Assembly (NCBI RefSeq): GCF_014252295.1
Contig: NZ_CP059215.1
Location: 124,001 to 188,000, forward strand
Source: Blattabacterium cuenoti
GTDB taxonomy: Bacteria; Bacteroidota; Bacteroidia; Flavobacteriales; Blattabacteriaceae
DNA: 64,000 nucleotides
Direction of reading: 5' to 3'
Shown here: piece after piece, positions 1 through 64,000 of the stretch
Position numbering within the stretch: position 1 is the first letter of the stretch
Layout: each line of letters opens with the position of its first letter
Notes under the pieces: generated by a model
What the model saw: only the letters and a program-made list of their open reading frames with translations
What the model was told of the DNA's origin: nothing
Databases searched by the model: none
Made by a program: the position numbers and the translations under genes

Positions 1-678
1 AATTAAGGGAAAATATTTTTCTCCATCTTTAGGTGGACGTACTTCTCCTCTTATTGTATCTCCTGTTTTCATTCCAAAAAGTCTAATTTGAGATTGAGAA
101 ACATAAATATCATCAGGAGATGATAAATAATTAAAGTCAGAAGATCTTAAAAATCCGTAATTTTCTGGCATTGTTTCTAATACTCCCTCGCTGGTTATAA
201 TTCCTTCAAATTCATATTCAGGAGTACGATATTTATTAGAAGAAATTTTTTGTGATACTCCTTCTATTCCATGATTATGAAATGATACTTGTTGAGATTC
301 ATTTCTATCATTTTTTTTCCAATTGGAATAACTTTTATGTTTTTTTTGATATTTTACATCTTCTGACATTTTTGAATTACTGAAATTAGAAGATCTAATA
401 TTTTCTTTATGAACTAAATTTTTTCTTCCATTATTTATATTTTTAAACAAATTTTTTGATTCTAATTTTTTTTGCACTTTAAATCCTTTTTTTAATTTTA
501 AAGAGGTTTCTTTTTTCAATGAAGATTTTGTAGAATTATTTTTGTTATTCAAAATGGATATAATTTTTTCTAGGAGTTCATTCTTTCGTAATTGTGTACA
601 TTTTTTTAAGCCTGAAGAACGAGCAATCTCCTGTAATTCAAAAAGTTTTTTACTTTTTAATTCAGTAATGTCAAACAT
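1..678 (-). CDS. rho: Transcription termination factor Rho, N-terminal part (cut by window edge)
   Basis: The reverse strand from ATG at 678 reads 226 open codons to the window edge. Residues 1-40 (start [17 protein letters not shown]) look like the Rho N-terminal SAP-like domain. A Lys/Ser/Asn-rich linker of roughly 100 residues follows, as is usual for Bacteroidetes Rho. Then comes the cold-shock-type RNA-binding domain, with [19 protein letters not shown] and later [20 protein letters not shown], which are hallmark Rho sequences. The RecA-like ATPase domain lies outside the window. Rho is the hexameric RNA helicase that ends untranslated transcripts. Its presence matters here because convergent gene ends in this window leave almost no space for intrinsic terminators. 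Confidence 0.95.
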
Positions 679-820
679 AAAGTAATTGGATTATATTTTA
701 TACACTAAATATGGAAAATAATATACTAGTATAATTATATTAGAAATGATAAATGCAATTATACAAAAAATTAATTTGAAAATAACAAATATATTATATA
801 CGTAAACAATTTTAATCTAT

Positions 821-1192
821 ATGTTATATAGAATACAAACATTATATCTATTTATTTCTATTTTTATTTATTCAGTTTATTTATATTATTTTCTTATCAT
901 TTTTACATATAATTTTTTTTTTCTAAGAAAAATTTTTGTTCTTATATGTTTAATTCTATCTATTTTAAGTATTCTTTCTTTCAAAAGAAAGAAATTGCAA
1001 ATATTTATGAATAAAACGAATATACTTGTAACTGGCATTAGTTTAATTACATTTTTTTATCCATCATGCAAAATAAAAATATCCGTTTTTTTCGTTTTTT
1101 TATGTCTTTGTAACATATTCTTTTTGTGGATGGCTAATAAAGGAATAAAAAAAGACATAAAACTAATTGATTCTATGAATAGAATACGATGA
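821..1192 (+). CDS. DUF4293 family small membrane protein
   Basis: This 123-residue protein starts MLYRIQTLYLF and ends NKGIKKDIKLIDSMNRIR. Both ends match what I know of the Bacteroidetes DUF4293 family (start like MIQRIQTLYLL, end like DEKLVRSADRLR). Four hydrophobic segments at about residues 5-30, 36-54, 66-80 and 86-106 suggest a four-helix inner-membrane protein. It is divergent from rho, a neighbour arrangement also seen in Bacteroidetes. The molecular function is unknown and nothing in the sequence suggests a catalytic site. The ATG at 821 is the family start. Confidence 0.8.
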   Translation: MLYRIQTLYLFISIFIYSVYLYYFLIIFTYNFFFLRKIFVLICLILSILSILSFKRKKLQIFMNKTNILVTGISLITFFYPSCKIKISVFFVFLCLCNIFFLWMANKGIKKDIKLIDSMNRIR

Positions 1193-1242
1193 ATTTATTT
1201 CCATTCAATGAACTTTAAACTTTTTTAAGAAAAACTGAAAAA

Positions 1243-2328
1243 ATGAAAAAATATTCATTAATTAAAAAATTTGAAGAATATGAAAATGAATTTCGTAAAA
1301 TTTCAAAATCTATAATTCAACCTAATATTATATCTGATCAAAAAAAATATAAAATATTATTAAAAAAATATCTAAAATTAGAAAAAATAGTTTCTCTTCA
1401 TAAGGAATATAATAAAAAAATAGTATTACTTCAAGAAGCAAATTTTATATTGAAGAACGATTCAGATCAGGAACTTAAAGAGTTTGCTTCTATAGAAAAA
1501 GAAAAAATATTAGAAAATTTTTCTTTTTTTGAAAAAGAATTTTCTAATCTTACTTCTTCTTTTTCAGAAGAAAAAACAATAGAAGGAGAAGATGAAAGAA
1601 ATGCTATTGTAGAACTTCGTTCTGGAACAGGAGGAGATGAAGCATGTCTTTTTGTAGAAGATATATTAAGAATGTATACAATGTATTTTAAAAAATCAGG
1701 ATGGAAATACAAAATTATACATGCTCAAAAAGGAAAAGTCAAAGGATATAAAGAAATTATTTTAGATGTAAATGGAGAAGAAGAAGTTTATGGAAGTTTA
1801 AAATTCGAATCTGGAGTCCATAGAGTACAAAGAATTCCAAAAACAGAATCTCAAGGAAGAGTGCATACATCTGCTATCACAGTAGCTGTACTCCCAAAAG
1901 TGAAAGATATAGAAGTAAATATTAATTTATCTGATATAAAAAAAGATACTTTTAGATCTAGTGGCGCTGGTGGTCAGCATGTTAACAAAACAGAGTCTGC
2001 TGTACGATTAACTCATTTACCAAGTAAAATAACGGTAGAATGCCAAGAGGGACGATCTCAACACAAAAACTTTGAAAAAGCCATAAGCGTCTTAAGATCA
2101 AAAATTTATCAAATTGAGAAAGAAAAAAAATTAAAAGAAATATCTATACAAAGAAAATCTTTAGTCTCTACGGGAGACCGTTCTGTAAAAATACGTACCT
2201 ATAATTATCCAAAAAGCAGAGTAACGGATCATAGAATTCATAAATCTTTTCATGATCTCGCAGGATTCATGAATGGGAACATTCAAGAAATGATTAATGT
2301 TTTAAAAATTTTTGAAAAAAAAAAATAA
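1243..2328 (+). CDS. prfA: Peptide chain release factor 1
   Basis: This 361-residue class I release factor recognises UAA and UAG stop codons and triggers peptide release in the ribosome. The catalytic GGQ is at residues 243-245 within SSGAGGQHVNKTESAVRLTH. The codon-recognition P-x-T tripeptide is PKT at 199-201, which marks RF1 rather than RF2 (SPF). Length is normal. An N-terminal coiled-coil region covers about residues 1-110. The gene ends 8 nt before the convergent accC stop, so the two transcripts must run into each other. The start ATG follows DUF4293 by 50 nt, so the two genes may be co-transcribed. Confidence 0.96.
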   Translation: MKKYSLIKKFEEYENEFRKISKSIIQPNIISDQKKYKILLKKYLKLEKIVSLHKEYNKKIVLLQEANFILKNDSDQELKEFASIEKEKILENFSFFEKEFSNLTSSFSEEKTIEGEDERNAIVELRSGTGGDEACLFVEDILRMYTMYFKKSGWKYKIIHAQKGKVKGYKEIILDVNGEEEVYGSLKFESGVHRVQRIPKTESQGRVHTSAITVAVLPKVKDIEVNINLSDIKKDTFRSSGAGGQHVNKTESAVRLTHLPSKITVECQEGRSQHKNFEKAISVLRSKIYQIEKEKKLKEISIQRKSLVSTGDRSVKIRTYNYPKSRVTDHRIHKSFHDLAGFMNGNIQEMINVLKIFEKKK

Positions 2329-2336
2329 TATGATTT

Positions 2337-3698
2337 TTAATTTTCTGATAATAGTAGATTTAAATCTATTTCATCTAAAAAGTTTGTATTGTAATTTCCT
2401 TTCAAAAAATCATCGTTTTGCATAAGTTTTCTATGAAAAGGGATAGTAGTTTGAATTCCTTCTATCACAAATTCTTCTAAAGAACGACGCATTTTTTCAA
2501 TGGTTTCTTTTCTGTTTTTCGCTGTAGTGATAACTTTTGCTATCATAGAATCATAATAATGTGTAACAAAATATCCTGCATAAACATGCGTATCGACACG
2601 AACTCCTTTTCCTCCTGGGAAATGTATTTGAGTAATTTTTCCTGGGACTGGCTGAAAATTATTATGTGGTTCTTCTGCATTAATTCTACATTCTAGTGAA
2701 TACATTTTGGGATAGTAATTTTTTTTTCTGGAAAGTTTTTTTCCGCAAGCCAAAAATATTTGTTCTTGAATTAAATCTAACCCTGTTATTTCTTCAGTTA
2801 CAGCATGTTCTACTTGTATTCTAGGGTTCATTTCCATAAAATAAAAATTTTTGTTTTTATCTACTAAAAATTCTATAGTTCCTATTCCTTCATAATGAAT
2901 AAATTCAGCAGCTTTAACAGCTTCATCTCCCATTTTTTTTCTAAGAGATGTGGTTAAAAATGGAGATGGGGCTTCCTCTATTAATTTTTGATTTCTTCTT
3001 TGAATAGAACAATCTCTTTCGGATAAGTGACATGCTTTTCCATATTTATCTCCTATAATTTGTATTTCTATATGTCTTGGATTTAAAATTAATTTTTCTA
3101 TATACATATCTTTTTTCCCAAAACATAACCAAGATTCTTTTTTAGCTTCTTCCCAAGAATTTTTTAAATTCTTTTTATCAAAAACAGGTCGTATTCCTCT
3201 TCCTCCTCCTCCAGATACAGCTTTAATGATAACAGGATATCCTATTTTGTCTGCAAAATATTCTATTTCTTTAGAAGAATATTTCGAAAAACAATGAAAT
3301 CCAGGTAAACAAGAAATTCCAGCTTCATTCATAGTTTTTTTTGCTGAAATTTTATTACCCATTTGAATCATATGACTTGGTTTAGCTCCTATAAATTTAA
3401 TTCCATGTTTATGACACATAGATGAAAAATATGCGTTTTCAGATAAAAATCCATATCCAGGATGGATAGCATCTGCATTTGTAATTTCTGCTGCAGAAAT
3501 TAAATTTGGAACATTTAAATATGATTGATGGGAAGAAGGAGGGCCAATACATACAGCTTCATCTGCAAAATAAACATGAAGACTATGTTTATCTACTGTA
3601 GAATAAACAGCTACAGTTTTAATTCCCATTTCTTTAGCTGTTCGTATAATCCTCAAAGCGATTTCCCCACGATTAGCTATTAATATTTTTTTAAACAT
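2337..3698 (-). CDS. accC: Biotin carboxylase subunit of acetyl-CoA carboxylase
   Basis: AccC carboxylates the biotin on AccB using ATP and bicarbonate, the first half-reaction of malonyl-CoA synthesis. The 453-residue protein begins MFKKILIANRGEIALRI. The ATP-grasp Gly-rich loop is at about 159-170 (KAVSGGGGRGIR). The catalytic block EMNPRIQVEHAVTE is at about 289-302, equivalent to EMNTRIQVEHPVTE in E. coli. It lies 11 nt downstream of accB in the rpmF-accB-accC operon. The carboxyltransferase beta subunit accD is at 47.3 kb in this window; accA is not seen. Length and motifs are intact. Confidence 0.97.
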   Translation of the reverse strand: MFKKILIANRGEIALRIIRTAKEMGIKTVAVYSTVDKHSLHVYFADEAVCIGPPSSHQSYLNVPNLISAAEITNADAIHPGYGFLSENAYFSSMCHKHGIKFIGAKPSHMIQMGNKISAKKTMNEAGISCLPGFHCFSKYSSKEIEYFADKIGYPVIIKAVSGGGGRGIRPVFDKKNLKNSWEEAKKESWLCFGKKDMYIEKLILNPRHIEIQIIGDKYGKACHLSERDCSIQRRNQKLIEEAPSPFLTTSLRKKMGDEAVKAAEFIHYEGIGTIEFLVDKNKNFYFMEMNPRIQVEHAVTEEITGLDLIQEQIFLACGKKLSRKKNYYPKMYSLECRINAEEPHNNFQPVPGKITQIHFPGGKGVRVDTHVYAGYFVTHYYDSMIAKVITTAKNRKETIEKMRRSLEEFVIEGIQTTIPFHRKLMQNDDFLKGNYNTNFLDEIDLNLLLSEN

Positions 3699-3709
3699 AT
3701 AGAATAGAA

Positions 3710-4180
3710 TTAATCTTTTGGATCCAAAATAAACAAAGGTTGATCATAATCAACCGGAGTTGCGTCTTCAACAAGTATTTTAACAAGTTTTCCACTTACT
3801 TCAGATTCAATATCATTAAATAATTTCATAGCTTCTATCACACAAACCTTTGTTCCTATTTTTATTTCATCTCCTACTCTTACAAAAGGTTCATGATCTG
3901 GATGAGGTTTTCTATAAAATGTTCCTATCATAGGAGATTTTATTGTTAAATATTGATTATCAATATCATTTACATTATTTACTTTTTCTATTTTGGGAAA
4001 TCTATCAGAAAAATCAGAAAGAGAAGAGGAACTTTTAGGGGAAGCCCATAAATGTTTTCTATTTTTTAATATCCTATTTTTTTTTATGTGAATTTTAGTA
4101 TTTCCTATTTTAATCCTTATTTCACTAATATTTGATTTGGAAACGAGTTGAATAAGTGATCTTATTTTTTTGAAATCCAT
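3710..4180 (-). CDS. accB: Biotin carboxyl carrier protein of acetyl-CoA carboxylase
   Basis: This 156-residue protein carries biotin for acetyl-CoA carboxylase. Residues 1-35 form the N-terminal helical segment. A Ser/Asn-rich linker follows, and the biotinyl domain is at about 80-156. The biotin attachment lysine is K119 in EAMKLFNDIESE, matching the EAMK signature. SPMIGTFYRKPHPDHEPFV is the typical start of the bacterial BCCP domain. The gene sits between rpmF (14 nt upstream) and accC (11 nt downstream) and is clearly part of one leftward operon. Biotin ligase is not in the window. Confidence 0.97.
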   Translation of the reverse strand: MDFKKIRSLIQLVSKSNISEIRIKIGNTKIHIKKNRILKNRKHLWASPKSSSSLSDFSDRFPKIEKVNNVNDIDNQYLTIKSPMIGTFYRKPHPDHEPFVRVGDEIKIGTKVCVIEAMKLFNDIESEVSGKLVKILVEDATPVDYDQPLFILDPKD

Positions 4181-4194
4181 TGATAATTAGGATA

Positions 4195-4380
4195 TTATTT
4201 TTCTTTTTTATATACAATTTTCCCTCTATAATAAAGTTTTTTTTCATACCAATGAGCGTGATGATATAAATGTTTTTGATTTGTTAAAGAACATTTCACT
4301 AATAAAGGAACTTTCATTTTCAAATGATTTCTTCTTTTATCTCTTCTAGATTTAGATTGTCTTCTTTTAGGATGTGCCAT
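4195..4380 (-). CDS. rpmF: 50S ribosomal protein L32
   Basis: This 61-residue basic protein begins MAHPKRRQSKSRRDKRRNH, a characteristic L32 N-terminus in Bacteroidetes. It leads the rpmF-accB-accC operon. L32 genes are commonly tied to fatty-acid genes in bacteria, although no fabH or DUF177/yceD gene is found beside it here. The start codon lies one base downstream of a perfect 16-bp inverted repeat (4382-4419). In the rpmF transcript that repeat would form a hairpin covering the ribosome-binding region. The zinc-ribbon cysteines of some L32 forms are mostly absent (one Cys, in LVKCSL). Confidence 0.95.
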   Translation of the reverse strand: MAHPKRRQSKSRRDKRRNHLKMKVPLLVKCSLTNQKHLYHHAHWYEKKLYYRGKIVYKKEK

Positions 4381-4381
4381 A

Positions 4382-4419
4382 TTATTTCTAAATTAGTTTT
4401 TTCACTAATTTAGAAATAA
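4382..4419. repeat. Perfect 16-bp inverted repeat between rpmF and proS
   Basis: Positions 4382-4397 and 4404-4419 are exact reverse complements, with a 6-nt loop. The repeat sits in the 82-bp divergent region between rpmF (start 4380) and proS (start 4463). Because both genes point away from it, it is not a terminator. It could be an operator dyad or a 5' leader hairpin controlling rpmF translation. The structure is read directly from the sequence; its function is inference. Confidence 0.85.
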
Positions 4420-4462
4420 AATTAAATGTGTTAATAAAATAATTTCTATATATTTATTTTTT

Positions 4463-5941
4463 ATGAACGAATTAACTAAACGAAGTCAAGATTATTCAAA
4501 ATGGTATAATGAAATAATTGTAAAGTCTGGTTTAGCAGAATTTTCCGGAATACGTGGATTCATGATTATCAAACCATATGGTTACTCTTTATGGGAAAGA
4601 ATGAAACAAAAACTAGACAAAATGCTAAAAAATACAGGACATAAAAATGTTTATTTTCCTTTACTAATTCCTAAGTCTATTTTTTCAAAAGAAAAAGAAC
4701 ACACGGAAATATTTTCTGAAGGATGTGCTATTGTTACACATTCTAGATTAAAAAAAAGTGAAAATAAAAATGAAGAAGAATTAATTATTGACAATGAATC
4801 AAAATTACAAGAAGAATTAGTAATTAGACCTACTTCTGAAAGTATCATATGGAAAACCTATAAACGTTGGATTCAATCTTATAGAGATCTTCCTCTATTA
4901 TTTAATCAATGGGGAAATGCATTAAGATGGGAAATGCGTACTAGGTTATTTCTAAGAACAAATGAATTTTTATGGCAAGAAGGACATACTGCTCATTCTA
5001 CGAAAGAAGAAGCTATAGAAGAAACTATAAAAATATTAAACATTTATACAGATTTTTCTGAAAATTTTATGGGTATTCCTGTATTACAAGGAATAAAACC
5101 ATACATGGATAAATTTCATGGATCCGAAAAAACATATTGCATAGAAGCCATCATGCAAGATGGAAAATCTTTACAAATTGGTACTTCACATTTTTTAGGA
5201 CAAAATTTTTCTAAAGCTTTTGACGTTCAATTCACTAATTATAATGGAAAAAAAGAATATGTATGGTCAACTTCTTGGGGAGTTTCTACTAGACTAATAG
5301 GTGCATTAATTATGTCTCATTCAGATGATAAAGGTTTAATTTTACCTCCAAAAATAGCTCCTATACAAATTGTCATTATTCCTATATATAAAAATCAAGA
5401 AAAATTTAGTGTTATAAATCATATAATTGAAAAAATTATAAATATTTTAGAAAAAGAGAAAATACGAGTTAAATATGATAATAGGAGAACATTAACTCCT
5501 GGATGGAAATTTAATGAATATGAAATGAAAGGAATTCCTATACGAATAAGTGTAGGAGTAAACGAAATAGAAAACGAAAAAGTAGAAATTTTTAGAAGGG
5601 ATACATATGAAAAAATGTGTATTTCTTGGACAAAGATAAAAAATTTTATCCCTAAATTACTTGATGAAATACAAAAAAATATTTATCAAAAAGCGTTAAA
5701 CAGAACTCGAAAATTGACGATTAAGTCAGATAATTACGATGATTTTAAAAAGAAAATAAATAGATCAGGAGGATTCATATTTGCTCATTGGGATGGAGAT
5801 AAAAATACGGGGAAAAAAATTCAAGAAGAAACAGAAGCTACTATACGTTGTATACCTTTATCTACAGAAAAAGAAAAAGGAAAATGTATATATTCCGGAA
5901 CTCCATCTTTTCAAAGAGTTGTTTTTTCTAAATCTTATTGA
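4463..5941 (+). CDS. proS: Proline--tRNA ligase (short, archaeal/eukaryote-type)
   Basis: ProRS charges tRNA-Pro with proline. At 492 residues it is the short class II form without the bacterial editing insertion. It has RPTSESIIWKTYKRWI (motif 2 region), RWEMRTRLFLRTNEFLWQEG, and a C-terminal extension ending in tyrosine (VVFSKSY), which is typical of the archaeal/eukaryote-like type common in Bacteroidetes. The proline-binding GTSHFLGQNFSKAFDV is intact. The stop codon overlaps the convergent pyrD stop by 7 nt. The start ATG at 4463 follows an AT-rich leader downstream of the inverted repeat. Confidence 0.96.
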   Translation: MNELTKRSQDYSKWYNEIIVKSGLAEFSGIRGFMIIKPYGYSLWERMKQKLDKMLKNTGHKNVYFPLLIPKSIFSKEKEHTEIFSEGCAIVTHSRLKKSENKNEEELIIDNESKLQEELVIRPTSESIIWKTYKRWIQSYRDLPLLFNQWGNALRWEMRTRLFLRTNEFLWQEGHTAHSTKEEAIEETIKILNIYTDFSENFMGIPVLQGIKPYMDKFHGSEKTYCIEAIMQDGKSLQIGTSHFLGQNFSKAFDVQFTNYNGKKEYVWSTSWGVSTRLIGALIMSHSDDKGLILPPKIAPIQIVIIPIYKNQEKFSVINHIIEKIINILEKEKIRVKYDNRRTLTPGWKFNEYEMKGIPIRISVGVNEIENEKVEIFRRDTYEKMCISWTKIKNFIPKLLDEIQKNIYQKALNRTRKLTIKSDNYDDFKKKINRSGGFIFAHWDGDKNTGKKIQEETEATIRCIPLSTEKEKGKCIYSGTPSFQRVVFSKSY

Positions 5942-6870
5942 AAATTTTTCAATTTTCCTTTAAAACTATTTATAGATGAATAATTTTTTTTCTTTAAAAA
6001 AAGAGTAAACTCTTTTTTTAATCTATCAAATATTGAAATTCCTTCTTTTATTAATTGTGTACCAATTTGAACAGCTGAAGCTCCACATAGTATATATTCA
6101 AAAATATCTTTTCCAGAATAAATTCCTCCACATCCTATAATAGAAATATCTTTTCTCAGATAAGTATAAAATTTACGAACATTAGCCAGTGCAAATGGTT
6201 TTATGATTGATCCTCCTACTCCTCCAAACCCATTTTTTGGTTGTATTACTGTTTTTTCATTATCTGTATCGATAAAAATACCATTAGGTAAGCTATTAAT
6301 ACAAGTAACAAAAAAAATAGGATATTGATTTAAAAGCAAGGACATATTTATGATGCATTCTTCTTTAAAATAAGGAGGAAGTTTAATTCCTAAAGGCTTT
6401 TTATTGAATTCAAATATACTTTCTAAAAAAGTAGAAATTTTATACAAATCATTTCCTAATACTTCTTCTCTCAAGTTTGGACAAGATAAATTTAACTCTA
6501 TAGCTGTTACTTTTTGAGAAAAATTAGCTTTTTTCATCAAAAAAAGATTTTCTTCGATCGATAACCCGGATAGAGAAAGAAAAACAGGTTTTTTCGTTTT
6601 TTTTTTTTCTAAAAAGTTTAAATAAAAATCTATACCAAGATTAGGTAACCCCATAGAATTAATACTTCCTACATTCCATTCAAAATATCTTGGTTTTACA
6701 TTTCCTTCTCTTGGATTTTTTGTACAACTCTTTGTGACAACAGCTCCAGAAGAGCTATCAAAAAGATTGGATAGTTCTTGATCTGTGGTGCAAAGAGCAC
6801 CTGAAGCATTCATAATACACGATGAAAGTTGAATTCCATTTATATGAGAAGAAATGTCTATTTTTTTCAT
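5935..6870 (-). CDS. pyrD: Dihydroorotate dehydrogenase, family 1
   Basis: The enzyme oxidises dihydroorotate to orotate in UMP synthesis. The 311-residue frame has NASGALCTTDQELSNL at its N-terminus, VVTKSCTKNPREGN, the cysteine-containing active-site stretch ELNLSCPN and the FMN phosphate-binding GGIYSGKDIFEYILCGASAV. The cysteine in SCPN (not serine) marks class 1, probably 1A, a soluble enzyme, although I cannot name the electron acceptor from sequence. I start at the ATG at 6870 (MKKIDISSH). An in-frame ATG at 6897 would add nine Ile-rich residues that look unlike coding sequence. It is divergent from pyrEF, so the two pyrimidine steps share one intergenic region. Confidence 0.93.
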   Translation of the reverse strand: MKKIDISSHINGIQLSSCIMNASGALCTTDQELSNLFDSSSGAVVTKSCTKNPREGNVKPRYFEWNVGSINSMGLPNLGIDFYLNFLEKKKTKKPVFLSLSGLSIEENLFLMKKANFSQKVTAIELNLSCPNLREEVLGNDLYKISTFLESIFEFNKKPLGIKLPPYFKEECIINMSLLLNQYPIFFVTCINSLPNGIFIDTDNEKTVIQPKNGFGGVGGSIIKPFALANVRKFYTYLRKDISIIGCGGIYSGKDIFEYILCGASAVQIGTQLIKEGISIFDRLKKEFTLFLKKKNYSSINSFKGKLKNFQ

Positions 6871-6941
6871 AATCATATCAATTATAATAATATTCAAAGT
6901 ATAAAATTTTTAACTTTACTAAAACAGTTTTTTTATGAAAT

Positions 6942-8309
6942 ATGAAAGAAAAAGAACAATTCTTTTTAAAAATTTATAATTTAGGAATCATAAAATTTGG
7001 AAATTTCACTTTGAAAAGTGGAATGAACTCTCCCATATATATAGATTTTAGGCCAATAGCTTCTAGACCAGATTTACTAATAAAATTATCGGATTTACTC
7101 CTTCATGAAGTATCATCTAATAATTTTGAACTAATTTGTGGAGTTCCCTACGCAGCTTTACCTATTGCTACAACTTTATCTTTGATATCTAATATTCCAT
7201 TAATTATTAAGAGAAAAGAAGATAAAGGTTATGGAACTAAGAAAATGATTGAAGGTATTTATAAAAAAGGGCAAAATTGTCTTATTATAGAAGATGTCAT
7301 AACAAGTGGAGAAAGTTTAATAAAAACCGTAATAGATCTCGAGAAAGAAGGATTAGTTATAAAATACATTATGTCCATTCTCGATAGAGAACAAGGAGGA
7401 ACAGAAAATATAAAAAAAAGAGGATATAATATACGAACTTTATTTCGTATAGGAGAAATTTTAAAAATGTTAGAAAAAAAACATTTTTTAAAAAAAAAAG
7501 AAATAAATATGATTCAATTCTTTAAAAGAAAAAATATAAAAAATTCTCAAAATAAACGTCTTTCTTATGAAGAAAAAAAAGAAAAAGTTTCTCATCCTAT
7601 AGGGAAAAAACTTATTGATATTACATTGAAGAAAAAAACAAATTTGATAGTTTCTGCAGATTTAGTACATTCTAAAAATATATTGAAATTAGTTAATTTA
7701 ATTGGAGATATAATTTGTGGATTAAAACTTCATGTAGATATTATCAATGATTTTTCATTATCATTTATAAATTATCTCAAAAATATTTCTATAGAAAAAA
7801 AATTTTTGCTATTTGAAGATAGAAAATTATGTGATGTTGGTCCTACCAATTATCTTCAATTACATTATGGAATATATAAAATTTCTTCTTGGGCAGATAT
7901 TATCACAGCGCATGTACTAGCAGGAAGTTCTAGTATACAAAACTTGAATATTCCTTCCAGTATGGGTTTAATTACAATATCAGAGATGTCTTCTTATGGT
8001 AGATTATCAGATGATAATTATATAAGAAAAGTATTAAATATTTCTTTAAAAAACCCAGAAGTTATTGGTACTGTAGCCCAAAGAAAAGTAGATGATAGAC
8101 TACTATTATTTACACCTGGAATTCATTTTTCTAGTGAAAAAAATCTATTAGGAAACACCTATATTCATCCTAATCAGGCTTTTGAAAAAAATGGAAGTGA
8201 TTTTATCATTGTGGGGAAAGCCATTTATCAATCTAAAAATCCAAAAATAGCAGCGGAAGAATATAGAAATGCAGGATGGAAAGCCTATGAAAATGAGCTT
8301 TTGAATTAA
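6942..8309 (+). CDS. pyrEF: Bifunctional orotate phosphoribosyltransferase / OMP decarboxylase (UMP synthase-like fusion)
   Basis: One 455-residue chain performs the last two steps of UMP synthesis. Residues 1-180 are the OPRT, with the PRPP motif LIIEDVITSGES at 114-125. A Lys-rich linker (about 180-215) contains an A10 tract at 7490-7499. Residues 216-455 are the decarboxylase, with SADL at 238-241 and catalytic FEDRKLCDVG at 291-300. The domain order and segments such as KISSWADIITAHV and GSDFIIVGKAI resemble animal UMP synthase rather than E. coli PyrF. The gene is full length and in frame. Loss or gain of bases in the linker A tract would separate the two activities. Confidence 0.95.
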   Translation: MKEKEQFFLKIYNLGIIKFGNFTLKSGMNSPIYIDFRPIASRPDLLIKLSDLLLHEVSSNNFELICGVPYAALPIATTLSLISNIPLIIKRKEDKGYGTKKMIEGIYKKGQNCLIIEDVITSGESLIKTVIDLEKEGLVIKYIMSILDREQGGTENIKKRGYNIRTLFRIGEILKMLEKKHFLKKKEINMIQFFKRKNIKNSQNKRLSYEEKKEKVSHPIGKKLIDITLKKKTNLIVSADLVHSKNILKLVNLIGDIICGLKLHVDIINDFSLSFINYLKNISIEKKFLLFEDRKLCDVGPTNYLQLHYGIYKISSWADIITAHVLAGSSSIQNLNIPSSMGLITISEMSSYGRLSDDNYIRKVLNISLKNPEVIGTVAQRKVDDRLLLFTPGIHFSSEKNLLGNTYIHPNQAFEKNGSDFIIVGKAIYQSKNPKIAAEEYRNAGWKAYENELLN

Positions 8310-8397
8310 ACAGTTCAGTTAATTTAATGTTATGTAAATTTTTTTCAAAAAAATTAATGATACTGATTATATTTTTATTTAATTTGTGTATTTAAAT

Positions 8398-8440
8398 CAA
8401 GGTTAAATCTTGTTTTTTTCTTTTTTTTTAAGAAAAAAAC
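8398..8440 (+). terminator. Weak hairpins and poly-T after pyrEF (possible terminator)
   Basis: A short stem (8398-8402 with 8408-8412, one G-T pair) is followed by seven Ts. An overlapping, perfect 11-bp inverted repeat pairs 8412-8422 with 8430-8440 around a T7 loop. Both lie between pyrEF and marC on the same strand. The first hairpin plus T run resembles a weak intrinsic terminator. The second is made only of A/T apart from two G-C pairs and could be a slippery tract relic. Read-through is likely. Confidence 0.35.
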
Positions 8441-8522
8441 TCTTTGTAAATGTATTTTGAGTAGAAAAAACTATAATTCGTAATCGTAATAAGGTAAAAA
8501 TTTTTTAGAATAAATTTTGAAT

Positions 8523-9098
8523 ATGGAATGGATTAACTCATTAATCAGTTGTTTTATGATACTTTTTAGTATTATAGACATATTAGGAAATGCTCCGATT
8601 ATTATGGGATTCAAATCAAAAGGGAACATAATAAATACTAAAAAAGTTATAATCAGTTCTCTTGTTATATTCTTATCTTTTCTATTTTTAGGACAACCTA
8701 TGCTAAAAATCATTGGAGTAGATGTTCACTCTTTTTCTGTAGCAGGCTCCATAGTCTTGCTTTTGATAGGTTTAGAAATGATACTAGGAGTAGATTTTCA
8801 CAAGGTTACAGAAAATGCTCAAACTTCTATTGTTCCAATAGCCTTCCCTCTTATAGCGGGACCTGGTTCTTTAACAACCTTAATTTCATTAAGAACAACT
8901 TACGATGTAAACATTATTCTTTTATCTTTGATACTTAATATGATAGTTGTCTATTTCGTAATAGATAGATGTGATTTCATAGCTAAAAAAATAGGAAATA
9001 GTGGTTTAGATATACTCAAAAAAATATTTGGAATTGTTTTATTAGCTTTTGCCGTTAAAATATTTGGAGCCAATGCAGGGCAATTGTTTCAACAATAA
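8523..9098 (+). CDS. MarC family integral membrane protein
   Basis: This 191-residue hydrophobic protein has about six membrane segments. It carries the family features ILGNAPIIMGF near the N-terminus, FLFLGQPMLKIIGVDVHSFSVAGSIVLLLIGLEM in the middle third, and PIAFPLIAGPGSLTTLI before the last helices. These match the MarC/UPF0056 family, whose transported substrate is not established. I choose ATG at 8523 rather than the TTG at 8517. The 213-bp gap upstream suggests its own promoter. Its 3' end overlaps the convergent rnpA reading frame by 10 nt. Confidence 0.9.
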   Translation: MEWINSLISCFMILFSIIDILGNAPIIMGFKSKGNIINTKKVIISSLVIFLSFLFLGQPMLKIIGVDVHSFSVAGSIVLLLIGLEMILGVDFHKVTENAQTSIVPIAFPLIAGPGSLTTLISLRTTYDVNIILLSLILNMIVVYFVIDRCDFIAKKIGNSGLDILKKIFGIVLLAFAVKIFGANAGQLFQQ

Positions 9099-9447
9099 TA
9101 TCTTTTTATTTTATTGAAAATTTTTTTTACAGATTGATTGATATTTTGATACTTAGGAAGGTATCCCCCATTGTAAATCAAAATGAAAAAAAAAATTTTT
9201 TTTTTCATTTTCTTTTCCAATAGAAGTTTATTCAACAAAAAACAAGCTCTTAATAAACGTTTTATTCTATTTCTGTGAACTGATTTCTTAAATATTTTTT
9301 TTTTACTACAGTTCCAGTTAATTTGATTAACGAACTTTTTTCAGAATTTGTTTCTTCTGATAAAAAAATACAAGAAACTGGATCTACTAAAAAATATTTT
9401 CCATTTTTTAGAACTTTATCAAAAATTTTCTTACTTTTCATTTGCAT
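9089..9447 (-). pseudogene. rnpA: Ribonuclease P protein component, frameshifted at an A10 tract
   Basis: RnpA is the protein subunit of RNase P, which trims tRNA 5' ends. From ATG 9447 (or GTG 9465) the frame reads KSKKIFDKVLKNGKYF and continues to an A10 tract (plus strand T10, 9295-9304), then stops at 9262. Adding one A restores VVKKKIFKKSVHRNRIKRLL, with the RNR signature, and an open frame to TGA at 9089 (for example FILIYNGGYLPKYQN). The restored protein is about 119 residues, the normal family length. The gene therefore appears intact except for one base. Polymerase slippage on A10 could rescue it, since RNase P protein is normally essential. It overlaps marC at the 3' end and lies directly after fbp. 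Confidence 0.85.
9180..9211. repeat. 32-bp perfect palindrome with A10T10 core inside rnpA
   Basis: Positions 9180-9211 read the same on both strands, with ten As (9186-9195) followed by ten Ts (9196-9205) at the centre. The palindrome lies in the C-terminal half of the rnpA frame, where it encodes a KKKIFFF run. Such a tract is intrinsically bent and prone to replication and transcription slippage. Confidence 0.9.
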
Positions 9448-9457
9448 ACAATAAAAA

Positions 9458-10465
9458 TTATCCACAATTATCCATAAATTCTTCTAATTTGGATACCATT
9501 TCTGTAGGGCCACATACGAATGGAGTTCTTTGATGTAACTTTTTCGGTTCTATATCTAGAATACGTCTTTTTCCATCAGAAGCTTTCCCTCCAGCTTGTT
9601 CTGTTAAAAAAGCTATGGGATTACATTCATAAATCAATCTTAATTTACCTTCCGGATAAGAAGCGTTTTTAGGATAAATATATATTCCTCCTTGTATCAT
9701 ATTTCTGTGAAAATCTCCTACCAAAGAACCAATATATCTTGCTGTATAAGAACGATTTTCTTTATTTTTATTTTCTTGACAATATCTAATAAATTTTCTA
9801 ATGCCATTAGAAAATTTTGTATAATTAGCTTCATTAATGGAATAAATTTTTCCTTCTTTAGGAAAACTAAGATTATGATGAGATAAATAAAAAGTTCCAA
9901 CTGAAGGATCTAATGTGAATCCATGTACACCATTTCCAATACTATACACTAATATAGTAGAAGATCCATAAATAATATATCCTGCAAGAATTTGTTGATT
10001 TCCCCTCTGTAAAAAATCTTCTATTGTTACATTCATTTGAATAGGAGATTTTCTTATATATACGGAAAATATAGTTCCAATAGATACATTTACATCTATA
10101 TTAGAAGATCCGTCAAGTGGATCTATTAAAACTATATATTGATTTTGTAAAGGATTTTCTTTTTTATTATTGATCACTATAAAATCTTTGCTTTCTTCAG
10201 AAGCTATTCCACAAACTACGTTCCTACTTTTAAATGATTCAATAAAAGCTTTATGAGCGAAATTATCCAATTTTTGTTGATTTTCTCCTTGAATATTAGT
10301 AATCCCAGAACTACCTATAATTTTTTCAGTTAAACCAGCTTTATTGACTTCTTTGTGAATAGCCTTAGAAGCCAGTTTTATAGAACTAAATAATCGTAAC
10401 AATTCCTCAGTTGAATACGAAAAATAATCTCTATTTTCTATAATAAACTCTCCTAATGTATACAT
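9458..10465 (-). CDS. fbp: Fructose-1,6-bisphosphatase class I
   Basis: FBPase removes the 1-phosphate from fructose-1,6-bisphosphate, the committed step of gluconeogenesis. The 335-residue protein has the metal-binding signature LIDPLDGSSNIDVNVSIGT, the substrate-loop YPEGKLRLIYECNPIAFLTE and EQAGGKASDGKRRILDI, all intact. Length is normal. It pairs logically with fbaA at 48 kb and with glycerol uptake (glpF/glpK) to make hexose phosphates from three-carbon units. The stop lies about 10 nt from the rnpA ATG, so fbp and rnpA may share a transcript. Confidence 0.96.
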   Translation of the reverse strand: MYTLGEFIIENRDYFSYSTEELLRLFSSIKLASKAIHKEVNKAGLTEKIIGSSGITNIQGENQQKLDNFAHKAFIESFKSRNVVCGIASEESKDFIVINNKKENPLQNQYIVLIDPLDGSSNIDVNVSIGTIFSVYIRKSPIQMNVTIEDFLQRGNQQILAGYIIYGSSTILVYSIGNGVHGFTLDPSVGTFYLSHHNLSFPKEGKIYSINEANYTKFSNGIRKFIRYCQENKNKENRSYTARYIGSLVGDFHRNMIQGGIYIYPKNASYPEGKLRLIYECNPIAFLTEQAGGKASDGKRRILDIEPKKLHQRTPFVCGPTEMVSKLEEFMDNCG

Positions 10466-10625
10466 GTATCGGAAAATACCATACTTTATATTTATCTAAT
10501 CAAAGATCAGATTTTTTAAATAAAAAGAAAACAATATCCACAATTAAAAAATATAAAGAAAATAAACTTAAATAAAAGTATTGTATTAAAAATTTTTTTA
10601 TTTTTATTAAATTTTATTTTGTATA

Positions 10626-11384
10626 ATGAAAATTTTACAAATGTTATTTGTATTATTATGGCGTATATGGTTTTTTGTTATAAACATATTTTTAATTCCA
10701 TTATGGGCAGGAGCTTCCATTCCATTTCTTTTTAAAGAAAAAAATTATCCTATTGCATATTGGTTTCATCAAATGTGGGCTAGAAGTAATTTATTCCTCA
10801 TGGGATTTTGGTACGTATTAGAAAAAGATGAAGAAATATTAGATAAAAATAAGCAATATATGATTATTAGTAATCATACATCCATTATGGATATTATGTT
10901 AATTTATTCTTTAATGAGAAATCATCCTCTAGTTTTCGTAGGAAAAGCAGAATTATCCAAACTTCCATTTTTTGGTTTTGTTTATAAAAAAAGCAATATT
11001 CTTATAGATAGAAAAAATTTATCCAGTTGCATTCAAGTATTTAAAAAAATACAGAATGAGGTAGATTCTGGAAAAAGCGTTTGTATTTTCCCAGAAGGAG
11101 GAGTACCTAAATCATCTATTCTCTTAGATAATTTCAAAAGTGGAGCTTTTTTTATAGCTATAATAAAAAATATATCTATCATTCCCTTTACCATCGCTGA
11201 TATAAAAAAAAAATTTCCTAATTCTTCTATTATAAAAGGAAGTCCAGGAAAAATAAGAATAAAACAACATCATTCTATATCTACAAAAAACTTATCCTTA
11301 AAAGATAAAAATAATTTAAAAAAAAAATGTTTTGATTTGATAAAAAATCAATTAGAAAAGTTCGAACGTGAAAAAAATAAATAA
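10626..11384 (+). CDS. plsC: 1-acyl-sn-glycerol-3-phosphate acyltransferase
   Basis: PlsC adds the second acyl chain to form phosphatidic acid at the inner membrane. The 252-residue protein has an N-terminal hydrophobic helix (about residues 5-30), the catalytic H-x4-D box in SNHTSIMDIM, and the FPEGGVPKS substrate motif. These define the LPLAT/PlsC family. It is preceded by a 160-bp divergent region shared with fbp and followed after 32 nt by rnhA. It links the glycerol genes and acetyl-CoA carboxylase to membrane lipid synthesis. Confidence 0.93.
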   Translation: MKILQMLFVLLWRIWFFVINIFLIPLWAGASIPFLFKEKNYPIAYWFHQMWARSNLFLMGFWYVLEKDEEILDKNKQYMIISNHTSIMDIMLIYSLMRNHPLVFVGKAELSKLPFFGFVYKKSNILIDRKNLSSCIQVFKKIQNEVDSGKSVCIFPEGGVPKSSILLDNFKSGAFFIAIIKNISIIPFTIADIKKKFPNSSIIKGSPGKIRIKQHHSISTKNLSLKDKNNLKKKCFDLIKNQLEKFEREKNK

Positions 11385-11416
11385 TAAACAAATTAAAATT
11401 TTAATATGAATTATTC

Positions 11417-11908
11417 GTGAATAAAAAAATCCATATTTATACTGACGGATCTTCAAAAGGAAATCCTGGACCAGGAGGATATGGAATTTTTATAGAAACT
11501 ATTATTGGAAGTTCTTATAAAAGAAAAATAATTTCTGAAGGATTCCGTTATACAACTAATAATCGAATGGAACTATTAGCAGTTATTGTAGGACTAGAAA
11601 AAATAGAAAAAAAAAAACAAAATATTGTAGTTTTTACCGATTCTAAATATATAGTAAATACGGTTCAAAAAAAATGGATTTATAAATGGGAAAACAATAA
11701 TTTTTTGAAAAAAAAAAATATAGATTTATGGAAAAGATTTTTAAATATTGTTCATAAACAAAATATTGTTTTTCAGTGGGTTAAATCTCATAATAACCAT
11801 TATATTAATGATTATTGTGATAGATTGTCTGTAGAAGCTTCTAGAAAAAACCCCCTTCAAATAGATTATGTGTATGAAAATCAAAAAAAAATGAATCAAG
11901 TGGAATAA
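11417..11908 (+). CDS. rnhA: Ribonuclease HI
   Basis: RNase HI cleaves RNA in RNA-DNA hybrids. The 163-residue frame starts at GTG 11417; no in-frame ATG precedes it. The DEDD carboxylates are visible in IHIYTDGSSKGNPGPGGYG (Asp), NNRMELLAV (Glu), VVFTDSKYIV (Asp) and NDYCDRLS (Asp), and the catalytic His is in WVKSHNNHYIND. Two A11 tracts (11607-11617 and 11708-11718) are both in frame, so this gene is one indel away from disruption at each. Its 3' end overlaps the convergent SpoU methyltransferase gene by 13 nt. Confidence 0.95.
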   Translation: MNKKIHIYTDGSSKGNPGPGGYGIFIETIIGSSYKRKIISEGFRYTTNNRMELLAVIVGLEKIEKKKQNIVVFTDSKYIVNTVQKKWIYKWENNNFLKKKNIDLWKRFLNIVHKQNIVFQWVKSHNNHYINDYCDRLSVEASRKNPLQIDYVYENQKKMNQVE

Positions 11909-12693
11909 TTCCTCTGTCTAACAATTTCATATATTATTACGGACATTGCATGACTTACATTCAATGAATCAACACTCCCAAACATAGGAATAGTTATGAT
12001 TTTTTTTGACTTTTTTAACCAAAAATTAGATATTCCCTTATTTTCTGAACCGAAAACAACGGCTAATTTGGAATAATTTAGTTTAGTTCTATATAAATTT
12101 TTCGCTTTTTTATGATGGTAAAATCCTGTTGAAACAATTTTTACTTTGTTTTTTTTTAACCAGAGAAAAACAGATTCTATTTTTTCTATGAAAATTTTTC
12201 TTGTAAAAACACTTCCTAAACTACACCTGATGATATTAGAATTATAAATATAAGTTTTCATATTACATAATATAATAAAATGAATTCCTGTAGCATCAGC
12301 TATTCTTAATATAGCTCCTATATTACCAGGTTTTTCGATCCCATCTAGTATGAGAATTAAAGAATCATTAATTATTTTTTCATTTTTTAATTGATTTGAA
12401 ATAAATTTTTCTTTAAAGAAAGCAATAATTCCTCCTGAATTTTCTCTGTATGCTAATTTTTTAAATATTTCTAGACTAATTAAAAAAGTAATAGAATGAT
12501 ATGACTCAATCATATTATACTCATGGAATATCTTTTTGCATATGAATATTTTTTTTGGGGAAAAATTTCCTTTTATAGCCATATCAAATTCTTTTATTCC
12601 TTCAACAATAAATCCGTTGATAGAATTTTTATTTTTATAAACTTTTATTAAATCTTTAATTTTTGTATTTTGCAGACTTTGTATCTTTATCAT
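11896..12693 (-). CDS. TrmH/SpoU family RNA 2'-O-methyltransferase
   Basis: This 265-residue protein contains the SPOUT knot motifs: LILILDGIEKPGNIGAILRI (motif 1), VVFGSENKGIS (motif 2) and PMFGSVDSLNVSHAMSVIIYE (motif 3). An N-terminal substrate-binding domain (about 1-95) resembles the TsnR/RlmB type and includes FIVEGIKEF. The enzyme methylates a ribose 2'-OH in rRNA or tRNA with S-adenosylmethionine, but the exact target cannot be assigned from sequence. Its start is only 11 nt from the divergent dCMP deaminase start, so their promoters must lie inside each other's coding regions. Confidence 0.9.
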   Translation of the reverse strand: MIKIQSLQNTKIKDLIKVYKNKNSINGFIVEGIKEFDMAIKGNFSPKKIFICKKIFHEYNMIESYHSITFLISLEIFKKLAYRENSGGIIAFFKEKFISNQLKNEKIINDSLILILDGIEKPGNIGAILRIADATGIHFIILCNMKTYIYNSNIIRCSLGSVFTRKIFIEKIESVFLWLKKNKVKIVSTGFYHHKKAKNLYRTKLNYSKLAVVFGSENKGISNFWLKKSKKIITIPMFGSVDSLNVSHAMSVIIYEIVRQRNYST

Positions 12694-12704
12694 TTATTTT
12701 AGAT

Positions 12705-13156
12705 ATGGATTCTAATATAGATATAGAATATATGAAATTGTCTGTTGAACAATCAAAATTATCTTTTTGTAAAAAAAAAAAGTAGGAGCTGTTATCGTTA
12801 AAAATAATCAAATAATATCTTGTGGATACAATAAAACTCCAAATGGATTTGATAATATATGTGAAAAAAAAAATGGAGAAACTAAGTGGTATGTAATGCA
12901 TGCAGAGGAAAATGCAATTTTAAAACTTTCTTCTTCATCTTTATCTTGTAAAGGTGCATCTATATACATTACACATTTTCCATGCCCAAAATGTTGTAAA
13001 TTAATTTATCAATCAAAAATCAAAAAAGTTATATATATACACGAGTATATGAAAAACGATAAAGGAATGAATTTTTTGAAAAAATTGAAAATAAAAATAG
13101 AAAAATTAAACCCAGGTGGCGAAAATGGTATACGTTCTGGACTCAAAATCCAGTGA
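12705..13156 (+). pseudogene. Deoxycytidylate (dCMP) deaminase, frameshifted at an A11 tract and running into tRNA-Leu
   Basis: The family converts dCMP to dUMP, the substrate of ThyA. From ATG 12705, 22 codons lead to an A11 tract (12771-12781) followed by TAG in that frame. One extra A restores KKKKVGAVIVKNNQIISCGYN and then the zinc site: MHAEENAIL (His and catalytic Glu) and HFPCPKCCKLI (two Cys). Everything downstream is open. Family proteins end near the IEKL at about 13108. Here the frame continues 15 residues into the tRNA and stops at TGA 13154-13156. It is either a recent pseudogene or rescued by slippage on the A tract. Confidence 0.85.
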
Positions 13157-13192
13157 TTTTACATCATGCGGGTTCGAATCCCGCCCTGGGTA
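13110..13192 (+). tRNA. tRNA-Leu(CAA)
   Basis: An 83-nt class II tRNA. The acceptor stem 13110-13116 pairs with 13185-13191 over 7 perfect base pairs, with discriminator A at 13192. The anticodon stem 13137-13141/13149-13153 encloses the loop CTCAAAA, with anticodon CAA at 13144-13146 (codon UUG). A long variable arm (TGAT/ATCA) and a T arm with the loop TTCGAAT follow. CCA is not encoded, consistent with the CCA-adding enzyme at 56.4 kb. Its first 47 nt overlap the dCMP deaminase reading frame on the same strand. Confidence 0.95.
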
Positions 13193-13201
13193 CTTTTTGA
13201 A

Positions 13202-14908
13202 TTAGAAAAGAAAATATCTTTGAGAAAGCGGTAAAGTATCAGAAGGACTAGAAATAATCTTTTCTCCGTTTATATAAACACTGTAGGTTTTTGGATCCAC
13301 TTCTAAATTTGGAGTTTCTCCGTTTAATATCATATTTTTTTTAGACAAAAAACGACATCCTTTGACTATTTTTATTTGTTTTTTTATTTCATTTTTATCA
13401 AAAAATCCATGATTAATAGCAAATGATGAAACAAAAAGACTGCTTAATTTTGGTTCGAAAAAACCAAACATTTTACGATACATAAATGGTTGAGGAGTAG
13501 GAATGGTAGCATTTGGATCTCCCATACTAGCGTATACAATCATTCCACTTTTTATAACTAATTCTGGTTTTACTCCAAAAAAAGATGGTTTCCATAATAC
13601 TAAATCAGCCATTTTTTCAACATTTACGGATCCTACATACTCTGAAATACCATGAGTAATAGCAGGATTTATCGTGTATTTAGAAATATATCTTTTTACT
13701 CTAAAATTATCATTTTTTTGATCTTTATTATTAAGATATCCTCTTTCTTTTTTCATTTTATCGGCTGTTTGCCAAGTACGTTTTACTATCTCTCCTATAC
13801 GACCCATAGCCTGCGAATCAGAACTAGTCATACTAATAGCTCCCATATCATGTAAAACACCTTCTGCACTGATAGTTTCAGATCTTATACGTGATTTAGC
13901 AAAGGCAACATCTTCTGGTAGATTGGAATCTAAATGATGACAAATCATTAACATATCTAAATGTTCATCTATTGTATTGCAAGTATAAGGCATTGTAGGG
14001 CTTGTGGATGATGGCAAAATATTAGAAAAAGATATAACTTTTAATAAATCAGGAGCATGCCCACCTCCGGCTCCTTCTGTATGATAAGTATGAATTGTTC
14101 TACCTTTAAAAGTTTTTAACGTATCTTCAACATAGCCTGCTTCATTGAGTGAATCAGTGTGTATATTGACTTGAACATCTAATTTATCAGAAACATTTAG
14201 ACATTGATCTATAACATAAGGAGTGCTCCCCCAATCTTCATGGATTTTTAATCCTCCTGCACCAGCTTCTATTTGTTCAATTAGAGATTTTGGATTAGAA
14301 CTGTTTCCACTAGCAAGAAAAATAAAATTAATGGGAATGTGATCTGTACTTTTTAACATTCTTTGGATATTCCATACTCCAGAAGTACAATTTGTTGCTA
14401 TAGTACCAGTAGCAGGACCTGATCCTCCTCCAATAATAGTAGTTGTTCCATTTTCTAATGCTACTTCAAACAATTGCGGACATATATAATGAACATGACT
14501 ATCTACACTTCCAGCTGTTACAATTAGATTTTCTGAAGAAATAACTTCCGTTCCCACTCCAATATACATATTTGTAGTAACTCCATCCATAAAATATGGA
14601 TTTCCTGCTTTTCCTATTCCAACTATAATTCCATTTTTAATTCCGATATCAGCTTTGATAATACCCCAATGATCAACAATGATAGCGTTAGTTAATACTA
14701 GATCTAAAACTCCTTCATTTCTTGTAGCAGATGGATGTTGTCCCATTCCGTCTCTAATAACTTTTCCTCCTCCAAAAACACATTCGTCTCCATAAATAGT
14801 GTAATCTTTCTCTATTTCAATCCATAAAGATGTATCTCCTAAACGAATTTTATCCCCCTTTGTAGGTCCATACATACTTGCATAAGATTCTCTGTCTATT
14901 TTTTTCAT
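13202..14908 (-). CDS. ureC: Urease subunit alpha
   Basis: UreC holds the dinickel centre that hydrolyses urea to ammonia and carbamate. The 568-residue protein keeps all the catalytic residues I can place by alignment to Klebsiella urease: H138 and H140 (SHVHY), carbamylated K221 ([10 protein letters not shown]), H250 (NIHTD), H276 ([14 protein letters not shown]), flap C323 and H324 (MICHHLD) and D364 (SSDSQAMGR). It overlaps ureAB by 4 nt (ATGA), so translation is coupled. No accessory genes (ureD, E, F, G) or nickel transporter are in the window. The role is probably recycling host nitrogen waste. Confidence 0.98.
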
Positions 14909-15534
14909 ATTTTTGTATTTTCTTTTCCTGAAAATCCATAAATTTTTTTAATCCCTCCTATTTCTACTAATATAACTTCTTTAGTTTCTCCTGGTTCAAA
15001 ACGAACAGATCTTCCAGATGGGATATCCAGTCTATATCCTTTAGTTCCTTCTCTATCAAATAGAAGAGCAGAATTTGTTTCGTAAAAATGAAAGTGAGAT
15101 CCTACTTGGATAGGACGATTTCCACTATTAGAGACTATTCTTCCTATACGAGATCTTCCAGGTAATAAAAGAATATCTTCTTTAAGAAGATTATATTCTC
15201 CTGGAATCAGGTTAGAGTTTTCTTTTCTATTTTTTTTAATAGGATTATGTATAGTGACTAATTTTGTTCCATCAGGAAAAGTAGCCTCTATTTGAACATT
15301 ATTAAGTAATTCGTATACTCCATCCATAACTTGTTCTTCATTTAGAATATTTCCAGCCTCATACATAAGTTCTTTTACCGTTTTTCCATCACGTGCTCCT
15401 TCCATAACATAATGAGTAATTAGAGATAAAGATTCAGGATAATTTAATTTTAATCCTCTCTTTAAACGTTTTTTTGCCAATTCTCCAGCCATGTGCAGAA
15501 GAATTTTTTCCTTTTCATAAGAAGTTAAATGCAT
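14905..15534 (-). CDS. ureAB: Urease gamma-beta fusion subunit
   Basis: A single 209-residue chain joins the small urease subunits. Residues 1-100 are gamma (start [20 protein letters not shown], plus [19 protein letters not shown] and [17 protein letters not shown]). Residues about 112-209 are beta ([47 protein letters not shown]). Gamma and beta are separate genes in many bacteria and fused in Helicobacter. The fusion presumably keeps the 1:1:1 stoichiometry with UreC. It is translationally coupled to ureC through a 4-nt overlap. Confidence 0.97.
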
Positions 15535-15884
15535 ACTTTCTTTAAGTTATTTTTTTGATTCATGTTCACAAAACATCGTTGCAAGTAAAGTAGATTTAAA
15601 GTTATGAAATATTATAATAATTTTTTCTTTTTTCCTTAATCATGTATAAAAATCAAATAAAGAAAAAATGAATGAAAATATTATTTAATTCTATCTAGCT
15701 TTTTTATTCATATATAATTAATTCACATTATATCAATTCAATTTCCTCATCATTGTTCTGAATATAATATAAGGAATATAAGGATTGAAAGAAATAAAAA
15801 AGTAAGTCTCCGTAAATTATCATTATTTTTGTTTTCATCTCTGTTTGAATAATTGGGGAAATTGTTTTAAAAAATAATTAAAAA
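15535..15884. other. 350-bp AT-rich divergent intergenic region between ureAB and thrA
   Basis: No open frame of useful length, tRNA or strong hairpin is visible. It must contain the urease and thrABC promoters. I looked for a thr attenuator (a leader peptide rich in Thr/Ile codons plus a terminator) and found none. A short direct repeat of AATATAAGGA occurs twice near 15769-15785. Confidence 0.5.
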
Positions 15885-18332
15885 ATGCAAGTCTTAAAAT
15901 TTGGGGGAAGTTCCGTAGCTCATTCTGATGGGATCAAACGTATTTGTTCTTTATTAAAAAAAAAACCGAAAGGAAGATATGCTATTGTCGTATCTGCATT
16001 AGGAAATATTACCGATCAATTAATACAATGTGGTCAATTAGCTTCCGAAAGAAAAAACTGTTATAAAAACATATTAGAAGAAATAGAAATTCGTCATATA
16101 AATATCATTAGGGAATTATTTCCAATTACTTATCAAAGTCATTTAATGAGTTGGATTAAAAAAAATATAAATGATTTAGAAAGTTTGTGTGATGGAATTT
16201 TCCAAGTAGAAGAACTTTCAAAACGTTCTTTAGATAAAATTATGAGTTTTGGAGAATTAAGTTCTTCTTTTATTATTGCAGAAAAATTAAAACAATCTGG
16301 ATTAGATGCAGTTTGTAAGGATAGTCGAGATTTAATCATTACTGACTCCCAATTTGGATGTGCACAAGTAGACTTTATTACAAGTAACCATCATATTATT
16401 CAATTTTTTAGAGAAAAAATATCAGAATATATTGTATTACCAGGTTTTATAGGTTCTACATTAGAAAATGAAACAACTACTCTTGGAAGAGGAGGTTCTG
16501 ATTATACTGCATCTATTTTAGCTGCAGCTATATCTGCAAGTTTGCTTGAAATATGGACTGATGTAAGTGGAATGATGACTGCTAATCCAAAAATTGTAAA
16601 TCAATCTTTTCCTATTAAGGAAATTTCTTATGAAGAAGCAATGGAATTATCACATTTTGGAGCAAAGGTTATTTATCCACCAACGATACAACCTGCTATG
16701 AAAAAACATATTCCTATACAAATTAAAAATACCTTTTCTCCTTTAGATACAGGAACTTTAATTTATATTAGTAAAAATACAAACATTAGCCAACCAGTCA
16801 CAGGTATATCAGGAATTCAGGATACAGCTTTACTTACTCTTGAAGGAAGTGGTATGGTAGGAATACCTGGATATTCCAAACGTTTATTTGAAGCATTATC
16901 ACGTGAAAAAATAAATGTAATATTTATAACACAAAGTTCATCAGAACATTCTATTACAACAGGAATTCATGAAATGGACGTGATAAAAGCAAAAGCTGTA
17001 ATAGATAGCGAATTTGCTCAAGAAATACATCATAGACGTATAGATCCATTGAGAATAGAAAAAGATCTGTGCATTATTGCTGTTGTAGGAGATAATATGA
17101 AAAATCTTCATGGCACTAGTGGGAAAATGTTTTCTTCTTTGGGAAGAAATAGTATTAATGTAAGAGCTATAGCACAAGGTTCTACTGAAAAAAATATATC
17201 AGCTGTTATTAAAAAAATTGATTTTAAAAAAGCATTAAACACCTTGCATGAAGCATTTTTTGAAAGTCCACCAAAACAAATTAATCTTTTTATTTGTGGA
17301 GTAGGAAAAGTAGGAAATAAATTACTTGAACAAATTGATCAACAGCAAAATTATCTATTGGAACAGTTAAAACTTCAGGTTAGAGTAATAGGATTAGCTA
17401 ATAGCAAAAAAATGTATTTCAATCATGATGGAATTAATTTATCTCATTGGGAAAAATATATGAATCAAAACGGTCATAAAATGAACATATACTCTTTTAT
17501 GGAAAAAGTATGGAAATTTAATTTGAGAAATAGTTTATTTGTTGACAATACAGCTAGTGAAGAAATGGCTATGACCTACGATAATTTTTTAAAAAATGGA
17601 ATAGGAGTTATTACTTGTAATAAAATAGCTTGTTCCTCTGATTATGATCATTATAAAAAATTAAAGACACTTTCTAGGCACTTTAAAGCTCCATTTTTAT
17701 TTGAAACTAATGTAGGAGCCAGTCTCCCAGTTATTAGCACACTTAATGACCTTATAAATAGTGGAGATAAAATTAATAAAATAGAAGCAGTTTTATCCGG
17801 AAGTTTAAATTTCATATTTAATCATTTTACAGGAGAAAAATCATTTCTAGAAGTTTTAAAAGAAGCTCAATTGAAAGGATATACAGAACCTGATCCTCGC
17901 ATTGATTTGAGTGGATTAGATGTAATGCGAAAAATACTTATATTGGCGAGAGAATGTGGTTCTCCATTAGAACTTAGTGATATTCATCAAAAATCTTTTC
18001 TTCCTGTGACTTGTTTAAAATCTGAATCTATAGAAATTTTTTATCAAAAATTAGATCAGTACAAAGATTATTTTTTTAAAATCAGAAATAAAGCAGAAAA
18101 AGAGAAAAAACGCTTACGTTTTATTGCTCGTTACGAAAATGGTGTAGCTTCTATAGGGTTGGAATCAATTAATCAAAATCATCCATTTTTTCAATTAGAG
18201 GGAAAAGATAATATGGTTTTATATAATACATATCGTTATTCTGAACAGCCTCTTATCATAAAAGGTGCAGGAGCAGGAGCAGAAGTTACTGCATCTGGAG
18301 TCTTTTCTGATATTATTAAAGCTACTAAATAA
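15885..18332 (+). CDS. thrA: Bifunctional aspartokinase / homoserine dehydrogenase I
   Basis: This 815-residue fusion catalyses the first and third steps from aspartate to threonine. The aspartokinase domain (about 1-295) starts MQVLKFGGSSVAHSDGI and has GRGGSDYTASILAAA. Two ACT regulatory segments (about 310-455) include VIFITQSSSEHSIT and NINVRAIAQGSTE-like sequence. The homoserine dehydrogenase domain (about 465-815) has ICGVGKVGNKLLEQI (NAD(P) site), ETNVGASLPVI and LSGSLNFIFN. Length matches E. coli ThrA. It leads a tight thrA-thrB-thrC operon (5- and 22-nt gaps). ACT domains suggest threonine feedback, though I cannot test that. Confidence 0.98.
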   Translation: MQVLKFGGSSVAHSDGIKRICSLLKKKPKGRYAIVVSALGNITDQLIQCGQLASERKNCYKNILEEIEIRHINIIRELFPITYQSHLMSWIKKNINDLESLCDGIFQVEELSKRSLDKIMSFGELSSSFIIAEKLKQSGLDAVCKDSRDLIITDSQFGCAQVDFITSNHHIIQFFREKISEYIVLPGFIGSTLENETTTLGRGGSDYTASILAAAISASLLEIWTDVSGMMTANPKIVNQSFPIKEISYEEAMELSHFGAKVIYPPTIQPAMKKHIPIQIKNTFSPLDTGTLIYISKNTNISQPVTGISGIQDTALLTLEGSGMVGIPGYSKRLFEALSREKINVIFITQSSSEHSITTGIHEMDVIKAKAVIDSEFAQEIHHRRIDPLRIEKDLCIIAVVGDNMKNLHGTSGKMFSSLGRNSINVRAIAQGSTEKNISAVIKKIDFKKALNTLHEAFFESPPKQINLFICGVGKVGNKLLEQIDQQQNYLLEQLKLQVRVIGLANSKKMYFNHDGINLSHWEKYMNQNGHKMNIYSFMEKVWKFNLRNSLFVDNTASEEMAMTYDNFLKNGIGVITCNKIACSSDYDHYKKLKTLSRHFKAPFLFETNVGASLPVISTLNDLINSGDKINKIEAVLSGSLNFIFNHFTGEKSFLEVLKEAQLKGYTEPDPRIDLSGLDVMRKILILARECGSPLELSDIHQKSFLPVTCLKSESIEIFYQKLDQYKDYFFKIRNKAEKEKKRLRFIARYENGVASIGLESINQNHPFFQLEGKDNMVLYNTYRYSEQPLIIKGAGAGAEVTASGVFSDIIKATK

Positions 18333-18337
18333 AAATT

Positions 18338-19279
18338 ATGAAGGGGATTAAAATATTTTCACCAGCTACTGTTGCAAATTTAGCTTGTGGGTTTGATGTT
18401 ATTGGATTAGCTTTAGATCATCCTAAAGATGAAATTTTTTTGTATAAATCTAATAATCCAGGAATACGTATAAACAGAACATATGGGACACCGTTGCCAA
18501 ACGATCCAAAAAAAAATGTAGCTTTTATAGCATTGCAGTTTTTATTAAAAAAATATCAACAAAAAAAAGAAGAAAAGATAGGATTCGAGATGGAATTAAT
18601 TAAAAATATTCATCCTGGTAGTGGAATAGGATCTAGTGCAGCTAGTGCAGCAGGAGTTGTTTATGGAGCTAATGTTTTATTAGGAAATCCTTTTAGTACT
18701 ATACAATTAATACGTTTTGCAATGGAAGGAGAACGTTTTGCAAGTGGAACAGCTCATGCTGATAATGTAGCTCCTGCTATCATGGGAGGGGTTACATTAG
18801 TAAGAAGCTATAAGCCATTGGATATTACTAAATTACATTCCCCTAATGAATTATGGGTAAGCATTATTCACCCGCAAATTGAAATTAGAACATCGGATGC
18901 TAGAGAAATTTTAAAACAAAAAATATTAATGACAGATGCTATTCGACAATGGGGAAACATAGGATCATTAGTTGCCGGATTATATCAAGAGAATTATGAA
19001 TTAATAAGCAGGTCTTTAGAAGATGTTATCGTTGAACCTATACGAGCAATGTTAATTCCAGCTTTTTATGAACTCAAAATTAGATGTAAAGAAATAGGAG
19101 CTTTAGGTGGAGGAATTTCTGGTTCAGGGCCTTCTGTTTTCATGTTAAGTAAGGGAAACAATACTGCTAAAAAAGTAACTGAAATGATGAATCGTGTTTA
19201 CTCTCCATTAAAAATTGATTATAAAACTTATACTTCTCCAATTAATCAACAAGGAGTTAAGTGGTCTAAAATTATTTAA
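18338..19279 (+). CDS. thrB: Homoserine kinase
   Basis: ThrB phosphorylates homoserine using ATP. The 313-residue GHMP kinase starts MKGIKIFSPATVANLACGFD and has the phosphate-binding motif HPGSGIGSSAASAAGVVYGA (about 90-110) and the C-terminal motif LGGGISGSGPSVFML. It lies 5 nt after thrA and 22 nt before thrC, and is the middle gene of the threonine operon. No unusual features. Confidence 0.97.
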   Translation: MKGIKIFSPATVANLACGFDVIGLALDHPKDEIFLYKSNNPGIRINRTYGTPLPNDPKKNVAFIALQFLLKKYQQKKEEKIGFEMELIKNIHPGSGIGSSAASAAGVVYGANVLLGNPFSTIQLIRFAMEGERFASGTAHADNVAPAIMGGVTLVRSYKPLDITKLHSPNELWVSIIHPQIEIRTSDAREILKQKILMTDAIRQWGNIGSLVAGLYQENYELISRSLEDVIVEPIRAMLIPAFYELKIRCKEIGALGGGISGSGPSVFMLSKGNNTAKKVTEMMNRVYSPLKIDYKTYTSPINQQGVKWSKII

Positions 19280-19301
19280 TAAGTAATATAAAATAATTCT
19301 T

Positions 19302-20627
19302 ATGTTGTATCATAGTTTAGAAAATTATAAAAATTTAGTTTCTTTTGAAAATGCTGTATTAAAAGGGTTATCACCAGATGGTGGATTATACGTTCCTGAA
19401 CGTATTCCAAAATTAGAACATCAATTTATTCATAATATTTCTAATTATGATATTGATACAATAGCGATGAATATCATCAAACCTTATATTGGAAAATCTA
19501 TTCCAGAAGATTTTATTCATAATATCATTTGTGATACTTTAAATTTTCCTTTTCCATTACAAAAAATTCATGATAATATTCACGTATTAGAGCTTTTTCA
19601 TGGACCTACTTTAGCTTTTAAAGATGTAGGAGCTAGATTTATGGCAGGATGTTTGAGTTATTTTTCTAAAAGAATAGGACAAAATGTCACAGTTTTAGTA
19701 GCTACTTCAGGAGATACTGGTGGAGCTGTAGCTCAAGGGTTTCACAAAAAACCTGGAATAGAAGTTATTATTTTATATCCGTATAATGGAATTAGTTCTT
19801 TGCAAGAACAACAAATTACTTCTTTAGGAGACAATATATTTTCTGTAGCAATAAATGGAAATTTTGATAATTGTCAAAAAATGGTAAAAAAAGCCTTTTT
19901 GGATAAAAAAATACAAAAAAAATATTTATTGACTTCTGCTAATTCTATTAATATCGCTAGATGGATCCCTCAAATGTTTTATTATTTTTTAGCTTATAGA
20001 AAAATAAAAATGATGGGGAATACAAAAGAATTAATTTTTTCAGTTCCTAGTGGAAATTTTGGAAATATCTGTGCAGGAATGATGGCTGAAAAAATGGGCG
20101 TTCCCATAAAATTATTTATTGCTTCTACAAATATTAATGATACTATTCCTAGATTTTTAAAATATGAAAAATATCATCCTCTTCCAGTAAAAAAAACTAT
20201 ATCCAATGCTATGGATATATCTGATCCAAGTAATTTTTCTAGAATATGGAATTTTTTGTACAAAAAAAATATATTTCAATTAAAACAAAAACTTTTTTCT
20301 TATCAGTTTACGGATAAAAATACTTTAGACACCATCAATATAGTTTGGAAAAAATATAAATATATGCTTGATCCACACGGATCTATTGGTTATTTAGGAT
20401 TAAGAAAATATTTGCAAGAAGTAAAAGATTCTTCATCTAGAATTGCTATTTTTTTAGAAACTGCTCATCCAATTAAATTTATAGATGAGATACCGTCCTC
20501 TTTAAGAGGAGAAATTATTGCTCCTGATATACTGAAAAAATTTTTAAGTAGAAAAGTAAAAAAACAAAAAATATCCTTATCTAATGATTTTAATGTTTTT
20601 AGAGATTGGTTATTAGAAAGAAGATAA
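19302..20627 (+). CDS. thrC: Threonine synthase
   Basis: ThrC converts O-phosphohomoserine to threonine with pyridoxal phosphate. The 441-residue protein begins MLYHSLENYKNLVSFENAVLK. The PLP lysine lies in HGPTLAFKDVGARF, and the phosphate-binding loop is at VPSGNFGNICAGMMA, with ATSGDTGGAVAQGF nearby. Length is typical of the bacterial class. It ends the thrABC operon, 3 nt short of the convergent thyA stop. Confidence 0.97.
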   Translation: MLYHSLENYKNLVSFENAVLKGLSPDGGLYVPERIPKLEHQFIHNISNYDIDTIAMNIIKPYIGKSIPEDFIHNIICDTLNFPFPLQKIHDNIHVLELFHGPTLAFKDVGARFMAGCLSYFSKRIGQNVTVLVATSGDTGGAVAQGFHKKPGIEVIILYPYNGISSLQEQQITSLGDNIFSVAINGNFDNCQKMVKKAFLDKKIQKKYLLTSANSINIARWIPQMFYYFLAYRKIKMMGNTKELIFSVPSGNFGNICAGMMAEKMGVPIKLFIASTNINDTIPRFLKYEKYHPLPVKKTISNAMDISDPSNFSRIWNFLYKKNIFQLKQKLFSYQFTDKNTLDTINIVWKKYKYMLDPHGSIGYLGLRKYLQEVKDSSSRIAIFLETAHPIKFIDEIPSSLRGEIIAPDILKKFLSRKVKKQKISLSNDFNVFRDWLLERR

Positions 20628-20630
20628 AAT

Positions 20631-21425
20631 TTAAATTGCTACATCTCCTTTAATATGAGGATAAGGATTATAATCTTTTAATTGAAAATCTTCAAAACGA
20701 AATTCAAAAATATTTTTTACTAATGGATTAAGGATCATTTTTGGAAGTTTTCTTGGAGTTCTTTTTATTTGTAATTTTACCTGTTTAATATGGTTATTAT
20801 AGATATGAGCATCCCCTACAGTATGTATAAGTTCTTTTTCTTTTAAATCAAGAGTTTTAGATAACATAATAAGCAATAGAGCATAAGAAGCTATGTTAAA
20901 TGGTAATCCTAAAAAAATGTCTGCACTCCTTTGATACAGGAGTAAAGACAATTTTTTGTCAGATACATAGAATTGAAAGAGCAAATGACAAGGAGGTAAA
21001 GCCATATTTTTAATCATACCAACATTCCAAGAAGAAACAATTAAACGTCGTGAATTCGGGTTTAATTTTATTTCTTTTATAAGATTAGTTATTTGATCAA
21101 TAAAAAATCCATCATATGTTGGCCATTTTCTCCATTGAAATCCATATATTGGTCCAAGATTTCCGTTTTTATCTGACCATTCGTCCCATATTGAAACTTG
21201 ATTATCTTTCAAATATTGGATGTTTGTGTCTCCTTTCAAAAACCATAATAATTCATAAATAATAGATCGTAAATTTAATTTTTTTGTGGTTAAAAGAGGG
21301 AACCCTTTTTCTAAATTGAATCGCATATGATATCCAAATATACTTATCGTTCCAATACCAGTACGATCTTGCTTTTTTATACCATTTTTTAATACGTTTT
21401 TTAATAGATTTAAGTATTGTTTCAT
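20631..21425 (-). CDS. thyA: Thymidylate synthase
   Basis: ThyA methylates dUMP to dTMP using methylene-tetrahydrofolate. The 264-residue protein has [15 protein letters not shown] at its N-terminus, the catalytic cysteine in [14 protein letters not shown], the dUMP-binding [20 protein letters not shown] and the C-terminal PHIKGDVAI. All are standard E. coli-type features. Its dUMP supply would normally come from dCMP deaminase, whose gene at 12.7 kb is frameshifted. Convergent with thrC and divergent from prs. Confidence 0.98.
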
Positions 21426-21474
21426 AGTATTATATTAATTATTTTTTTTCTTAATTTTATTAAGATTATAAAAG

Positions 21475-21482
21475 TATTTTTG
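21475..21482 (+). promoter_or_regulatory. Candidate -7 promoter element upstream of prs
   Basis: TATTTTTG fits the Bacteroidetes -7 consensus TAnnTTTG and lies 16 nt before the prs start codon, giving a very short leader. No clear -33 TTG element is seen at the usual spacing. In DNA this AT-rich such octamers arise by chance about once per kilobase per strand, so confidence is low. Confidence 0.3.
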
Positions 21483-21498
21483 CATAAAAAATATAACT

Positions 21499-22437
21499 AT
21501 GAATCAAAAGGTTCTCTTCTTTTCTACAAGAAGTGGGTTAAAATTGGCAAAAAATATATCTTCTTTTTATGGACCTTTTCTTGGAAAGGTCCAATTTTTA
21601 AAATTTAGTGATGGAGAATATACTCCTTGTTTTGAACAATCTGTTCGTGGATCTAGAGTTTTTTTAATTGGTTCTACTTTTCCTCCGGTAGATAATTTAA
21701 TGGAATTATTATTAATGTGCGATGCAGCTCGTAGAGCTTCCGCTAATAATATAACACTTGTTATTCCATATTTTGGATGGGCTAGACAAGATCATAAAGA
21801 TAAGCCAAGGACTCCTATTGCTGCGAAATTAATAGCAAATTTAATGGTTGCTTCAGGAGCAACTAGACTCATGACTATGGATTTGCATGCAGATCAAATT
21901 CAGGGTTTTTTTGATATACCTGTAGATCATTTGTATGCATCTAGAATATTCATTGATTATATTAAAAAATTAAACATGGATCAATTAACTATTGCTTCTC
22001 CAGATATGGGTGGAGCTAAAAGAGCTAGAAGCTATGCTTGTTATTTGGGAACAGATGTAGTAATCTGTTATAAAGAAAGGAAAAAAGCAAATGAAATTGA
22101 ATTTATGAATCTTATAGGAAATGTTGTAGATAAAAATATCATATTGATAGATGATATGGTAGATACAGCTGGAACTTTAACAGAAGCCGCAAACTTAATA
22201 AAAAAACAAGGAGCTAAAAGTGTACGAGCTATTGCTACTCATCCAGTTTTATCTGGGAATTCATATGAAAAAATAAATAAATCCGAACTTGAAGAATTAG
22301 TAGTTACAGATACTATTCCTATAAGTGAAGTTAAATATAGTGATAAAATTAAAGTTTTATCTTGTGCATCACTTTTTGCTGAAGTAATGCAATCAGTACA
22401 CAATGATGAATCTATCAGTAATAAATTCATAATATGA
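21499..22437 (+). CDS. prs: Ribose-phosphate pyrophosphokinase (PRPP synthetase)
   Basis: Prs makes PRPP, the shared precursor of the purine (PurF), pyrimidine (PyrE) and histidine routes. The 312-residue protein has the flexible loop PYFGWARQDHKDKPRTPIAA, the DLHADQIQGFFDIPVDHLYA ribose-phosphate region and the PRPP-binding VDKNIILIDDMVDTAGTLTE. Start ATG at 21499. The gene overlaps rplY by 4 nt (ATGA), and the prs-rplY pairing is common in bacteria. Confidence 0.97.
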   Translation: MNQKVLFFSTRSGLKLAKNISSFYGPFLGKVQFLKFSDGEYTPCFEQSVRGSRVFLIGSTFPPVDNLMELLLMCDAARRASANNITLVIPYFGWARQDHKDKPRTPIAAKLIANLMVASGATRLMTMDLHADQIQGFFDIPVDHLYASRIFIDYIKKLNMDQLTIASPDMGGAKRARSYACYLGTDVVICYKERKKANEIEFMNLIGNVVDKNIILIDDMVDTAGTLTEAANLIKKQGAKSVRAIATHPVLSGNSYEKINKSELEELVVTDTIPISEVKYSDKIKVLSCASLFAEVMQSVHNDESISNKFII

Positions 22438-23069
22438 AATATGTAAATATATACGGTCAAAAAAGAAATGTAGGTAAAAAGGCTGTTCGTTCTATTCGAC
22501 TTTCTGGAAAAATACCATGTATTTTATATGGAAAAGATATTAATATTCCATTTTTCACTTCATTAGAAAATTTAAAAAAAATAGTGTATACAACGGAATT
22601 TCATGGAGTAATCATTCAAATAGAGGGATATGAAAATATAAATGCAGTTCGAAAAGAAATACAATTTGATCCTGTTAATGATAAAATATTACATGTAGAT
22701 TTTTTTCAAATTAATGAATCGAAACCTATTATATTAGAAATTCCTATAAAATTTTTTGGAAGACCGATTGGAGTTTCTAAAGGCGGAGAATATTATTCTC
22801 CAATTAGAAAATTAAAAATAAAAGCTTTTCCATCTAATATTCCAGAATATATAAAATTGAATATAGATTCTTTAGATATAGGAGATAAGATAATAGTTGA
22901 TGATTTATATAATAGTCAATATGTTATATTACATTCTTCTAATACGCTTATAGCAAGAGTAAAAAATTCACGTATAAATATTAAAGAATCCCAAGAAGAA
23001 AATAAAGAAGATCAAAAAGAAAAAGAAAATCCAAAAGGAGAAGAAGATAAGAAAGGAAAAAATAAATAA
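22434..23069 (+). CDS. rplY: 50S ribosomal protein L25 (CTC form)
   Basis: This 211-residue protein is the long L25/CTC type that binds 5S rRNA. An N-terminal L25 domain (about 1-90) includes VRSIRLSGKIPCILYG and HVDFFQI. A C-terminal beta domain (about 95-175) includes PIKFFGRPIGVSKGGEY, and the tail is Lys/Glu-rich. It overlaps prs by 4 nt upstream, and the next gene, tadA, begins at its last base (TAATG). Confidence 0.95.
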   Translation: MKYVNIYGQKRNVGKKAVRSIRLSGKIPCILYGKDINIPFFTSLENLKKIVYTTEFHGVIIQIEGYENINAVRKEIQFDPVNDKILHVDFFQINESKPIILEIPIKFFGRPIGVSKGGEYYSPIRKLKIKAFPSNIPEYIKLNIDSLDIGDKIIVDDLYNSQYVILHSSNTLIARVKNSRINIKESQEENKEDQKEKENPKGEEDKKGKNK

Positions 23070-23524
23070 TGTTTTTAGATTATTATTTTATGAAAATAGC
23101 TTTAAAAGAAGCTTTTATTGCTTTTCAAAAGAATGAAGTTCCTATAGGAGCTGCAATAACATGTGACGATGTAGTAATAGCAAAAGCTCATAATTTAACT
23201 GAAACTTTCAATAATATTACCGCACATGCAGAAATTTTAGTTCTTAATTTAGCATCCAATTATTTGAAAAATAAATACATGAAGGAATGCACCTTATATG
23301 TCACTATAGAACCATGTATTATGTGTGCTGGAGCTTTATTTTGGTCTCAAATAGGAAGAGTAGTTTGTGGAGCTTCCAACCATTCTAGAATAGGATTTTT
23401 GTCTTCTGGTATCCAATTACATCCAAAAACTAAATTTGTTTCTGGAGTAATGAAAAATCAGTGTCAAGATGTTATTCAAAAATTCTTCTTTCTTAGAAGG
23501 ATTGAGAAAAACAAAATTATGTAA
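23069..23524 (+). CDS. tadA: tRNA-specific adenosine deaminase
   Basis: TadA converts the wobble adenosine of tRNA-Arg(ACG) to inosine. The 151-residue protein has the zinc/catalytic motif TAHAEILVLN (HAE) and EPCIMCAGALFWSQIGRVV (PCxxC), plus CGASNHSRIGF. The ATG at 23069 starts in the rplY stop (TAATG); an in-frame ATG at residue 8 (FMKIALKEA) is an alternative. It overlaps the convergent DedA gene by 8 nt. In this genome tRNA editing is kept while the related dCMP deaminase gene is broken. Confidence 0.93.
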   Translation: MFLDYYFMKIALKEAFIAFQKNEVPIGAAITCDDVVIAKAHNLTETFNNITAHAEILVLNLASNYLKNKYMKECTLYVTIEPCIMCAGALFWSQIGRVVCGASNHSRIGFLSSGIQLHPKTKFVSGVMKNQCQDVIQKFFFLRRIEKNKIM

Positions 23525-24209
23525 GTACTTTTTTAGCTTTTTTCTTTATTTTTATTTTTAGTATAATCGGTAAAGTTGTAGTAAATACGATTAATAATAT
23601 TATCCATTCAAGATGATTTTTTAATTCAGGAAAACTTTTATCTAAATAATGTCCAGCTAACATAATAGAAAAAGTCCAAGTAAGTGCTCCAATAATATTA
23701 TATACCATAAATTTTTTAAAACTTATACGAATTACTCCTGCCACAATGGGAGCAAAAGAACGAAAAACTGGGAGAAATCGACTCATAATCAATGCAGTTG
23801 TTTTGTATTTGTTGTAAAATAATTTTGCTAGAATAAGATGTTTTTTCTTAAAAAGAAATGAATCCTTTTTTTTATATAATAATTTTCCTGATTTATATCC
23901 TAACCAATATCCTTGCATATTACCAAGAATAGCAACTCCAGCTACAATTAAAATAATTACAAAAAAGGGAACATTATAAAAATTTTTGCATAAGTCTTCT
24001 CCAAAAATTCCAGCAGTAAATAATAAAGAGTCTCCTGGCAATAAAAACCCAATAAAAAATCCTGTTTCTGCAAAAACTATTGCTAAGAGAACAAACAAAG
24101 CTGTTTTTCCAAAATATAAGAATATCCATCTTGGATTGAATAAATGCTGAAAAAAGTCCCAAAGATCCAACATACTACAAATACGAGAAATAAAACTAAA
24201 TATTTCCAT
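23517..24209 (-). CDS. DedA family membrane protein
   Basis: This 230-residue inner-membrane protein of the DedA/SNARE-associated family has FAETGFFIGFLLPGDSLLFT near residues 45-65 and the second re-entrant motif RFLPVFRSFAPIVAGV near 145-160, with about five hydrophobic segments. Family members are linked to lipid flipping and membrane homeostasis. The specific substrate here is unknown. Its 5' region holds one arm of a perfect 21-bp inverted repeat, with an AAGGAG 21 nt from the ATG, further than a normal ribosome-binding site. Confidence 0.92.
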   Translation of the reverse strand: MEIFSFISRICSMLDLWDFFQHLFNPRWIFLYFGKTALFVLLAIVFAETGFFIGFLLPGDSLLFTAGIFGEDLCKNFYNVPFFVIILIVAGVAILGNMQGYWLGYKSGKLLYKKKDSFLFKKKHLILAKLFYNKYKTTALIMSRFLPVFRSFAPIVAGVIRISFKKFMVYNIIGALTWTFSIMLAGHYLDKSFPELKNHLEWIILLIVFTTTLPIILKIKIKKKAKKVLT

Positions 24210-24215
24210 TTTCTC

Positions 24216-24300
24216 TATTTTTTATATTTTCTCCTTAAATTCTATAGATTTTACTAGTTGATAGGAAAAAATGAAAATCAAGGAGAAAATATAAAAAATA
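24216..24300. repeat. Perfect 21-bp inverted repeat upstream of the DedA gene
   Basis: Positions 24216-24236 and 24280-24300 are exact reverse complements separated by 43 nt. Each arm contains AAGGAGAAAAT reading away from the other arm's gene. The repeat lies between the DedA start (24209) and the small ORF. A perfect 21-bp match is unlikely by chance even in AT-rich DNA. It could be an inverted duplication of a leader or a stem-forming regulatory element. Confidence 0.85.
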
Positions 24301-24341
24301 CTTATTTTCATATTTTCTTAAATCTTAATTCAAAAAAACAT

Positions 24342-24461
24342 ATGGAGTATTTATTCAAATTCATTAATATTTTAGGATGGATTCCTAATATGTTTTTTTT
24401 TATAATAGGTTTTATGTTTATAATTTTTTGGCTGTATCGGATATTTCATTTTATTGATTAA
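24342..24461 (+). CDS. Tiny hypothetical single-pass membrane protein
   Basis: A 39-residue frame starting MEYLFKFINILGWIPNMFF and ending YRIFHFID, with one continuous hydrophobic helix. An in-frame start at 24258 would add 28 polar residues that read through the inverted-repeat arm and look non-coding, so I prefer 24342. Small one-helix proteins of similar shape are annotated near nucleotide and membrane genes in Flavobacteriia, but I cannot assign a family. It could be a chance ORF, but the strongly amphipathic ends and the spacing to aroB (49 nt) make it plausible. Confidence 0.45.
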   Translation: MEYLFKFINILGWIPNMFFFIIGFMFIIFWLYRIFHFID

Positions 24462-24510
24462 TAAAAAATTAGTTAATTTTGTTGAATAAATCCAAATTTT
24501 ATGTATAAAA

Positions 24511-25608
24511 ATGAAAAAAAGTGAGAAGGACAAACTCATATTTTTTAATGAAAAAGCTTATGAAATACTAAGAAATTATCTACTTAAAAAAGTAGATTCC
24601 ATAAAAAATACATTTATTTTAGTGGATGACAAAACTTATCAATATTGTCTTCCTGTTCTTCTTTCTCATGTAGACTCCCTAAAAGAATCTAACTTAATTA
24701 GAATAAAATCAGGGGAAAAAGAAAAAAATATTCATACATGCATTCAAATATGTAAAATTTTAGAGAATTTTAAAGCAAATAGAAAAAGTTTAATCCTAAA
24801 TTTAGGAGGAGGTGTTGTAACAGATATAGGTGGATTCGTTGCTTCTATATTTAAAAGAGGAATTTGTTTTGTGAATATTCCTACTTCCTTATTAGGAATG
24901 GTTGATGCTTCTATAGGATATAAAACAGGTATTAATTTAGATTCTATTAAAAATGAAATAGGATCTTTTTATATTCCAGAATTTTTAATAATTGATCCTA
25001 ATTTTTTGAAAACACTATCTAATCAAGAAATCATTTCTGGAATGTCTGAGGTGTTTAAACATGGTTTAATAGCAGATAAAGATTTTTGGATAAATCTAAA
25101 TAATATAAAAAACATTATTGATATAACAGACAATCAATGGGATCATTTAATTTGTAGATCTATTTTGATAAAACAAAAAATTGTAGATCAAGACCCTAAA
25201 GAGAAAGGATTAAGAAAAATTCTTAATTTTGGACATACTATTGGACATGCTTTAGAAAGTTATTTTATGAATACGGATAAAGTTATATTACATGGAATAG
25301 CAGTGGTTATAGGTATGATATGCGAATCTTGGATTTCATATAAAATTAATGGGTTATCCATCTCTGATTATGAGAATATAAAATTTACACTTTCTAAATT
25401 TTATTCAATCCAAAATAAAATTTTGAATCTATCTGATTCAGAAATTGAAAAAATACTGGTGATTATGGAATATGATAAAAAAAATGAAAAAAACAAAATT
25501 CAATTTTCTTTACTAAAAGAGATAGGAAAATGTTCTTATAATTGTCAAGTACCACATTCTTTGATCAGAGAATGTTTTTTTGAACTAAAAAACATAGATT
25601 TTTCTTAA
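24511..25608 (+). CDS. aroB: 3-dehydroquinate synthase
   Basis: AroB closes the ring in the second step of the shikimate pathway, using NAD and zinc. The 365-residue protein has NLGGGVVTDIGGFVAS (NAD site), RGICFVNIPTSLLGMVDASIG, GMSEVFKHGLI (zinc Glu) and NFGHTIGHALES (zinc His residues). Length and motifs are intact. No other aro genes are adjacent. Retention fits supply of aromatic amino acids to an insect host. Confidence 0.96.
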   Translation: MKKSEKDKLIFFNEKAYEILRNYLLKKVDSIKNTFILVDDKTYQYCLPVLLSHVDSLKESNLIRIKSGEKEKNIHTCIQICKILENFKANRKSLILNLGGGVVTDIGGFVASIFKRGICFVNIPTSLLGMVDASIGYKTGINLDSIKNEIGSFYIPEFLIIDPNFLKTLSNQEIISGMSEVFKHGLIADKDFWINLNNIKNIIDITDNQWDHLICRSILIKQKIVDQDPKEKGLRKILNFGHTIGHALESYFMNTDKVILHGIAVVIGMICESWISYKINGLSISDYENIKFTLSKFYSIQNKILNLSDSEIEKILVIMEYDKKNEKNKIQFSLLKEIGKCSYNCQVPHSLIRECFFELKNIDFS

Positions 25609-25666
25609 TTTATTAATATTCTTTATATTAGAACAAATATAATAAACCTCATAATTTTTATAAAAA

Positions 25667-28129
25667 ATGAGTGAAGGAGAAAAATTGGTTCCCATCAATA
25701 TAGAAGATGAAATGAAATCATCTTACATAGATTATTCTATGTCTGTTATTGTATCTAGAGCTCTTCCTGACGCTAGAGATGGATTAAAGCCTGTACATAG
25801 AAGAGTTCTTTATGGAATGTATAAATTAGGAGTTCTTTCTAAGAGCTCTTACAAAAAATCAGCTCGTATTGTTGGAGAAGTTTTAGGAAAATATCATCCA
25901 CATGGAGATGTTTCTGTTTACGACACTATGGTTCGTATGGCTCAAAAATGGATTCTTCGTTACCCATTAATAGATGGACAAGGAAATTTTGGATCATTAG
26001 ATGCAGACCCACCTGCAGCTATGCGTTATACAGAGGTAAGAATGAAAAAAATATCTGAAGAAATGCTGTTGGATTTAAAAAAAGATACGGTAGATATTCA
26101 ATTAAATTTTGATGATTCTTTAGAGGAACCGAAAGTTTTACCTACACGCATTCCTAATCTTCTCATTAATGGATCTTCTGGTATTGCAGTTGGAATGGCT
26201 ACTAACATTCCTCCTCATAATTTAAAAGAGACTATAAATGCTATTTGTGCTTATATAGACAATGATAATAATTTATCAGTAGAACAAATTATGAAATACA
26301 TTAAAGCTCCAGACTTTCCAACAGGTGGTATTATTTATGGATATGATGGAGTTAAAAACGCTTTTCATACTGGAAGAGGACGTATTATTTTGCGTGCGAA
26401 AGTTCATTTTGAAGAAGTTCAAGGAAGACAATGTATTATAGTAGATGAAATTCCTTACCAAGTGAATAAAGCAGATATGATAACTAAAACTGTAGGATTA
26501 ATGAAAGAAGGGAAAATGGAAGGGATTTATCAAATTCGTGATGAATCGGATAGAAATGGATTACGAATTGTTTATGTTCTGAAACAAAACACAAATCCTA
26601 AAATTTTATTGAATAAATTATTTCAATATACTTCACTACAAACTTATTTTAACGTTAATAATATAGCATTAGTTAATGGGAATCCTGTTCAATTAAATAT
26701 AAAGGATCTTATTCAAAATTTTGTGGATCATCGAAATGATGTTATTGTTCGTCGTACAAAATATGAATTAAAAAAATGTAAAAATCGTGTTCATATATTA
26801 ATGGGATTTTTTAAAATATTAGATCATTTAGAAATTATGATTCAAATGATTAAAAGATCCAAAAATCATTATGAAGCTTGTTTCACTCTGATTAAAGAAT
26901 TTAAAATATCAGAGGATCAATCTAAATCTATTTTAGATATGCGCTTACAAAGTCTTACTTCTTTAGAGCTAAAAAAATTGAAAAGAGAATATGATGAAAT
27001 TGTAAAAAAAATAGAGTTTTTTCAAAATGTTTTAAATCAAAATTCTATAAGAAAAAAAATTATTCAAGAAGAACTTTTAGATATCAAGAAAAAATATCAA
27101 GATTCACGACGAACACAAATTGATTATTCAGGAAGTGAAGTGCATATAGAAGATTTAATTGAAAATGAACAAGTAGTTTTAACTATTTCTCATGCTGGTT
27201 ATATCAAAAGAACATCTTTATCGGAATACAAACGTCAAGGAAGAGGTGGGATAGGAAATAGAGGAGCTATAGCCAGAGAGTCTGATTTTTTTAAACATTT
27301 GCTTATAGCAACAAATCATCAATATCTACTTTTTTTTACAGAAAAAGGAAAATGTTTCTGGTTAAGAGTATATGAAATTCCGGAAGGATCTAAAATTTCT
27401 AAAGGAAGAGCTATACAAAATATTATTCATCTTCAAAAAGATGATAAAGTGAATGCTTATATATTAACAGGAGATCTTACTAAGAAAGAGTACGTGAAAG
27501 ATCACTACGTTATGATGGTAACTCAAAAAGGTATCATTAAAAAAACATCCTTGGAAAATTACTCTAGACCTAGAAAATATGGAATAAATGCTATCATAAT
27601 TCGTAAAGGAGATTCTTTGTTAGAAGCTATTTTAACTAAGGGAGATAGTCATGTTTTTATTGCTGTAAAAAGTGGGAGAATTATTCGTTTTTCAGAAAAT
27701 AAAGTTCGTTCAACTGGAAGAACTTCTTCCGGAGTAATAGGAATTCATTTTACAGTTAAGGATGATATGGTAATTGGAATGATATGTGTTGGTGTAGAGG
27801 AAAAAGGACATTTGCTAGTTGTTTCTAAAAAAGGATTTGGGAAGAGGTCACATTTAAAAAATTATCGTGTTACTAATCGTGGAGGGAAAGGGATAAAAAC
27901 AATAAATATCACTAGAAAAACAGGGTGTTTGATTGCTATAAAATATGTTACAGATCAAGATGATTTGATGATCATTAAAAAATCCGGTATTATTATACGT
28001 ATATCTGTTTCAGACATAAGAGTTATGGGAAGGACAACTCAAGGTGTTAGATTGATTAATTTAAAAGAAAATGATGCCATAGCTGATGTTGCTCAAGTTT
28101 ATAAACCTCCTATTATGGAATTTCATTAA
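25667..28129 (+). CDS. gyrA: DNA gyrase subunit A
   Basis: GyrA breaks and rejoins DNA during negative supercoiling. The 820-residue protein has the catalytic tyrosine Y121 in AAMRYTEV. The C-terminal beta-pinwheel begins near residue 490 and contains the GyrA box QGRGGIG. In the quinolone-determining loop, [13 protein letters not shown], valine 82 occupies the position of E. coli Ser83, while D86 (E. coli Asp87) is kept. The gene starts at ATG 25667 and overlaps the convergent prc gene by 17 nt. Confidence 0.97.
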
Positions 28130-30230
28130 AATTACGTAATATTTGAACGCATTCTGAAATGTAAAAATCTTTTTTTAAATTTTTTTTCCATTCTTTTTGT
28201 TCTTTGGATTCTAACTTTTCTTGATTGATCTCATAAGAAGAAGGAAATATTAATGATCCGTATATATTCAAATAATTTTTTATTTTTTGAGAAATTTTCT
28301 TTTTTATTTTTGTTTTTCTGTTTTGGAGATATAATTTTTCCCAGTTCAAAGACAATTTTTTAGTTTTTGAAAAATTTTTTTCTAATGATTGTATAGTTTT
28401 ATAAATAGTAATTAAACCCTTTTTTTTACTTAAACGGTTAATACTTTTTATCTTGACATCTTCTAATTTTTCTATTTTTTTCTTATCCCAATAAGAATAT
28501 GGAACAGGATCTACAGAATCCCATTTCATAGAATTTTTTTGATTCTTTTCCATAAACTTTAAATATATATTATTATTCCCATCGTGAGGAATAACTATAT
28601 CTGAATTCACTCCTTTTAGTTGTGTAGAACTACCGTTAACACGATAAAATTTATGTATAGTAAACTTTAAAGATCCCAATTCTTCATTAGAAAGAAAAAA
28701 TTGATTTAATGGGTAAACAGTTTGCACTGTTCCTTTTCCATATGTTTGATCACTACCAACAATAATTCCTCTTTTATAATCAGATATTGCTGCAGAAAGA
28801 ATTTCTGAAGCAGATGCTGAGAATTCATTAACAAGAACTATAAGTGGACCTTCCCATAATATTTTTTCGTCATTATTTTTTAATATCTTTTTTTTATTTT
28901 TACTACCTATTTGTACAATTGGAACTTTTCCTAAGAAAAAACCTGTAATTTTTATTGCAGTGTCTAAAGAACCTCCTCCATTATTTCTAATATCTAGAAT
29001 TAGACCTTTTATATTTTCTTTTTTTAATTCTTTAATAATTTTTTTCATATCTTGAGCAGAATTTCTTCCTTTTTGATTTTCGGGATTAAAATAAAATTCA
29101 GGCAAAAAGATCAATCCATATTTATTTTTATTTTTATCCAATATGATAGCACTTCTTGCAAAAATTTCTTTTTTTTCTATGATATCTCTTATCAGAGAAA
29201 CATCTTCTATAGATCCATTTTTTTTTTGAATTGTTAATTTTACTTGACTTCCTTTTTTCCCTCTTATCAAACGAATGGAATTTTCCAATAACATTCCTAC
29301 AATATTCTTCGATTTTGAATCTATATCTCTTGATACTCGTATAATTTTATCTCCTATTTCTATTTTTTTACTTTTCCATGCAGGACTACCAACAATAATT
29401 TGAACAACTGTAGCATATCCTTTATCTTCTTGTAATTTAATTCCTATACCTTCTTTCTGTCCAGATATACTGAAATCAAAAATTTCTTTATCTTTAGGAG
29501 ATAAATAATTGGAATGTGGATCGTATTGGGTGGTGATAGTGTTTACATACATAGAAAACCAGTCAAATTCTTTTTTTATTCTTAATTTTCTTAAATATTC
29601 TTGGATATATACTTCTACTTTTCTTCTTGATGTTGCTTCCTCATTAATAAATGCGTTTTTCCAAGTTTCTTTGCTTAAAACATTTAATTTTTTTTGATGA
29701 ATAGAATCAATTATTTCTAATAAAGTCAAATATTTTAAATATTTTCTCCATTTTTCCATCCATTCTATATCATTTTTCGGATAATCAATATCTTTACTAT
29801 CAATAAAAAGTATTTCTTCTTTATTAAAATTAAAAGGGGTCCTTAATAATTGAAAACATATAGATTCCACTTTTTTTACTCTTTGAGAAAAACGTTTTAT
29901 AACAGCATTGAAAAATGTAGGATCTCCATGAGTCCAAAAATCATCTATTTTATTTTTATATAAAGAAAAATCTTCTATATCCTTTTGCAGGAAAAAACGT
30001 TTTTTATTATCTAATTTTTCAAAATATTTATTATATATTTTTTGTGAAAAATCATTATTGATAGAAATGGGATTTGGATGCAAAAAATGAATCGTTTTAT
30101 ATACTGTTTTCAATATCAAATGATATTTTTCTTGTTTTCCATTAGAGGAACAAAAACTAAATATAAAAATGAATATGAAATTAATTACTGTGTATTTCAA
30201 TATGTTATATATTTTTACTTTAGTATTCAC
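28113..30230 (-). CDS. prc: Carboxy-terminal (tail-specific) processing protease
   Basis: Prc is a periplasmic serine protease (family S41) that degrades or trims proteins from the C-terminus. From GTG 30230 the 705-residue product begins with a signal-like segment ending [10 protein letters not shown], possibly a lipoprotein, although the lipobox is not canonical. A PDZ domain follows in the middle third ([19 protein letters not shown]). The catalytic Ser is in [14 protein letters not shown] and the Lys in [16 protein letters not shown]. The C-terminal extension is rich in lysine. A longer frame to 30341 would translate the tandem repeat and overlap surE, so I reject it. Confidence 0.9.
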
Positions 30231-30234
30231 AATT

Positions 30235-30288
30235 ATGTTTTTATTTAAAAATATGTTTTTATTTAAAAATATGTTTTTATTTAAAAAA
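30235..30288. repeat. Three tandem copies of an 18-bp unit between prc and surE
   Basis: ATGTTTTTATTTAAAAAT occurs at 30235-30252 and 30253-30270, and at 30271-30288 with the last base changed. The array lies in the divergent prc-surE region. Copy number is likely variable between strains. It ends 37 nt before the surE ATG, so it can change promoter or leader spacing. Confidence 0.92.
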
Positions 30289-30325
30289 TAGTATAAATAA
30301 ATTTTTTTGGAAAAAATTGGAAAAA

Positions 30326-31141
30326 ATGAAGAAAAAACCAATTATTTTAGTAACAAATGATGACGGAATTATTGCTCCAGGAATTAGAGCACTTATTCAT
30401 GCTATGAATCCTTTAGGTGACGTGTATGTTGTTGCTCCAAATAAGCCTCAGTCTGGTGTAGGACACGCTATAACTATGGATACAGTTTTATATTGTGATT
30501 CTGTAAAAATCGATAACGGTAACCAAAAGGAATGGGAATGTTCAGGAACACCTGTAGATTGTGTAAAGTTAGCCATTAACAAAATTCTTCCGAGAAAACC
30601 TGATATTTGTGTATCAGGGATTAACCATGGATCAAATTCTTCTATAAATGTTATGTATTCTGGAACAATTTCTGCTGTTATTGAAGCGAGTATTGAAGGT
30701 ATTCCATCTATAGGATTTTCTCTACTCGATTTTGACTGGAATGCTGATTTTGAGGTATCAAAAAAATATGTTTATCAAATTGTGAAAAAAATACTTCATA
30801 AAACTGATCCTATTTCAGAAAATAAAATTAGTTTAAATGTAAACATTCCAAAATTGAAAGAAGAAGATATAAAAGGGATTAAAATATGTAGACAAGCGGA
30901 ATCTAAATGGAAAGAAAGTTTTGATAAAAGATCTAATCCAAAAGGAAGAATTTATTACTGGTTAGTAGGTGATTTTATCAATTCTGATAAAAGAATAGAT
31001 ACAGATGAATGGGCATTAGAAAATGGATACGTGTCTATCGTTCCTATTCAATTTGATTTAACAAATTATCCTATATTAAATATTTTAAAATCCTGGAATT
31101 TTGTATTTTTTATTTCTATATTGTATTCATGGATTCTCTGA
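30326..31141 (+). CDS. surE: 5'-nucleotidase SurE
   Basis: SurE dephosphorylates nucleoside 5'- and 3'-monophosphates using a divalent metal. The 271-residue protein starts MKKKPIILVTNDDGIIAPGI, where NDDG provides the metal aspartates, followed by APNKPQSGVGHAIT and the metal site ICVSGINHGSNSSINVMYSGT. The ATG at 30326 is chosen over the in-frame TTG at 30317. The C-terminus ends in a hydrophobic stretch (FVFFISILYSWIL) instead of the usual polar end, which is odd but does not touch the active site. Confidence 0.95.
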   Translation: MKKKPIILVTNDDGIIAPGIRALIHAMNPLGDVYVVAPNKPQSGVGHAITMDTVLYCDSVKIDNGNQKEWECSGTPVDCVKLAINKILPRKPDICVSGINHGSNSSINVMYSGTISAVIEASIEGIPSIGFSLLDFDWNADFEVSKKYVYQIVKKILHKTDPISENKISLNVNIPKLKEEDIKGIKICRQAESKWKESFDKRSNPKGRIYYWLVGDFINSDKRIDTDEWALENGYVSIVPIQFDLTNYPILNILKSWNFVFFISILYSWIL

Positions 31142-31172
31142 TTTTTAATTTTAATATTAAAATACATAGATA

Positions 31173-32138
31173 GTGTTATCTTCTTTAGAAGGATCTTTCA
31201 ATCCAAAAACTATTCAAGATTTCGTTGGACAACATGATATACTGGAAAATCTAAAAGTTTTTATTCAGGCTTCTAAAAAAAGAAAAGACGCTTTGGACCA
31301 TATTTTGTTTCATGGACCTCCAGGATTGGGTAAAACAACACTTGCTCATATTGTAGCTAATGAATTATGTGTTAATATCACGATTACTTCAGGTTCAATA
31401 TTAGATAAACCAGGAGATTTAGCTGGTTTATTAATTCATTTAAAATTAAATGATGTTATTTTTATTGATGAAATTCATAGACTTTCTCCAATAGTTGAAG
31501 AATATTTGTATTCTGCTATGGAAAATTATAAAATAGATATTATCATAGATACTGGGTCTAACGCAAAATCAGTACAGATAGATTTATCTCCTTTTACTTT
31601 AATAGGAGCAACTACAAGATCTGGGTTGCTCACAGAACCTATGCGTTCTAGATTTGGAATTAATTTTCGTCTTAATTATTATGAAAATAAATTGTTGAAA
31701 AATATTGTAAATAGAAGTGCAAAATTTCTAAACATTCCGATTACAGAAGAAGCTTCTTCTGAAATAGCTAATAGAAGCAGAGGAACTCCACGTATAGCTA
31801 ACACTTTACTTCGTAGAATTCGTGATTTTGCTCAAATAAAAGGAAATGGAATTATTGATTTAAATATATGCAATTTAGGATTGCAAGCTCTTAATGTAGA
31901 CAAAAAAGGATTATCCGAGATGGATAAAAGGATTCTTATATCTATTATAGATACTTTTAAAGGTGGACCTGTAGGAATTAACACTATATCTACAGCTGTA
32001 AGCGAAAATTCAGATACGATAGAAGAAGTTTATGAACCTTTTCTTATCAAAGAAGGGTATTTAATTAGAACTCCTAGAGGAAGAAAAGTTACTCAATTAG
32101 CTTATCAACATCTAAGACGAAATTCTGAAAAAAAATAG
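31173..32138 (+). CDS. ruvB: Holliday junction branch migration ATPase RuvB
   Basis: RuvB is the hexameric motor that drives Holliday junctions with RuvA. The 321-residue protein has Walker A GPPGLGKTTLAH, Walker B VIFIDEIHRLSP, sensor ATTRSGLLTEPMRSRFG and the winged-helix end LIRTPRGRKVT. It starts at GTG 31173, with an in-frame TAG two codons upstream, so the N-terminus is short: the usual LRP motif before the DFVGQ-like segment (here DFVGQHD) is missing. The ATPase core is intact. ruvA and ruvC are not in the window. Confidence 0.94.
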   Translation: MLSSLEGSFNPKTIQDFVGQHDILENLKVFIQASKKRKDALDHILFHGPPGLGKTTLAHIVANELCVNITITSGSILDKPGDLAGLLIHLKLNDVIFIDEIHRLSPIVEEYLYSAMENYKIDIIIDTGSNAKSVQIDLSPFTLIGATTRSGLLTEPMRSRFGINFRLNYYENKLLKNIVNRSAKFLNIPITEEASSEIANRSRGTPRIANTLLRRIRDFAQIKGNGIIDLNICNLGLQALNVDKKGLSEMDKRILISIIDTFKGGPVGINTISTAVSENSDTIEEVYEPFLIKEGYLIRTPRGRKVTQLAYQHLRRNSEKK

Positions 32139-32206
32139 ACTAAAATATTTTTTATTATCTATTTATAAAAATTAACTTTGTTGAAGTATTAAAATGAACA
32201 AATATC

Positions 32207-33502
32207 ATGCCTTCAAATGTTATTGTCGGTCTCCAATGGGGTGACGAGGGAAAAGGAAAAATTACAGATTTACTTTCTAAAAATTCAGATTATGTAATCC
32301 GTTATCAGGGAGGAAATAATTCTGGTCATTCTATTCATATAAAAAACCATCGTTTTATTCTTCATTTGATTCCTTCTGGAGTTATTTATTCTCATATAAA
32401 ATGTATTGTTGGACCAGGTGTTGTTGTAGATCCTAAATCTTTTATTAAAGAAATAAAAGATTTAGAATTAATGGATATTGATACATCCAAAGTTTTTTTA
32501 GCAAAAAGAGCACACGTCACTATGCCTTATCATCGTTTGCTAGATCAATATAAAGAAGAAACATTGGGATATAAATCTATTGGGACTACACATCGTGGAA
32601 TAGGTCCTACTTATGAAGACAAAACAGCACGTATAGGAATACGTTTATTGGATTTTTTAAATATTAAGGATTTTTATCAAAAACTAAAATATAATATAGA
32701 TTTCAAAAATCTAATTATTACAAAAGTTTATAAAAGAGAGCCTCTGATTTTTAAATCTATTTATGAAGAATATGTAGAATATGCAAAAATTATTTCTAAT
32801 CGTATTATAGATTCTGTTTATGAAATTCATAATGCTTTTCATAATGGGAAAAAAATTCTATTTGAAGGAGCTCAGGCTATTTTATTGGATATTAATTATG
32901 GAACATATCCATATGTAACTACTTCTTCTCCTTCTACAGGAGGTGTCTGTATAGGAGCAGGAGTCCCACCTAATTTTTTAGGTAATTTTATAGGAGTTGC
33001 AAAAGCATATTGTACACGTGTAGGATTTGGTCCTTTTCCTACAGAAATTCAAAATAATATAAATGACGTTATACGCAAGAAAGGCAACGAATATGGAGCA
33101 ACAACAAAACGTTCAAGAAGATGTGGATGGTTAGATTTAATGGCTCTTAAATATTCTTGTACAATTAATGGAATTAATTATTTAATTATTACAAAACTAG
33201 ATGTATTAAGCGAGTTAGAAACTATTAAAGTTTGTGTAGAATACAAATGGAATGGAAGAATTATCAAATATTTTCCAGCAAATATAGAGAAGGATATACA
33301 AAGTGTTTATATAGATTTTCCTGGCTGGAAAAAGGATATATCTCATATCAATGAATATGAAAATTTACCAGAAAATTGTAAGAAATATATTAAATTTATT
33401 GAAGATTATCTAAATTTAGAAATACTTTTAATTTCTGTAGGATCTGAAAGAAATAAAAATATTATTAAAAATAAATATTCATTTTTTAAAATTTTTTCTT
33501 AA
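32207..33502 (+). CDS. purA: Adenylosuccinate synthetase
   Basis: PurA joins IMP and aspartate with GTP, the first step from IMP to AMP. The 431-residue protein has the GTP loop GLQWGDEGKGKITDLLS at its N-terminus, the IMP site YQGGNNSGHS, and SIGTTHRGIGPTYEDK and TTKRSRRCGWLDLMALKYS further on, all typical. It opens the long rightward purine block and lies 14 nt upstream of purB, the following step in the AMP branch. Confidence 0.97.
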   Translation: MPSNVIVGLQWGDEGKGKITDLLSKNSDYVIRYQGGNNSGHSIHIKNHRFILHLIPSGVIYSHIKCIVGPGVVVDPKSFIKEIKDLELMDIDTSKVFLAKRAHVTMPYHRLLDQYKEETLGYKSIGTTHRGIGPTYEDKTARIGIRLLDFLNIKDFYQKLKYNIDFKNLIITKVYKREPLIFKSIYEEYVEYAKIISNRIIDSVYEIHNAFHNGKKILFEGAQAILLDINYGTYPYVTTSSPSTGGVCIGAGVPPNFLGNFIGVAKAYCTRVGFGPFPTEIQNNINDVIRKKGNEYGATTKRSRRCGWLDLMALKYSCTINGINYLIITKLDVLSELETIKVCVEYKWNGRIIKYFPANIEKDIQSVYIDFPGWKKDISHINEYENLPENCKKYIKFIEDYLNLEILLISVGSERNKNIIKNKYSFFKIFS

Positions 33503-33516
33503 AAAAATATTTTCTT

Positions 33517-34953
33517 GTGAAAGAATATAAAAATCCTTTAGTAGAACGATATAGTAGCAAAGAAATGTTATATAATTTTTCTCCAAAAAAAAAATTTTCT
33601 ACTTGGAGAAAATTGTGGTTGTATTTAGCGGAAACACAAAAAGAATTAGGGTTAAATATCAGCGATGAACAAATCTATGATTTAAAAGAACATTTGTATG
33701 ATATTGATTGGGATAGAGTTTTTTTTTATGAAAAAAAATTTCGTCATGATGTAATGGCGCATTTATATGCTTTCGGAGAAAAGGCTAAAAAAGCAAAACC
33801 TATTATTCATTTAGGTGCTACTAGTGCATTTTTAGGGGATAATACGGATATTATTACGATTCGTGATGGATTAGAAATTTTACTTAAAAAAGTAGTTAAT
33901 TTAATTTTTCGTCTTAGAAATTTTTCCATAGAATATCATAATGTACCTACTTTAGCTTTCACACATTATCAAGCTGCTCAGTTAACAACTGTAGGCAAAC
34001 GTTCTTCTTTATGGATACAAAGCTTGCTTTTAGATTTAGAAGAATTAGAATTTAGACTTAAAAATATTCATTTCAGAGGAGTAAAAGGGACAGTAGGATC
34101 AGCTGATAGTTTTAAAGAATTATTTAAAGGAAACTTACAAAAAGTAAAAAATTTAGAAAAAAAAATATCCTATAAATTTGGATTTCAAAATGTTTTTTCA
34201 ATTACAGGACAAACTTACGATAGAAAAGTAGATTCTCAAATATTAAACTTATTATCCAATATTTCTCAATCCTCTCACAAATTTAGCAATGATTTACGTT
34301 TGCTTCAGAATTTGAAAGAAATGGAAGAACCTTTTGACGACAATCAAATTGGATCCAGTGCTATGGCTTATAAACGTAATCCTATACGTAGTGAGAGAAT
34401 TGCTTCTTTAGCAAAGTATGTTATTTCTTTATCAAATAGTTCTGCCATAGTTGCAGCAACTCAATGGTTAGAACGTACTTTGGATGATTCTGCTAACAGA
34501 AGATTAGTTATAGGACAATCATTTTTGGCTGTAGATGCTATTTTAATGATTTGGAATAACATATTAGAAAATATTGTTGTATATCCTAAAATCATTGAAA
34601 AACATGTTGAAGAAGAACTTCCATTTTTAATAACTGAGCACATCATTATAGAATGTGTCAAAAATGGAGGAGATAGACAAGAAATTCATGATAGAATACG
34701 AATTCATTCTATGGAAACAAATAGGAAAATAAAATTAGAAGGAAAGGAAAATGATTTTATTCAACGTATTTCTCGTGATAAAAAAATACCAATTCATAAA
34801 AAAAAAATAGATCAAATGCTCAATCCAGAAAATTTTATAGGATTTTCTTCTGATCAAACTTTAGAATTTATTGATAAAAAAGTTAATCCAATATTAAATC
34901 GATTTCATCATTTAATTGATTCTGATATATCTAATATGGATAGACAAATTTGA
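33517..34953 (+). CDS. purB: Adenylosuccinate lyase
   Basis: PurB acts twice, releasing fumarate from SAICAR and from adenylosuccinate. The 478-residue frame starts at GTG 33517 and reads MKEYKNPLVERYSSKEM. The superfamily signature GSSAMAYKRNPIRSERI is intact, and the general-base region is at FAFTHYQAAQLTTVGKR-like sequence (here LAFTHYQAAQLTTVGKR). Its length and sequence resemble the eukaryotic-type lyase. An in-frame A10 tract sits at 33585-33594 near the 5' end. It is followed without a gap by purL. Confidence 0.96.
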   Translation: MKEYKNPLVERYSSKEMLYNFSPKKKFSTWRKLWLYLAETQKELGLNISDEQIYDLKEHLYDIDWDRVFFYEKKFRHDVMAHLYAFGEKAKKAKPIIHLGATSAFLGDNTDIITIRDGLEILLKKVVNLIFRLRNFSIEYHNVPTLAFTHYQAAQLTTVGKRSSLWIQSLLLDLEELEFRLKNIHFRGVKGTVGSADSFKELFKGNLQKVKNLEKKISYKFGFQNVFSITGQTYDRKVDSQILNLLSNISQSSHKFSNDLRLLQNLKEMEEPFDDNQIGSSAMAYKRNPIRSERIASLAKYVISLSNSSAIVAATQWLERTLDDSANRRLVIGQSFLAVDAILMIWNNILENIVVYPKIIEKHVEEELPFLITEHIIIECVKNGGDRQEIHDRIRIHSMETNRKIKLEGKENDFIQRISRDKKIPIHKKKIDQMLNPENFIGFSSDQTLEFIDKKVNPILNRFHHLIDSDISNMDRQI

Positions 34954-34964
34954 AATATTTATTT

Positions 34965-37900
34965 ATGAATCTTAGAATTTATATACAAAAAAAAGATCCT
35001 TTTGATATTGATTCTAGAAAATTATATCAGGAATTAAAAAATAATATAGATATTTCATTATCTCGAGTGATTATTTATTATAGATATGATATATTTAATA
35101 TAAGGAAAGAACTTTTATTAGAAAGTTTACCCAAAATTTTTGTAGATCCTGTCACAGATATTTTACATGAAAAAATAAATTCAAATAATCCATGTATAGA
35201 AGAAGTTACGAGAAAGTGTTATGACCGTGCAAATGCTGCTATGCAATGCATAAAAATTTTAGATCCTAAATCCAATAATGTTTTTATAAAAAGCAGACAA
35301 TTGATTGAATTCATTGGAATTAATAGAAACAAAGATTTTTATGAAATTAAAAAATATCATGTAAAAATAAAATCGGATCTTAATGAAGAAAATAGAAAAA
35401 AAAATGATCTACAAGTTGTAGATCATTTCACAGATTTTTCTATTGAAAAAATCAATCAATTTCATGATACTTGTAATCTGTCCATAGATAAAAATGATTT
35501 GTTATTTATACAAAAATATTTTATTCAAGAAAAACGAAATCCAACGCAATTAGAATTGCGTATATTGGATGCTTATTGGTCAGATCATTGTAGACATCAA
35601 ACTTTTTATACAAATTTAGTGAATATCTCTTTTGATGGTTTTTTAAAAAAAACATACAAAAATGTTTTTAATAAATATTTAAAAGATAAATATTTAATTG
35701 GAAGGTCAAAATATCCTATTAATTTCATGGATTTATCTAATCTTCCTTCTGTAATTTTTCATAAACAAGGGAAATTAAAAAATTTTTTTCCATCTCATGA
35801 ACAGAATGCGTGTGTCATTAAGATAGATGTCGACATAGTTGGTTGTAAAAAAAAAGAGAAATGGTATTTATTATTTAAAAATGAAACACACAATCATCCT
35901 ACTGAAATTGATCCCTTTGGTGGAGCTTCTACCTGCATAGGGGGTGCTATTAGAGATCCTTTGTCTGGAAGGGCTTTTGTTTATCAAGGGCTAAGATTAA
36001 GTGGAGCAGCTGATCCTACAAATCCAAAAACCATTGATGAAAAATTTCCGCAACATAAAATTTGTTTAGAATCAGCTTATGGATTTAGTTCTTATGGAAA
36101 TCAAGTAGGAATAGCGACAACACATGTTCATGAAATTTATCATGAAGGATATAGAGCGAAAAGAATGGAAATTGGAATGGTTATTGGAGCTGTACCTACT
36201 AGTTTTATAAAGAAAAGAAGACCAAAAAAAGGAGATATAATTTTATTAATTGGAGGATTAACAGGAAAAGAAGGAATAGGGGGAGCTACTGATTCTTCTA
36301 AGGAGTATGAGGAAAATTCCAAAAAAAATATACCACAGGGACAAAAAGGAAATCCAATAATAGAAAGAAAAATACAGAGATTTTTTAGAAAAAAAGAAGT
36401 TATTTCTTTAATCAAAAAATGCAATGATTTTGGGGCAGGTGGAGCTGCAGTTGCTATAGGAGAGTTAAGCAATAGTTTAATCCTTAAACTAGATAAAATA
36501 CCTGTAAAAAATGATAAAATAGAAGCTCTTGAAATTGCTCTTTCAGAATCTCAAGAACGTATGGCTGTGGTATTAGATCCCAAAAATGTGGAAAAATTTA
36601 TTCATTTGGCTCGTGAAGAGAATATTATGTCTACACCTATAGCAGAAATAACTGACAATAAACGTATCATTTTTTCCTATAAAGGAAAAGAAATTTTTAA
36701 CGTAAAAAGTTCTTTCTTGAATACAAGAGGCTCCTATAAAGAACAATCTGTTTGTGTAAGTTCTCCTATTTCAATTTCTCCTTTTGAAAAATCAAAAAAA
36801 TTTTTGTTTAACAAAACAATTTTTTTAGAGACTCTTTCCAAATTAAATGTAGCTTCTCAGAAGAGTTTAGTAGAAATGTTTGATAGTACTGTAGGTTCTA
36901 CTACAGTTTTAATGCCTTTTGGAGGAAAATATCAAATGACTCCATGTGAAGGAAGCGTTCAAAAAATTCCTGTTTTAAAAGGAACTACAAATACTGTAAG
37001 CTTAGCGTCTTGGGGATTTCATCCTGAAATTTCTTCTTGGAGTCCTTTTCATGGAGGAGCTTATGCAATTGTAGAATGTATTTCTAAAATTGTTTCTATG
37101 GGAGGAGATTATAAGAAATCCTATTTTAGTTTTCAAGAATATTATCAAAAATTAGGAAATGATCCAAAAAATTGGGGGAAACCTTTTTCTGCTTTATTGG
37201 GAGCTTATCATGCACAAATGTCTTTAGGTTTGGTTTCTATTGGAGGAAAAGACTCTATGTCAGGAACATATAAAAATATACATGTCCCTCCAACATTTAT
37301 TGCTTTTGGAGTATCCACTGGTTCATGTTTAAATGTTATTTCTCCTGAATTTAAAAGGATAGGAAATAAAATTTATTTGTATTATCATCATTCATTAAAA
37401 AATGAAATGCCAGATTTTGATTCCATAAAAAAATCTTATGATAAAATCTATGATGGAATTCGTTCAGGAAAAATTGTTTCAGTACAAACAGTAAAAGATG
37501 GAGGGATTGCTATTGCTATTGCAAAAATGTCATTTGGAAATGGTTTAGGAGCGGTCATAAATTGCAACAAAAATTTGCTTGAAATAAGTATAGGTACCTT
37601 AATTATAGAATCTTCATCTCCTATTTCAGATGATTTTATTCCAATAGGAGAAATAGTTTCTTCAAAATCATTAAATTTTAATGGAATATCTATTGATATT
37701 AATGAATCTATAAAATATTGGTTAAAAACCTTTACTTCTGTGTTTTCTTACAATGAAATTATAGAAAATGTTAAAAAAGTAAAAATACCAATCAGTAAAG
37801 AAAAAGAATGGAATTCTATAAAGTGGAAATGTAGGTTTATAAAAAAAGGGAAACCACGTGTATTTATTCCAGTATTTCCTGGAACAAATAATGAGTTTGA

Positions 37901-38642
37901 ATCTGTTCGTGCATTTGAAAAAGAAGGATCTATAGTAAAAACTTTTGTTTTTCAAAATTTAAATGATCAAGATATTATGGAATCCATATTTCATATTAAA
38001 AAACAGATGGAATCTGTGCAAATATTTATGCTTTGTGGAGGTTTTAGCGCTGGAGACGAACCAGATGGAGCCGCCAAGTTTATTGTATCTCTATTACATA
38101 ATCCATATATTAAGGACTCCATTCAACGTTTTCTTGATAAAGATGGATTGATACTAGGTATTTGTAACGGATTTCAAGGTTTGATAAAATCTGGATTGTT
38201 ACCTTATGGTAAAATTTGTTTAAGGAATTATAAGTCTCCTACGTTAACTTATAATAAAATAGAAAAACATATATCTCAATGTGTTCATATAAAAGTAATT
38301 TCTGATCAATCTCCATGGTTAAATGGAATGAAAAATAAAATATATAATCTTCCTATATCTCATAGTGAAGGTAGATTTTATGCAAAAAAAGAAATAATAA
38401 AAATCTTATTTCAAAAAAATCAAATTGCTACACAGTATGTCGATTTAAAAGGGAATCCTAGTTTAGAAAGATTATATAATCCCAATGGATCTGTTTCTGC
38501 TGTAGAGGGATTATTAAGTGAAAATGGTAAGATTTATGGAAGAATGACTCATCCAGAACGTTACGATAATGGATTATTAAAAAATATACCTAATGTCCAT
38601 GAACATTCTATTTTTAAAAATGCGGTACAATTTTTTTTATAA
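34965..38642 (+). CDS. purL: Phosphoribosylformylglycinamidine synthase (single-chain)
   Basis: PurL turns FGAR into FGAM with glutamine and ATP. This is the long single-chain form (about 1225 residues). It has the N-terminal PurS-like part, the two AIRS-like halves (KNETHNHPTEIDPFGGAST and FGAGGAAVAIGE), and a C-terminal glutaminase with the catalytic Cys in GICNGFQGLIKSG and SHSEGRF. The ATG at 34965 is my choice; the TTG at 34950 overlaps the purB stop. No separate purQ or purS is needed. It is the longest gene in the window and is uninterrupted. Confidence 0.96.
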   Translation: MNLRIYIQKKDPFDIDSRKLYQELKNNIDISLSRVIIYYRYDIFNIRKELLLESLPKIFVDPVTDILHEKINSNNPCIEEVTRKCYDRANAAMQCIKILDPKSNNVFIKSRQLIEFIGINRNKDFYEIKKYHVKIKSDLNEENRKKNDLQVVDHFTDFSIEKINQFHDTCNLSIDKNDLLFIQKYFIQEKRNPTQLELRILDAYWSDHCRHQTFYTNLVNISFDGFLKKTYKNVFNKYLKDKYLIGRSKYPINFMDLSNLPSVIFHKQGKLKNFFPSHEQNACVIKIDVDIVGCKKKEKWYLLFKNETHNHPTEIDPFGGASTCIGGAIRDPLSGRAFVYQGLRLSGAADPTNPKTIDEKFPQHKICLESAYGFSSYGNQVGIATTHVHEIYHEGYRAKRMEIGMVIGAVPTSFIKKRRPKKGDIILLIGGLTGKEGIGGATDSSKEYEENSKKNIPQGQKGNPIIERKIQRFFRKKEVISLIKKCNDFGAGGAAVAIGELSNSLILKLDKIPVKNDKIEALEIALSESQERMAVVLDPKNVEKFIHLAREENIMSTPIAEITDNKRIIFSYKGKEIFNVKSSFLNTRGSYKEQSVCVSSPISISPFEKSKKFLFNKTIFLETLSKLNVASQKSLVEMFDSTVGSTTVLMPFGGKYQMTPCEGSVQKIPVLKGTTNTVSLASWGFHPEISSWSPFHGGAYAIVECISKIVSMGGDYKKSYFSFQEYYQKLGNDPKNWGKPFSALLGAYHAQMSLGLVSIGGKDSMSGTYKNIHVPPTFIAFGVSTGSCLNVISPEFKRIGNKIYLYYHHSLKNEMPDFDSIKKSYDKIYDGIRSGKIVSVQTVKDGGIAIAIAKMSFGNGLGAVINCNKNLLEISIGTLIIESSSPISDDFIPIGEIVSSKSLNFNGISIDINESIKYWLKTFTSVFSYNEIIENVKKVKIPISKEKEWNSIKWKCRFIKKGKPRVFIPVFPGTNNEFESVRAFEKEGSIVKTFVFQNLNDQDIMESIFHIKKQMESVQIFMLCGGFSAGDEPDGAAKFIVSLLHNPYIKDSIQRFLDKDGLILGICNGFQGLIKSGLLPYGKICLRNYKSPTLTYNKIEKHISQCVHIKVISDQSPWLNGMKNKIYNLPISHSEGRFYAKKEIIKILFQKNQIATQYVDLKGNPSLERLYNPNGSVSAVEGLLSENGKIYGRMTHPERYDNGLLKNIPNVHEHSIFKNAVQFFL

Positions 38643-38661
38643 AAATTAAATCATATTATAT

Positions 38662-39144
38662 ATGAAAGTAGCTATATTCATTGGAAGTATTTCCGATAAA
38701 AAAACTATGAAAGCAGCAACTGAAATACTAAAAAATTTTAATATATATTATAAATCTTATGTAATTTCCGCACATAGACTTCCTGACGTTTTATCGAATA
38801 CTATCAAAAAAATAGAACATGAAGGAACAGATGTAATTATTGCAGGAGCTGGATTATCTGCTCATTTGCCTGGAATTATATCTTCTAAAACAATATTACC
38901 CGTAATAGGAGTTCCTATTCATAATAATAATGGATTGTTAGGAGGTATGGATTCTCTTTTTTCTATGGTGCAAATGCCAAAAGATGTACCTGTTGCTACA
39001 GTAGGAATCAATAATTCTTATAATGCCGGGTTATTAGCTATTCATATTTTATCTATAAAAAATATGGATCTTAAAAAATCATTGCTAGAATTTCGAATAA
39101 AAAAAAGAAAAAAATTGATCAATGAAATAGAGCAATATTTGTGA
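38662..39144 (+). CDS. purE: N5-carboxyaminoimidazole ribonucleotide mutase (class I PurE)
   Basis: PurE moves the carboxyl group of N5-CAIR to give CAIR. The 160-residue protein has GSISDKKTM, VISAHRLPD (catalytic His), AGAGLSAHLPGI and GVPIHNNNGLLGGMDSLFSMVQMPKDVPVATV. The SAHR and DSLFSMVQMP segments mark the bacterial class I form, which depends on PurK to make N5-CAIR. No purK is present in this cluster or window. It overlaps purC if purC begins at the upstream GTG. Confidence 0.96.
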   Translation: MKVAIFIGSISDKKTMKAATEILKNFNIYYKSYVISAHRLPDVLSNTIKKIEHEGTDVIIAGAGLSAHLPGIISSKTILPVIGVPIHNNNGLLGGMDSLFSMVQMPKDVPVATVGINNSYNAGLLAIHILSIKNMDLKKSLLEFRIKKRKKLINEIEQYL

Positions 39145-39146
39145 TT

Positions 39147-39869
39147 ATGAATTTCGTAATTAAAAAAAATCTTTTATTAGAAGGAAAAACAAAAAAAATA
39201 TACAATACTAATAATCCACTTGAAGTACTGGTTCAGTATAAAGATAATCTAACATCTATGGATGGATTAAAAAATAAATTCTTACAGGATAAAGGAATTA
39301 TAAATAATGAAATTAGTACATTAATCTTTAAATTTATTAATTCTTGTGGAATTAAAACTCATTTTATACGAAGAATTAATAATAGAGAACAGTTGTGTCA
39401 TAAAGTAGATATAATTCCTTTAGAATTTGTTGCTCGAAATATTGTAGCCGGAAGTATGTCGAAACGTTTAAATATTCAAGAGGGAATTCATTTATCGAAT
39501 ACAATTTTCGAAATTTTTTATAAGAATGACAAATTGAAAGATCCATTGATTAATGATCATCATGCTGTATTTTTAGGAATAATTTCTTATGAAGAACTCA
39601 ACACTATTTATAAAATTATATCGAATATAAATAATATTCTCAAAAAATATTTTTTAGATAAGGATATTATATTGGTAGATTTTAAAATAGAGTTTGGTAA
39701 AAATTATAAAAATGATATTTTATTGTCTGACGAAATTAGTCCTGATTCTTGTCGTTTTTGGGATAAAAAAACAATGAAAAAATTAGATAAAGATCCATTT
39801 AGAACTGGATTAAAGGAAGAAGTTCTTGACATTTATATGGAAATATTAAAAAGGTTAAATGTAAGATAA
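39147..39869 (+). CDS. purC: SAICAR synthetase
   Basis: PurC joins CAIR and aspartate using ATP. The 240-residue protein begins MNFVIKKNLLLEGKTKKIYNT, with the ATP-binding GKTKKIY, then IPLEFVARNIVAGSMSKRL and LVDFKIEFG and the C-terminal LSDEISPDSCRFWD. These are the hallmark blocks of the E. coli/Bacillus type. The ATG at 39147 is preferred over the GTG at 39141 that overlaps the end of purE. It lies 13 nt before purF. Confidence 0.96.
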   Translation: MNFVIKKNLLLEGKTKKIYNTNNPLEVLVQYKDNLTSMDGLKNKFLQDKGIINNEISTLIFKFINSCGIKTHFIRRINNREQLCHKVDIIPLEFVARNIVAGSMSKRLNIQEGIHLSNTIFEIFYKNDKLKDPLINDHHAVFLGIISYEELNTIYKIISNINNILKKYFLDKDIILVDFKIEFGKNYKNDILLSDEISPDSCRFWDKKTMKKLDKDPFRTGLKEEVLDIYMEILKRLNVR

Positions 39870-39882
39870 TCCATATAAAATA

Positions 39883-41358
39883 ATGGAGCAAAGATATTCT
39901 TTTTCCAAAAAGATAATATCTCAATTATCACATTCGATTTTGAAAAATTGTTATACTGATAAATTTCATGATGAATGTGGTGTTTTTGGGATTTTTTCTC
40001 CTCAGAAAGTAGACACTTTTTCTTTAATTCAATTTGGATTATTTGCATTACAACATAGAGGACAAGAAGCCTGTGGTTTTTCTGTTTTGCGAGATGGTTT
40101 TATTTTATCTCATAAAAGTGAAGGTCTTGTTTTAGATTTTTTTCGAAATATTTCGAATTCTGAATGTTATCATGGGAATGCCGTTATTGGTCATACACGT
40201 TATTCAACAGAGGGAGGACAAAGTAAGAAAAATATTCAACCTTTTTTTGGAGAGGATTCTGATGGAAAAAGTACTATATCCATAGTACATAATGGAAATT
40301 TAGTCAATGCTAAATATATTCGAAAAAAGTTGGAATCTGAAGGGTTTCATTTTCTATCAGAGTATTCTGACTCTGAAGTAATATTACGTTTAATACAAAA
40401 ATATTTATTAGAACATAATAATAGCTTAGAAACAGCTATTAAAAAAACAACTCAAGATATTATAGGAGCTTATTCTGTTATCGTTCTTATGGATAATAAA
40501 ATGGCTGCGTTCAGAGATCCAAATGGCATACGTCCCTTGTGTTATGGAATGTTAAATGAAGAAACTTATATATTTAGTTCCGAAACTTGTGGTATAGACT
40601 CTGTAAATGGATTTTTTATAAGAGATTTATTCCCAGGAGAAATTATTATTGTCGATCAAAAATCAATCCGATTTTCTCTTATAAAAGAGAAAAAATATAC
40701 AAAAAAAAGAATATGTTCTTTTGAGTATATTTATTTTTCTCGTCCTGATTCCTTAATTGAAAATATAAATGTGTATGAAATTCGTGAAAAAAGTGGAGAG
40801 AAACTTTATGATCAAAATCCAGTGAAAGCAGATGTAGTCATTGGAGTACCAGATTCAGGAGTTCCAGCTGCAATTGGATACTCTAAGGCTTCCGGAATCC
40901 CTTTCAAACCTATTTTAGTAAAAAATAAATATATTGGGAGATCTTTTATTCTACCTAAACAGGAAATGCGTGAAAAGATAGTAAACTTAAAATTAAATCC
41001 TATTTTAGATGAAATAAAAGATAAACGCATTGTTATTATTGATGATTCTATAGTTCGTGGAACTACTAGTCGTAGATTAGTTTATATGTTGAGAAAAGCA
41101 GGAGCAAAAGAAATTCATTTTAGAAGCGCTTCTCCTCCTATTATAGCTCCATGTTATTTAGGAGTAGATACCCCTAGTAAAAAAGATCTAATTTCATACA
41201 ATTATTTTGATAAAAAAAGTATAGCAAAAATTCTAGACGTAGATAGTTTAGATTTCTTAAGCATGGAGAATTTAGTAGCCATTCTTGGAAATAATCATTA
41301 CTGTTTCGGTTGTTTTACAGGAAACTATCCGGTAAAAAAATATAATAACAAATTATGA
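39883..41358 (+). CDS. purF: Amidophosphoribosyltransferase
   Basis: PurF makes phosphoribosylamine from PRPP and glutamine, the committed purine step. The 491-residue protein has a 31-residue N-terminal extension before the presumed nucleophile C32 in DECGVFGIFS. That extension must be removed to expose the cysteine, as in B. subtilis, where the propeptide is much shorter. Cysteines at CSFEYIYFSRPDS, PCYLGVDTPS and CFGCFTGNYP match the four [4Fe-4S] ligands of the Bacillus enzyme. The PRPP motif VIIDDSIVRGTTS is intact. It overlaps purM by 4 nt. Confidence 0.96.
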   Translation: MEQRYSFSKKIISQLSHSILKNCYTDKFHDECGVFGIFSPQKVDTFSLIQFGLFALQHRGQEACGFSVLRDGFILSHKSEGLVLDFFRNISNSECYHGNAVIGHTRYSTEGGQSKKNIQPFFGEDSDGKSTISIVHNGNLVNAKYIRKKLESEGFHFLSEYSDSEVILRLIQKYLLEHNNSLETAIKKTTQDIIGAYSVIVLMDNKMAAFRDPNGIRPLCYGMLNEETYIFSSETCGIDSVNGFFIRDLFPGEIIIVDQKSIRFSLIKEKKYTKKRICSFEYIYFSRPDSLIENINVYEIREKSGEKLYDQNPVKADVVIGVPDSGVPAAIGYSKASGIPFKPILVKNKYIGRSFILPKQEMREKIVNLKLNPILDEIKDKRIVIIDDSIVRGTTSRRLVYMLRKAGAKEIHFRSASPPIIAPCYLGVDTPSKKDLISYNYFDKKSIAKILDVDSLDFLSMENLVAILGNNHYCFGCFTGNYPVKKYNNKL

Positions 41359-42338
41359 AAGAAAGTAATATCACCATATTCAAAATCAATAAAATTTTAA
41401 AAAAAACTTATAATAATAGGGTTGTTAGTACATTAGATCATTTTTCCGGATTTTATAAAATATATGAATGTGGATACAAAGAACCTATTTTAGTTTCTGG
41501 AGTTGATGGAGTTGGAACTAAATTGCGTTTAGCTATTAATTACAAAAAATATTCTTTAATTGGAGAAGATTGTTTTGCAATGTGTGCAAATGACGTTTTA
41601 TGTCACGGTGCAACTCCTTTATTTTTTTTAGATTATTTAGCTTGCGGAAAACTTGATTCTTCTATTGTGGAAAAAATAATAGAAGGAATAGCTATTTCTT
41701 GCAAAAAAACTAATACCTGTCTTATTGGAGGAGAAACTGCAGAAATGCCAGGTATTTATAAAAAAAATGATTATGATATTGCTGGGTTTTGTGTAGGTAT
41801 TGTAGAGAAGAATCATCTTATAGATGGGAAAAAATTTATTGAGGAAGGAGATGTTTTAATAGGACTTCCTTCATCTGGAGTCCATAGTAATGGATTTTCT
41901 TTAATTAGAAATATTTTTACTACAAAAGATTTTGTAACATTTTTTCAAGAGAAACCATTTTATGAAACTCTTTTAATTCCAACTAGGATTTATCATTTTC
42001 CTATTCAGATATTATTGAAAGAATTTATAATACACGGATTATCTCATATTACTGGAGGAGGTATATCAGAAAATTTGTCTAGAATTCTTCCAGAAAATTT
42101 ATCTGCTATAGTAGAAAAAGAAAAAATACCTATTCAACCTGTTTTTAACTATATTCAAAAAAAAGGAAATTTATTTGATAAAGAAATGTGGAATACTTTT
42201 AATATGGGAGTAGGAATGATTATAATAGCTTCTTTTAGGCAAGAAAATCCTATCTTAAAAAGACTCCGTTTTTTAGGAGAAAAACCTTTTGTTTTTGGAA
42301 ATATTGTAAAAGGGAATAAAAAAGTATTTTTCAAATAA
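41355..42338 (+). CDS. purM: Phosphoribosylformylglycinamidine cyclo-ligase (AIR synthetase)
   Basis: PurM closes the imidazole ring to give AIR. The 327-residue protein has VSGVDGVGTKLRLAI, MCANDVLCHGATPLFFLDYL, GGETAEMPGIY and GLSHITGGGISENLSRILP, the standard AIRS signatures. It is translationally coupled to purF through a 4-nt overlap and lies 7 nt before purN. Length is slightly short at the C-terminus but motifs are complete. Confidence 0.97.
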   Translation: MKESNITIFKINKILKKTYNNRVVSTLDHFSGFYKIYECGYKEPILVSGVDGVGTKLRLAINYKKYSLIGEDCFAMCANDVLCHGATPLFFLDYLACGKLDSSIVEKIIEGIAISCKKTNTCLIGGETAEMPGIYKKNDYDIAGFCVGIVEKNHLIDGKKFIEEGDVLIGLPSSGVHSNGFSLIRNIFTTKDFVTFFQEKPFYETLLIPTRIYHFPIQILLKEFIIHGLSHITGGGISENLSRILPENLSAIVEKEKIPIQPVFNYIQKKGNLFDKEMWNTFNMGVGMIIIASFRQENPILKRLRFLGEKPFVFGNIVKGNKKVFFK

Positions 42339-42345
42339 ATATACA

Positions 42346-42909
42346 ATGAAAAAAATTGCTATTTTAGTTTCTGGAAAAGGGACCAATATGCAGCATATTT
42401 TACTAGCGATTAAAAACGGAACACTTTCTAATTTTAGAGTGAATTTAGTTATTTCTGACAGATGTTGTAGTGCAATTCAATATTCTTTGAAAGAAAAGAT
42501 AAGATCCTTTTCTTTAGAAAAAATCAAGAAAAAATTTCTTTTTAAGGAGATAAATAATATCTTATTAAAAGATATTCCACATATTATAATCCTTTCTGGA
42601 TTTCTTTCTATACTTGATGAAGAATTTTGTGAAAAATGGATTGGAAAAGTTATTAACATTCATCCTTCTCTTTTACCTAAATATGGTGGAAAAGGGATGT
42701 ACGGCATAAAAGTGCATCAAGAAGTTATTAAAAATAAGGAAAAAATATCAGGAGCTACGGTTCATTATGTATCAAAAGACGTAGATAAAGGAGATATAAT
42801 TTTGAAAAAATCATGTAAAATTTATTCAGAAGATACTCCAATATCTTTATCACAGAAAGTTTCTCTTATTGAGAGAGAAATATTAATTAAGTCTATCAAA
42901 AATTTTTGA
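42346..42909 (+). CDS. purN: Phosphoribosylglycinamide formyltransferase
   Basis: PurN transfers a formyl group from 10-formyl-tetrahydrofolate to GAR. The 187-residue protein starts MKKIAILVSGKGTNMQHIL. It has the catalytic NIHPSLLPKYGGKGMYG (Asn and His) and the Asp in VSKDVDKGDIILKK. It is a normal length for the family. It is followed by a 54-nt gap before purH, the largest break in the latter part of the purine block. Confidence 0.96.
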   Translation: MKKIAILVSGKGTNMQHILLAIKNGTLSNFRVNLVISDRCCSAIQYSLKEKIRSFSLEKIKKKFLFKEINNILLKDIPHIIILSGFLSILDEEFCEKWIGKVINIHPSLLPKYGGKGMYGIKVHQEVIKNKEKISGATVHYVSKDVDKGDIILKKSCKIYSEDTPISLSQKVSLIEREILIKSIKNF

Positions 42910-42963
42910 TAATGGATTTATTGTAAAAAAAATACTATACTTATATTAAATAAAATAAGTAGT

Positions 42964-44493
42964 ATGAAAAAAGCTCTGATTAGTGTTTATAAAAAAAATG
43001 AAAAACTATTTCATTTTGCTAATTTTTTATATCAAAAAGAGTATCAAATAATTTCTACTGGTGGCACGTACCAATATTTAACAAAAAGAGGTCTATCTAA
43101 TGTAATGGAAATATCTGATATAACTTCTTTCCCTGAAATTTTAGATGGAAGAGTCAAAACAATTCATCCTAATATATATGGAGGAATTTTAGCAAATCGT
43201 TCAATTGAAAAACATATCCAATCCATTCGTTCTTACAATATTCATCTTATTGATATTGTATTAGTTAATTTTTATCCATTTTTTGAAAAAATGATGGAGA
43301 AAAAGTATGATATTTATTCTTTAGTAGAACTTATTGACATAGGGGGACCATCCATGCTTCGTGCAGCTGCTAAAAACTTTTTATACGTTACTGCTATTAT
43401 AGATGAGAATGATTATGAAATGGTTCAAAATGAAATTGAACAGAATGGATCTACTTCATTAAAAGTAAGAAAAAAATTAGCGGGAAAAGTCTTTAATTTT
43501 ACTTCTTATTATGATTCTGCCATTTCTCAATATATTTTAATGGATGAAAAATTTCCTACTTATTTACATTCTTCTTATAAAAAAAGTATGAATCTTCGTT
43601 ATGGTGAAAATCCTCATCAAAAAGCTGCTTATTACATTAATACGATTAACCATGGTGCGATGCGAAATTTTCAACAATTACATGGTAAAAAATTGTCATT
43701 TAATAATTTAAGAGATATGAATGTGGCCTGGAAAGTTGTTTCTCAGTTTTCAAAACCTGCTTGTTGTACGGTAAAACATTCTACTCCTTGTGGAGTAGCA
43801 TTAGGAAAAAACATTGTAGATGCTTTTCAAAAAACTTATTATGCTGATTCAATTTCTGCTTTTGGAGGAATAATGGCAGTTAATGTTCCTCTTACAAAAG
43901 AATTGGCAAAAGAGATTAATAACATTTTTCTAGAAGTTATTATTTCCCCAAGTTACGAAAAAGACGTGTTAAATATTTTAAAAATAAAAAAAAATATTAG
44001 AATTATTAGTATTCATGAACCTATTTCTGATAAACTTGAATATGTTCAAATAGATGGAGGTATCTTGGTTCAAGAAGATGACTATTTTTTTCCTAATGAG
44101 GAAAATTATAAAGTAGTTACTAAAAAAAAATTTACAGATCAAGAAATAAAATCTTTATTTTTTGCTCAAAAAGTAGTAAAATATGTAAAATCTAATGCTA
44201 TTGTTATAGCTAAAGGAACGCAAACTTTAGGAATTTCCGGAGGACAAACTAATAGAATTTGGGCAACTAGTCAAGCTATAAATAGAGCTTTAGAGAAAGA
44301 AAAAGAAGATTTAGTTCTTGTATCTGATGCTTTTTTTCCCTTTCGTGATGTTGTAGATGAAGCAGCTCGTTCAGGTATAATACGTGCTATCCTACAGCCA
44401 GGAGGGTCTATGCGAGACGAAGAATCTGTAAAAGCTTGCGATGATTATGGAATAGCTATGGCTTTTACTGGTAAGAGACATTTTAAACATTAG
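42964..44493 (+). CDS. purH: Bifunctional AICAR transformylase / IMP cyclohydrolase
   Basis: PurH performs the last two steps to IMP. The 509-residue protein has the IMP cyclohydrolase (about 1-195; ISTGGTYQYL, GRVKTIHPNIYGGIL) and AICAR transformylase (about 200-509; LRYGENPHQKAAYY, VKHSTPCGVALG, SDAFFPFRD). The end FTGKRHFKH is the characteristic C-terminus. It precedes purD by 5 nt. All catalytic blocks are present. Confidence 0.97.
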   Translation: MKKALISVYKKNEKLFHFANFLYQKEYQIISTGGTYQYLTKRGLSNVMEISDITSFPEILDGRVKTIHPNIYGGILANRSIEKHIQSIRSYNIHLIDIVLVNFYPFFEKMMEKKYDIYSLVELIDIGGPSMLRAAAKNFLYVTAIIDENDYEMVQNEIEQNGSTSLKVRKKLAGKVFNFTSYYDSAISQYILMDEKFPTYLHSSYKKSMNLRYGENPHQKAAYYINTINHGAMRNFQQLHGKKLSFNNLRDMNVAWKVVSQFSKPACCTVKHSTPCGVALGKNIVDAFQKTYYADSISAFGGIMAVNVPLTKELAKEINNIFLEVIISPSYEKDVLNILKIKKNIRIISIHEPISDKLEYVQIDGGILVQEDDYFFPNEENYKVVTKKKFTDQEIKSLFFAQKVVKYVKSNAIVIAKGTQTLGISGGQTNRIWATSQAINRALEKEKEDLVLVSDAFFPFRDVVDEAARSGIIRAILQPGGSMRDEESVKACDDYGIAMAFTGKRHFKH

Positions 44494-44498
44494 AAATT

Positions 44499-45746
44499 AT
44501 GAATATTTTAATTGTTGGAGGAGGAGGACGTGAACATGCTATTGGAAAAAAATTATTAGAAGACAATAATCATTTTACAAATCTTTATTTTTATCCTGGG
44601 AATGGAGGAACTGGTATAATAGGAAAAAATATTGATGGAAAAAAGACTTTATTAGAATTAGGTTTTTTTGCTAAAAAAAATTTAATAGATATAACTATTG
44701 TAGGTTCTGAAATTTTCCTTATAGAAGGAATTGTAGATGTTTTTCATAATTTTGGATTAAAAATAATAGGACCACATTGTCTAGCGGCTAAACTTGAGGG
44801 AGATCGTATTTTTGCTAAATCTTTTATGAAAAAATATGGAATTAGAACTCCTAAATATAATATTTTTTCTTCTTATCAAGAAGCTATCGATTTTTTAGAT
44901 CAATGTACTTTTTCTGTTGCTATTAAAACAAATGGAATAGCCGCAGGAAAAGGAGTTATTTTAGCTAGAAATAAAAATGAAGCAAAAGAAGCTTTAGAGA
45001 CTATTATGGTAAAAAAAAAATTTGGAAAATCTGGAGATAAAGTTCTTATAGAAGAATTTTTGCAAGGAAAAGAAGCTTCTATAATATCTATTTTCAATAA
45101 AAAACAGATATTTCCTTTTTTATCTGCTCTAGATTACAAAAAAATTGGAGAAAATGAAACAGGAATGAATACAGGAGGTATGGGTGCTATTGTTCCGAAT
45201 CCATATATGACTAATTCTATTTGGATAGATTTTCAAAAAAACATATTGGAACCTACTTTAGAAGGACTAATTTCAGAAAAATTAACTTTTTTTGGATTTT
45301 TATATTTCGGATTAATGATTACTTTAAATAAAGTTTATTTGTTAGAATATAATACTCGTATTGGAGATCCTGAAGCTCAAACTTTATTTCCATTAATGAA
45401 AAATAACTTTTTAGATGTTATTCAATCTTTTTTTGTTCATAAAAAAGTATCTCTTTCTTGGAAAAACTTATGTTCTTGTTGCGTTGTTTTATCTTCTAAA
45501 GGATATCCTGAAAAATACAAAAATGGGCAAATAATAAAAGGTTTAGATTCATTACAAGAACCTTTTTATATTGCTGGTGCAAAAAAAGAAAAAGGAAAAT
45601 GGGTTACGTCAGGTGGACGCGTTATCAATATAGTAGGAATAGGAAATACAATTTCAGAAGCTAGAAGAAAAGCTTATGATAAAGTCAAAAAAATACAATT
45701 CATAGATTCATTTTTTCGAAAAGACATTGGTTTATATTATAATTAA
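44499..45746 (+). CDS. purD: Phosphoribosylamine--glycine ligase (GAR synthetase)
   Basis: PurD joins phosphoribosylamine and glycine with ATP. The 415-residue ATP-grasp enzyme starts MNILIVGGGGREHAIGKKLL and has KTNGIAAGKGVILA, EEFLQGKEASI, NTGGMGAIVP and LLEYNTRIGDPEAQTLFPL. An in-frame A10 tract lies at 45011-45020. It is tightly spaced between purH (5 nt) and guaA (6 nt). Confidence 0.97.
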   Translation: MNILIVGGGGREHAIGKKLLEDNNHFTNLYFYPGNGGTGIIGKNIDGKKTLLELGFFAKKNLIDITIVGSEIFLIEGIVDVFHNFGLKIIGPHCLAAKLEGDRIFAKSFMKKYGIRTPKYNIFSSYQEAIDFLDQCTFSVAIKTNGIAAGKGVILARNKNEAKEALETIMVKKKFGKSGDKVLIEEFLQGKEASIISIFNKKQIFPFLSALDYKKIGENETGMNTGGMGAIVPNPYMTNSIWIDFQKNILEPTLEGLISEKLTFFGFLYFGLMITLNKVYLLEYNTRIGDPEAQTLFPLMKNNFLDVIQSFFVHKKVSLSWKNLCSCCVVLSSKGYPEKYKNGQIIKGLDSLQEPFYIAGAKKEKGKWVTSGGRVINIVGIGNTISEARRKAYDKVKKIQFIDSFFRKDIGLYYN

Positions 45747-45752
45747 AACCAA

Positions 45753-47300
45753 ATGAAAAAAGATTTAATTTTAATATTAGATTTTGGATCTCAATATAGT
45801 CATATGATTGCAAGAAGGATTAGAGATTTAAAAGTAGATACTTTTTTATGTGATTATAATATTTCCATATCCCATATTTTATCGATAAAACCTAAAGGAA
45901 TTATTTTATCAGGAGGCCCTTTTTCCGTTTATGATAATGAATCTCCATTAATTTCTAAGAATATTTTTCAATTGAATATTCCTATATTTGGAATTTGTTA
46001 TGGAATGCAACTCATTTCTTTTATTTTTGGAGGTAAAATTGAAAGGTCTAAATATAAAGAATATGGAAAGTCTAAGTTCATTATAGATCATTCCAATAAC
46101 AATTTATTTGATGGAATTCCAAAAGAATCCATTGTTTGGATGAGTCATTCTGATGAAATTAGAAACATTCCAAAAAAATTTAAAATTACAGGACATACCT
46201 CTTCTTGTAAGATCGCATCTTTCAGTCATATCAATAAAGATATTTATGCCGTGCAATTTCATCCAGAAGTAAAAAATACAGAATTTGGAATTTCTATATT
46301 GAAAAATTTTGTTTTTCATATTTGTAAGTGTACTCCAAACTGGGATTGGGATAATTTTGTACACAACGCAATAGATAAAATAAAAAAACGTGTAGAGAAA
46401 AAAAAGGTATTATTAGGTTTTTCTGGAGGAATAGATTCTTTGGTTACAGCTTATATCATTCATAATGCTATTGGAAATTCTTTGAATTGTATTTTTGTAG
46501 ATACAGGATTTCTTCTCAAGGAAGAAGAAGAAAGAATATCTTTTTTGTGCAAAAAAATGAATTTTCCCATTAAGATCATAGATGCTAAAAATCGTTTTTT
46601 GTCTAGATTAAATGGAGTTATAGATCCTGAAGTGAAGAGAAAAATTATAGGAGAAGAATTTATTTCTGTTTTCCAAGAAGAATCAGAAAAAATTAAAGAT
46701 ATTGAATTTTTAGCACAAGGTACTATTTATTCAGACATTATTGAATCTTCTTCAAAAGAGAACCAATTAAGTCATTCTATAAAATCTCATCATAATGTAG
46801 GTGGATTACCTTCTACTACATTTATGAAATTGAAACTTATTGAACCATTAAAAGAATTATTTAAAGACGAAGTAAGAAAAATAGGAAAAAAAATAGGATT
46901 ACCAGAAGAAATGTTACATCGTCATCCATTTCCTGGACCTGGATTAAGTATTCGAATAATTGGAGAAGTCAATGAAAAAAAAATTTCTATTTTAAGAAAA
47001 GCGGAAAGTATTCTTTTACAAGAATTAAAAAATTCCAACATTTATGATTCTGTTAGTCAAGCTTTCATTATTTTATTACCCGTTAAATCCGTAGGAGTAA
47101 TGGGAGATAGACGAACTTATGAACATTCTGCAGTATTACGTGTTATTAATACAGAAGATTTTATGACTGCTACTTTTTCGAATTTATCTTACGAATTTTT
47201 AGAAAAAATTTCAAATAGAATTGTTAATGAAGTTGATGGAATTAATAGAATGGTATATGATATAACCTCTAAGCCCCCATCTACTATTGAATGGGAATAA
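45753..47300 (+). CDS. guaA: GMP synthase (glutamine-hydrolysing)
   Basis: GuaA aminates XMP to GMP. The 515-residue protein has an N-terminal class I glutaminase (DFGSQYSHMIARRIRD, catalytic Cys in GICYGMQLIS, His/Glu in QFHPEVKNT), an ATP pyrophosphatase domain (LLGFSGGIDSLVTAYI) and the C-terminal dimerisation domain ending DITSKPPSTIEWE. It closes the purine block. guaB (IMP dehydrogenase) is not in the window. It ends 3 nt from the convergent accD stop. Confidence 0.97.
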   Translation: MKKDLILILDFGSQYSHMIARRIRDLKVDTFLCDYNISISHILSIKPKGIILSGGPFSVYDNESPLISKNIFQLNIPIFGICYGMQLISFIFGGKIERSKYKEYGKSKFIIDHSNNNLFDGIPKESIVWMSHSDEIRNIPKKFKITGHTSSCKIASFSHINKDIYAVQFHPEVKNTEFGISILKNFVFHICKCTPNWDWDNFVHNAIDKIKKRVEKKKVLLGFSGGIDSLVTAYIIHNAIGNSLNCIFVDTGFLLKEEEERISFLCKKMNFPIKIIDAKNRFLSRLNGVIDPEVKRKIIGEEFISVFQEESEKIKDIEFLAQGTIYSDIIESSSKENQLSHSIKSHHNVGGLPSTTFMKLKLIEPLKELFKDEVRKIGKKIGLPEEMLHRHPFPGPGLSIRIIGEVNEKKISILRKAESILLQELKNSNIYDSVSQAFIILLPVKSVGVMGDRRTYEHSAVLRVINTEDFMTATFSNLSYEFLEKISNRIVNEVDGINRMVYDITSKPPSTIEWE

Positions 47301-47303
47301 ATT

Positions 47304-48143
47304 TCACATCATCATAGAAATTAAATTAAATATATTTTGCTTCAATTCAGTTCTAGAAGAAATTAAATCTATAAATCCATGATCTATAAGAAACTCTGAT
47401 GTTTGAAATCCTTCTGGAAGATCTTTTCCAATTGTCTCCTTAATCACCCTAGGGCCAGCAAATCCAATAAGAGCTCCAGGCTCAGCTATATTAATATCTC
47501 CAAGTAATGCATAAGAAGCAGTAACACCTCCTGTAGTAGGATCTGTTAAAACAGAGATATAAGGAATTCTAGCATCACGCAATTGAGTTAATCTAGCAAT
47601 TGTCTTAGCCATTTGCATTAATGAAAAAGAAGATTCCATTATTCTTGCACCACCAGATTTGGAAATTAATATATATGGAAATTTTTTTTCTATACAATAT
47701 TTTATTGCTCTAGATATTTTTTCTCCTACTACAGATCCCATAGATCCTCCTATAAATGAAAAATCCATACAAGAGATCACTACATCAAGTCCTTTTATTT
47801 TTCCTATCCCTGTTCTAATAGCATCATATAAACTTGTTTTTTTTCTAGCTTCTCTGATTCTATCTGTATATTTTTTATAATCTTTCCATTTAATAGGATC
47901 TTTACTGATCATTTTTATATCCATTTCTGAAAAATTACCATTATCAAAAAGAATTTCAAAATATTCTTTGCTATGAATTCTTACATGATACCCGTCTTCT
48001 GGACTGACATAAGAATTCTTTTTTAATACTTCAGTATCTATAATTTTTCCGCTAGGAGTTCTGTACCATAGACCTTTTGGTAAGTCTTTTCTTTCGTCTA
48101 TAGACGTTAAAATATTCTTTTTTTTTCTCAAAAACCAAGACAT
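47304..48143 (-). CDS. accD: Acetyl-CoA carboxylase carboxyltransferase subunit beta
   Basis: AccD, with AccA, transfers the carboxyl group from biotin to acetyl-CoA. The 279-residue protein has the crotonase-like core with [53 protein letters not shown] and [19 protein letters not shown]. The N-terminal zinc-ribbon positions are YRTPSGKII and YVSPEDGYH instead of the CxxC pairs of E. coli AccD, so all four cysteines are absent. I recall similar sequences in flavobacteria, so this may be a lineage trait. The partner accA is outside the window. Confidence 0.95.
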
Positions 48144-48168
48144 GACTACTATATCCTTATATATACTA

Positions 48169-49236
48169 TTACAAAGTATTAATATTATTCATGAATTCAA
48201 AATATTTTTTGAGAAGAATTTTAAAAGATTTTTCTCCTTCTCTTAACCAAACTCTAGGATCATAATATTTTTTATTTGGAAGATGTTCTCCTTCTGGATT
48301 CCCTATTTGTTTTTTTAAATATTCTTCATTTTTCTTCATGTAATCTCGAACTCCACAAGTAAAAGCATATTGTAAATCTGTATCAACATTCATTTTGACA
48401 ACTCCATAACTGATAGCCTCTTGTATTTCTTTTTTGGAAGATCCTGATCCACCATGAAATACGAAAGAAACTGGTTTTTCTTTGGTATGAAATTTTTTTT
48501 GTATGTATTCCTGCGTATTTTTCAATATTTCGGGACGAAGAATTACGTTTCCAGGCCTATAAACTCCGTGTACATTTCCAAAAGAAGCAGCTATAATAAA
48601 ATTTTTGCTAATCTTAATTAACCTATCATAAGCGTAACTAACTTCTTTTGGTTGAGTGTATAGTTTATTATTTTCTATATTTGAATTATCTATTCCATCT
48701 TCTTCCCCTCCAGTTACACCCAATTCTATTTCAAGAAGAATCTTTTTTTTGTTCATTCTTTCAAAATATTTCTCACAAATACTAATGTTTTCTTTTAATG
48801 GTTCCTGAGAAAGATCTAACATATGTGAGCTGAATAACGTTTTTCCAAAACGATTATAATATTTCTCATTAGCTTCGATTAATCCGTTTATCCATGGAAG
48901 AAAAGGTTTAGAGCAATGATCTGTATGAAGAATAACTATTACTTTGTAATATGATGCTAATTCATGAATATGCATAGCGCAGGCTACAGATCCTTTTACT
49001 GCCGCTTGTTGTTCTTTATTACTTAATCCTTTTCCTGCATTGAAAATAGCTCCTCCATTAGATAGTTGAATAATAACAGGAGAGTTAACTGCTGCCGCAG
49101 TTTCCATAACAGCGTTTATACTATTAGATCCAATAACATTTACAGCAGGTATAGCAAAAACATTTTCCTTAGCATATTCAAATATTTCTAGAACAAGATC
49201 ACCAGTAGCCACTCCAAATGGGAATTTTTTAGACAT
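48169..49236 (-). CDS. fbaA: Fructose-bisphosphate aldolase class II
   Basis: This zinc enzyme joins dihydroxyacetone phosphate and glyceraldehyde-3-phosphate, or splits fructose-1,6-bisphosphate. The 355-residue protein has [19 protein letters not shown], the metal-binding [47 protein letters not shown] and [16 protein letters not shown], all typical of E. coli-type class IIA. It complements fbp for gluconeogenesis from glycerol. It lies 25 nt upstream of accD on the same strand, so the two may be co-transcribed. Confidence 0.97.
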
Positions 49237-49264
49237 GTATTTATTTATTTAATTTAAGGATAAA

Positions 49265-49272
49265 CAAATGTA
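49265..49272 (-). promoter_or_regulatory. Candidate -7 promoter element upstream of fbaA
   Basis: On the minus strand this reads TACATTTG, matching the Bacteroidetes TAnnTTTG consensus, 28 nt before the fbaA start. No good -33 TTG is seen. A chance match is possible. Confidence 0.3.
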
Positions 49273-49310
49273 AAAAAAGTATTAATAGGTTAGGTTATAA
49301 TTTATAGTTA

Positions 49311-49318
49311 TAGTTTTG
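49311..49318 (+). promoter_or_regulatory. Candidate -7 promoter element upstream of the addA-like helicase
   Basis: TAGTTTTG matches TAnnTTTG in the 126-bp divergent region, 44 nt before the helicase ATG. There is no convincing partner element at -33. The assignment is weak because the base composition makes such octamers frequent. Confidence 0.25.
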
Positions 49319-49362
49319 TTTCATCAGAGTAAAATATATGAAAAAATTTTTTTGCGTAAACT

Positions 49363-51948
49363 ATGCTTATTCCATCAACATTAAAGATATATAACGCTTC
49401 GGCAGGATCTGGGAAAACCTTCTTTTTAGTAAAAAATTATCTTTACGTTCTATTAAAAAGTCCTTATCCAGATGAATTTAAAAGAGTTTTAGCTTTGACT
49501 TTTACTAAAAAAGCTTCTGAAGAAATGAAAAAACGCATATTACAATGTTTTAAAGAGTTTTCAAATAAAAAAGTTAAAGAAGAATATTCTTCTTTGTTTG
49601 AAAATCTCACAAAAGATTTAAGATTATCAAAACATCAATTGTATGAACGTTCTAAAAAAATATTGTTTTCTATTTTACATGATTTTTCTTCTTTTTCTCA
49701 AAATACAAGTACAATAGATAAATTCACTTATAATATTGTTAGATCTTTTATTCTAAAAAAAGAAAAAAATTTGGAATTAGAAATGGATACTAACAGATTT
49801 CTATTGAATGTTGTAGAAAATCTATTATATAGATTAAAAGATTCAAAAAAATGGTCAAATATTTTAGTTCAATTTTCTCTGGAAAAATTAAAAAAAGGAA
49901 AAAACTGGGATGTAAGAAAAGAATTATTTAAAATAGCTAATCTTATGTTGAAAGAAAACAATTTTTTTCCAATAAAAGAAATTAAAAGTCATTCTTTAGA
50001 AGAATTCATACAATTAAAAAATTCTTTAATAAGAAGAACTCAAAAGTTTGAAAAACAATGCAATATACAAGGGGAAAAATTTTTTCTCTTTTTAAGAGAA
50101 ACTTCCATTGAAAAAAATTTATTTCTACATTCAGATTTACCAAGACTTTTCCGAAAATTTCAAACTAAAAATATATTTTTTAATCCTTTTAATGAACGTC
50201 TTGAAAAACACATTCAAAAAAGAGTTTTTTATTCTAAAAATTCTAGACAGAAAAATCAAAAAATATTAATAGAAAGAAATCAAGAGAATATTATTTCCTT
50301 ATATGAGGAAACAAAATCTATTTATAAAAAAAACATATCGTGTTATCTTTTAGATAAAATTCTTCTGAAGAATATCAATATACTATCGATAGTACATGAA
50401 ATAGAAAAAGAATTCAATTTTTTAAAAAACGAAAAAAAAATTTTTCTGAATGCTGAGTTAAATAAAATTCTTTATGAAAGAATTCTTCAAGAAAAATTTC
50501 CTATGATTTATGAAAAAATAGGAACGGAATACAAATATTATTTTATAGATGAATTTCAAGATATTTCATTTTTGCAATGGAGTAATATTAGAATTTTAGT
50601 TGAAAATGCATTATCTGAAAATGGATCAGCTATGATAGTAGGAGATCCGAAACAATCTATATATAGATGGAGAGGTGGTGATGCAAAACAATTTATTCAT
50701 TTAATTAATTATAAATCATTTTTTTATAAAAAAGACTTCAAAAGTTTAGACACAAATTTTCGTAGTTACGAGGAAATTGTAAAATTTAATAATTTATTTT
50801 ATCAGTCTATATCCAAAATTTTCCATTCAAATACTTATCGAAATATATATCAAAATTCAAAACAAAAAATATTTAAGAAGAATGGAGGATATGTAGAAAT
50901 AAATTTTCTAAAAAAAAAGGATAAGGACTACAAAGAATATATTTATTTTCAAGTAAAAAATAAGATTAAAAAATTATTGAAACAAAAATATGTTTTATCA
51001 GACATTGCTCTATTGGTTAGAAATAATAAAGAAGGCCACTTTTTATCTGAAAAACTTGTTGAAGATGGTATTAACGTAAACACTTCTGTTTCTTTATTAA
51101 TAAAAAATCATTTAGAAATACAAATAATCATAAATTTACTTTATGTCATTGCTAACCCTCATTGTTATCAAAAAAGAGTTTCTTTAATTTTTCTTTTATT
51201 AAAACATAAATTCATTCGTTCTAAAAAAAATCATCACGATTTTATTATGGAAATAATATTTTTACCATTAGATCTTTTTTTAACAAAAATTACATCAAAA
51301 AATTCATTATCATTAGATAAATTATATAATAAATCCATATACAACATTGCAGAAGAAATAATTGAAGTTTTTGGTTTGTTAAACAAACAAAACATTGCAT
51401 CTATTTATTCTTTTCTGGATTTGATTTATAGGTTTATGAGAAATTCAGAAAATTCTATTTTCGATTTTTTAAGTTATTGGGAATCTAAAAAAGAAAAAGA
51501 AAGCATTATGATTTCTGATCATAAAAATGCTATTCGTGTTATGACTATTCATAAATCTAAAGGATTGCAATTTCCTGTCGTTCTTCTTCCTTTTACTGAT
51601 TGGGATTTTTTTTCTAAAAAAAAAGAAGAAGGATGGATCGACGTTAATCCTTATTTATATAATGGATTGAATACTATTTACTTGAAAATAGAATCATATC
51701 TCCAACGAATAAAACATGATAAAAAAATACGTAACTTTTATGAAAGTTACCTATTAAACACTGCATTTGAAAATATCAATCTATTATACGTTGCTACTAC
51801 CCGTTCTATAGAACAATTGATATTATTTTCTAAACTAGAAAATGAAAAATCTGTCTCATTTTATATTAAAAATTTTCTTCGTGAAAGAAAAATATGGAAT
51901 GAACAAAAATATAAATATTGTTTTGGAAAGGAAAAAAAAAATTCTTAA
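49363..51948 (+). CDS. UvrD-family helicase, AddA/RecB-like, without nuclease domain
   Basis: This 861-residue superfamily 1A helicase has all helicase motifs: Walker A NASAGSGKTF (11-20), LTFTKKASEEM (Ia), FIDEFQDISFLQW (II), MIVGDPKQSIYRWRGGDAKQ (III), NFRSYEEIV (IV), IRVMTIHKSKGLQFPVVLLP (V) and NLLYVATTRSIEQL (VI). Bacteroidetes homologues of this exonuclease V beta-like protein usually continue about 150-200 residues into a PD-(D/E)XK nuclease. Here it stops shortly after motif VI. lipA begins 2 nt later on the other strand, so the missing part is deleted, not frameshifted. No AddB-like partner is in the window. Confidence 0.9.
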   Translation: MLIPSTLKIYNASAGSGKTFFLVKNYLYVLLKSPYPDEFKRVLALTFTKKASEEMKKRILQCFKEFSNKKVKEEYSSLFENLTKDLRLSKHQLYERSKKILFSILHDFSSFSQNTSTIDKFTYNIVRSFILKKEKNLELEMDTNRFLLNVVENLLYRLKDSKKWSNILVQFSLEKLKKGKNWDVRKELFKIANLMLKENNFFPIKEIKSHSLEEFIQLKNSLIRRTQKFEKQCNIQGEKFFLFLRETSIEKNLFLHSDLPRLFRKFQTKNIFFNPFNERLEKHIQKRVFYSKNSRQKNQKILIERNQENIISLYEETKSIYKKNISCYLLDKILLKNINILSIVHEIEKEFNFLKNEKKIFLNAELNKILYERILQEKFPMIYEKIGTEYKYYFIDEFQDISFLQWSNIRILVENALSENGSAMIVGDPKQSIYRWRGGDAKQFIHLINYKSFFYKKDFKSLDTNFRSYEEIVKFNNLFYQSISKIFHSNTYRNIYQNSKQKIFKKNGGYVEINFLKKKDKDYKEYIYFQVKNKIKKLLKQKYVLSDIALLVRNNKEGHFLSEKLVEDGINVNTSVSLLIKNHLEIQIIINLLYVIANPHCYQKRVSLIFLLLKHKFIRSKKNHHDFIMEIIFLPLDLFLTKITSKNSLSLDKLYNKSIYNIAEEIIEVFGLLNKQNIASIYSFLDLIYRFMRNSENSIFDFLSYWESKKEKESIMISDHKNAIRVMTIHKSKGLQFPVVLLPFTDWDFFSKKKEEGWIDVNPYLYNGLNTIYLKIESYLQRIKHDKKIRNFYESYLLNTAFENINLLYVATTRSIEQLILFSKLENEKSVSFYIKNFLRERKIWNEQKYKYCFGKEKKNS

Positions 51949-51950
51949 TG

Positions 51951-52805
51951 TCACTTTACATGTTTTTCTGCATGATAAGAAGATCTAACCAAAGGACCGC
52001 TTTCTACATATTTAAATCCCATTTTTAATCCAATTTCTTTCAATTCTTTGAATTGTTCTGGGAGAACAAAAAAACGGATAGGATAATGCTTTAAAGAAGG
52101 ACGTAAATATTGTCCCATTGTTAGAATATCTACTTTAGATTTTATCATATCTTTCATTGTTTCTATGATTTCTTCTTTTGTCTCTCCTAATCCTAACATA
52201 ATTCCTGTTTTTGTACGAATTTTATGATTTTTTTCTTTAATGTATTGTAGAACTTCAAGACTTCTATTGTATTTAGCTTGAATGCGTATTTCTTTTGTTA
52301 ATCTGAAAACTGTTTCCAGATTGTGAGAAATTACTTCTGGTTGAACATCAATAATTTTATCTATTATTTTTTTTTCTCCTTTAAAATCAGGGATTAAAGC
52401 TTCTATCGTTATATTTGAATTTAAATATCGTATTTCTTGTATAGTCTGTACCCATATAGAAGATCCCATATCCTTTAAATCGTCTCTATTAACAGAAGTT
52501 AATACAGCATGTTTTATATTTAATATTTTTATGGATTTCGCCACTTTTTTCGGTTCTTCCCAATCTACTTTTTCAGGACGACCCGTTTTTACTCCACAAA
52601 ATCTACAAGATCTTGTACAAATATTTCCCAATATCATAAAAGTAGCTACTCCTTTTTCCCAACATTCTCCTATATTAGGACAGCTCCCACTCTGACAAAT
52701 CGTATTTAATTTATGCAAAGAAACTAGTTTTTGTAGTTTATAATAATTTTTATTCATTGGTAATTTGACTTTGATCCATTTTGGTTTTTTGAAAAGAATA
52801 TTCAT
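51951..52805 (-). CDS. lipA: Lipoyl synthase
   Basis: LipA inserts sulfur into octanoyl groups on lipoyl domains, using two [4Fe-4S] clusters and SAM. The 284-residue protein has the auxiliary cluster motif CQSGSCPNIGECW, the radical SAM motif CTRSCRFCGVKTG and the C-terminal serine ligand in RSSYHAEKHV. I start at ATG 52805 (MNILFKKPKWIKV). The frame to 52841 would add an Ile-only run. Its product serves pyruvate and 2-oxoglutarate dehydrogenase complexes. Confidence 0.97.
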   Translation of the reverse strand: MNILFKKPKWIKVKLPMNKNYYKLQKLVSLHKLNTICQSGSCPNIGECWEKGVATFMILGNICTRSCRFCGVKTGRPEKVDWEEPKKVAKSIKILNIKHAVLTSVNRDDLKDMGSSIWVQTIQEIRYLNSNITIEALIPDFKGEKKIIDKIIDVQPEVISHNLETVFRLTKEIRIQAKYNRSLEVLQYIKEKNHKIRTKTGIMLGLGETKEEIIETMKDMIKSKVDILTMGQYLRPSLKHYPIRFFVLPEQFKELKEIGLKMGFKYVESGPLVRSSYHAEKHVK

Positions 52806-52887
52806 AATTATTTTAATTTTGTTTATTATAATAATAATCAATTTTTTTTGATAAATTTGTTGATATAGGGATTTTTTAACATGTAAT

Positions 52888-53991
52888 ATGGAAGTATTTG
52901 TAAAAAATATAGCTGAAAAATTAGAAAATTTAGCACCTGTAGAATATGCTGATTATTATGACAATGTTGGACTGATAGTAGGATCTTACCATCAAAAGGT
53001 AAGTAACATATTAATTACTTTAGATCTTACTGAAGAAGTTTTTTATGAATCCATTAAGAAAAAGTGCAATTTGATAATATCCTTTCATCCTGTTATTTTT
53101 AAACCAATAAAAAATTTAATTGGAAAAACATTTTCAGAAAGAGTTCTAATTCATGCATTAAAAAATGATGTATCTATTTATGTTATTCATACAAATTTAG
53201 ATTTCATATGGGAAGGAACTTCTGCCTATATATCGAAACTATTGAAAATTAATAAGGAAAGAGTTCTTATTCCAAAAAAAGGAACTATAAAAAAAATGAT
53301 CACTTATGTTCCAGTTCATTATGCAGAAAAAGTAAGAAATTCTTTATTTGAAGCAGGAGCCGGAAAAATTTCCAATTATAGTCATTGCAGTTATAATTTT
53401 GATGGACTAGGAAGTTATATGGGAAACGATAAAACAAACCCATTTTCTGGAAAAAAAGGAATTCTTTCTATGGAAAAAGAAACTTGTATTGGTGTTATTT
53501 TTCCATCTCATAAATTAGATCACGTAAAAGATGCTCTTTTTAAAAATCATCCTTATGAAGAAGTAGCTTACGAAATTTTCAATATTGAAAATATTAACCC
53601 TTACATAGGGTTAGGATTCATAGGAAGTATAGAAAAAGAGATGAACGAAGATGACTTTTTATTCTTCCTAAAAAAGGAAATGAATTTTTTTTGTATTCGT
53701 CATTCTCATTTTGTAGGAAAAAAAATCAAGAAAATAGCTATAGTAACAGGATCTGGACGTTTTGGAATAGAATATGCTATAAAAGAAGAAGCAGATGTTT
53801 TTATATCTTCTGATTTAAAATACCATGATTTTTTTAAATCTGAAAAAAAAATATTGATAGTAGATGTAGGTCATTATGAATCAGAAAAAATTTCTAAAAA
53901 TTTATTAAAATCTTTTTTAGACAAAAATTTTACTTCTATTTCTATTTATGAATCGAAGGTTAATACTAATCCAGTTAAATATTTTTATTGA
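52888..53991 (+). CDS. NIF3 family dinuclear metal-centre protein
   Basis: This 367-residue protein has two NIF3 halves around a central PII/CutA-like insert (about 130-235; KKMITYVPVHYAEKVRNSLFEAGAGKISNY). N-terminal features are YADYYDNVGLIVG and IHTNLDF; C-terminal features are FISSDLKYHDFF and DVGHYESEKISK, which hold metal ligands. The usual HH pair of the first half is FHP (IISFHPVIFKPIK), so one His ligand seems replaced by Phe. The biochemical role of the family is unsettled. It starts 82 nt from lipA and ends just before the coiled-coil gene. Confidence 0.92.
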   Translation: MEVFVKNIAEKLENLAPVEYADYYDNVGLIVGSYHQKVSNILITLDLTEEVFYESIKKKCNLIISFHPVIFKPIKNLIGKTFSERVLIHALKNDVSIYVIHTNLDFIWEGTSAYISKLLKINKERVLIPKKGTIKKMITYVPVHYAEKVRNSLFEAGAGKISNYSHCSYNFDGLGSYMGNDKTNPFSGKKGILSMEKETCIGVIFPSHKLDHVKDALFKNHPYEEVAYEIFNIENINPYIGLGFIGSIEKEMNEDDFLFFLKKEMNFFCIRHSHFVGKKIKKIAIVTGSGRFGIEYAIKEEADVFISSDLKYHDFFKSEKKILIVDVGHYESEKISKNLLKSFLDKNFTSISIYESKVNTNPVKYFY

Positions 53992-53999
53992 TATTATTT

Positions 54000-54791
54000 A
54001 TGTCCCGTAAAATACAAGAAGCTATCACAGTAGTAGATAAATTAAGAGCATTGTATAATCTTCAATTAATAGATTCTCGTATAGATGAAATACGAAAATT
54101 TCGAAGAAATGTTCCCATGGAAATAAAAAGTTTGGAAGAAGAATTAAATAAAATGAAAAAAAATATAGAAGATATCCGTGAAGATATTCTTTCTATAAAA
54201 GAAAATATAGATAAACAAAACAAAAATATTAAATCTTCAGAAAAATTAATTAAAAAATATGAAAAACAGAAAGATAATGTAAAAAATCATAAAGAATTAT
54301 ATTCTCTTGATAAAGAAATAGATTATCAAAAATTGGAGATTCAGTTATCCAAAAAAATAATCAAAGAATTGAATATAAAAATCAATAAAAGAAAAGATAT
54401 TCTAGAAAAAAAAGAAGATTTTTTGAAAAAAAAAGAAGAACATCTTTTTCACAAAAAGAAAGAATTGAAGAGTATTCTATTAGAAAATGACAAAGAAGAA
54501 AAAATACTTAGGGAGAAATCTTTATGTTTCTCTAAAAAAGTTGATAATAGTTTATTACAAATTTATAAAAAAATAAGAAGTGGAGTCAAAAATGGATTGG
54601 CTATTGCTCCAGTACAAAGAGGGGCTCCATTGGGATCTTATCTAGCAATAACACCTCAAAAATATTCAGAATTAATACAACGCAATAAACTTTTAATAGA
54701 TGAACACAGTGGAAGAATATTAATAGATTCTGAATTAGCTGAAGAAGAAGAGAAAAAATCTCTTGTTTTTTGTTCTAAAATAAAAAAATAA
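54000..54791 (+). CDS. Coiled-coil protein of the C4-type zinc-ribbon family, lacking the cysteines
   Basis: A 263-residue protein with a long charged coiled coil (about residues 20-185) and a small C-terminal domain. The C-terminal block GAPLGSYLAITPQ with LLIDEHSGRIL aligns with the zf-RING_7/DUF164 family, where the equivalents are GACGGC and CEHCGR, so all four zinc cysteines are replaced (P, S, D, S). It follows NIF3, a conserved neighbour in Bacteroidetes. Start ATG 54000 (MSRKIQEAITVVDKL) is preferred over TTG 53988. No defined function is known to me. Confidence 0.88.
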   Translation: MSRKIQEAITVVDKLRALYNLQLIDSRIDEIRKFRRNVPMEIKSLEEELNKMKKNIEDIREDILSIKENIDKQNKNIKSSEKLIKKYEKQKDNVKNHKELYSLDKEIDYQKLEIQLSKKIIKELNIKINKRKDILEKKEDFLKKKEEHLFHKKKELKSILLENDKEEKILREKSLCFSKKVDNSLLQIYKKIRSGVKNGLAIAPVQRGAPLGSYLAITPQKYSELIQRNKLLIDEHSGRILIDSELAEEEEKKSLVFCSKIKK

Positions 54792-54806
54792 TAAAATCAA
54801 TAAATT

Positions 54807-55364
54807 ATGGTATTAACTTACTCTTCTAGTGAAATTAAAATGCAAATAAAAGATTTTAACTTATTAGAAGTTTCTTCAGGGAAGAAAAAATCCATGAAAG
54901 ACTTTTTTTCGAGTAAAGCAACTGTAATTATGTTTATTTGTAATCATTGTCCGTATGTCAAACATATCAATGCAGAGTTAGTGCGTTTATCTAACGATTT
55001 TATTAAAAAAGGAGTTTCATTTTTAGCTATCAGCTCTAATGATGAAGAAAAATATCCAGAGGACTCTCCGGAAAACATGAAAAAAATACATCATAAATTA
55101 GCTTATCCTTTTCCTTATTTTTTTGATGAAAAACAAGATGTAGCTAGATATTATTGTGCAAAATGTACTCCAGAATTTTTCATTTTTTCTGGAAAAGGAA
55201 ATTTGTATTATCATGGTCAACTAGATGATTCTCGTCCTGATAATGACATACCAGTAACAGGGTTAGATGTAAGAAATGTATTAAAAAATATTTTGAAAGG
55301 AACGAATATAAATAGTCCAATTTCGAAATTAAGTTACGGATGTAATATCAAATGGAAAACATAA
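54807..55364 (+). CDS. Thioredoxin-like / AhpC-TSA family protein
   Basis: A 185-residue protein with a thioredoxin fold. FICNHCPYVKHINAEL holds a CxxC pair (CNHC) at the position of the redox active site. ISSNDEEKYPEDSPENM, DVARYYCAKCTPEFFIF and YHGQLDDSRP follow, as in the peroxiredoxin-like family next to NIF3 genes in Bacteroidetes. A second CxxC (CAKC) lies downstream. No signal peptide is visible, so it is probably cytoplasmic. The substrate is unknown. It overlaps the convergent DHH gene by 17 nt. Confidence 0.9.
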   Translation: MVLTYSSSEIKMQIKDFNLLEVSSGKKKSMKDFFSSKATVIMFICNHCPYVKHINAELVRLSNDFIKKGVSFLAISSNDEEKYPEDSPENMKKIHHKLAYPFPYFFDEKQDVARYYCAKCTPEFFIFSGKGNLYYHGQLDDSRPDNDIPVTGLDVRNVLKNILKGTNINSPISKLSYGCNIKWKT

Positions 55365-56352
55365 GATTTCTATGATAATTAGGAATAATTTTTAAAAAAT
55401 ACTCAATGGATTCAGATAAACTTTTTTCTGAAATACCTCCTGCTGCATTTTTATGTCCTCCTCCTCCAAAATGATCTCTTGCAAACTTATTAACATCAAA
55501 ATTCCCTTTAGAACGAAAAGAAATTTTAATTGGATATTTCTTTCTTTCTTCAAAAAAGAAAACAGAAAAAATAATGTTTTTTATTCCTAATCCATATGTA
55601 GGAATACCTTCAGTATCTCCTTCTTGATAAGAATAGTAATTTCTATCATAAGCATTGATACTTGTGTAAGCTGTGCGATATTTTTTTATTGTTTTTAGTC
55701 TTTTCAATGCTTTAGATAATAATTTTAATTTATTTTCATTGTATTTCTCTTGCAGATGATTATATATATCATTTATATCAATGCCCTTTTCTATTAAATT
55801 TCCGGCAATAAAATGAGTTTCTGAAGTAATAGAAGGAAAACGAAAGTAACCTGTGTCAGTCATTAATCCAACGTATAGACATGTAGCTATTTTTTTATCT
55901 ATTTTATCCAAATGATTCATTTGAGATATAAATCTGAAAACTAAAATACTAGTAGCTGCAACTGTTGAATCAGAAAACATAAAATCGAAAAGAAATGGAG
56001 AAGGGTGATGATCTATTAGTACTTTTTTTGCCTTTGAAAATACAAGAAATTTTTCTAAATTTTTTATTCTTGATAGATTATTAAAATCTACAAAGAAAAC
56101 ATAATCAGAATTTATAATTTTCTTTTTTACTAAAGATTGAGTTTTTTCTGATAAAATAATAATATTTCCGGTTCCTGGAAGCCATTGAAAAAATTCAGAA
56201 TATGCTGTTGGAGATATTAAATCTACATCATGTTTAAGTTTTCTTAAATAAAATAAAAGAGCTAAAGAGGATCCTAAAGCATCACCATCCGGATTATTAT
56301 GTGGCAATATAACTATTTTTTTTTTGTTTGTTCCATTAATACTAGAAAACAT
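55348..56352 (-). CDS. DHH family phosphoesterase (NrnA-like)
   Basis: A 334-residue member of the DHH/DHHA1 family, whose NrnA-type members degrade nano-RNA and 3'-phosphoadenosine 5'-phosphate. Metal motifs are visible in order: HNNPDGDALGSSLALLFYL, FVDFNNLSRI, VLIDHHPSPF (DHH) and MTDTGYFRF. The C-terminal DHHA1 domain has HFGGGGHKNAAGGI. It lies 1 nt from the CCA gene and heads the tail end of a leftward dapD-tsaC-cca-DHH run. The exact substrate cannot be fixed from sequence. Confidence 0.9.
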   Translation of the reverse strand: MFSSINGTNKKKIVILPHNNPDGDALGSSLALLFYLRKLKHDVDLISPTAYSEFFQWLPGTGNIIILSEKTQSLVKKKIINSDYVFFVDFNNLSRIKNLEKFLVFSKAKKVLIDHHPSPFLFDFMFSDSTVAATSILVFRFISQMNHLDKIDKKIATCLYVGLMTDTGYFRFPSITSETHFIAGNLIEKGIDINDIYNHLQEKYNENKLKLLSKALKRLKTIKKYRTAYTSINAYDRNYYSYQEGDTEGIPTYGLGIKNIIFSVFFFEERKKYPIKISFRSKGNFDVNKFARDHFGGGGHKNAAGGISEKSLSESIEYFLKIIPNYHRNLMFSI

Positions 56353-56353
56353 G

Positions 56354-57772
56354 TTATTTCTTTTTTAAACCTAATTCTTCTCCTTTTTTTAACATAAGAA
56401 GATAAGCAGAATGAAATTCGTTAGATATTTTACCTTCCAAAATAGAATCTTTAATAAAATTTTTTATGATTCCTATCTTTCTACATGGATCAATATGAAA
56501 AACTTTCATGATATCATTTCCTGATATAGGGGATCTCCAATTTCTGATTCTATCTTTTTCTTCCAATTTTTTAATTCTTTCCATAAGAAGATAAATATTT
56601 TTTTTATATTTTCTCCTTTTTTCTATATTATTCGTAGTAATATCAGCGATACATAATTTCATTAAATCTTCTATATCTTCACCAAGATCAAACAATAATC
56701 TACGTATAGAAGAATCACTAGTATTATTTCCTATTAATGCTATAGGTTTATAACTGTGTTGAATAATCTTCTTCACATATTTCATGGTATTACCCTTTGG
56801 TAGTTTCAACCGATGGAATATATTCTGTGCAATTTTTGATCCTACAAATTCATGAGAATGAAAAGACCAACCTATTTTTGGTAAAAATTTTTTTGTATAG
56901 GATTTTCCGATATCGTGAAGCAATGCCGCCCATCTTAACCAAAGAGAATTAGTTTTTATTTTACTAATGTTATCTACTACTTGCAAAGTATGATAAAAAT
57001 TATCTTTGTGTTTCCATCCATTTTTTTCTTCTATTCCTCTTAACAAAATTAATTCTGGTAATATAATTGACAATAATCCAGACTCATATAATAACAATAA
57101 TCCTCTAGAAGGAGTTTCAGATAATAGAATTTTATTAAACTCTTCTATAATTCTTTCTATAGAAACAATATTTATTCTATTCTTGTTCTTCTGAATAGAT
57201 TTAAATGAGTATTTTTCAATTGTAAATTGAAGTTGCGTCGCAAATCTAATAGCTCGCATCATTCGTAATGGATCGTCAGAATAAGTAATATCTGAATTTA
57301 ATGGAGTTCTTAATATTTTTTTTTTTAAATCTAACAATCCTCCAAATGGATCAATCAATTTACCATAATTATCACGATTTAAACTAATAGCTAAAGCATT
57401 GATTGTAAAGTCTCTCCTATTTTGATCATCTCGTAGTGAACCTAATTCTACAAAAGGTCTCCTACTAGAAAAATGATATGATTCTTTCCTAGATCCAACA
57501 AATTCTATTTTCTGATTTCCGTATTTTAACATAGCAGTTCCAAAACGTTTAAATATCCTTATTTTAGGATAAGGTTTAATATATTTAGAAACTTCCTTAG
57601 CTAATCTAATTCCTTCTCCTATAGTTAAAATATCTAAATCTTCTGATTTCATTCTTCCTAACAAAAAATCTCTTACATAACCTCCTACTACGTAACTATC
57701 TTGTTTTATTTTTTTAGCAGAAAGACTGACGATACGGAATATGTTTTTATGAAGGGCAGATGACAAATTCAT
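56354..57772 (-). CDS. cca: CCA-adding tRNA nucleotidyltransferase with HD domain
   Basis: This enzyme builds or repairs the 3' CCA end of tRNAs. The 472-residue protein has the nucleotidyltransferase motif VVGGYVRDFLLGRMKSEDLD, RRDFTINALAIS and the neck RMMRAIRFATQL. A C-terminal HD domain follows (WAALLHDIGKS, FHSHEFVGSKIA). It is needed here because the tRNA-Leu gene in this window does not encode CCA. The gene sits 7 nt after tsaC and 1 nt before the DHH gene on the minus strand. Confidence 0.94.
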   Translation of the reverse strand: MNLSSALHKNIFRIVSLSAKKIKQDSYVVGGYVRDFLLGRMKSEDLDILTIGEGIRLAKEVSKYIKPYPKIRIFKRFGTAMLKYGNQKIEFVGSRKESYHFSSRRPFVELGSLRDDQNRRDFTINALAISLNRDNYGKLIDPFGGLLDLKKKILRTPLNSDITYSDDPLRMMRAIRFATQLQFTIEKYSFKSIQKNKNRINIVSIERIIEEFNKILLSETPSRGLLLLYESGLLSIILPELILLRGIEEKNGWKHKDNFYHTLQVVDNISKIKTNSLWLRWAALLHDIGKSYTKKFLPKIGWSFHSHEFVGSKIAQNIFHRLKLPKGNTMKYVKKIIQHSYKPIALIGNNTSDSSIRRLLFDLGEDIEDLMKLCIADITTNNIEKRRKYKKNIYLLMERIKKLEEKDRIRNWRSPISGNDIMKVFHIDPCRKIGIIKNFIKDSILEGKISNEFHSAYLLMLKKGEELGLKKK

Positions 57773-57779
57773 TACTGAA

Positions 57780-58361
57780 CTACATACGTAATATTTTTAC
57801 CTTATTTGAAACAATCTTTATAATTGATGAGCTACTATAAGTAGCTATTTCTTTTCTTCTAAAATTCACAGCATAATCTATTTTTTTTACAATAAAAGAA
57901 TTTATTTCAGAAAATGATGTAGGAGCAGCAAATCCTGATAAATTTGCAGAAGTAGAAATAATTGGACTATCAAAATTTCGTATTAAACAAACACAAAATG
58001 GATCATGTGTTAAACGAACGGCTAAAGTATCATTTTTTAAATTAGATCCTATTTTTATTTTGCTAACGTTAACATGATCGTACACGATGGTAATAGGTTT
58101 TTTTTTGATAAAATTATCAAGAATAATTTTTCTAGTAATATTCGTAATATTTCCTACCAACTGATGTAATCTATCCATGCTTTCTACTAAAACAATCATA
58201 GATTTAGAAAAATCTCTATTCTTAATTTTACATATTTTTTTAATAGCATGTATATTAAATGCGTCACATCCTAATCCCCATACAGTATCTGTAGGATATA
58301 ACAAACTCTTTCCTTTTTTTAAAATATCAGTACTTTTTTTTATTTCTTCGTAAAAAGACAT
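57780..58361 (-). CDS. tsaC: Threonylcarbamoyl-AMP synthase (Sua5/YrdC family)
   Basis: TsaC makes threonylcarbamoyl-AMP from threonine, bicarbonate and ATP for the t6A37 modification of tRNAs that read ANN codons. The 193-residue protein starts MSFYEEIKKSTDILKKG and has LLYPTDTVWGLGCDAF, KNRDFSKSMIVLV, LAVRLTHDPFC and SPIISTSANLSGFAAPTSFSE, the YrdC hallmarks. No C-terminal Sua5 domain is present, as in short TsaC forms. It starts 1 nt after the dapD stop on the same strand. Confidence 0.94.
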   Translation of the reverse strand: MSFYEEIKKSTDILKKGKSLLYPTDTVWGLGCDAFNIHAIKKICKIKNRDFSKSMIVLVESMDRLHQLVGNITNITRKIILDNFIKKKPITIVYDHVNVSKIKIGSNLKNDTLAVRLTHDPFCVCLIRNFDSPIISTSANLSGFAAPTSFSEINSFIVKKIDYAVNFRRKEIATYSSSSIIKIVSNKVKILRM

Positions 58362-59183
58362 TTAAATTACTAATTTGTGAGTTCTTAATGCATCATTCAA
58401 TGATGTTTTTTCATCCGTACTTTTTTTTCTCTTTCCTATAATCATAGCGCATGGAACATAATATATTCCTGAAGGAAATTTTTTTGGATAAGAACCAGGA
58501 ATAACAACAGAATACTTAGGAATAAATCCTTTAAATTCAATAGCGTTATTATCATTAGTAACATCAAAAATTTTAGTAGAAGATGTTAAAACAACATTTG
58601 CTCCTAAAACAGCACCTTTTTTTATTAATACTCCTTCTACTAGAATACATCTAGATCCAATAAAAACATCATCTTCTATTATTACAGGATTATCTTGTAA
58701 TGGTTCTAAGACTCCCCCTATTCCTACTCCACCGCTTATATGAACACGGGATCCAACTTGAGCACAACTACCTACTGTAGCCCATGTATCTATCATTGTT
58801 TCTTTTCCTATATAAGCGCCTATATTAATATAAGAAGGCATAAGTATTACTCCTTGTGATATATACGAACCATAACGTGCTATAGCATGAGGTACGACGC
58901 GAACATTTTTTTCTCGAAATTTATTTTTGATAGGTATTTTATCATAAAACTCTAATGGTCCTAATTCTATAACATTCATTTTTTTAATAGAAAAATACAT
59001 TATGATTGCTTTTTTTACCCATTCATTAACTATCCATTTTTCATTTAAAAAATCAGACACTCTTATTATTCCATTTTCTAGATGATCAATAACCTGAATA
59101 ATTACATTTTTCATATTAGTGGTAGACCAATCTTTTTGATCCCAAGCTTTTTCTATCTCTAATTTTAATTTTTTCACTTTCAT
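58362..59183 (-). CDS. dapD: Tetrahydrodipicolinate N-succinyltransferase
   Basis: DapD succinylates tetrahydrodipicolinate in the lysine and diaminopimelate route. The 273-residue protein has a left-handed beta-helix hexapeptide domain (about 100-230; MPSYINIGAYIGKETMIDTW, GSCAQVGSRVHISGGVGIGG). The N-terminal helical part starts MKVKKLKLEIEKAW. I start at ATG 59183, because the frame back to 59273 would overlap ruvX and adds a hydrophobic run not typical of the family. It begins the leftward dapD-tsaC-cca-DHH run. Confidence 0.96.
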   Translation of the reverse strand: MKVKKLKLEIEKAWDQKDWSTTNMKNVIIQVIDHLENGIIRVSDFLNEKWIVNEWVKKAIIMYFSIKKMNVIELGPLEFYDKIPIKNKFREKNVRVVPHAIARYGSYISQGVILMPSYINIGAYIGKETMIDTWATVGSCAQVGSRVHISGGVGIGGVLEPLQDNPVIIEDDVFIGSRCILVEGVLIKKGAVLGANVVLTSSTKIFDVTNDNNAIEFKGFIPKYSVVIPGSYPKKFPSGIYYVPCAMIIGKRKKSTDEKTSLNDALRTHKLVI

Positions 59184-59265
59184 AAAGTTTGATGAAAACA
59201 AAAATAGTAAAATAAAATAAGATAACAAGTATATATATTTGTCATAGTAGTCATAAGTAATAAAG

Positions 59266-59697
59266 ATGTCCAAAATATTGGGAATAGATTATGGAAAAGT
59301 AATAACAGGTTTATCTATAACTGATAATAAACAAGTATTCGCTTTTGGATTGGATGCTATTCCAACTAAACAATTAATGAATTTTTTAGAATCTTTCTTT
59401 TTTAACGAAAAAATTGATAAAATCGTTATAGGTTTACCTAAGAAATTAAATAATCAAAAAGAAATATTAATAGAAACAGATATTCAAGCATTTATAAATA
59501 AATTCTGTATAAAATATCCTAAAATTATTATAGAAAGATTAGACGAGCGTTTTACGTCTAAAATAGCTTTTAATACTATGATAGAATTAGGTTTAAAGAA
59601 AAAAAAAAGAAGAAAAAAAGCAATTTTAAATAAAATTAGTGCTATTATTATTTTACAATCTTATCTCGCAAAAAAAGAAAAAGAAATTAATTTATGA
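59266..59697 (+). CDS. ruvX: Holliday junction resolvase-like protein RuvX (YqgF)
   Basis: This 143-residue RNase H-fold protein has ILGIDYGKVITGLSITD at the N-terminus, IVIGLPKKLNN in the middle and ERLDERFTSKIA plus KKAILNKISAIIILQSYL at the end. The family is linked to Holliday junction cleavage and to 16S rRNA end processing; which applies here is not decided. An in-frame A10 tract (59599-59608) codes for lysines. It overlaps def by 4 nt (ATGA). Confidence 0.93.
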   Translation: MSKILGIDYGKVITGLSITDNKQVFAFGLDAIPTKQLMNFLESFFFNEKIDKIVIGLPKKLNNQKEILIETDIQAFINKFCIKYPKIIIERLDERFTSKIAFNTMIELGLKKKKRRKKAILNKISAIIILQSYLAKKEKEINL

Positions 59698-60221
59698 TAT
59701 TACCTATAGTTCTTTATGGAGATCCTATTTTAAGAAAAAAATGTTCGAATATAAATTTATCTTCTTGTAAAGAAAAGATCAACCTTTTAATAAAAGATAT
59801 GTTTGAAACTATACATAAAGAAAAAGGAATAGGATTGGCTGCCCCACAAATTGGAAAAAATATACGTCTTTTTATAGTAGAAACCCCTTATTTAGACGGA
59901 AAAAATATAAGTAATTATAAGGAAGTTTTCATTAATGCTAAAATATTAAAAATTCATGGAAAAGAGTACAAATTTAATGAAGGATGTCTTAGCATTCCTG
60001 GTATAATGGGATATATAAAAAGAAAATCTAATGTATTGATCGAATATTATGACCATAATTGGAAGAAACAAAAAAAAACTATAACCGGTATATGTGCTAG
60101 AGTTATTTTACATGAATATGATCATCTTGATGGAAAACTTTTTATAGATTACTTTTCTTACAAAAGAAAAAAATTAATAAAAAATAAATTGATTAGTTTG
60201 TCAGAAATGAGTTCTTCATGA
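59694..60221 (+). CDS. def: Peptide deformylase
   Basis: Def removes the formyl group from new proteins. The 175-residue protein has all three signatures: motif 1 [11 protein letters not shown], motif 2 [12 protein letters not shown] (Cys ligand) and motif 3 [12 protein letters not shown] (two His and catalytic Glu). It is coupled to ruvX by a 4-nt overlap and overlaps the convergent rplT gene by 6 nt. No unusual features. Confidence 0.97.
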
Positions 60222-60563
60222 AGAAATATAATTCACTATTTTTTTGAAAGTATTAGGCTCATTCATAGAAAAATCTGAAAGTATTTTTCTATTTATTTTA
60301 ATTTTTTTATCGTATAATTTTTTCATAAAAATAGAATAAGATATTCCATACTGACGTACTCCGGCATTAATACGTTGAATCCAAAGAGATCTAAAATCTC
60401 TTTTCTTTTTTTTTCTTCCTGAAAAAGCATATATAAAAGATTTTTCTACTGCATTTTTAGCAACTGTATAAACTTTACTTCTTGAGCCATAAAAACCTTT
60501 TGCTGATTTTAGTATTTTTTTTCTTCTTCGTCTAGAAGAAACTGAATTTGTGGATCTTGGCAT
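60216..60563 (-). CDS. rplT: 50S ribosomal protein L20
   Basis: This 115-residue basic protein begins [20 protein letters not shown] and has [20 protein letters not shown] and [19 protein letters not shown], which are the L20 family signature. It binds 23S rRNA during 50S assembly and, in many bacteria, represses its own operon. It is the last gene of the leftward thrS-infC-rpmI-rplT set, 4 nt after rpmI. Confidence 0.97.
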
Positions 60564-60567
60564 TATT

Positions 60568-60756
60568 TTATATTTGTTTTTTTATATTTTTTCGATCTGA
60601 TTGATTCAATATATTAAATTTAGAAAGATGACGTTTTCTTCTTTTCGATTTTTTAGTTAAAAGATGATTTTTGAATGCATATTTTTTTTTTATATATCCA
60701 TTAGACGTTTTCTTAAATCTTTTTTTTGATCCAGATTTTGTTTTCAATTTTGTCAT
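60568..60756 (-). CDS. rpmI: 50S ribosomal protein L35
   Basis: A 62-residue, strongly basic protein starting [20 protein letters not shown] and ending in a short lysine-rich tail. [13 protein letters not shown] matches the conserved L35 centre. It lies between infC (4 nt) and rplT (4 nt), the classic order of this ribosomal operon. Confidence 0.96.
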
Positions 60757-60760
60757 ATTT

Positions 60761-61336
60761 TTAAAACTTTTTGGGAGACAATATTATATACATTCTTTTC
60801 CCTTCCATAACTGGCATTTGTTCCACTTTTCCATATTCCTCAATTTCTTCTGCGAATTTTAACAATTTTATTTTTCCTTGATCTTTATATACTATAGAAC
60901 GACCTTTAAAAAAAACAAAAACTTTCACTTTATCTCCACGCATTAAAAATTTTTCAGCGCTTTTTATCTTTACTTTTCCATCATGATCCCCTATTTGTGG
61001 ACCAAATCTTATTTCTTTAGTATTTACTTTAGTTTGTTTTGCTTTAAATTGTTTTTTTCTTTTTTTTTGTTCATATAAGAACTTTTTATAATCCAATATT
61101 TTACATACTGGTGGTTCCAATTTAGGATTAATTTCAACTAAATCTAATTCTCTTTCTCTAGAAAATTGAAGAGCTTCTTGGATAGAGTAAACTCCATTTT
61201 TTATAGACGAATCACCAACCAGACGAATTTTTTTAGAATTAATATTTTCATTAATCCTATGTTCTTCTTTTTTTTGTGGAAATGGTCTAAAAATTCTTTT
61301 TTTCTTTTTTCCTCTTGAAAACTTCTTTTTTATAAT
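60761..61336 (-). CDS. infC: Translation initiation factor IF-3 with an ATT start
   Basis: IF-3 prevents premature 50S joining and checks start codons. The visible ATG/TTG frame starts only at 61120, but the family N-terminus lies further upstream in the same frame. From ATT at 61336 the 191-residue protein has [39 protein letters not shown] and [12 protein letters not shown], and the C-terminal domain has [14 protein letters not shown]. No ATG, GTG or TTG start upstream of these blocks is available before the in-frame TAA at 61349-61351. AUU is the known infC start in E. coli, used for autoregulation. It overlaps the thrS stop. Confidence 0.92.
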
Positions 61337-62598
61337 AGTTTTATAGTTTTAGTTTTTAAATTTATTTCATCAAAAATAGTTTCTATTCCTTTGGGAACAG
61401 AAAATGTTCCTATATGTCCTAACCTATGACGCCGCAATGAAATCATTTTATTTTTTTCTTCTTTTTCACCCAAAATAATCATATAAGGAATTTTATTACT
61501 TTCAGAGTCTCTAATTTTTTTGTTAATTTTTTCATTTCTATTATCAACAAATACTCGAATATTATAATCCAGCATCAAATTTAAAATTTTTTTTGCATAA
61601 ATTATATATTTATTACTTATAGGAAGTATGACTGCTTGATTAGGAGCTATCCATGATGGAATATTACCTTTGGTATGTTCTATCATAATGGCGATAATCC
61701 TTTCTAAAGAACCAAAAGGAGCTCTATGTATCATAACTGGACGAAATTTTTCATTATTCTTTCCCTTATAATATAAATCAAACCTTTCAGGTAGATTATA
61801 ATCTACTTGAATAGTTCCAAGTTGCCAACTTCTTCCTAGGGAATCTTTAATAATAAAATCCAGTTTTGGACCATAAAATGCTGCTTCCCCATAATTAATA
61901 GATGCTTTAATTTTTTCTTCTTTAACTGCTTTCAATATAGCTTCCTCTGCTTTTTCCCAATTTTTTTCTGATCCAATATATTTATCTATTTTTTTTGTAT
62001 CTCTAAGAGATATTCTAACTGTATATTCAGAAAAACCTAAACATTGAAAAACATAAAAAACTAAATTAATAACCTTTTTAAATTCTTCTAATAATTGATC
62101 ATGTGTACAAAAAATATGTGCGTCATCTTGAGTAAAACACCTAACTCTAGTTAAACCATGAAGTTCTCCACTCTGTTCGTAACGATATACTGTTCCAAAT
62201 TCAGAAAAACGTTTAGGAAGATCTCTATAAGACCATTCTTGAGAACGATAAATTTCACAATGATGAGGACAATTCATAGGTTTCAATAAAAATTCCTCAC
62301 CTTTGTGAGGTGTATGGATAGATTTAAAATTATCTTTTCCATACATTTCCCAATGACCACTTCTAACATACAGTTTTTTATGTCCAATATGAGGAGTTAC
62401 TACCATTTCATATCCAGATTTTTTTTGAATATCAGTTAAAAATTCTTCTAAATTTTTTCTAAAAATTGCCCCTAAAGGCAACCATAGAGGTAGTCCACTT
62501 CCTACTCTATTAGAAAAAATAAAAAATTTTAGTTTTTTCCCTATTTTTCTATGATCTACAGTATTGGTTTCTTCTTTTAAAGAATATGATTTATCCAT
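61330..62598 (-). CDS. thrS: Threonine--tRNA ligase without TGS and editing domains
   Basis: ThrRS charges tRNA-Thr. At 422 residues it is about 220 shorter than the usual bacterial enzyme. It begins at the linker [15 protein letters not shown], so the N-terminal TGS and N2 editing domains are absent. The class II core is intact: [29 protein letters not shown] (zinc Cys), [17 protein letters not shown] (zinc His), [13 protein letters not shown] (zinc His) and the anticodon-binding domain ([17 protein letters not shown]). The start ATG at 62598 is only 25 nt from glpF, so there is no room for the missing part. It overlaps infC. Confidence 0.94.
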
Positions 62599-62623
62599 TA
62601 AAAAAAAGTTACAAATTTTTTTA

Positions 62624-63367
62624 TCATGATAAAAATAAATATAATGTTGAAGCTATTAAACACCCCAAAATAGGACCTAATACAGGAACAAATGCATAAT
62701 CCCAGTTACTTTTTCCTTTTCCAGGAATTGGAATGATAGAATATATAATTCTCGGACCTAAATCACGAGCAGGATTAATAGCTGAACCAGTATTTCCTCC
62801 TAATGATAAAACAACACCTAATAATACTAAAGAAGGTAATAATGCCCCTAAAGATCCTAAACCTATAGGATATTTATTTTCTTTCAAAAAAAGGGTACCC
62901 TCTACTGTTAGGTATAAAGAAATGAATATAAAAATAAAAGTAGATAATACTTCACTTAAAAAGTTAGAAAATAAATTCTTTATAGAAGGAACTGTAACAA
63001 AAACAGATAGTTTATCTTGTTCTTTTTCCGTTTTTACAAAATGATCCTTATACAAAAACCATACAAATAAAGATCCTAACATAGCTCCAATTAATTGAGC
63101 AATTATATAAAATGGAACCATATTCCAATTGAATTTTCCAATTATAGCAAAACTTATTGTAACACATGGATTCAAATGAGCTCCACTATAAGGAGCAGAA
63201 ACTATTATTCCCATAAAGACGGCTAATGACCATCCTATGGTAATCGTTAGCCATTCTACATTACGGCTGTGACCTTTAGTTTTTGACAAAATTACATTTG
63301 CTACTACTCCATTTCCTAAAAGAACCAAAATCATTGTTCCTATAATTTCTCCATATATTTTTGTCAT
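62624..63367 (-). CDS. glpF: Glycerol facilitator (aquaglyceroporin)
   Basis: GlpF lets glycerol cross the inner membrane. The 247-residue MIP protein has six hydrophobic segments and two half-helices. The first reads NPC (66-68) in SGAHLNPCVTIS instead of NPA. The second is NPARD (198-202) in SAINPARDLGPR, where the Asp after NPAR is typical of glycerol channels rather than water channels. It is 29 nt downstream of glpK on the same strand, forming a glycerol uptake operon. Confidence 0.95.
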   Translation of the reverse strand: MTKIYGEIIGTMILVLLGNGVVANVILSKTKGHSRNVEWLTITIGWSLAVFMGIIVSAPYSGAHLNPCVTISFAIIGKFNWNMVPFYIIAQLIGAMLGSLFVWFLYKDHFVKTEKEQDKLSVFVTVPSIKNLFSNFLSEVLSTFIFIFISLYLTVEGTLFLKENKYPIGLGSLGALLPSLVLLGVVLSLGGNTGSAINPARDLGPRIIYSIIPIPGKGKSNWDYAFVPVLGPILGCLIASTLYLFLS

Positions 63368-63396
63368 TTTATTTTATTTTTTATATATTGACAATA

Positions 63397-64000
63397 TTAT
63401 TGACAAGACCATGAACGAGTTGCTTTTACCGCTTTTTCCCATCCTTTAATTCTTTCTAAACGATTAGACATTTTTTTCGGTTCAAAAATATGTTCTAATT
63501 GCCATTTTTTTTGAATATCTTCAAGACCGGTCCAATAATTTACAGATAATCCAGCTAAATAAGCTGCTCCAGCCGCTGTAAGCTCTGATATTTTAGACTT
63601 TACTACTCTTACATTTAAGATATCAGACTGAAATTGCATTAGTAATTTATTTACTGTTGCTCCTCCATCTACACGAAGTTCCTTTATAGAAATTCCAGAA
63701 TCTGCTTCCATAGCTTTCAAAACATCCATATTTTGAAAAGCAATACTTTCTAAAGCGGCTCTAACAAAATGAGCAGAAGAAGTTCCTCTTGTTATTCCAA
63801 CAATAGTTCCTCTAGCTTTTTGATCCCAATAAGGAGCTCCTAAACCTGAAAAAGCTGGAACCAAATATAACCCTTCTGTATTCTTGACTGAAGAAGCTAA
63901 AATTTCTGCTTCATTTGAAGATAAAAGTAATCCTAATCCATCCCTTAGCCACTGTACAACAGCACCCGCAATAAAAACACTTCCTTCTAGTGCATATTGA
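63397..64000 (-). CDS. glpK: Glycerol kinase, C-terminal part (cut by window edge)
   Basis: GlpK phosphorylates glycerol, trapping it as glycerol-3-phosphate. The visible 200 codons give the FGGY kinase C-terminal half: [70 protein letters not shown] and [15 protein letters not shown]. The frame is open across the window edge; the start lies outside. With GlpF it supplies glycerol-3-phosphate for lipids (PlsC) and for gluconeogenesis (fbaA, fbp). Confidence 0.96.

Follow-up and report, generated by a model that had tools for sequence, protein, structure and literature searches.

A dCMP deaminase gene one base out of frame at a poly(A) tract in about two thirds of Blattabacterium genomes and its probable rescue by transcriptional slippage

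Introduction

Can a gene that lacks a single base in a long run of A still be a working gene and, if so, at which step of its expression is the reading frame corrected? This question is raised by a dCMP deaminase locus in a stretch of 64,000 nucleotides (the window) from a Blattabacterium genome of 624,952 bases (~625 kb). A preliminary description of the sequence had noted that ATG 12705 leads through an A11 tract into TAG with the remainder of the deaminase one frame away, a reading that the window DNA bears out. Slippage-corrected poly(A) frameshifts have been described in Buchnera and Blochmannia (Tamas 2008 and Wernegreen 2010, as cited in the Blochmannia vafer paper, PMC3017870). Genes of this sort commonly enter annotations as pseudogenes, and estimates of gene loss and metabolic models built for reduced symbionts may be in error as a result. 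Blattabacterium is an endosymbiont of cockroaches, and the age of the association has been put at over 200 million years (PMC9603385).

Results

The Deaminase Locus and Its Product

From ATG 12705 on the forward strand, 22 residues are read up to the TGT codon at 12768-12770, and the A11 tract that follows is continued by GTAGGAGCT in the window DNA (Table 1). The unshifted frame from this ATG gives MDSNIDIEYMKLSVEQSKLSFCKKKK and terminates at the TAG beside the tract. The -1 frame begins with GTA at 12782, runs uninterrupted to TGA 13154-13156 and contains both HAE and PCPKC.

Table 1. Coordinates of the deaminase, tRNA-Leu and rnpA features in the window.
Feature	Position	Strand	Remark
rnpA (RNase P protein) C-terminal part, shifted frame (IFKKSVHRNRIKRLLRA...)	9089..9294	-	sequence comparison across genomes
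rnpA A10 tract, one base short	9295..9304	-	puts rnpA out of frame
rnpA N-terminal part	9305..9447	-	family by eye from conserved sequence, no family search
dCMP deaminase N-terminal part, ATG to TGT (MDSNIDIEYMKLSVEQSKLSFC)	12705..12770	+	conserved across genomes
A11 tract, 12-nt in-frame length minus one	12771..12781	+	zero frame AAA AAA AAA AAG
dCMP deaminase C-terminal part, -1 frame, zinc-site motifs HAE/PCPKC	12782..13156	+	conserved to ~13110
TAG stop of the unshifted frame, directly 3' of AAG	12783..12785	+	overlaps Val codon GTA
tRNA-Leu (CAA)	13110..13193	+	overlapped by final 47 nt of deaminase frame

The read-through product scores 86.7 bits against PF00383 (cut-off 25), its best solved relative is the deoxycytidylate deaminase 4p9c, with an alignment from end to end (E 1.3e-33, residues 5-135), and the zinc-site motifs HxE (HAE) and PCxxC (PCPKC) are both found in it. 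The claim that correction of the frame yields an intact zinc deaminase is thus upheld, and the motifs are kept in all 32 out-of-frame copies described below. Against the ComEB equivalog TIGR02571 the product reaches 88.5 bits, below the curated cut-off of 219.45; it is related to ComEB and is not filed as such, and we therefore name it a dCMP deaminase of the PF00383 family. Because the deaminase frame enters the tRNA-Leu gene, the conserved enzyme stops near residue 135. The overlap with the tRNA (13110-13156, 47 nt) is shared by the window's genome with its near relatives, and in most other genomes the frame terminates before the tRNA. In a genus-wide family search of the 49 assemblies, no dUTPase was found in the assembled window's genome. 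The family was above the cut-off in only 12 of the 49, mostly on small second contigs (plasmids), and in G002, G016 and G017 it lies on the main contig near 138-140 kb.

Tract States and Their History Across the Genus

The deaminase gene is present in 49 of 49 Blattabacterium genomes, including one of 511 kb. With tract length counted between TGY and GTN GG, 30 genomes have A11, nine A12 and two A10 (G007 and G046), seven carry interrupted in-frame 12-mers and one is broken. The gene is therefore in frame in 16 of the 49 (the nine A12 tracts and the seven 12-base stretches interrupted by G, T or C) and out of frame in 32, about two thirds. Retention of the gene in every genome together with an exact A11 in 30 of them is not a matter of chance. 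In the family outgroup, G053, the gene is in frame and has no poly(A) run. In G045, the symbiont of Blatta orientalis (name after PMC6039017), the 5' end of the deaminase is duplicated and a nonsense codon stands ahead of an A10 run.

The history of the tract was followed on a FastTree phylogeny of 13 neighbouring genes, rooted at the midpoint and not by an outgroup. Genomes with A11 fall to either side of this root, and one deep clade of eight genomes is A11 throughout. Fitch parsimony places A11 at the root, with 12 changes among the four states and at least eight between in frame and out of frame. These eight changes compare with a mean of 13.6 when the labels are shuffled, and one of 1,000 shuffles was as low. 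From this distribution of tract sequences we infer that the out-of-frame state is ancestral to the genus and was followed by several repairs. The position of A11 in the tree and under parsimony argues that the break is old, has been repaired several times and is not recent in the window's genome. The preliminary description had proposed slippage rescue or a very recent break; since A11 straddles the midpoint root and is the parsimony root state, the second proposal is ruled out, and the first stands as the best explanation. A six-rate model of tract change also favours repair over re-breaking (2.4 per unit for 11 to 12 vs 0.02 for 12 to 11). However, a large 10 to 11 rate and a root state divided between A10 and A11 show this model to be weakly identified, so that only the parsimony result is relied on here.

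Selection on the Two Halves of the Gene

None of the 32 out-of-frame copies has a second lesion, and the frame of the downstream half is open in each of them. Relaxed selection downstream of the tract, which had been named in the preliminary description as the pattern that would count against rescue, did not emerge when dN/dS was estimated with codon models. Omega downstream of the tract is 0.106 in the 30 A11 genomes and 0.097 in the 16 in-frame genomes, and for the A11 set the likelihood falls by 381 log units when omega is set to 1 (lnL -4662.3 vs -5043.6). The window's own clade gives 0.082, with lnL -678.8 against -714.3 at omega = 1 (35 log units). In the deep all-A11 clade the estimate is 0.043, an exact value that is not meaningful since synonymous change is saturated there. 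Pairwise comparisons of the window's genome with close relatives agree in direction with purifying selection; with G025, for example, dN is 0.078 and dS 0.393.

For the same A11 taxa, omega is 0.099 for trmH and 0.100 for rplY, which the deaminase resembles, and it is 0.068 for thyA and 0.033 for ureC. The upstream half is constrained as well, with an omega of 0.148 in the A11 genomes for the last 19 codons of the N-terminal part. In a simple simulation of neutral drift over 0.4 substitutions per site, none of 2,000 trials was left stop-free.

Other Genes Broken at Poly(A) Tracts

A view of the whole of the window's genome was taken for A11 runs, of which a pattern search, with short stretches read, gave 29. 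Most of these lie inside frames that stay open, and three further genes are one base short at A11: murD, nadD and a PD-(D/E)XK nuclease-like gene, at contig positions ~261257, 324274 and 570615. In the genus at large, the murD frame is broken in 23 of 48 genomes. For nadD this is the case in 32 of the 37 genomes with both anchors, 25 of them in the shift direction of the deaminase A11 and seven in the other. For rnpA it holds for 31 of the 38 genomes with both halves found, of which 15 need +1 and 16 need -1/+2. The anchors failed in 11 genomes each for nadD and rnpA, and the rnpA of G042 was counted in frame by arithmetic, yet a TAA sits between its halves. The deaminase itself divides between the two shift directions as 30 A11 and two A10 copies.

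The downstream halves of the out-of-frame nadD, murD and rnpA copies are open, as they are in the deaminase. Among the copies measured for the deaminase, murD and nadD, none that is out of frame has an A-run shorter than nine, and several in-frame copies have shorter or interrupted runs. A further tract, in pyrEF ~5 kb from the deaminase, is A10-A11 and is in frame in ~40 genomes. In G046, the murD frame is reopened by the loss of two bases 3' of its A9 run, which looks like a compensating indel.

Discussion

An error that is common to about two thirds of a genus, in a gene whose protein is intact, makes it very probable that the frame is corrected while the gene is copied or read. The reading that we consider probable from the comparison of these sequences is that of a working dCMP deaminase whose gene has lacked one A from an early stage of Blattabacterium evolution and is rescued by slippage of RNA polymerase. 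The polymerase would slip on the long A-run and produce a mixed pool of mRNAs, in which molecules with one extra A (A12) would be translated into the full-length enzyme in sufficient amount, and uncorrected molecules would yield a 26-residue peptide ending at the TAG beside the tract. The site of slippage would thus be transcription and not the ribosome. Shifts in both directions occur among the broken genes, which fits slippage by RNA polymerase, whereas -1 shifting by the ribosome cannot give the other direction.

What is known of slippage elsewhere bears on this reading from both sides. A review of frameshifted genes in aphid and ant endosymbionts gives corrected transcripts of 12-50% (PMC5009743), and avoidance of slippage-prone runs in the coding regions of many bacterial genomes sets in at nine (PMC1088944). 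Against this, in a transcriptome-wide survey of Buchnera, insertions were concentrated in A/T runs and no indel was seen to restore a frame (PMC5574713). Rescue is also probably partial, since pyrEF keeps its A10-A11 runs in frame and the out-of-frame state is therefore not free. The contrast with pyrEF suggests that high-demand genes keep their frame and that low-demand genes tolerate a broken one. The runs of the 32 out-of-frame copies have no interruptions (P ~0.045 even with copies taken as independent). As AAG is seldom used in these genomes, this lends weak support to the idea that the run must be complete.

The same correction seems, from the open downstream halves, to operate in several other genes, some of them essential. 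A more far-reaching version of this idea, which we put forward tentatively and regard as possible but on balance doubtful, is that the frame at runs of about nine or more A may be nearly irrelevant for rnpA, nadD, murD and the dCMP deaminase. Slippage of RNA polymerase would be so frequent as to keep every frame represented, and the tracts would have wandered between the three frames over more than 100 million years with the proteins conserved. The genus as a whole would then rely on errors of transcription for some essential functions.

Of the other ways to account for the locus, -1 frameshifting by the ribosome is the one to be taken most seriously. Programmed -1 frameshifting on A_AAA_AAG is used by dnaX of E. 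coli and by IS3-family elements. The same heptamer lies in the zero frame of the deaminase (window 12776-12782) with UAG immediately 3', and a shift into the GTA frame would give a product identical to that of an A12 mRNA. The A9 copies of murD carry A_AAA_AAG too, and the only tRNA-Lys among the 32 tRNA genes found in the window's genome has the anticodon UUU. The Val codon that creates the UAG (12782-12784) is GTA in 45 of 48 genomes, whereas elsewhere in the gene GTA accounts for 54 of 211 Val codons and GTT is the usual choice. However, GTA is just as common at this position among the in-frame genomes, and the adjacent TAG is missing from G025 and G030. The heptamer and the nearby stop are shared with E. 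coli dnaX and IS3, but no stimulatory structure was detected here among folds free of pseudoknots: the downstream fold is weak and no stronger out of frame than in frame (mean z -1.0 vs -0.8), and no extra synonymous constraint is seen beside the tract. Copies shifted in the opposite direction (two A10 copies of the deaminase, seven of nadD and 16 of rnpA) would not be rescued by it. We therefore regard ribosomal shifting as an unlikely sole explanation, and one that may contribute at the deaminase and murD.

Long homopolymers also invite the suspicion that the true tract is A12 and was called one base short. The in-frame state is commoner among assemblies that consist of a chromosome and a plasmid contig than among those with a single contig, and in the Blattella germanica symbiont, G042 (name after PMC6039017), the deaminase, murD and nadD all keep their frame, unlike those of its A11 relatives. 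The correlation with assembly type is partly phylogenetic, however, and A12 was called at this very tract in nine genomes. In the same assemblies, the 13 neighbouring genes hold 153 in-frame interior runs of at least ten A with a single break. Were long runs under-called in general, these would be broken too, and so would the pyrEF runs that are in frame in ~40 genomes, which makes an artefact unlikely. The tract states track the phylogeny, and separately published genomes are out of frame too, with A11 in the case of the Panesthia symbiont (G017) and A10 in that of Nauphoeta (G046; names after PMC6039017 Table 1). Breaks of murD at A9 and breaks of nadD and rnpA in the opposite direction do not fit an under-called A12 either. 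Taken together, we hold an error of sequencing or assembly to be very improbable.

The proposal that the deaminase is a recent pseudogene in every lineage with A11 deserves still less credence. Mutation is indeed very frequent in long A-runs, and G045 carries a disrupted 5' end of the gene, but A11 is common to deep clades, omega is ~0.1, none of the 32 out-of-frame copies has a second lesion where neutral drift leaves no trial stop-free, and the gene is kept in all 49 genomes, the one of 511 kb among them. Equally implausible is a separate translation of the downstream half by reinitiation or from an internal start: ATG 12896 is in frame, but this codon (VMHAEE) is Ile or Leu in other genomes, the product would be without the first part of the deaminase domain, and the upstream half is under constraint too.

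Rescue by slippage of RNA polymerase, the explanation that we prefer, is of a kind already known. As in Buchnera and Blochmannia (PMC3017870), a single indel in a long A-run is common to species, the gene is otherwise intact and selection is not relaxed. Blattabacterium is likewise an AT-rich, vertically inherited insect symbiont. Unlike them, it belongs to the Bacteroidota and not to the Gammaproteobacteria, most of 49 genomes are out of frame at one tract, and the rnpA and nadD tracts occur in all three frames across species, with several independent repairs. Closer in lineage is Walczuchella, a flavobacterial endosymbiont of scale insects, for which genes with frameshifts in homopolymer tracts were listed that may still work according to the authors (PMC3971599). 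In that report, which differs from ours in resting on one genome and being without comparative or selection tests, the genes were annotated as pseudogenes. In dnaX of Thermus thermophilus, transcriptional slippage on nine A's produces a frame mixture from one gene (PMC1088944). The Thermus gene is itself in frame, and a shorter second product arises from slippage, whereas in Blattabacterium slippage would be needed for the full-length one. No description of poly(A) slippage rescue in Blattabacterium was found in the literature searched, which covers a part of the Blattabacterium genome papers. The advance over earlier cases is one of scale, which is genus-wide, within the Bacteroidota and with the same tracts in different frames.

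With tracts in three frames and in-frame controls such as pyrEF, the 49 genomes offer a test of how far error-prone transcription can supply a protein and of where selection sets in. They also amount to a natural experiment on the repair of a gene that is out of frame and on how the repair is then locked when the run is interrupted.

A further feature of the locus concerns its promoter. The deaminase (+) and a trmH-like gene (-) are divergent with starts 11 bases apart (12693-12705), and each promoter must therefore sit inside the opposite gene.
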